Positions 1 to 23,281 of a DNA stretch of 23,281 nt are shown here, one piece after another. Position 1 is the first letter of the stretch. Every line of letters begins with the position of its first letter. The notes under the pieces are model-generated. The model was not told the origin of the DNA. It saw nothing but the letters and a program-made list of their open reading frames with translations, and ran no database searches. The stretch comes from Gammaproteobacteria bacterium (GTDB lineage Bacteria > Pseudomonadota > Gammaproteobacteria > HK1): NCBI GenBank assembly GCA_022822245.1, contig JAJECB010000411.1, positions 1-23,281 on the forward strand, read 5' to 3'. A program made the position numbers and the translations under genes.

Positions 1-114
1 GGGCCCGCCCTCGTCGTCGAGCGCCAGACCACCACGGTCGTGACCCCGGGGGCCCGGTTCGGCGTCGACCCGTTCGGGAACCTGCGGATCGACCTCGACG
101 GAGACGGGCGATGA
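1..114 (+). CDS. HyuA-like hydantoinase/oxoprolinase subunit A, C-terminal end only
   Basis: The frame is open from base 1 and stops with TGA at 112-114, giving the last 37 residues of a gene that starts outside the window. The tail GPALVVERQTTTVV followed by a Pro-Gly and GNLRIDLD matches the usual C-terminal end of HyuA/oxoprolinase A proteins, the ATP-dependent subunit that acts on 5-membered cyclic amides. The stop overlaps the start of the next gene by four bases (ATGA), which implies translational coupling and fits the standard hyuA-hyuB pair. Only the end is visible, so the substrate (N-methylhydantoin, 5-oxoproline or another) cannot be inferred. Confidence 0.8.
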   Translation, partial: GPALVVERQTTTVVTPGARFGVDPFGNLRIDLDGDGR

Positions 115-1787
115 CGGCGAGCGAGAGGCGAGGAGGGAAGGCGAAAGCGAGGGCGGATGCCAGGCCCGACGCGCGGGCGGACGGGTTCTCGCCGGGCGAC
201 ATCGAGGTCGTCTGGAGCCGGCTCCTCTCGATCATGGACGAGGCGGCGGCGACCATGATCCGCACCGCCTACTCCATCACCATCCGCGAATCGAAGGACC
301 TCGCGGTGGTGGTGTTCGACCGGGAGGGGCGCGCGCTCGCGGAATCGGCCATCGCGAGCCCGTCGTTCATCGGCACCCTGCCGCGGACCCTCGACGCGTT
401 CCTCGCCGAGTACCCGGCGGCGGACTGGCGCGAGGGGGACCTCGTCATCACCAACGACCCGTGGATCGGATCCGGGCACCTCCAGGACATCACCATGGCG
501 GCCCCGATCCTCGCCGGCCGCACCCTCGTCGGGTTCGTCGCGATCTCGGCCCACGGGCCGGACATCGGCGGTACGCTCTACTCGGCCCTCAGCCGCGAGA
601 TCTTCGAGGAGGGGCTCCGGATCCCGGTTACCCGCTACGCCCGGCGCGGACGCCGCGACCCCCTCGTCCAGCGCTTCATCACGAGCAACGTCCGCGTACC
701 CGACAAGGTCATCGGGGATCTCGAAGGGATGGCCGCCTGCTGCCGGCGGGCGAGCCGGCAGGTCGTCGAGCTCGCCGGCGAGTACGGCGAGGAGCGCTAC
801 GAGCGGATCGCGGGCGAGATCGTGTCCCGTTCGACGCGCGCCGTCCGGACGGCCATCGAGGCGGCGCCCCGGGGCACCTGGACCAGCGAGGTGACCGCGG
901 CCGGCTTCGATGCGGAGCTCGCGATCCGGTGCCGCATCACCCTCGACGGCGAAGGGGTGGCGGTCGACTACGAGGGCACCGCGCCAGCGCAGCCGCTTGG
1001 CATCAATGTCCCGTACTGCTACACGTATGCCCACACCGTCTATCCCCTGAAGTGCGTCTTCGGGCCGTCCATCCCGAACAACCACGGGACGACGGCCCCC
1101 TTCACCGTCGCGGCGCCGGAGGGCTCGATCCTCAATCCGGCCTTTCCGGCCGCGGTGAGCGCCCGGCACCTCACCGGGCAGTTCCTGAGCGCGGCGGTGC
1201 TCCTCGCCCTCGCCGAAGCGCTGCCGGAGCGGGTGATCGCGGAGAGCGGCGTGCCGCGGCCCCAGGTCGTCTTCAGCGGCGCGAACGCGCCCGGGGCACG
1301 CTTCGTCGAGCACATCTTCGTCTCGAGCGGAGTCGGGGCGGGGAGCGGCAACGACGGGCCGCACGCCCTCTGCTATCCGACCAACACCTCCAACACCCCG
1401 GTCGAGATCATGGAGTCGCTGACCCCGCTCGTCGTCGAACGCAAGGAGATCCGGGACGGGAGCGGCGGGGCGGGCGCGCGGCGGGGCGGTTGCGGCCAGG
1501 TATTCGTGGTGCGGAACGCGGGCGAGACCCCGATCCGCCTCTCCGTGCTCGCGGATCTCACCCACCGGGGCGCCCGGGGTCTCGCGGGCGGCGAGGACGG
1601 CGCCCCCGCCGCCTTCGCCGTCGACGGCCGCCCCATCGCCGACAAGGCGGTGCTCGACCTCCCGCCCGGCTCCATCCTCCGGATCGACGCGGCGGGGGGC
1701 GGCGGCTTCGGCCCCCTCGCCGAGCGCCCCGCCCCCCTCATCGCCGCCGACCGCGAAGGCGAGTACCTCCCGGGCAACGAGCGCTGA
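111..1787 (+). CDS. HyuB-like hydantoinase/oxoprolinase subunit B
   Basis: This 558-residue protein belongs to the N-methylhydantoinase B / 5-oxoprolinase C-terminal family, whose members work with HyuA in ATP-dependent opening of hydantoin-like or oxoproline rings in the cytoplasm. Family hallmarks are visible: NDPWIGSGHLQDITM near residue 117, the SAHGPDIGG segment, EIFEEGLRIP, TSNVRVPDKVIGDLEG, and a Gly-rich C-terminal AAGGGGFG. The length is normal for the family. The ATG start overlaps the upstream hyuA stop. The first 25 or so residues are rich in Arg, Ala and Lys and look like a non-conserved extension. HyuAB pairs are often mis-assigned to one substrate; the oxygenases and amino-acid permeases downstream suggest catabolism of an N-containing compound, which is inference. 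Confidence 0.88.
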   Translation: MTASERRGGKAKARADARPDARADGFSPGDIEVVWSRLLSIMDEAAATMIRTAYSITIRESKDLAVVVFDREGRALAESAIASPSFIGTLPRTLDAFLAEYPAADWREGDLVITNDPWIGSGHLQDITMAAPILAGRTLVGFVAISAHGPDIGGTLYSALSREIFEEGLRIPVTRYARRGRRDPLVQRFITSNVRVPDKVIGDLEGMAACCRRASRQVVELAGEYGEERYERIAGEIVSRSTRAVRTAIEAAPRGTWTSEVTAAGFDAELAIRCRITLDGEGVAVDYEGTAPAQPLGINVPYCYTYAHTVYPLKCVFGPSIPNNHGTTAPFTVAAPEGSILNPAFPAAVSARHLTGQFLSAAVLLALAEALPERVIAESGVPRPQVVFSGANAPGARFVEHIFVSSGVGAGSGNDGPHALCYPTNTSNTPVEIMESLTPLVVERKEIRDGSGGAGARRGGCGQVFVVRNAGETPIRLSVLADLTHRGARGLAGGEDGAPAAFAVDGRPIADKAVLDLPPGSILRIDAAGGGGFGPLAERPAPLIAADREGEYLPGNER

Positions 1788-1796
1788 AGCGACCCC

Positions 1797-1818
1797 CCGG
1801 CGCGTTCGTATGCGCCGG
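1797..1818. terminator. Hairpin between convergent genes
   Basis: CCGGCGC (1797-1803) and GCGCCGG (1812-1818) pair perfectly around an 8-base loop. It lies ten bases after the hyuB stop and before the convergent TPR gene. There is no clear U-tract, so it is a terminator-like hairpin rather than a proven intrinsic terminator. Confidence 0.4.
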
Positions 1819-1859
1819 TGGCCGAGGCCGGTTCGGCGAAACGGAGCGAGGGCCGGCGG

Positions 1860-3539
1860 TCAGGCGGCGTGGGTCAGGCGGCAGAAGCAGGAAGAGCGGA
1901 TCGGGACGTCGGTGCGGGCGAGGGCTCGTTCGAGGCGCGGCTCGATGAGATCCGCCTCGGCGTCCCGGCCCTGGCGCCGGAGGCACTCGTGGAGGCCGTG
2001 GAGGCTCCAGATGTTGTCGGGATGGCGGCGCGCCCGGATGATGCGCTCGTCGAACCCGAGATCCTCGCGATAGACGGCTTCGGCCTCGGCGACCCTGCCC
2101 TGCTCGAGGAGCAGGGCGCCGAGCGCATGCCGCACGGGCTGCATCCAGCCCCACGGCTCGTCGTAGGGGAGGTCGTCCTCCAGCCGTATCGCCTTCCGGA
2201 GGTGGTCGAAGGCGTCGTCGTGGCGGCCCTTCCGGTACTCGATTTCGCCGTCGAGCATTGCCGACGCGATCTCGAACACGTCGAGCCACACGTTGTTGAA
2301 CAGGGTGCGGGTCGGCGGGACCCGCGACACGGCGGCAGCGAAGCGCTCCTTCTCCCCCTCGGCCGCGGCGACGTCACCGAGGGCCGCGTGGGCCACGGTC
2401 TTCGCATAGTGCGAGACCGCGGTGGTGACGAGATAGAGGTCCGGGTCCGGGGGCAGCGGCTCGTCGAGGATCTCCCGCCAGCGCCCGAAGCGGATGAGCG
2501 CGTGGAGCTTGAGGCCGTAGTAGCCCTCCAGCATGTCCGCCATGGGGGGGCTCTCGATCCGGATGAGCGCCTCCGGGACGGTGGCCTCGAATTCCTCCAC
2601 CGCCTCCATCGCGGCACGGTAGTGACCCAGGAACAGGGCGCCGTAGAGCTTGAAGTGGAGGTCGTGGATGCGCGCGTAGGAATAGAGGTTGAGGGCCCCG
2701 TAGCGCTCGAAGTACTTGCGGTTGCGCGCAATGGCGGCGGAGTTCCGGGAGACGACCTCGTGGTAGCGCCCGCACTGGAAGTCGACGTGCGTCGGCATGT
2801 GGTGGAGGTGCCCGCAATCTCGCGAGAGCGCGAAGAGCTCGTCCCCGGCGCGAAGCGCCGCCTCCGGGGTCGGGGACATCTCCATCAAGTGGATGTAGTA
2901 GTGGAGCATCCCGGCGTGGGCCGGCCGCCCCGCCGCTTCCCTCTCCGCCATCGCCCGCTCGAGCACGTCCCGGACCTCGCGCGTCGAGGCGCCGGCCCGA
3001 GGCTCACCGGTCTCGAGATCCCAGAGCTTCCAGGGGGTGCGCGACATGAGGGCGTCGGCGAGGAGGGTGCAGACGTCCGGATCGCCCGGAAACTCGCGGT
3101 GGACCCCGCGCATGGCGTCCGCGTAGGCCTCCGTCCAGACCGTGAAGTCGGTGGGCTCGCGGTCCGAGGGGCAGCGGACCGCCATCGCCTCCACGAGCGC
3201 CCGTTCCACCCCGGTCGCCCGGTCGCGAAGGGAGAGCGCCCGCCGGGCCGCGGCATGGGTCACCTCGAGCCGCTTCGGCCGCTCGGTCCCGTCGAGCTGC
3301 TCCCACTGGCGGTTGTAGTAGGGGCCCGCCGCGTAGGCGACGCCCCAGTGCGCCATGGCGCAGTCGGGATCCGACTCGGCGGCGCGGCGAAAGCAGCGCA
3401 GCGACTCCTCGAGGTTGAAGCCGTAGGCCCACGCGAGGCCGTGGTCGAACCACGCCTGCGCGTCGGCCGAGCCGGTCGAGATCGGGCGGGAATACGCCCC
3501 GGTATCGAAGTAGTCGTCCAGCGTTCCCAGCGTGTCCAT
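1860..3539 (-). CDS. Tetratricopeptide-repeat protein
   Basis: This 559-residue protein starts at the ATG of MDTLGTLDDYF. A GGGAG ribosome site lies about ten bases upstream, and the longer frame that continues upstream only shadows the neighbouring gene. Near residues 25-60 a TPR-like unit is clear (WFDHGLAWAYGFNLEESLRC, then CAMAHWGVAYA). Further helical hairpins follow, including GALLLEQGRVAEAEAVYRED near the C-terminus. A His-rich segment (CGHLHHMPTHVDFQCGRYHE) lies mid-protein. No signal peptide or catalytic domain is evident. It is similar in style to long uncharacterised bacterial TPR proteins and possibly TTC38-like. It is the last gene of the leftward Rieske/desaturase group, 68 bases after the oxygenase, so it may act as a scaffold or assembly factor. 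That role is inference. Confidence 0.75.
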   Translation of the reverse strand: MDTLGTLDDYFDTGAYSRPISTGSADAQAWFDHGLAWAYGFNLEESLRCFRRAAESDPDCAMAHWGVAYAAGPYYNRQWEQLDGTERPKRLEVTHAAARRALSLRDRATGVERALVEAMAVRCPSDREPTDFTVWTEAYADAMRGVHREFPGDPDVCTLLADALMSRTPWKLWDLETGEPRAGASTREVRDVLERAMAEREAAGRPAHAGMLHYYIHLMEMSPTPEAALRAGDELFALSRDCGHLHHMPTHVDFQCGRYHEVVSRNSAAIARNRKYFERYGALNLYSYARIHDLHFKLYGALFLGHYRAAMEAVEEFEATVPEALIRIESPPMADMLEGYYGLKLHALIRFGRWREILDEPLPPDPDLYLVTTAVSHYAKTVAHAALGDVAAAEGEKERFAAAVSRVPPTRTLFNNVWLDVFEIASAMLDGEIEYRKGRHDDAFDHLRKAIRLEDDLPYDEPWGWMQPVRHALGALLLEQGRVAEAEAVYREDLGFDERIIRARRHPDNIWSLHGLHECLRRQGRDAEADLIEPRLERALARTDVPIRSSCFCRLTHAA

Positions 3540-3607
3540 CGTGCCGTCGCTCCCGGTGCGGTCGGCCCCGTCCGGTCGAGGGCGCGAGCCCGCCCGCCGC
3601 GTTTCCC

Positions 3608-4837
3608 TCAGCGGAGCCGATCCACCAGCCAGGTCTGGAAGTAGCGCACTCCCGCCTCCCACACCGGGGAGAACTTCACGTCGTCCGCCACCGGCGACGC
3701 GCGGGCGGCCTGCTGCAGCTCCATGCAGCGGTGGTCCTGGGGGCGAATGCCGCGCTGGTCGTCCCTGGAACGGGTGGGTCCGATCCAGCGATCGAGCGCG
3801 GCGCCGCGCGCCGCTTCGTGCTCGGGACCGGTCGCCGCGTCGGGGGCGAAGTACCAGGCCATCTCCGCCCGGGTCACGCCGGGCGCGACCGGGGTATAGA
3901 TGCCGGGCACGTACGCGCTCGGGCCGAGGGTCAGGGTGGTGTTGGGAAGGACGGCGTTGGCCATGCCGTGCTTCTGCGCCACCCCGGCGACGCTCGGCAG
4001 GGGCGGCAGGGTGCTGCCGTCCGCCGCGGTGTCGAGGCTTCGTTCCGGGCGGCGCGCGGTCGCCTTGAGGATCATGGTGCTGCCGTCCGCCACGGTTTCG
4101 GTGTACGGCTCGCCGGTCTCGAGATCGACCTCGTCCGACATGCGCTCGAAGATCCCTTCGTGAACCCAGACGTGGTGGTAGACCTCCCAGTTGTCCATCA
4201 CGAGCTTCCAGTTCGCGTTGAACTCCCAGCTCGTCCGGTAGCCGCACCGGAGCGCGTCCATGTCGAGGTGGGAGAACCCCGCCGCCATCGGCGCGACGTA
4301 CTCTTCGAGCGGCGGTGCATTGTCGGCGAGGTTGACGAAGATCACGTGGTTCCACACCCCGCAGCGAACCGGCACGAGCCCGTTCGCGGCGGAATCGACC
4401 GGCTGGCGTTCCGATTTCGCGGTGCCGTCCCAGAAGGGGGTCGCGAGGAGCGCGCCGTCGAGCCCGTAGGTCCAGGCGTGGTAGGGACACTGGAGCTGCT
4501 TCAGACCCCGGCACGGCTCGGTCAGCACGATGGTGGCGCGGTGCCGGCACACGTTGTGGAACGCGCGGACCGTGCCCGACCCGTCGCGAAGGACGACGAT
4601 CGGCACCCCCGCCACCGACACCGGGACCGCGTCGCCGGGCGCCGGCACGTCCGCGTCGAAGGCGACCCCGGTCCAGGTCCGGGGGAAGAGGCAGCGCTGC
4701 TCGAGCGCGAAGAAGCCCTCGCTCGTGTAGACGCTCGCCGGCAAGCCGCGGGCCTCGGCGAGCGACGGACGCTTCAGCGCGGCAATCGCCGCGTCATCCA
4801 GGAAATCGTCCAGCATCGGGGAACCGTCGGGAGTCAT
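3608..4837 (-). CDS. Rieske non-heme iron oxygenase, alpha subunit
   Basis: This 409-residue protein has the two-part layout of ring-hydroxylating or demethylating Rieske oxygenases. The N-terminal [2Fe-2S] domain carries C97-x-H99 and C117-x2-H120 with 17 residues between the pairs. The catalytic domain has the mononuclear iron motif with D215, H221 and H226 (MDNWEVYHHVWVH). The ATG at 4837 is chosen because GGAGGTGG lies just upstream; the open frame extends further but has no family features. Length and architecture resemble one-component alpha subunits such as betaine- or carnitine-type demethylases as well as aromatic dioxygenases, so the substrate is open. The ferredoxin encoded upstream (5073-5441) is a plausible electron donor, and a reductase is not seen in the window. 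Confidence 0.88.
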   Translation of the reverse strand: MTPDGSPMLDDFLDDAAIAALKRPSLAEARGLPASVYTSEGFFALEQRCLFPRTWTGVAFDADVPAPGDAVPVSVAGVPIVVLRDGSGTVRAFHNVCRHRATIVLTEPCRGLKQLQCPYHAWTYGLDGALLATPFWDGTAKSERQPVDSAANGLVPVRCGVWNHVIFVNLADNAPPLEEYVAPMAAGFSHLDMDALRCGYRTSWEFNANWKLVMDNWEVYHHVWVHEGIFERMSDEVDLETGEPYTETVADGSTMILKATARRPERSLDTAADGSTLPPLPSVAGVAQKHGMANAVLPNTTLTLGPSAYVPGIYTPVAPGVTRAEMAWYFAPDAATGPEHEAARGAALDRWIGPTRSRDDQRGIRPQDHRCMELQQAARASPVADDVKFSPVWEAGVRYFQTWLVDRLR

Positions 4838-4980
4838 GCCACCTCCGGGGTACTGTGCCGTGGCGCTTGTCCGTGCCGCAATCGCGAGCATGGTACAAGA
4901 CTGCCCATGCGTCATTCCCTGTCCTGACCGCGCACAAGGATCAGGCTGTGACCGCCGCCGCTCCAGGATCTCGGCCTCCT

Positions 4981-5035
4981 GGGATCGCGGGCATCCTGCC
5001 CGTGCGTGCAGGGCGGACTGGAAGCCCGCGATCCC
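4981..5035. repeat. REP-like palindromic element
   Basis: GGGATCGCGGGC (4981-4992) and GCCCGCGATCCC (5024-5035) form a perfect 12-base inverted repeat around a GC-rich centre. The arms, with CATCCTGCCCG next to the left one, resemble REP-type intergenic palindromes common in GC-rich genomes. It lies in the 231-base gap between ferredoxin and oxygenase genes of one transcription unit, so it could attenuate or stabilise the mRNA. I saw no second copy in the window. Confidence 0.55.
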
Positions 5036-5072
5036 GGGAAGCGGGCGCCCCTGACCTGCGTCCCGTACGCAA

Positions 5073-5441
5073 TCAGGCTCCCGTCTCCTCGGTGGCAGCC
5101 GACTGCGCCTGCGAGTGGCCCCGCCCGACGCGCAGCTCCACCATGCCGGCGCGCGCCCGCGCCTCGACGACACGGAGCGGGCGGGTCGCCGGCGCTCCCT
5201 TCGGCTCGCCGGTGCGGATGTCGAAACAGCCCTGGTGCAGCGGACACTCGATGAGGTGGCGGTCGAAGTAGCCGTCGCGAAGGAGCGCTCCCTGGTGGGT
5301 GCAGTACGCGAGCGAGGCGTAGAGCCCGTCCGGCGCGTCGTAGACGACGTAGTCCCGGCCGGCGGCGCGGACCAGGGTCACCCCGTTCCGCTCGACCTCG
5401 TCGACGGGGAGCACCGCCACCCACGCGGGTCCCTCGCTCAT
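5073..5441 (-). CDS. Rieske-type [2Fe-2S] ferredoxin
   Basis: This 122-residue protein is the size of the small soluble Rieske ferredoxins that pass electrons to oxygenases. The cluster ligands are C47-x-H49 (YCTHQGALL) and C66-x2-H69 (CPLHQGCFD), followed by the usual GEP and P-L-R-V-V strand. The ATG at 5441 overlaps the stop of the upstream desaturase gene by four bases (ATGA), so the two are translationally coupled. This overlap points to the desaturase as its direct redox partner, while the Rieske oxygenase downstream is a second candidate. The C-terminal ten or so residues (AQSAATEETGA) look unstructured. The start is well supported; the partner assignment is inference. Confidence 0.88.
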   Translation of the reverse strand: MSEGPAWVAVLPVDEVERNGVTLVRAAGRDYVVYDAPDGLYASLAYCTHQGALLRDGYFDRHLIECPLHQGCFDIRTGEPKGAPATRPLRVVEARARAGMVELRVGRGHSQAQSAATEETGA

Positions 5442-6409
5442 CGGGCGGGGTGGAGCGGCGCGTCGGCGCGCGGCTTGAGCCCAAGGATCTGGGCGAGCAT
5501 GTCCCGGTGCGCCCCGAGGTAACCGCCGCGCTCGATCGGGAGGTCGCCCGCGAGCATCGCGTGAAGGCGCGGCAGCGCGTGGTACGGAACGCTCGACGCG
5601 TAGTGGTGCTCGGCGTGGAAGTTCATGTTCCAGCAGAGCCACCCGAGCGGCCGCCACACGAGGTTCGTGCGGGTGTTGCGCCGCATGTCCGCGACGAGCG
5701 GCATGCCGACATGCTCGGTCATCCGGATCGCACGCATGACCGGCTCGCCGAGCAGGACCGGAACGAACCACAGCCATAGCGGCGTCCACCATTCGAACCA
5801 CACCATCGCGGTCGCCACCGTCGCGTAGCCGGCGAGCATCCACCGGGCCTCCCGGAAGATCGCGCCGTGCTCGACCTCCGGGATGAACGCGCGATCGCTC
5901 TCGTTGAGGCGACCGAGGGCGTGGCGCGTGATCTCCTTTCCCTTCGCCCACCAGTAGGGGGCCGACGAGAGGTAGGCGAGGTACCCCCAGAGCGACTTCG
6001 GCAGGGGGATGAGCTCCGGGTCCCGCCCATCGAGCTGGGTCCAGGTGTGGTGGTCGCAGTGCTCGTAGCGGAAGAACCGGGGCGCGAGCATGATGACGAA
6101 CCCGCACGCGGCCCCCACCACGTCGTTGAGGCGGCGGGTACGGAACGCGGTGTAGTGCGTGCACTTGTGCTGGAGGGAGAAGTGGTGCACGAGGACCACG
6201 CCGTGAACGAACATCGCGGGCAGCAGCCACGGCCCGTCGAGCGCGAGCCACACCAGGGTGCCGCTCGCGAGGACGGTCGCGGTCCAGAGCGCGAGGTGCA
6301 AGAGCGGGAGGGCATCGGAGCGCCGCATCAGCCCGCGGAGCTCCTCGCGGCTCAGCCGGCCCTCGGCCACCGCCTGCGAGATCGGAGTGGTTACCACGGA
6401 TGTGCTCAT
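5438..6409 (-). CDS. Membrane fatty-acid-desaturase-family di-iron enzyme
   Basis: This 323-residue integral membrane protein has the three histidine boxes of the FA_desaturase superfamily: H81-KCT-H85, H117-CD-HH (117-121) and H265-AE-HH (265-269). Hydrophobic segments lie around residues 38-80, 98-112 and 196-222. Members use a di-iron centre and O2 to desaturate or hydroxylate acyl chains or other hydrophobic substrates. The chosen ATG (6409) begins MSTSVVTTPISQ; the longer in-frame extension is low-complexity. Its stop overlaps the ferredoxin start. It resembles the second desaturase at 13123-14010 (shared RFFR, FREAR/VREAR, MPLVADM/CPMTPDM and NMxxHAEHH segments), so the two are paralogues. 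It leads the leftward operon. The true substrate need not be a fatty acid. Confidence 0.85.
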   Translation of the reverse strand: MSTSVVTTPISQAVAEGRLSREELRGLMRRSDALPLLHLALWTATVLASGTLVWLALDGPWLLPAMFVHGVVLVHHFSLQHKCTHYTAFRTRRLNDVVGAACGFVIMLAPRFFRYEHCDHHTWTQLDGRDPELIPLPKSLWGYLAYLSSAPYWWAKGKEITRHALGRLNESDRAFIPEVEHGAIFREARWMLAGYATVATAMVWFEWWTPLWLWFVPVLLGEPVMRAIRMTEHVGMPLVADMRRNTRTNLVWRPLGWLCWNMNFHAEHHYASSVPYHALPRLHAMLAGDLPIERGGYLGAHRDMLAQILGLKPRADAPLHPAR

Positions 6410-6707
6410 GGGCTTTGCGTCGCTCGGGCGCAGCCGAGGCCCGCCGCCGCTCTCCGACTCGCGGCAGAGCCTCGCGACCATCTTACCCCCGGCGACTCCC
6501 TTGATTCAGTGGGCCGAGAAATGTCAAGATGTAATAATGTAAATAAATCCAAAAGAAGCAGAGTATGAAAGCGAAGGTGGAACCAACCATCCATTCGCTG
6601 GTCCTGACGTTCAGACGCGTTCCGGACGCAAATGGACCTCAGCTCCTCGGGGTCGGACCGACACGGCCGGAGCTGGAGAAGCAAACCGACTCTCTTCGAG
6701 AGGGCAG
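6410..6707. promoter_or_regulatory. Divergent intergenic region with an AT-rich island
   Basis: This 298-base gap separates the leftward desaturase operon from the rightward toxin-antitoxin operon and holds no credible gene. Roughly 6520-6575 is strikingly AT-rich for this sequence (GTAATAATGTAAATAAATCC and flanks) and is the likely site of promoters for both directions. On the minus strand a TTGACA hexamer (6527-6522) faces the desaturase gene, but no good -10 lies 15-18 bases away, so exact start points are not assigned. Confidence 0.4.
6690..6702. promoter_or_regulatory. Short dyad over the VapB-like gene ribosome site
   Basis: CTCTC-TTC-GAGAG is a perfect 5-base dyad ending six bases before the antitoxin ATG, and its right arm is part of the AGAGGG ribosome site. 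It could be an operator for antitoxin autoregulation or a hairpin that hides the ribosome site. Short dyads occur by chance, so confidence is low. Confidence 0.3.
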
Positions 6708-7049
6708 ATGAGAAAGCGAGCGCGCGCGCCTTCCGGTGGCCCGGTCTCGGAGCCCGAGCCCATCAAGCGGTTGAGCATCATTCTTCCCGAGAGCCTGCAC
6801 ACACGTTTCAGAACCGCCTGCAGCGCCACGAACCGGAAGATGATCACCGAGATCCGCCGGTTCGTGACCCAACGCACCGAAGAGCTGGAAGACGAGGCGG
6901 GTCTCGTCGATCGACGGTGGAGCACGCACCTGTCGAAGCGCGCACAGCGACGGCTGCAGGCGCTCGACCGCGCATCGGGCTGCAACCATCCCACCGGGGA
7001 CATCGAAGAAATGCTGGCCGACATCGCACGCGGACGTGATCTTCGTTGA
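6708..7049 (+). CDS. Ribbon-helix-helix antitoxin (VapB-type)
   Basis: This 113-residue protein precedes and overlaps a PIN-domain toxin by 14 bases, the standard layout of a type II antitoxin. Residues 20-56 (IKRLSIILPESLHTRF and on) fit a ribbon-helix-helix DNA-binding fold: a short beta strand with alternating hydrophobics, then two helices. The C-terminal tail, IEEMLADIARGRDLR, is the type of segment that wraps and blocks PIN toxins in VapB proteins. An AGAGGG ribosome site lies just before the ATG. It should bind its own promoter region and neutralise the downstream nuclease. The first 18 residues are a basic, Pro-rich extension, so a later start is possible but no better site is visible. 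Confidence 0.72.
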   Translation: MRKRARAPSGGPVSEPEPIKRLSIILPESLHTRFRTACSATNRKMITEIRRFVTQRTEELEDEAGLVDRRWSTHLSKRAQRRLQALDRASGCNHPTGDIEEMLADIARGRDLR

Positions 7050-7425
7050 TTCCAACGTCCCGATGTACCTCGTCGGGTCCACCCACCCGAACCGGGAGCG
7101 GCTGGAAGACTTCTTGCGCTACCAACCCGAAGAGGACTACGTCACCAGCGCAGAGGTCTATCAGGAAATTCTGCACCGGTTCGTTGCGATCGACCGCCGT
7201 CAAGCGATCACGGACGCCTTCATGCTGCTCGATGATCTGGTCATTTCCGTTTTCCCGGTGCAGCGAAGCGACGTCGATACGGCACGCGAGATCGCCATCG
7301 ATCAACCGGAACTGTCGGCGCGCGACTGCCTGCACCTTGCGGTCATGCAGGCAAACGGAGTGGATCGAATCCTGACCTTCGACAGCGGATTCTCCGGTCG
7401 GGCGGGCATTACACGCTTGCCGTGA
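7036..7425 (+). CDS. PIN-domain toxin ribonuclease (VapC-type)
   Basis: This 129-residue protein starts at GTG 7036, inside the end of the antitoxin gene. The PIN acidic residues are present: D5 in IFVDSNVPMY, E40/E44 in the SAEVYQEIL helix, D97 in SARDCLHLAV, and D116 in ILTFDSGF. These bind Mg or Mn and cut RNA; related VapC toxins cleave tRNA or rRNA. Length is normal and the frame is intact, so the toxin is probably active and held by the antitoxin encoded just upstream. The module sits between two oxygenase operons as an isolated cassette. The RNA target cannot be predicted. Confidence 0.85.
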   Translation: MIFVDSNVPMYLVGSTHPNRERLEDFLRYQPEEDYVTSAEVYQEILHRFVAIDRRQAITDAFMLLDDLVISVFPVQRSDVDTAREIAIDQPELSARDCLHLAVMQANGVDRILTFDSGFSGRAGITRLP

Positions 7426-7583
7426 CCACCCGAAGCGGTCCGGGGGAGTCCGTACGGCGCAGCGGTTGGAGAGTTGGTCCGAAGAGCGGTGGTGCACGCC
7501 GTGGCCAGGGTCCGGTTGATCTTCCCGAATGAGGACCGCGACCGTTTGGATGCTCCTGTCCACTGACGAAGTCCGCGGCCGCC

Positions 7584-7611
7584 TTGCCTCGATTGAAATC
7601 GGTGAGATACT
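7584..7611 (+). promoter_or_regulatory. Candidate sigma-70-type promoter for the second Rieske oxygenase
   Basis: TTGCCT (7584-7589) and GATACT (7606-7611) are spaced by 16 bases and lie about 25 bases before the ATG at 7637. Each hexamer matches the consensus at four positions. The rest of the 211-base gap after the toxin gene (7426-7636) shows nothing else I can support. Confidence 0.35.
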
Positions 7612-7636
7612 GCGGCGCACGCACTGACTGCGGAAC

Positions 7637-9013
7637 ATGGACATGACCGCGACCGCCGACCGGCGCGCCCGGCCCTACAGCGGCTACCACCGCGTGTCGG
7701 TCGCGGGCGAGGACCCGGAGCTGACCCACACCGGCCCGCGCACCCCGTGCGGCGAGTACTTCCGGCGGTTCTGGATCCCGGTCGCGATGACCGAGGAGCT
7801 GGGAGAGCATCCCACCCCCGTCACCGTGCTCGGCGAGGAACTCGTCCTGTTCCGGGACCTTTCCGGGCGTCTCGGCCTTCTGCACAAGCATTGCAGCCAC
7901 CGCCGCGCGTCGCTCGAGTACGGGATCGTCTCCGAGCGCGGGGTCCGGTGCTGCTATCACGGCTGGCTCTTCGACGTGGACGGCACGATCCTCGAGGCGC
8001 CGGGGGAGCCCGCGGAGAGCCCCATTCCGCGGAGGCTCAGCCACGGCGCCTATCCCGTCACCGAGCTGGCCGGCCTCGTCTTCGCCTACCTCGGCCCCCC
8101 CGAGCTGCGGCCCGGGTTCCCCATGCTCGACACCCTCTCGCTGCCCGGCGACGAGCTCGTGCCCTACGCGATCGACTACCCCTGCAACTGGCTGCAGGTG
8201 GCCGAGAACCCGATGGACCCGTTCCACAGCGTGTTCCTGCACACCCGGGTGACCCGCGCGCACTTCAACCCGGCGTGGGGAGCGCTGCCGGTGGTCGAGT
8301 GGCACCCGCACGAGGACGGCACCGGGATCCATCTCACCAACGTCCGCCGCTGGGAGGACTTCATCTGGGTGCGGACCGCCGAGGTCATGCTCCCGGCCAT
8401 CGCGCAGCCGCCGGACATCTACCAGAACCCGGACCGGGAGAAGTTCTTTCCCGGGGTCGGGATCACCAAGTGGACGGTGCCGGTCGACGACACCCGGTGC
8501 CGCATCATCGCCTACCGCCACTTCAGCGACGAGCTCGACCTCGACGGCAAGGGGGACCGCACCCGGGTCGGGCTCAACCAGGTCGATTTCGTCGGGCAGA
8601 CCGGCATCGAGCGCTCGAGGGAGGAGGGCCTTCGCATGCCGGGCGACTACGAGGCGCAAGTTTCGCAGGGCCCGATCACGGTGCACGCCGGCGAGCGGCT
8701 CGCGACCACCGACAAGGGGGTGGCCCTCTACCGGCGGATGCTCCGCCAGGCGATCCGCAACCTCGCCGCGGGAGACGAGCCGCCACAGCTTCGGGCGGGA
8801 CCGGACGGTCGGGTGCCGACCATGGCCGGCGACGTCATTGTGCGCGTGCCCGTGTCGAACGGAGACGACGCCGAGCTCCAGCGGACGGTGGGCCGGGAGG
8901 TCGGGCGCATCGTTTACGAGACCATGGAGCTCGAGCGTGCCGCGCGGCGGGCGGAGATCGAGCGGCGGGTCCGGGCATGGCTCGGCGCGCACGTTCCATC
9001 GGGCGGGCCGTGA
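7637..9013 (+). CDS. Rieske non-heme iron oxygenase, alpha subunit (second copy, different subfamily)
   Basis: This 458-residue protein has Rieske ligands C86-x-H88 and C105-x2-H108 (CCYHGW), then a catalytic domain with the iron motif E190-N-P-M-D194-P-F-H197-x4-H202. It is longer than the oxygenase at 3608-4837 and only shares the motifs, so it is not a recent duplicate. The PFHSVFLH iron site and long C-terminus resemble phthalate-4,5-dioxygenase or Rieske O-demethylase-type enzymes, which act on aromatic or heterocyclic substrates with a separate reductase. No reductase or beta subunit is encoded nearby. It heads a rightward group with a 2-oxoglutarate oxygenase and ABC permeases. The ribosome site is weak; the second Met (7643) could also be the start. 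Confidence 0.88.
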   Translation: MDMTATADRRARPYSGYHRVSVAGEDPELTHTGPRTPCGEYFRRFWIPVAMTEELGEHPTPVTVLGEELVLFRDLSGRLGLLHKHCSHRRASLEYGIVSERGVRCCYHGWLFDVDGTILEAPGEPAESPIPRRLSHGAYPVTELAGLVFAYLGPPELRPGFPMLDTLSLPGDELVPYAIDYPCNWLQVAENPMDPFHSVFLHTRVTRAHFNPAWGALPVVEWHPHEDGTGIHLTNVRRWEDFIWVRTAEVMLPAIAQPPDIYQNPDREKFFPGVGITKWTVPVDDTRCRIIAYRHFSDELDLDGKGDRTRVGLNQVDFVGQTGIERSREEGLRMPGDYEAQVSQGPITVHAGERLATTDKGVALYRRMLRQAIRNLAAGDEPPQLRAGPDGRVPTMAGDVIVRVPVSNGDDAELQRTVGREVGRIVYETMELERAARRAEIERRVRAWLGAHVPSGGP

Positions 9014-9124
9014 GCGCGCGCCGGGCGCCCCGGCGATGCGACAATCGGGAGGCCACCCATGCAAGGACCTGAACGAGATGCACCCCGGTGACCTCTCCCC
9101 CGTTCGCCCCGCGGTTCCGAAGTG

Positions 9125-10156
9125 ATGGCGCGCGCGAGGGCCGAGACGCTTGCCGCCGACGAGGTGCCGGTGATCGATGTCGGACCCTTGCGCGACGGCA
9201 GCGATCCGACGGGGGTTGGTGCCGAGCTCGCCCGGGCCGCCTCCGAGGTGGGGTTCCTCTACGTCCGGAACCACGGGGTGGACGCCGCGACCATCGAAGG
9301 GGCGCGCCGCGCGGGGTTCGAACTCTTCCGGCTGCCGGCCGCGGCCAAGCACGAGGCGCGCACGAACCGGTTCCACCATGGCTGGCTCGGGCCCGACTCG
9401 ACGAAGATGTACGACGACGCGAAGCCCGACCTCAAGGAGAGCTTCAACTGGGGTCTCGAGGTCGAGGCGGAGGTCGAAGGCAAGGGCGAGACGGAGGCCG
9501 GGACGGATGCCGGGACGAAGGCCGGAGCCGGGAACGGGGCCGGCGCGGCGCGGCCGAACCCGCTCGCCGGACCCAACGTCTGGCCGGCCGCCGCCCCGGG
9601 ACTCGCACCCGGCGTGCGGCCCTGGTTCGACAGGGCGAGCGCCTGCGCGGAAGACCTCCTCCGTGGCTTTGCGGTGGGGGCCGGCCTCGACCCCGAGCAC
9701 TTCATCCGGCATCGCGACCGGCCGCTCAGCCGGGGGTCGCTCCAGTACTACCCGCCGCACCCCCGTGACGCCGGCGAAGACCGGTTCGGCGTCGCCCCCC
9801 ACACCGACTTCGGGATGCTCACCGTGCTCGCCCAGGACGACGTCGGCGGACTCGAGATCCAGCGGCTCACCGGCGAGTGGGTCGCGATGCCGCCATTGCC
9901 GGGGACGCTCGTCGTCAACGTCGGTGACCTGCTCGAGCGCTGGTCGAACCGCCGCTATCGGTCCACGGTGCATCGCGTGATCAACCGGAGCGGCCGGGAG
10001 CGGCTCTCGCTGGTGCTCGCCTACGACCCGAACTTCGAGACCCTGGTCGATCCGGGCGCGTTCTGCGCCGGGGGCGAGACCCCGCACGACGAGCCCATCC
10101 TGTGCGGCGACTACCTGCTCTGGCGGTTCGAGAAGGCCTTCGCCTACCGCCGCTGA
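9125..10156 (+). CDS. 2-oxoglutarate/Fe(II)-dependent oxygenase, isopenicillin-N-synthase-like
   Basis: This 343-residue protein is a member of the IPNS-like non-heme iron oxygenases. The N-terminal DIOX_N part has VPVIDVGPLRDG and GFLYVRNHGV; the C-terminal jelly roll carries the iron triad H226-x-D228 (APHTDFGMLTV) and H283 (STVHRV), plus the R293-x-S295 motif that binds the 2-oxoglutarate carboxylate. It probably hydroxylates, demethylates or desaturates a small molecule. Residues 112-145 form a low-complexity Glu/Gly/Ala/Thr-rich insertion between two conserved segments (KESFNWG and PNVWP). A GTG sits directly before the ATG at 9125 and could be used instead. It is followed 32 bases later by an ABC permease gene, suggesting that import and oxidation are co-expressed. 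Confidence 0.88.
   Translation: MARARAETLAADEVPVIDVGPLRDGSDPTGVGAELARAASEVGFLYVRNHGVDAATIEGARRAGFELFRLPAAAKHEARTNRFHHGWLGPDSTKMYDDAKPDLKESFNWGLEVEAEVEGKGETEAGTDAGTKAGAGNGAGAARPNPLAGPNVWPAAAPGLAPGVRPWFDRASACAEDLLRGFAVGAGLDPEHFIRHRDRPLSRGSLQYYPPHPRDAGEDRFGVAPHTDFGMLTVLAQDDVGGLEIQRLTGEWVAMPPLPGTLVVNVGDLLERWSNRRYRSTVHRVINRSGRERLSLVLAYDPNFETLVDPGAFCAGGETPHDEPILCGDYLLWRFEKAFAYRR
9458..9559 (+). repeat. Low-complexity in-frame insertion in the 2-oxoglutarate oxygenase gene
   Basis: The stretch is built from GAGGTCGAGGCG-like and GCCGGGACGGATGCC-like short units and encodes a Glu-, Gly-, Ala- and Thr-rich linker. It looks like slippage-driven expansion at a surface loop of the enzyme. Confidence 0.6.
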
Positions 10157-10188
10157 GCGGCGGCGGTTCGCGTCGAAGGGATCGCGCG

Positions 10189-11067
10189 TTGTCTCCCGAG
10201 CCCGTCGCCAGCGACACGCGATCGGCGCCAGCACCGGCGCCAGCACCGGCACCGGCGCGGGCACCGCGCGCGACGCGCGGACGCACGAAGTGGTGGCGGA
10301 GCCGCACGTTCGACGTCGTTCAGTTCGTCGTGCTCGGCGGGGGGCTCGTCTGGCTCACCGTCCGCGGTGCCGAGTCCATGGGCTACAACTGGCAGTGGTA
10401 CCGGATCCCCCGGTACTTCTGGCGGATCATCGACGGCGAGCTCATCTGGGGGCCGTTGATGACCGGCCTCGCGGTCACCGTCGAGCTCTCCCTCTACGCG
10501 ATGATCCTCACCCTCGCGATCGGGCTCGTGACGGCCCTCCTGCGAATGTCGGATTCGATCTCGGGCCAGATCCTCGCGAAGGTCTATCTCGAAGCGATCC
10601 GCAACACGCCGATGCTCGTGCAGCTCCTCGTGTTCTATTTCGTGATCGCTCCGGTCATCGGAATCGAGCGGTTCTGGACGGGCGTGCTCTGCCTCGGCGT
10701 GTTCGAGGGAGCGTTCGCCTCCGAGATCATCCGCGCCGGAATCAACTCGGTCCCCCGCGGTCAATGGGAGGCGTCGGCGAGCATCGGCCTCTCGCGCCTC
10801 AATACCTACCGGCTCGTCGTGCTGCCCCAGGCGGTCCCCCTGATGCTCCCGCCGATGACGGGGGTGCTCATCAACCTCATCAAGCACTCGGCCATCGTGA
10901 GCGTCATCGCGGTGTTCGAGCTGACGACGGAAGGGCGCAACATCATCGCCGAGACCTTCATGAGCTTCGAGGTCTGGCTCACCGTCGCGGGCGTGTATCT
11001 CGTCATCACGTGCAGCCTCTCGGTGCTGGTCGGCTACCTCGAGCGCCGCGTGGCGAGAAAGGACTGA
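10189..11067 (+). CDS. Polar amino-acid ABC transporter permease (first)
   Basis: This 292-residue inner-membrane protein belongs to the HisM/GlnP permease family. The TTG start at 10189 is chosen because GAAGGGA lies about ten bases upstream; the open frame before it runs inside the preceding gene. A short cytoplasmic N-terminus with an Ala-Pro repeat (residues 13-26) precedes membrane spans near residues 45-60, 90-115, 140-165, 215-240 and 265-285. The EAA loop that docks the ATPase is clear: EASASIGLSRLNTYRLVVLP. The motif RNTPMLVQLLVFYF is typical of this family. It is followed two bases later by a second permease, so the pair likely forms a heterodimer. No ATPase is encoded in the window. 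Confidence 0.88.
   Translation: MSPEPVASDTRSAPAPAPAPAPARAPRATRGRTKWWRSRTFDVVQFVVLGGGLVWLTVRGAESMGYNWQWYRIPRYFWRIIDGELIWGPLMTGLAVTVELSLYAMILTLAIGLVTALLRMSDSISGQILAKVYLEAIRNTPMLVQLLVFYFVIAPVIGIERFWTGVLCLGVFEGAFASEIIRAGINSVPRGQWEASASIGLSRLNTYRLVVLPQAVPLMLPPMTGVLINLIKHSAIVSVIAVFELTTEGRNIIAETFMSFEVWLTVAGVYLVITCSLSVLVGYLERRVARKD
10225..10266 (+). repeat. Short GC-rich tandem repeat encoding an Ala-Pro tract
   Basis: Units of the type GCGCCAGCACCG repeat here and encode (Ala-Pro)n followed by Ala-Arg-Ala-Pro in the permease N-terminus. It is likely prone to length change by slippage, with little effect on the membrane core. Confidence 0.6.
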
Positions 11068-11069
11068 CG

Positions 11070-11957
11070 GTGAACCCCTACGCGAAGAAGCGCCGCCTGA
11101 AGCCGCTCGATGTCGTCATCCTGGCCGCGGTGGCGGGGGTCGTCGCGTTCTTCGCCTGGAAGGTCAACTCGGTCCTCGCGTACGAATGGGACTGGGGGGT
11201 CATTCCCCGCTACCTGCTCCGCCGCGACGAAGAGACCGGGTCGCTCGCCCCCAACCTGCTCGTGCTCGGGCTCGTCACGACCGTGCGCCTCGCCATCTGG
11301 AGCCTCGTCCTCGCCGCGATCGTCGGCGGCATCATGGGGGTGATGCGCACGAGCCGGCGCCTCTTCCCCCGGCTCTTGAGCCGCGCCTACGTCGAGCTGG
11401 TCCGCAACACCCCGCCGCTCGTCTTCATTTTCGTCTTCTACTTCTTCATCTCGAGCCAGATCATGCCGCTTCTCGGAATCGACGCCCTGGTCACGGACGC
11501 TTCGCCGGTCACCGCCACCGTCATCGCGTGGGTGGCGTCCCCGCCGAAGCTGCTCGAGAACTTCATCGCCGGGGTGATCTGCCTCTCGCTCTTCTCCGGC
11601 GCCTACGTAACCGAGATCGTCCGGGCGGGGATCCAGTCGATCCCCCGCGCCCAGATCGAGGCGGGGGCGAGCATCGGGCTCTCGCGGTGGAAGATCATGC
11701 GCCTCGTGGTGCTCCCCCAGGCACTGCAACGGGTGCTCCCGCCGCTTGCCGGCCAGTTCATCATCCTCATCAAGGACTCCTCCCTGGTATCCCTTATCTC
11801 GATCCAGGAACTGACCTTCTACGCGCTCGACATCGCGGTATCGACGACGCGGGTCTTCGAGGTGTGGATCTTCGTCGGTGCGCTCTACTTCGTGATCTGC
11901 TACGCCTGCGCCCTCGCCTTCGATTGGCTGGAGCGCCGGGGCCGGGCCTACCACTGA
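11070..11957 (+). CDS. Polar amino-acid ABC transporter permease (second)
   Basis: This 295-residue HisM/GlnP-type permease starts at GTG 11070, two bases after the previous stop, with AAGGA upstream. Membrane spans are visible near residues 14-32, 60-85, 110-135, 165-190 and 265-285. RNTPPLVFIFVFYFF and the EAA loop EAGASIGLSRWKIMRLVVLP match the family. The segment between the first and second spans (RRDEETGSLAPN) makes it slightly longer than minimal permeases, as in general L-amino-acid (AapQM-type) systems. It should pair with the permease encoded just upstream and with the binding protein encoded on the opposite strand next door. A strong hairpin ends the transcript at 11987-12016. Confidence 0.9.
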   Translation: MNPYAKKRRLKPLDVVILAAVAGVVAFFAWKVNSVLAYEWDWGVIPRYLLRRDEETGSLAPNLLVLGLVTTVRLAIWSLVLAAIVGGIMGVMRTSRRLFPRLLSRAYVELVRNTPPLVFIFVFYFFISSQIMPLLGIDALVTDASPVTATVIAWVASPPKLLENFIAGVICLSLFSGAYVTEIVRAGIQSIPRAQIEAGASIGLSRWKIMRLVVLPQALQRVLPPLAGQFIILIKDSSLVSLISIQELTFYALDIAVSTTRVFEVWIFVGALYFVICYACALAFDWLERRGRAYH

Positions 11958-11986
11958 ACGAAAGGAGCGCGGCCCGGAAACGAACC

Positions 11987-12016
11987 GGGGGGAAGCCCGT
12001 CGCCGGGCTTCCCCCC
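11987..12016. terminator. Strong hairpin between convergent transporter genes
   Basis: GGGGGGAAGCCCG (11987-11999) pairs perfectly with CGGGCTTCCCCCC (12004-12016) around a 4-base loop. It sits between the second permease and the convergent binding-protein gene and can serve both strands, although the flanking T-tracts are missing. Confidence 0.7.
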
Positions 12017-12051
12017 GATGGATGGTCCAGGCGGATGAGATGGACGGCGCG

Positions 12052-12897
12052 CTACTCGCCGGTGTCGACCATGTCCGCCCAGTTGCGGGTCGTGAACCAG
12101 TAGTCGTGGCGCTCCTTCAGCCACCCGCTCGCGTGCTTCTCCTGGATCCAGTTGTTGAAGAAGTTGAGGACGTCGGGGTCGCCCTTGCGCACCGCGAAGG
12201 CTTCGCGCGTCGGGGACATCAGCTTCGGCGAGACGACCCGCAGCGCGTCGCCGCGCTTCTCGACCTCGAAGGCCGCCTTGGGCGGCGTCGAGGAAACGCC
12301 GTCGACGTTGCCGTTGGCCGCTTCCTGGTAGGCGAGGGTGTCGTCGTCGAAGTAGATGAGCTTCGCCTTCGGGAAGTTCCGCTTCATCGCCTCCGCACCG
12401 GTCGTGGCGCGACGGGTGGCGATGGTGATGCCCGCCTGGTTGAAGTCCTCGAGGGTCTTCAGGCCCTTCTCGTCGGCCCGGGCGGTGCTCGCCATGAGGA
12501 TGTAGCCGGTGTTGGCGTAGGGGTGGGTGAAGTTGACGGTGAGGTTGCGCTGCGCGGTGATCGACATGCCGCTGATGATCGCGTCGAACTTGCCGGCGAG
12601 GAGGGCGGGAATGATGCCGTCCCACGCCGTCGGCACGAAGTCGATGCCAACGCCCATGTCTTCGGCCAGCTTCTTCGCGACGTCGATCTCGAAGCCGATG
12701 AGCTCACCGTTCTTGTCGCGCATCGCCCAGGGGACGAAGGTCGAGAGGCCGACCCGAAGCTCGCCGCGCTTCTTGATCGTCTCGAGCACGCTATCCGCGG
12801 ACAGGGCCTGCCGAGTGTCCGCCGTGGCCGCGCCCGAGAGCGCGAGCAGAAGGCCCGTGGCGACGAGGGCGCCCATGCCGAGTCTCATTGATTTCAT
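12052..12897 (-). CDS. Periplasmic substrate-binding protein of an amino-acid ABC transporter
   Basis: This 281-residue protein is of SBP_bac_3 type. Residues 1-27 are a signal peptide (KSMR, a hydrophobic core, then SGAATA-D), so it is exported to the periplasm. The mature part opens with SVLETIKKRGELRVGLSTFVPWAM, then FEIDVAKKLAEDMG and WDGIIPALLAGKFDAIISGM, the usual start of lobe 1. The C-terminus has FFNNWI and WLKERHDYWF. The start at 12897 has AAGGA about ten bases upstream; an upstream in-frame extension has no signal sequence. It faces the two permease genes and almost certainly belongs with them, but it has its own promoter. The ligand is probably a polar or modified amino acid. Confidence 0.88.
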   Translation of the reverse strand: MKSMRLGMGALVATGLLLALSGAATADTRQALSADSVLETIKKRGELRVGLSTFVPWAMRDKNGELIGFEIDVAKKLAEDMGVGIDFVPTAWDGIIPALLAGKFDAIISGMSITAQRNLTVNFTHPYANTGYILMASTARADEKGLKTLEDFNQAGITIATRRATTGAEAMKRNFPKAKLIYFDDDTLAYQEAANGNVDGVSSTPPKAAFEVEKRGDALRVVSPKLMSPTREAFAVRKGDPDVLNFFNNWIQEKHASGWLKERHDYWFTTRNWADMVDTGE

Positions 12898-13122
12898 CGG
12901 CGAGTGTCCTTCATGTAGTGGGGGGGCGGCAAGCCTCGCACCGGCAAGGATCTCCGTCAAGCCGGGGCCGGCGCCGAGGCCGGTCGGATGGCCCCCCGGA
13001 TTCGAGACCTCCGGCGGTTCGCGTCCGCCGCGGGGCGGTGTCCCGGTGCCGCCCTCCACACGTCACCCGTCACCCGCCGCGCGCCGGTTGCGCCCGTCGG
13101 CCGGAACGGGCATGGTTCGGGA

Positions 13123-14010
13123 ATGGCATCGAATCCGTTGTCCCGGGCCGACCTCGCCCGGCTCACCGAGCGCTCCGACGCCAAGGGGCTCGTTCGTCTC
13201 GTCCTCCACGTCGGGGTGATCGCGGTCGCGGGGGCCGTCTACGCGGCCGCGCTCGAGACCGCATGGATGCTGCCCGCCGCCTGGGTCTACGGGACCTGCC
13301 TCGCCTTTGCGTTCGCGCCGCTGCACGAGACGGTCCACTACACCGCCTTTCGCAGCCGCGGGCTCAACCGCGCGGTGTCGGTCGCGTGCGGGTGGCTTCT
13401 CGTGCTGCCGCCCCGTTTCTTCCGCGCCTTCCACCTCGAGCATCACCGCTGCACGCAGGATCCGGAGCGCGACCCCGAGCTCACCGGCGCGCCGCTTCGC
13501 ACGTGGCGCCAGTACCTCTGGCGGGTCAGCGGGGCCCAGTACTGGGCGCGACAGCTCCGCGGGATCGCGAGGTTCGCGGCGGGACGGGTAACGGAGCCCT
13601 GGATCCCCGGTGCCGAGCGCGAACGGGTCGTTCGCGAGGCGCGGGTGTTCCTCGCGAGCTATGCGGCGGTCGGCGTCCTCTCGCTCGTGACCGGCACCGC
13701 CGGCCTGCTGCTCTGGTTCTGGATCGTTCCGGTCCTCCTCGGGCAGCCGATGCTGAGGCTCTACCTCCTTGCCGAGCACACCGGGTGTCCGATGACCCCG
13801 GACATGCTCGAGAACTCGCGCACCGTGCACACGAACGCCCTGGTCCGGTTCCTCGCGTGGAACATGCCCTACCACGCCGAGCACCACGCGTACGCCTCGA
13901 TCCCGTTCCATGCGCTGCCGCGCGCCCACGCCGCGCTCGCCCCGTTCATTCGGAACCAGCCGCGCGGATACGTGCGGGTGCATCGGGAGCTCGCCCGGGG
14001 TCTGGGCTAG
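13123..14010 (+). CDS. Membrane fatty-acid-desaturase-family di-iron enzyme (second copy)
   Basis: This 295-residue membrane protein carries the three histidine boxes H68-ETV-H72, H104-LE-HH (104-108) and H251-AE-HH (251-255) of the FA_desaturase superfamily. Hydrophobic segments lie near residues 24-65, 85-98 and 180-208. It is clearly paralogous to the product of 5438-6409 but has diverged, and it lacks an adjacent ferredoxin gene; it may share the one encoded at 5073-5441. It is divergent from the binding-protein gene, with a 225-base gap (12898-13122) in which I see no other gene. The ATG at 13123 gives a start aligned with the paralogue (NPLSRADLARLTERSDA versus GRLSREELRGLMRRSDA). Confidence 0.82.
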   Translation: MASNPLSRADLARLTERSDAKGLVRLVLHVGVIAVAGAVYAAALETAWMLPAAWVYGTCLAFAFAPLHETVHYTAFRSRGLNRAVSVACGWLLVLPPRFFRAFHLEHHRCTQDPERDPELTGAPLRTWRQYLWRVSGAQYWARQLRGIARFAAGRVTEPWIPGAERERVVREARVFLASYAAVGVLSLVTGTAGLLLWFWIVPVLLGQPMLRLYLLAEHTGCPMTPDMLENSRTVHTNALVRFLAWNMPYHAEHHAYASIPFHALPRAHAALAPFIRNQPRGYVRVHRELARGLG

Positions 14011-14169
14011 CGCGCCGCGCCGGCGACGCGACAACTCGGCACGGCCGCGCGCTCGTCACCCGGAAGAGCTGGCCGGATGCGGCAAGGAGGGCGTTCGGGT
14101 TCGAGGGGTTTCGCCGTTGCCGCCGCCTGACGTATGGTTCCGGGACCGGGCAGGGTCGGGAGACGGATC

Positions 14170-15030
14170 GTGAAGCTTGACTACGCAAAGGGCGTCGCCG
14201 AGTACTTTCGAACCAATCAATGGAACTACTTCACCGATCTCCTGCAAACGCTTCGCATCAACAGCCACATCCATATCTTCGTCAATACCTCCATTCACCC
14301 GGTCTCGCTGGAAAGGATCGTGAAGGAGTACCTCGCGATGAGAGGCTGGGCGGTCAACCGGGTGAACGAGATGCTGAGATGGTCGGCCCCGAAGACGGGC
14401 GTCATTCACGGGGTCCATCCGCACGACATGCCGCACTTCGACATGATCTGGCGGTTCCGGAACGACGTCGTGCTCGAGCCCATGGAAGAGCGGCTGGCCG
14501 AAGGGGGGCGGAACGTTCTCTATTGGGACGAGGACTACATGAAGACCTTCTACCGCGGGTATCAATGGAGATCCGTGGGCCGCGAGGAAGAGCAGCAGAT
14601 CCTCGCCTATTTCGAAACCCCGCACTGGAACGACGCCTTCGAGCTCATCGTGAATCCGGAGACTCCCCATATCCACGTCAACGTGGAGACCTGCATTCAC
14701 CCGAGCGTGCTCGAAAGGTTCTTTCTCGACGCAATCGCGAAGAGAGGCTGGAAGGTTCTGAGGACGGTTCCGAACGTGGTCGTATCCCACGGCGTGTACT
14801 ACGGCAAGATCATGTTCCTGGTGGCGGAGCCGGAGCTGAGCTTCGACTTCTCCTGGTTCTACAACCCGGACGTGATACTCGCACCGTGCACCCGGCAACA
14901 CCTCGTGTATGGCAATTCCGAGTACCTGATCGTGAGGAAGAAGGACATCGACGACCTCATCGCCGAGGATGACTACGTGACCCTGGGCGAGGACGAGATC
15001 CGGCGGTGCCTTCGATCGATCGAGATCTGA
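14170..15030 (+). CDS. Unrecognised protein with two tandem copies of one domain
   Basis: This 286-residue protein starts at GTG 14170, preceded by GGGAG at a good distance; an upstream in-frame ATG (14134) is less likely. I do not recognise the family. It consists of two homologous halves, about residues 9-130 and 144-265. HIHIFVNTSIHPVSLER (33-49) aligns with HIHVNVETCIHPSVLER (167-183), and RGW 58-60 aligns with RGW 192-194, all at a constant offset of 134 residues. Each half holds an H-I-H strand and an I-H-P turn, so a metal site or paired beta-sheet fold is possible. There is no signal peptide or membrane segment. Codon use is less GC-biased than that of its neighbours, which hints at transfer. 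It stands alone between convergent and co-directional neighbours. Confidence 0.75.
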   Translation: MKLDYAKGVAEYFRTNQWNYFTDLLQTLRINSHIHIFVNTSIHPVSLERIVKEYLAMRGWAVNRVNEMLRWSAPKTGVIHGVHPHDMPHFDMIWRFRNDVVLEPMEERLAEGGRNVLYWDEDYMKTFYRGYQWRSVGREEEQQILAYFETPHWNDAFELIVNPETPHIHVNVETCIHPSVLERFFLDAIAKRGWKVLRTVPNVVVSHGVYYGKIMFLVAEPELSFDFSWFYNPDVILAPCTRQHLVYGNSEYLIVRKKDIDDLIAEDDYVTLGEDEIRRCLRSIEI

Positions 15031-15032
15031 AA

Positions 15033-15060
15033 CGACGGCCGGAAGACGAGAGGGCCGTCG
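15033..15060. terminator. Hairpin just after the duplicated-domain gene
   Basis: CGACGGCC (15033-15040) and GGCCGTCG (15053-15060) pair perfectly around a 12-base loop, two bases after the stop codon. It probably ends the transcript of the gene at 14170-15030. Confidence 0.45.
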
Positions 15061-15104
15061 GCGACGTCACCGGCGGTTCTGCCCGAGCATCTCGAATTCA
15101 CCTG

Positions 15105-15133
15105 GCGGCCGGACTCCCCCGGAGCCCGGCCGC
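15105..15133. terminator. GC-rich hairpin in the convergent gap
   Basis: GCGGCCGG (15105-15112) pairs with CCGGCCGC (15126-15133). The inner CTCC and GGAG also pair, leaving a 3-base loop. It lies between the convergent genes ending at 15030 and 15219 and may serve the dehydrogenase gene. Confidence 0.4.
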
Positions 15134-15218
15134 GCGCGGACCTTGCGGACATCGACCCGTCTCGCGGCCTCGCGCCCGGACCCTCGCGGCAGGACGGGCC
15201 CGGCCCCGGCCGGGTGCG

Positions 15219-16121
15219 TCACACCCCGTCCTTCCGGACTTTCACTCCCACCGTATCCTCGAGGACCGTGATGACGCCTCCCCCGTCCAGCGTTCCCCTT
15301 CCCATCGCGTGCGCGGCTCTCAGGATCTCCTTCGCCACGTTCGTGAGGACCAGCGGCACGCCAAGCTCCCTTGCCGTCTGGGTGACGATGTCGAGATCCT
15401 TGAGGTGGATGTCCACGTCGCCCTCGGAGGAGAAGTCCCCTTCGATGATCTTCGGGACCTTCCCCATTAACATCGCGCTGTTCCCCGAGCCGGCCCGAGT
15501 CACTTCGTAGAGGGTCTGGCCGTCGATTCCCGCCTTCGCCCCGAGGACCAGGGCCTCCGATATCGACACGAGCTCGACCGAGCATAGGAGCTGGTTCATC
15601 ATCTTGAGGGTCTGACCGTTCCCGACCGGGCCTACCCAGAAGATGTCCCGGCCCATCGCCGCGAGGACCTCCTCGGTCTCGTCCTTCACGTCGGGCTCGG
15701 CTCCGGCCATGATCTCCAGCGTTCCCGCCTCCGCCCCCTTGACTCCGGTGCTCACCGGAGCGTCCAGGGTCCTGATCCCGCGCTCGGCAAGACGAGCCGC
15801 CAGCTCCCGGATCCCACGCGGCCCAATCGTGTTCATGCAGGCGACGATGGCGCCTTCGGCCAGGCCCTCGACGGCTCCGTCGGCACCGAACAACACCTCT
15901 TCGGTCTGATCGAGATTCACCACCATGATCACGACCATGTCCACGTCCATCGCGAGGTCCTTCGGCGACGAGGCGGCGCGCACCCCGAGTGCCGTGAACT
16001 CCGACATCGCCTCCGGCCGCAGGTCGTACACGCCGCGAAGAAACCCGGCCCGGGCCAGTCGCATCGCCATCTTCGAGCCGATCTTTCCGAGCCCGACGAA
16101 ACCGACCTGCTTCTTCGTCAT
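15219..16121 (-). CDS. NAD(P)-dependent beta-hydroxyacid dehydrogenase (HIBADH family)
   Basis: This 300-residue protein belongs to the 3-hydroxyisobutyrate / tartronate-semialdehyde / 6-phosphogluconate-like dehydrogenases. The Rossmann motif is GLGKIG (10-15). The substrate-binding segment is DAPVSTGVKGAEAGTL (120-135). The catalytic lysine is K173 in GQTLKMMNQLL, with N176 also conserved. The ATG at 16121 follows GGAGGTGAT at eight bases; a GTG nine bases earlier overlaps that ribosome site and is rejected. It should oxidise a small beta-hydroxy acid or reduce a semialdehyde or imine; the exact substrate cannot be read. It is divergent from the selenoprotein gene across a 126-base region with a candidate GntR-type operator, so the two may be co-regulated. 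Confidence 0.9.
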   Translation of the reverse strand: MTKKQVGFVGLGKIGSKMAMRLARAGFLRGVYDLRPEAMSEFTALGVRAASSPKDLAMDVDMVVIMVVNLDQTEEVLFGADGAVEGLAEGAIVACMNTIGPRGIRELAARLAERGIRTLDAPVSTGVKGAEAGTLEIMAGAEPDVKDETEEVLAAMGRDIFWVGPVGNGQTLKMMNQLLCSVELVSISEALVLGAKAGIDGQTLYEVTRAGSGNSAMLMGKVPKIIEGDFSSEGDVDIHLKDLDIVTQTARELGVPLVLTNVAKEILRAAHAMGRGTLDGGGVITVLEDTVGVKVRKDGV

Positions 16122-16163
16122 GGCGATCACCTCCGCGTTTCAATGCATTCACAAAATAGTCGA

Positions 16164-16174
16164 TTGTCTGACGA
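16164..16174. promoter_or_regulatory. Candidate GntR/FCD-type operator in the divergent promoter region
   Basis: TTGTCTGACGA fits the FCD-subfamily GntR consensus TNGTNNNACNA at every fixed position. It lies in a relatively AT-rich stretch between the dehydrogenase and selenoprotein genes, where a repressor could control both. The consensus has only six fixed bases, so a chance match is possible, and no GntR gene is in the window. Confidence 0.35.
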
Positions 16175-16190
16175 CTCGATACCCCGGGCC

Positions 16191-16220
16191 TTGACACCGG
16201 CCGACCCGTGTGCAGGTTAT
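16191..16220 (+). promoter_or_regulatory. Candidate promoter for the selenoprotein gene
   Basis: A perfect TTGACA (16191-16196) is followed after 18 bases by GGTTAT (16215-16220), a weak -10. The predicted start lies about 20 bases before the ATG at 16248. The candidate GntR operator is just upstream. Confidence 0.4.
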
Positions 16221-16247
16221 GCGTACATCAACCCGATGGAGACTCTC

Positions 16248-17984
16248 ATGTCGACGACCGCCACCACCGCTCGCACCACCATGACTCCACCAACCGAACC
16301 GGGGCGCGCGTTCTGGCCCGGCGGCGACAGCGCGGTAGCGCCGATCGAGCCTGCCCCGCGTCCCGCGAGCCTCCGCGTGAGGCGCGTCGGCTTCCTCTGG
16401 AACCATGTGTTCCGGGGTGAGGAGATCTTTCCCCTCCTCGCGCGGCGGCTCGAGGCCGAGTTCGAGGGTGTCGAATTCGTCGGCTTCGACGCGTTCGGCT
16501 CCACTTTCGGCGGAGACGAGCACGCGGTCGTCGAGGCCCTGCCTTCGCGCCTCCGCGACCTCGGGGTCGACGCGGTCATCTCCGGCATCGGCGCCTGAGG
16601 CGCGTGCACGCCCGCCGTGATGCGGGCGAGCGCGGCGGTCGAGCGGTGCGGGGTGCCATCGGTGTCGCTCGTGTGCGACGGCTTCATCGGCCAAGGCTCG
16701 ATCGTGGCCCGGGGGCTTGGCATCGGCGCACTGCCCATCGCGCGGATCCCGGGTCACGTCGACGGGCAGAGCGACGAGGAGCTGGCCGCGGGGATCGGCG
16801 ACGTGACCTTCGCCGATGTCGTCCGGCACCTCACGACGCCGGTCTCCGCGGCCGCCGCGGGCGAGCAGCCGAAGTCCGGGGACATCGTCGCCGAGGGCGG
16901 CTTCGACGAGGTGAACGCCGTCTTCGAGGCGCGGGGCTGGAGCGACGGCCTCCCCATTGTGCCGCCGACCCCCGAGCGGGTGGCCCGGTTCCTCGCTTGC
17001 ACGCCCGATCCACCGGACCGCCGCATCGGAGTGCTCGCGCCTTCCGGCTCGGCCGCGACCGTACACAACGTGGCGGTGAACGGGGTCATGGCGGGTTGCC
17101 TTCCCGAGTACATGCCGGTGCTCGTCGCCATCGCCGAGGTGCTCGCCGACCCGGGCTACGGCGTCGAGCACAGCGGGGACACGACGGGAGGCGACGCTCT
17201 CGTCGTGCTGAGCGGCCGGGCGGTGTCCGCGCTCGACTTCAACTGCGAGGAGGCGGCCCTGCGGGACGGCTACCGGGCCAACACGAGCGTCGGGCGCTTT
17301 CTCAGGCTCTACTTGCGCAACGTCGCCGGGTTCCTCCCGGGCGGCGCGGACAAGAGCACGTTCGGGCACACCTGGCGGGTGGTGCTCGCCGAGCACGAGG
17401 GCGCGGCGTGCTCGCTCGCCTGGCCGACCCTCGCGGTGGACCGTGGCTTCGAGCCCGGCGAGAGCGTCGTCACCGTCGCCCGGTTCACGAGCGGCGGAAC
17501 CATCGGCTCCATCTTCGGCGACGACCCCGAGCGGATTGCCGCCTACCTCGCGGACGGGCTGGTCCGGCACACGAGCTGGGAGCTCATCTTCACCCTCGGC
17601 TTCGCGCCGGGGACCTACTGCCCGCTGCTCGTCCTGAGCCCGATGGTGGCCGGGACCCTGCGGCGTGCGGGGTGGACGAAGGAGCGGCTCCGGGAGCGCC
17701 TCTTCGCGCTCGCGCGCATGCCGGCGAGCAAGCTCGAGTCGTACGTCGGCGAATGGACGAACCTCCTGCCGGGCCGGCCGGACCTGCACGCGCTCGTGCG
17801 CGAGGGGCGGGCGGGTCCCGTCTTTGCCGAGGGCTCGGACCCGGAGCGGCTGGTTCCGGTGGTGGCGAGCGCCGACGACTTCCTCATCGTGGTGAGCGGC
17901 GATCCCATGCGCTCGAACGCATACGCCTTTGCGAGCAACGGGATGCACGGATACCCGACGAGCCGCGTCGTGCGATTCGTCTAG
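16248..17984 (+). CDS. UGSC-type selenoprotein fused to a second conserved domain (in-frame TGA = Sec)
   Basis: I read this as one 578-residue protein with selenocysteine at residue 117 (TGA 16596-16598). The frame is open before and after the TGA without a shift. Across it the product reads VDAVISGIGA-U-GACTPAV, a Rossmann-like strand leading into a U-G-A-C redox motif, one residue off the U-G-S-C of the UGSC selenoprotein family. The family segments continue after it (ERCGVPSVSLVCDGFI). A SECIS-like hairpin follows at 16603-16634. The ATG at 16248 has GGAG six bases upstream; 16236 is an alternative. A second domain begins near residue 218 with RGWSDGLPIVPPTPERV, then NGVMAGCLPEYMPV, a conserved partner of UGSC proteins. 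Residues 1-35 look disordered. The exact reaction is unknown; a thiol/selenol redox role is inferred. If Sec insertion failed, only a 116-residue stub would be made. Confidence 0.82.
16603..16634 (+). promoter_or_regulatory. Candidate bacterial SECIS element
   Basis: Immediately after the TGA, CGCCCGC (16609-16615) pairs with GCGGGCG (16622-16628) around the loop CGTGAT (16616-16621). Below an A-A mismatch the stem continues as CGTGC (16603-16607) with GCGCG (16630-16634), including one G-U pair. The apical loop starts 17 bases after the UGA and has G then U at loop positions 2-3. This meets the known bacterial SECIS rules: a hairpin inside the coding region, loop 16-37 bases from the UGA, and a G among the first two loop bases. 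It would recruit SelB with Sec-tRNA. Confidence 0.72.
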
Positions 17985-17998
17985 AGCGTGTTCACGCT
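17985..17998. terminator. Short hairpin after the selenoprotein gene
   Basis: AGCGTG-TT-CACGCT starts directly after the TAG stop and pairs fully (realistically five pairs with a 4-base loop). It lies between convergent genes ending at 17984 and 18049 and is a plausible but weak terminator. Confidence 0.35.
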
Positions 17999-18048
17999 AC
18001 CGACTTCGGCGCTCCCCGCTCAGTCGGCCATCGTGCAGGCTCTCGCCA

Positions 18049-18684
18049 TCAGCGAGGACGCTCCAACGTCAGCAGGTACGCGCCGGCCAGCACGAACACG
18101 CCGCCCGTCGCACGGTTGAACAGGCGCATGCCCGCGCCATTCGCCAGGTATGCGGAGAGCCGGCTCGCAAACGTGGCAAGGAGGACCTCGACGGCGACCT
18201 CGATCCCGACGAAGGTGCCCGCCATCGCGAGGAACTGGGGCACGAGACCGTGCCCGGGGTCGTAGAACTGCGGCAGGAAGGCGGCGAAGAAGATCACCGC
18301 CTTCGGGTTCAGGATCACGATCCACAGACCCTGCCCGAACAGGTAGACCTCGCTCGGCGGGGCGGCGGGCCGGCTCGCCTTGCGCACGTCGGCGAAGGCG
18401 CCGCGGGTGCGAATGAGCGATACGCCAAGGTAGATGAGATAGCAGGCCCCGAGCCACTTGATGACGTAGAAGACCGTCTCGGAGGCCGCAAGCACCAGGC
18501 CGAGCCCGGAGAGCGAGGCGCCGATGAGGAGGGCGAGTCCGGCCGCACAGCCAAGGGTCGAGAAGAGCGTCCTCCCGACCCCGAATCGCACCCCGTTGGT
18601 GACGGCAAGCAGACTGTTCGGGCCCGGCGTCAGGCAGAGCAGGAGCACCGCCGAGGCGTACAGGCTCCAGATGTCAAGGCTCAT
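18049..18684 (-). CDS. LysE/RhtB-family amino-acid exporter
   Basis: This 211-residue inner-membrane protein has the LysE hallmark near the N-terminus, LLLCLTPGPNSLLAVTNGVRFG, and six predicted spans (about residues 5-25, 40-62, 68-88, 118-138, 150-172, 188-206). GLWIVILNPKAVIFFAAFLPQF in the middle is also typical. Members export amino acids or homoserine-lactone-like metabolites by proton antiport. The ATG at 18684 has GGAG seven bases upstream. It is transcribed alone and converges on the selenoprotein gene. The substrate cannot be predicted; export of an amino acid formed by the pathway genes is a guess. Confidence 0.9.
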   Translation of the reverse strand: MSLDIWSLYASAVLLLCLTPGPNSLLAVTNGVRFGVGRTLFSTLGCAAGLALLIGASLSGLGLVLAASETVFYVIKWLGACYLIYLGVSLIRTRGAFADVRKASRPAAPPSEVYLFGQGLWIVILNPKAVIFFAAFLPQFYDPGHGLVPQFLAMAGTFVGIEVAVEVLLATFASRLSAYLANGAGMRLFNRATGGVFVLAGAYLLTLERPR

Positions 18685-18978
18685 CGCGAATCTCCATGGG
18701 TAGCGGCCGCGCGCCGGTCACTTCCGTGGCGTTCGGCGGTATCCGATCGTCGAAGGAGCCCGGGCGCGCGGAGCGCAACCGGCGTACCCTGGAAGGCGGG
18801 ATACCGCACATCCCGGAAGGCGCGGTGGAGGGCGCCATGACCGAGAGGCGCGCATTGTGCACGAGCCGAGGAGACACTCGAAGGGTCTCCGTGCGGTTCC
18901 GGTCGCGGTCGACGCGCCGGATCGAAGGAGGTGCGGCGGCCGCGACGGACCACGTTGACCAACGCAGGAGGTGAATTC
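18685..18978. other. Divergent intergenic stretch between exporter and GST genes
   Basis: This 294-base stretch holds the promoters for both flanking genes by position. An open frame at 18696-18974 (92 residues, Arg-rich) has no family features and ends inside the GST ribosome site, so I do not call it a gene. A TTGACC at 18954-18959 lies too close to the GST start to be its -35. Confidence 0.4.
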
Positions 18979-19596
18979 GTGAGCTACACCCTCTACAACC
19001 GGCCGGGCTCCGGCGGATTCGTCGTCGAGGCGGCGCTGACCCTGGCGGACGCGCCGTTCGAGCTGATCGAGCTCGACTCGAAGGTGGGAACGCCGTTGCC
19101 GGAGAGCTTCCGGGCAACCAATCCCTGGGGCCAGGTGCCGACCCTGATCCTGCCGGACGGGGCGACGATGACGGAGACGTCGGCGATCCTCATCCTTCTC
19201 GCGCTCCGCTTCCCCGACAAGCGCCTCGCGCCGCCGCCCGGCACGCCGGCGCACGCGGCGTTCCTGCGCTGGACGATCTTCGCGAACGTGAACCTTTACG
19301 AGGCGGTGATCCGGCGGGGCTATCCGTTCCGGTTCACGGACGACCGCGAAGGGTACGACGCGGTGCGAAGCGCGGCGATTCGCCGCATGGACGAGGCGCT
19401 CGCCCTCGTCGACGCGCATGTCGAGGGGCCGTTCCTGCTCGGCGAGGAGATGACCGTCGCGGACATCTACCTCGCGATGCTCATGGCCTGGCATCGCGGT
19501 GACATCGAGCTGCCCCGGCTCTCCCGGATCGTGGCGGGGGTACGCGATCATGCCATCGTCGGGCCGATCTGGCGGCGCCACTACGGGGAACGGTAG
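18979..19596 (+). CDS. Glutathione S-transferase family protein
   Basis: This 205-residue protein has the GST two-domain layout: a thioredoxin-like N-domain (YTLYNRPGSGGFVVEAALTL, NPWGQVPTLILPDG with the cis-Pro, MTETSAIL with the Glu-Thr-Ser that contacts glutathione) and a helical C-domain with the folding motif FLLGEEMTVADIYLAML. The GTG start at 18979 has a near-perfect GGAGGTGA ribosome site. The active-site Ser/Tyr position near residue 10 is occupied by Ser in PGSGG. It likely acts on electrophiles in the cytoplasm. It stands alone next to the scarred toxin-antitoxin island and shows no operon partner. Confidence 0.88.
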   Translation: MSYTLYNRPGSGGFVVEAALTLADAPFELIELDSKVGTPLPESFRATNPWGQVPTLILPDGATMTETSAILILLALRFPDKRLAPPPGTPAHAAFLRWTIFANVNLYEAVIRRGYPFRFTDDREGYDAVRSAAIRRMDEALALVDAHVEGPFLLGEEMTVADIYLAMLMAWHRGDIELPRLSRIVAGVRDHAIVGPIWRRHYGER

Positions 19597-19646
19597 AGCG
19601 CGGCCCAAGGTCGCCGTCCACGGACCGCTCCTCCATCCGGTCCCGC

Positions 19647-19704
19647 TCAGACCGGCGGCAGCTCCTCGAGAATGAGGGTGCCGAAGGCGACCATATTGGC
19701 CGGA
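19647..19704 (-). pseudogene. 3' tail of a lost DehI-like gene
   Basis: The last codons read PANMVAFGTLILEELPPV-stop, matching SPQMVGFGTLTLKALPTD-stop at the end of the intact gene at 20430-21263. The DNA also matches over about 50 bases. No start or remaining body is present; the segment is joined directly to a truncated RES toxin gene. Confidence 0.65.
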
Positions 19705-19873
19705 CGAGCGACTGCGCTTCGCGAATGGCGGTAAGCGGCGAAAGCGAGGTGTAGAGCGCCGGGGCCGCGCGGCGGTTGAAGCGCCCACCGTGACGCCGCG
19801 CTCCTTCTCCGGACAGAGGCGTCCAGGACCACTCCGGGTTGTGTGCCCGATAGACCACTCCCTGGAACCGCAT
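19705..19873 (-). pseudogene. Truncated RES-domain toxin gene
   Basis: From the ATG at 19873 the product reads FQGVVYRAHNPEWSWTPLSG, then GEGARRHGGRFN, PALYTSLSPLTAIREAQ. These are the first 50 or so residues of a RES-domain NAD+-degrading toxin, including the YRAH and GGRFN segments. Homology stops at AIREAQ, about a third of the usual length, and the frame then runs into the DehI-like tail out of frame. The catalytic C-terminal half is missing, so it should be inactive. It follows an intact Xre/MbcA-type antitoxin gene by 15 bases, the normal gene order. The exact junction is uncertain by roughly 15 bases. Confidence 0.72.
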
Positions 19874-19888
19874 CGGGCGAGCAGGGGC

Positions 19889-20239
19889 TCAGGCGTAGCC
19901 GCCGGCCATGATCCGGTCGAGATAGGCATGCACGTCCTCGGCTCGGCCGTCGCGCAGTAACCGATCCGGGGTCGCACCGCCGAAACCGGGCAGCGGCTCG
20001 GCGCGGAACCAGGCATAGGCGGCGAGCGACGAGCCCGTCGCCGCTTCGGCGCGGTTGAGAATCTCCAGCATCTGGCGCAGGCGAACCTGCGTCTTGCGTG
20101 CGCGGATCCGCGAAGCACGCGTAAACGCGTCCTTTCCCAAGCCCAAGGTGCCGGCGATCTCCGACTTGGTGGTGCGGAGCGCCTCGGCGACGAGCGTCGG
20201 CGAAAACACCTCGTCCTCGACGAATGCCTGGAATTGCAT
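19889..20239 (-). CDS. MbcA/ParS/Xre-type antitoxin (DUF2384)
   Basis: This 116-residue protein has an Xre-like helical N-domain (VAEALRTTKSEIAGTLGLGK) and a C-terminal DUF2384 toxin-binding domain ending AYAWFRAEPLPGFGGATPD, LLRDGRAEDVHAYLDRIMAGGYA. Such antitoxins pair with RES toxins. The ATG at 20239 is preceded by GAGGTG; a GTG two codons earlier is an alternative. A dyad that could be its operator lies ten bases upstream. The partner toxin gene downstream is truncated, so this is now an orphan antitoxin that may still protect against a RES toxin elsewhere. Confidence 0.85.
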   Translation of the reverse strand: MQFQAFVEDEVFSPTLVAEALRTTKSEIAGTLGLGKDAFTRASRIRARKTQVRLRQMLEILNRAEAATGSSLAAYAWFRAEPLPGFGGATPDRLLRDGRAEDVHAYLDRIMAGGYA

Positions 20240-20248
20240 GGCCACACC

Positions 20249-20261
20249 TCACGTTTCGTGA
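20249..20261. promoter_or_regulatory. Candidate antitoxin operator
   Basis: TCACG-TTT-CGTGA is a perfect 5-base dyad with a 3-base centre, ten bases upstream of the Xre-type antitoxin start. A half-site-like CGTGAAAC follows at 20272-20279. The place and form fit autoregulation by the antitoxin. The rest of 20240-20429 shows nothing else I can support. Confidence 0.4.
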
Positions 20262-20429
20262 CGGACGATAGCGTGAAACCAGGTGTCACTCCAGATCGAT
20301 CCGGAGACGAGTGCTACGAACACATCGCGGGCGAGATCGTGGCCGAGCGTCCATATGTCGACATTGCGGACTTTGGTGTCAGCACGCTCTCCGAGCGAGC
20401 TTCCCTGCGTGAGAGCGAAGCGGGTCCGG

Positions 20430-21263
20430 TCAGTCGGTCGGGAGCGCCTTGAGGGTGAGGGTGCCGAAGCCGACCATCTGCGGGCTCGTGCCGCGATAGG
20501 TCCGGATTGCGGAGAGGACGGCCGCGGTCTCGGCGGGGGCGAGCGGTGCGGGCTTCGCGGGCGGGTCGAGGGTGGCGAGGACGGACGGGGCAACGGCGGT
20601 GATCCGATCGGCGATCCGTTCGCAGGCGTCGAGCACCGCGGGGTCACGGAGGAGCGGCGCGAACGAAGCGGAGAGAGAGCCAAGGAAGCCCGGCCAGTGG
20701 GCAAGGATGCGCCAGAGCCCGGGCACGAACACCTCGCCCGCGAGGTCCGTCTCGAAGGTCGCGAGGACGGCCCGCGTCTCGGGGGTCAACTCCGCGGCCG
20801 GGACCATGCCGGGCATGGCGGGCAAGGGCGCAGGCAAGTCGGCCGGCTCGAGCGCGACGACCGCCGGCTCCGCGCCGGTTTGCCTCTCCCCGAGCAGTCG
20901 GGCGAGGCAGGCGGCGACGACGAGATTGATCGGGCTCACCCGGGCGAAGCTCTCGCAGACCGTCCGGATCGCCGAAAGGCCCGCGGCGTCGACCCCGAGA
21001 CGGGCGAGCGCCTCCCGCGGGAGTGGAGGCAGCGGCGGCAGCTCCGCGACATCGACCCGCCGCCAGGCAAGGCGCTGCGCCGCGCCGGAGACCAGGGCCG
21101 GACGAACGATCCCCCACGCCCACGGCAGCAGACCCGGATAGACGGCGAGGTGACGGAAGAGCGACGAGACGTAGGGGACCGCGTACGTCCGGCGGACCTC
21201 CTCGTAGACGAGCGCGACATCGCCCGTCGCCTCCGCTTCCGCCACCTCCCGAAGCGTGGTCAT
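20430..21263 (-). CDS. DehI-fold protein (halocarboxylic acid dehalogenase family), catalytic residues not conserved
   Basis: This 277-residue protein matches the DehI family, built of two similar helical halves: VYEEVRRTYAVPYVSSLFRHLAVYPGLLPWAW near the start (abridged here; residues 19-50) and its echo at residues 167-205 (FVPGLWRILAHWPGFL). DehI of Pseudomonas putida removes halide from 2-haloacids using Asp189 and Asn114. By my alignment these positions are Leu183 and Ser110 here, so ordinary dehalogenase activity is unlikely and the function is unknown. The ATG at 21263 aligns with the 5' stub at 22774-22833. It is the only intact copy of a gene with two further fragments in the window. 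It follows an orphan HicB gene after a short hairpin. Confidence 0.75.
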   Translation of the reverse strand: MTTLREVAEAEATGDVALVYEEVRRTYAVPYVSSLFRHLAVYPGLLPWAWGIVRPALVSGAAQRLAWRRVDVAELPPLPPLPREALARLGVDAAGLSAIRTVCESFARVSPINLVVAACLARLLGERQTGAEPAVVALEPADLPAPLPAMPGMVPAAELTPETRAVLATFETDLAGEVFVPGLWRILAHWPGFLGSLSASFAPLLRDPAVLDACERIADRITAVAPSVLATLDPPAKPAPLAPAETAAVLSAIRTYRGTSPQMVGFGTLTLKALPTD

Positions 21264-21299
21264 GAGTGGAAGGCTATTCGTCCGCCTGCGGCCGGGCAA

Positions 21300-21317
21300 A
21301 CTCCCGCCGTCGGGAGT
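21300..21317. terminator. Short hairpin between HicB and the DehI-like gene
   Basis: ACTCCCG (21300-21306) pairs with CGGGAGT (21311-21317) around a 4-base loop. On the minus strand it is followed by TTTG, so it could partly end the antitoxin transcript before the DehI-like gene. Confidence 0.4.
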
Positions 21318-21345
21318 GTGGCTCCCGGCCTCTCGGAGCGGGAAT

Positions 21346-21549
21346 TCAACGAAGGCTGGACGCAATGCCGCGCCGGCGCCTTTCGACCTCGTTGGCGGAG
21401 GCGGTCTCGAAGAACAACGTCAATGCCTCCTCGAGGTTCTTGTGCGCCTCGGTCACGGTCGCGCCTTGACTCGCGACATCCACTTCCGGACACAAGGCGA
21501 CGTATCCATCGCCCTCGCGCTCGACGATCGCGGTCAGCCGCCTGCTCAC
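21346..21549 (-). CDS. HicB-type antitoxin without a HicA partner
   Basis: This 67-residue protein has the compact HicB fold that mimics the double-stranded-RNA fold: LTAIVEREGDGYVALCPEVD, then ASQGATVTEAHKNLEEALTLFFE. HicB proteins bind HicA mRNA interferases. The GTG start at 21549 overlaps the stop of the upstream Phd-type gene by four bases (GTGA), so both are made from one mRNA. No hicA-like frame lies on either side; the next gene downstream is the DehI-like gene. It is therefore an orphan, or it has been recruited as a second antitoxin in the operon. Confidence 0.8.
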   Translation of the reverse strand: MSRRLTAIVEREGDGYVALCPEVDVASQGATVTEAHKNLEEALTLFFETASANEVERRRRGIASSLR

Positions 21550-21839
21550 GTCGCATCTCCCACGTTCGCCGTGGACTTCAACCCTACCTGCCGCACACCC
21601 CCGAACAGCTCGTCGGGGTCAAGCGCGAGCTCGGAAAGCCCGACCGCATTTGCGAACTCCTCGTACGCCTCGCCGAAGCCCCGCCGCCCCGAGGCGAGCC
21701 GCTCGAATTCTCGGTGGCTGACCAAGACCGCTACGGGCTCGCCCTTGCGGGTGATCTCCACTGTCTCGCCGTTCTCCGCATCGCGAACCAGCGAGGGGAG
21801 ATTTCGTCGCGCGTCGGCAATCGAATGATGTTCCGTCAA
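21546..21839 (-). CDS. Phd/YefM-type antitoxin
   Basis: This 97-residue protein starts at TTG 21839 with AAGGTG upstream. The N-terminal DNA-binding fold is TEHHSIADARRNLPSLVRDA, followed by the typical strand ENGETVEITRKGEPVAVLVSH and REFERLASG. The C-terminal 45 residues (RRGFGEAYEEFANAVGLSEL and on) are the toxin-binding tail of Phd-type proteins. No matching Doc, YoeB or PIN toxin follows; instead HicB overlaps its end. A nine-codon leader frame overlaps its start, and a 6-base dyad lies upstream as a likely operator. An in-frame ATG far upstream would add a non-conserved extension and is less likely. Confidence 0.75.
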   Translation of the reverse strand: MTEHHSIADARRNLPSLVRDAENGETVEITRKGEPVAVLVSHREFERLASGRRGFGEAYEEFANAVGLSELALDPDELFGGVRQVGLKSTANVGDAT

Positions 21840-21865
21840 TTGCGCACCTTCATGTTCGTCAACAT
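21836..21865 (-). other. Nine-codon leader frame coupled to the Phd-type gene
   Basis: ATG TTG ACG AAC ATG AAG GTG CGC AAT TGA encodes MLTNMKVRN; its TGA overlaps the TTG start of the antitoxin gene. Ribosomes ending here could restart at the weak TTG. It may also be the remains of a longer upstream gene. Confidence 0.3.
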
Positions 21866-21866
21866 G
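21851..21866. promoter_or_regulatory. Candidate operator of the Phd-type antitoxin
   Basis: CATGTT-CGTC-AACATG is a perfect 6-base dyad with a 4-base centre, twelve bases upstream of the TTG start. Phd/YefM proteins bind such short palindromes to repress their own operon. Confidence 0.45.
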
Positions 21867-21944
21867 TACACGGTATTCGAACTCGTGGCGGCTCGATACC
21901 CCGGGCGGTGCCTCCGCGCCGCATTCGGTTGGGACCATGAAGAC

Positions 21945-22060
21945 CGTGGACTGCGCGGCGCGCTTGCCCTCTATCGGGCCAGAGGGTGCCGAGACCGTCA
22001 TCGGTAAGCCGCCTGAGGCGGCAAACGGCGATGGCGCCGCGTTGCCTCGGGAGCAGGCGA
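21945..22060 (-). pseudogene. Frameshifted remnant of a second copy of gene X
   Basis: Bases 21995-22034 match 23129-23168 inside the gene at the window end with about six mismatches in 40. The products align as AIAVCRLRRLTDDG versus TIAVNRLKRLTGDG. Weaker similarity extends to both sides with indels, including a shared CCATG...GTGGAC segment near 21949 and ATGGACG near 22059, and a frame change in between. No open gene remains. The HigBA promoter begins right after the upstream end of the similarity. Confidence 0.6.
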
Positions 22061-22075
22061 TGGACGGTCTGCAAA

Positions 22076-22104
22076 TTGTCAACTGACAGGCGACAGCGTA
22101 GAGT
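22076..22104 (+). promoter_or_regulatory. Candidate HigBA promoter
   Basis: TTGTCA (22076-22081) and TAGAGT (22099-22104) are spaced by the ideal 17 bases. The predicted first transcribed base falls at about 22111, on the second GTG of the toxin gene, so the mRNA may be leaderless. Confidence 0.5.
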
Positions 22105-22107
22105 TGC

Positions 22108-22389
22108 GTGGTGATCGCATCGTTCCGGCATCGTGGGCTCAAGGCGCTTTACGAGGGAAAGACGGCACGGCGTGTGGCCCCGGCCCATGTGGAGAAGCTG
22201 CGGGACATCCTGGCCGCACTCGATCTCAGCCACGGACCCGAGGGAATGAATCTACCTGGATTCCGCCTTCACGAGCTGAAGGGACCGCTGAAGGGTCACC
22301 ATGCAGTTTCGGTCTCGGGCAACTGGCGGGTCACCTTCCGGTTCGAGGACGGTGTAGCGGTCGATGTGGACTACGTTGACTATCACTAG
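22108..22389 (+). CDS. HigB-type toxin (RelE/ParE superfamily)
   Basis: This 93-residue protein is a HigB-family mRNA interferase that cuts mRNA on the ribosome. Signs are the N-terminal IASFRHRGLKALYEGKTAR, GFRLHELKGPLKG in the middle, and the C-terminal VSVSGNWRVTFRFEDG ending in DVDYVDYH. Length is normal and the frame is intact. Two GTG codons (22108, 22111) can start it; neither has a ribosome site, and the promoter position suggests a leaderless start at 22111. The toxin-first order and the antitoxin 11 bases downstream are the hallmark of higBA. Confidence 0.9.
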   Translation: MVIASFRHRGLKALYEGKTARRVAPAHVEKLRDILAALDLSHGPEGMNLPGFRLHELKGPLKGHHAVSVSGNWRVTFRFEDGVAVDVDYVDYH

Positions 22390-22400
22390 GGAGACCGGTC

Positions 22401-22688
22401 ATGGGGATGCATAACCCGCCGCACCCGGGCGGTATCGTGAAGCGGCAATGCCTCGAACCCCTGGGTCTTTCCGTGACGCGGGCGGCCGAGGGGCTGGGCG
22501 TCACGCGACAGGCGCTCTCCGAGCTCGTGAACGAGCGCACGGGAATCTCGGTGGAGATGGCGATCCGGCTGTCGAAGGCCTTTGGCTCGACGCCCGAGAC
22601 ATGGTTGGGAATGCAGATGGCTTACGATCTCTGGCAGGCTCGCGAACGCGCCGAGGACATCGCGGTGGAGCCCTTCGCAGCAGCGTGA
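22401..22688 (+). CDS. HigA-type antitoxin (Xre family)
   Basis: This 95-residue protein starts MGMHNPPHPGGIVKRQCLEP, the standard HigA N-terminus, followed by a helix-turn-helix (SVTRAAEGLGVTRQALSELVN) and the conserved AIRLSKAFGSTPETWLGMQM, YDLWQAR. It binds HigB and represses the operon. GGGAG lies seven bases before the ATG. The whole cassette is intact and faces opposite to the DehI-like and X genes around it, as expected for an inserted unit. Confidence 0.92.
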   Translation: MGMHNPPHPGGIVKRQCLEPLGLSVTRAAEGLGVTRQALSELVNERTGISVEMAIRLSKAFGSTPETWLGMQMAYDLWQARERAEDIAVEPFAAA

Positions 22689-22773
22689 TCCGCGCTCGTC
22701 GGGAGTGAACGCCGGCCACACTCGCAAAGGGCGCAGGCTGCGGATGAAACCGGCCAGTCGTCAACCCTGCCGA

Positions 22774-22833
22774 TTAGACGAGCGCGGCATCGCCCGTCGC
22801 CTCCGGTTCCGCCACGTCCCGAAGTGCCGTCAT
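22774..22833 (-). pseudogene. 5' stub of a lost DehI-like gene
   Basis: The stub encodes MTALRDVAEPEATGDAALV then TAA, matching the first residues MTTLREVAEAEATGDVALV of the intact gene at 20430-21263. The DNA matches almost base for base over about 60 bases. Similarity stops at the TAA, after which come the spacer and the HigBA cassette. It follows gene X by 42 bases. Confidence 0.8.
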
Positions 22834-22875
22834 GGGTAGATGACTCTACGTCCCCTACGTCCGCTTCGTTTCCGG

Positions 22876-23281
22876 TCAAGCCCGCGCCGGCTCCCGGCGC
22901 CGGGACCGTGAATCCCGTCCTCGCGAGCCGCCGGCCCGGGGGCTCGCGGTGGCCGTCCTCCGGGCGCCGCTGAACACGTAGCCGACCTCGTCCCCGAGCG
23001 CCTCGACGAGGCGCGCGCGGCTGCTACCATGGTGGTCATGCGGAGAGAAGGGGGGGACGACCGAGTCGTACTCGGCCATGGCGGCGTGGACCTCGCTCGC
23101 CTCGTCCTTCGAATAGCCGACCTTCGTTCCGTCACCGGTGAGCCGCTTGAGGCGGTTCACGGCGATGGTCTTCCGCGCGACGTTCTGCATGCGCTCGGAC
23201 CCATGGACGCAGATCCCCCACGTGCCGGCGCGCCAGTTCGGCCAGATGTACTCCTCGAAGTGGGCGTCGAACCCGGCGGGG
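22876..23281 (-). CDS. Gene X: unrecognised protein, C-terminal part only
   Basis: The frame is open to the window edge and gives 134 C-terminal residues. They include FDAHFEEYIWPNWRAGTWGI, CVHGSERMQNVARKTIAVNR, LTGDGTKVGYSKDEASEVHA and VPPFSPHDHHGSSRARLVEA. I do not recognise the family. The His-rich PHDHHG and the conserved look of these segments suggest an enzyme. The last 30 or so residues (SPRAGGSRGRDSRSRRREPARA) are Arg-rich low complexity and may result from a lost stop codon. A remnant of a paralogue lies at 21945-22060, and in both places a DehI-like sequence follows downstream, so X and the DehI-like gene probably worked together. Confidence 0.65.
   Translation of the reverse strand, partial: PAGFDAHFEEYIWPNWRAGTWGICVHGSERMQNVARKTIAVNRLKRLTGDGTKVGYSKDEASEVHAAMAEYDSVVPPFSPHDHHGSSRARLVEALGDEVGYVFSGARRTATASPRAGGSRGRDSRSRRREPARA

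What the first reader, a model, noticed from the sequence alone, without database searches (positions are those of the whole stretch)
16248..17984. Hidden selenoprotein: a single in-frame TGA in a U-G-A-C motif joins two ORFs into one gene
Seen: the frames ending at 16598 and resuming at 16599 are the same frame, and the residues on both sides fit one continuous domain (GIGA-U-GACTPAV). The downstream half has no ribosome site of its own. Known: UGSC-type selenoproteins carry Sec in a U-G-S-C motif after a strand like this. Inference: the TGA encodes Sec at residue 117. Automatic annotation would give a truncated small protein and a second hypothetical protein.
Basis: partly seen in the sequence, partly recalled or inferred. 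Interest (0 to 1): 0.88.

Follow-up and report, generated by a model that had tools for sequence, protein, structure and literature searches.

The report
Selenocysteine gene split by a stop
A stop codon inside this gene almost certainly encodes the rare amino acid selenocysteine, so the two apparent gene pieces are one fused redox protein of a known but functionally uncharacterised selenoprotein family.

Summary
16248-17984 (+) is one frame with a single TGA at 16596-16598, and the joined product matches Pfam UGSC (PF24696) at 92.6 bits, the halves at 25.0 and 35.2. Of 120 homologues listed, 46 reach this position: 45 have Cys, one Tyr; 74 do not reach it. The TGA is kept in all 22 rows (21 distinct places). 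A hairpin at 16609-16628 has bacterial SECIS form, with modest statistics. The nearest genome held has selA, selB, selD and tRNA-Sec, and selB was found in 17 of 17 whole genomes with a TGA form. Inference: Sec at residue 117. It is a new member of a known kind: the UGSC family, and its fusion to an unnamed domain, were described in 2008 (PMC2398784). Three points were not met in the passages read: a predicted flavodoxin/Rossmann-like rather than thioredoxin-like fold, a Sec site aligning with PrdB-like proteins, and a C-terminal domain without a Pfam or NCBIfam model that accompanies UGSC in nearly every place examined.

The parts
16238..16241 (+). GGAG, probable ribosome-binding site for ATG 16248
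   Evidence: sequence; inference
16248..17984 (+). UGSC selenoprotein gene, fused form, 578 residues with Sec117; start codon inferred (16281 is the alternative)
16314..16835 (+). UGSC domain (residues 23-196), predicted flavodoxin/Rossmann-like alpha/beta fold
   Evidence: Pfam PF24696 92.6 bits; model mean pLDDT 89.6; structural matches span 40-202
16596..16598 (+). TGA read as selenocysteine, residue 117, first residue of the U-x-x-C pair
   Evidence: inference
16605..16607 (+). TGC, Cys120, the Cys of U-G-A-C
   Evidence: Cys in 46 of 46 homologues that reach it
16609..16628 (+). SECIS-like hairpin: 7-bp stem (16609-16615 with 16622-16628), loop CGUGAU 16616-16621, 17 nt between UGA and loop
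16860..17981 (+). C-terminal partner domain (residues 205-578; inferred to be the 'Unknown_1' of PMC2398784)
17097..17099 (+). TGC, Cys284 of MAGC, conserved in 120 of 120 listed homologues

Best explanation
One gene encodes a 578-residue fused UGSC selenoprotein. Shown by comparison: the TGA at 16596-16598 is a conserved sense codon that alternates with Cys codons in relatives. Inferred: at this UGA, SelB with Sec-tRNA(UCA) is held by the hairpin that begins 10 nt downstream and selenocysteine is inserted at residue 117. Inferred from the model: Sec117 follows the third strand of a flavodoxin/Rossmann-like domain, three residues before Cys120 at the start of a helix, forming a U-x-x-C redox site. 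The C-terminal domain, which elsewhere is a separate neighbouring gene, carries a conserved Cys284 and most likely holds the substrate, so that the whole is a thiol-dependent reductase of a small organic acid. The substrate is unknown and the reductase step is a guess at about 0.4; the confidence below is for the Sec reading.
For: One TGA in an otherwise open frame. Joined Pfam UGSC score far above either half. Cys at 117 in 45 of 46 listed homologues that reach it. TGA at the position in 22 of 22 rows (21 distinct places), and in L058, L061, Acidovorax sp. T1, Paracoccus ferrooxidans and P. versutus; TGC or TGT in L059, Natrinema, Halalkalicoccus, Haloterrigena, two Variovorax and Neorhizobium. 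Constraint on both sides of the TGA. Hairpin: 27 of 1000 synonymous recodings fold as well, and a 28-nt piece has z -3.9. selA 512 bits, selB 434, selD 301 and tRNA-Sec 72.5 bits (anticodon TCA) in the nearest genome, all over cut-off. selB over cut-off in 17 of 17 whole genomes found with a TGA form, and no selB match at E 1e-40 in the one whole genome found with a Cys form, G195. UGSC aligns with PrdB-like proteins with the two U/C-x-x-C pairs in register (hhalign E 3.4e-6, probability 87.7).
Against: The window's own assembly is not held. The hairpin signal is modest: 50-nt and 35-nt pieces give z -1.0 and -0.65; of seven pairs five never vary, one shows a two-sided change and one is broken in 5 of 12 rows; 11 of 27 TGA loci do not pass 5% against synonymous recodings and L043 and L045 show no excess at all, while one Cys locus of 7 does pass. 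Rfam found nothing in the window at gathering scores. One homologue has Tyr at the position, and the Sporomusa relative aligns with ATG. The Acidovorax plasmid with a TGA form carries no selB itself. Nothing tests selenium or activity directly.
Confidence: 0.94

Rival explanations
1. A recent nonsense mutation or sequencing error turned a Cys codon into TGA, leaving a broken gene.
For: TGC/TGT to TGA is a single base change, and Cys is what 45 of 46 listed full-length homologues carry.
Against: The same TGA stands at the same codon in 22 of 22 rows, down to 24% protein identity, and in three named plasmids. Both sides remain under protein-level constraint. In whole genomes the TGA form goes with selB in 17 of 17.
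Confidence: 0.02
2. Two separate genes: a short UGSC N-terminal protein that ends at 16598 and a 454-residue protein that starts at ATG 16620 or GTG 16617.
For: 74 of the 120 listed homologues do not reach the position and 56 of them are 454-459 aa; in other loci UGSC and the C-terminal domain are separate genes.
Against: In the separate-gene loci the break lies between the two domains, not within UGSC at the Sec codon. The two halves complete one Pfam domain. No ribosome site precedes 16617 or 16620.
Confidence: 0.02
3. TGA is read through as another amino acid (suppressor tRNA or changed code), not Sec.
For: The frame is open on both sides, as any readthrough would give.
Against: Only one TGA lies inside this frame and it falls at the Cys of a C-x-x-C pair. 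tRNA-Sec with anticodon TCA and SelA, SelB and SelD are present in the nearest genome.
Confidence: 0.02

Closest known systems
UGSC-containing selenoprotein family (Pfam PF24696; PMC2398784, passages read)
   Same: Pfam match well over the gathering score; Sec in a U-x-x-C motif; Sec and Cys exchanged between relatives
   Different: U-G-A-C instead of U-G-S-C; below the NCBIfam NF041046 cut-off (53 of 125 bits); the Trx-like fold thought likely in that paper is not what the model shows
UGSC/Unknown_1 fusion of the Global Ocean Sampling selenoproteome (PMC2398784, passages read; its Figure S1A not seen)
   Same: UGSC domain fused to an unnamed conserved domain; the paper says such fused domains as a rule have a conserved Cys
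   Different: Identity of Unknown_1 with this C-terminal domain is inferred; here the domain also appears as a neighbouring separate gene, in bacteria and haloarchaea
D-proline reductase selenoprotein PrdB (NCBIfam TIGR04483)
   Same: U/C-x-x-C pairs align in register with PrdB-like proteins, most of them of the same bacterial family; profile comparison E 3.4e-6 over 93 columns
   Different: 11.9 bits against a cut-off of 300. The PrdB-like proteins compared are themselves below that cut-off (0 of 143 genomes over it)
Class I fumarase and Toblerone-fold cyclic amide hydrolases

Membership tests
Bacterial selenoprotein | In-frame UGA with coding constraint on both sides | tested here: met
Bacterial selenoprotein | Cys or Sec codon at the UGA position in homologues | tested here: met
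   45 of 46 listed homologues that reach it have Cys, 1 Tyr; TGA in 22 of 22 rows
Bacterial selenoprotein | Hairpin of SECIS form just downstream of UGA, small apical loop with a G | tested here: met
   Form met: hairpin 16609-16628, loop CGUGAU; statistical support modest. The loop rule is from passages of PMC1088965
Bacterial selenoprotein | selA, selB, selD and tRNA-Sec in the genome | tested here: inconclusive
   Own assembly not held; all four present over cut-off in the nearest genome, which shares 46% of the window's sampled 31-mers
Bacterial selenoprotein | Selenium in the protein | not testable with these tools
   needs mass spectrometry or 75Se
UGSC family (Pfam PF24696) | Score over the gathering threshold | tested here: met
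   92.6 bits against 25
UGSC family (NCBIfam NF041046 equivalog) | Score over the curated cut-off | tested here: not met
   53 bits against 125, so not filed under this narrower model, although NCBI gives that name to several fused relatives
UGSC family (motif) | U or C, then G, S or A, C | tested here: met
   UGAC here; of 46 homologues 42 have Ala and 4 Ser at the third position
UGSC/Unknown_1 fusion | C-terminal domain is the published Unknown_1 | not tested
   Figure S1A of PMC2398784 not seen; inferred from the text
D-proline reductase PrdB | Score over the NCBIfam TIGR04483 cut-off | tested here: not met
   11.9 bits against 300; a distant relative at most
Thioredoxin fold (thought likely for UGSC in PMC2398784) | Thioredoxin-like core (definition recalled) | tested here: inconclusive
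   Model alternates five strands and five helices over 46-196 and its best matches are of Rossmann/flavodoxin type (fold names recalled); a prediction only

The most novel reading that the evidence does not exclude
UGSC and its partner domain form an undescribed selenium-dependent (or Cys-dependent) reductase that shares ancestry with the Sec subunit of D-proline reductase and occurs in several phyla of bacteria and in haloarchaea, with the Sec/Cys site in one half and the substrate pocket in the other. Organic-acid transport, CoA-transferase, aconitase X and thioredoxin reductase genes beside some relatives hint at carboxylic acid substrates.
Probability: 0.3. Interest if true: 0.65.

Novelty: new member of a known kind. 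Interest (0 to 1): 0.4.

Why it matters
It confirms a hidden selenoprotein and suggests that such genes are often cut short: 74 of the 120 listed homologues do not reach the Sec codon (their DNA was not seen), and a Paracoccus record splits one into separate hypothetical proteins about 3 kb from selB. [quoted passage not shown] The frequent pairing with an unnamed domain, and a Sec site that aligns with that of PrdB-like proteins, turn that open question into a testable enzyme hypothesis.

Tried and rejected
Nonsense mutation, two-gene and other-suppressor readings were considered and rejected (see rivals). A thioredoxin fold for UGSC was expected from PMC2398784; no row of the 50 shown is named a thioredoxin, which is no proof of absence. 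Sequence search of solved structures found nothing for the alignment or the protein. Foldseek with the whole model gave no match under E 0.001. The C-terminal domain alone gave only weak fumarase and Toblerone-fold matches, not used for function. No tRNA and no Rfam family at gathering score was found in the window. A phylum-wide draw found matches at E 1e-30 or better in 4 of 398 genomes, G001 among them, so few further DNA relatives could be gathered. Neighbours as a clue to function: of five window neighbours tested against 12 loci (11 distinct, several short), LysE, desaturase and Rieske genes were found only in the nearest relative, and the 3-hydroxyisobutyrate-dehydrogenase-like and GST genes in none. 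Literature searches: 'UGSC' with 'selenoprotein' 8 papers, 'UGSC family' 0, 'UGSC' with 'PrdB' 3, 'UGSC-like domain' 0, SECIS terms 7.

Full report
What is in the sequence. The plus-strand frame 16248-17984 reads 578 residues with one internal stop, TGA at 16596-16598, residue 117, in GIGA-U-GACTPAV. The mechanical ORF list gives two pieces in this frame, 16143-16598 and 16617-17984. The joined product matches Pfam UGSC (PF24696) at 92.6 bits over residues 23-196; the first half alone gives 25.0 and the second 35.2 (cut-off 25). NCBI's equivalog model NF041046 gives 53 bits against a cut-off of 125. NCBI nevertheless names several fused relatives 'UGSC family (seleno)protein'.

Homologues. The search scored 7993 candidates, found 3788 with E up to 0.001 and listed 120. 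In an alignment of those 120 with the query, 46 reach residue 117: 45 have Cys and one Tyr. Cys120 is present in 46 of 46 and Cys284 in 120 of 120. The other 74 do not reach it; 56 of them are 454-459 aa long. Of the six whose first residues were printed, four start at the equivalent of ATG 16620, one later, and one (P0108, 861 aa) one residue earlier. This is what gene finders would give after a Sec codon, but the DNA of these 74 was not seen.

DNA of relatives. In all 22 rows (21 distinct places, since L016 and L046 are one contig) the codon at 117 is TGA; identities run from 95% to 24%. In further loci it is TGA (L058, L061, Acidovorax sp. T1, Paracoccus ferrooxidans, P. versutus) or TGC/TGT (L059, Natrinema, Halalkalicoccus, Haloterrigena, Variovorax sp. 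SRS16, V. boronicumulans, Neorhizobium galegae). Sporomusa aligns with ATG; L060 and Vibrio europaeus did not align over the site; a second, weak hit in L070 aligned GCT there and is taken as spurious. Against L046 dN/dS is 0.22 before the TGA (97 codons), 0.02 in the rest of UGSC and 0.21 in the C-terminal part. Six more distant pairs gave 0.16-0.79, at synonymous divergence (pS 0.35-0.68) that makes them less reliable.

The hairpin. Seven pairs, 16609-16615 with 16622-16628, enclose the loop CGUGAU, 17 nt after the UGA. A 28-nt piece has z -3.89 with 0 of 200 shuffles as stable; the 50-nt and 35-nt pieces give z -1.00 and -0.65. Against synonymous recodings, drawn with the window gene's codon use, the window is matched by 27 of 1000. 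Of 27 loci with TGA (the window included), 16 have fewer than 50 of 1000 and 25 have z under -1; of 7 with Cys codons, 1 and 2. The rows are related, so these are not independent tests. Over 12 close loci five pairs never vary, one is GC in 8 and AU in 4, and one is broken in 5. More distant loci form a different stem at nearly the same place; L043 and L045 show no excess. The form agrees with the description of bacterial SECIS elements in passages of PMC1088965.

Machinery. The window's assembly is not held. The nearest genome, G001, shares 46% of sampled 31-mers and holds the gene at 95% identity. It has selA (512 bits, cut-off 267.9), selB (434.4, 242.25), selD (300.8, 125) and tRNA-Sec (72.5 bits, gathering 47; anticodon TCA). 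Among 17 genomes of its family the same nine have selA and selB over cut-off. The eight of 55 relatives with any match to this protein are all among those nine; relatives outside the family were not tested for selB. In whole genomes where a TGA form was found, selB is over cut-off in 17 of 17: eight of the family, G191, G363 and the seven behind L047-L053. G195, the one whole genome found with a Cys form, has no selB match at E 1e-40. The Paracoccus ferrooxidans plasmid carries selB about 3 kb from the partner gene. The Acidovorax plasmid carries none; its chromosome, and P. versutus, were not searched.

The partner domain. Residues 205-578 match no Pfam or NCBIfam model at E up to 1, nor do four separate partner proteins at E up to 0.01. 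In 52 distinct places with this domain, 20 share a frame with a UGSC domain without TAA or TAG between them, 27 have a same-strand UGSC within 1.6 kb, and 5 have none seen. Of those five, one lies at a contig end, one is a short fragment, two lie near a divergent fused gene, and the Vibrio protein scores just under the Pfam cut-off for UGSC (24.9 of 25). The 20 may include neighbours that merely share a frame. The places were found with this protein as query, so the count shows association among its relatives only. Predicted alone (mean pLDDT 90.0), the domain gives only weak fold matches. Of 24 plasmid records with a match (20 listed), 11 were opened, one of them without annotation there. Some have tripartite tricarboxylate transport proteins, CoA transferases, aconitase X, PEP mutase-like enzymes or a thioredoxin reductase nearby: a hint at organic acid metabolism, without a control for how common such genes are.

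Verdict. Ordinary in kind and well supported: a fused UGSC selenoprotein, hidden by its Sec codon. What may be new is the combination of predicted fold, relation to PrdB-like proteins and frequent partner, which I did not see in the passages read or the listings searched.

Noticed in passing
window 14065-16276: The nearest relative L046 is colinear with the window on both sides (8207-14064 and 16277-18328, about 95%) but lacks this 2.2-kb stretch, which carries an ORF at 14134-15030 and a 3-hydroxyisobutyrate-dehydrogenase-like gene (15219-16130, minus). The selenoprotein gene's upstream region and start therefore differ between the two.
   Followed up: partly
G001, G002, G003 and other genomes of the same family (L016-L045, L073-L084): Selenoprotein-rich bacteria: at least four, four and five UGSC genes with TGA in G001, G002 and G003 among the loci fetched, plus PrdB-like stretches with one TGA.
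   Followed up: partly
L066 5360-5929: Paracoccus ferrooxidans pFER4: a UGSC selenoprotein is annotated as two hypothetical proteins split at the TGA, with selB about 3 kb downstream of the partner gene.
   Followed up: partly
L063 5911-6558: The Cys form in the haloarchaeon Natrinema zhouii keeps a SECIS-like hairpin (z -2.5, 22 of 1000 recodings as stable), possibly a relic of a Sec ancestor acquired from bacteria.
   Followed up: no
alignment column 116 (residue before Sec): 38 of the 46 listed homologues that reach it have a second Cys just before position 117, while the window has Ala there; several TGA relatives also have Cys there.
   Followed up: no
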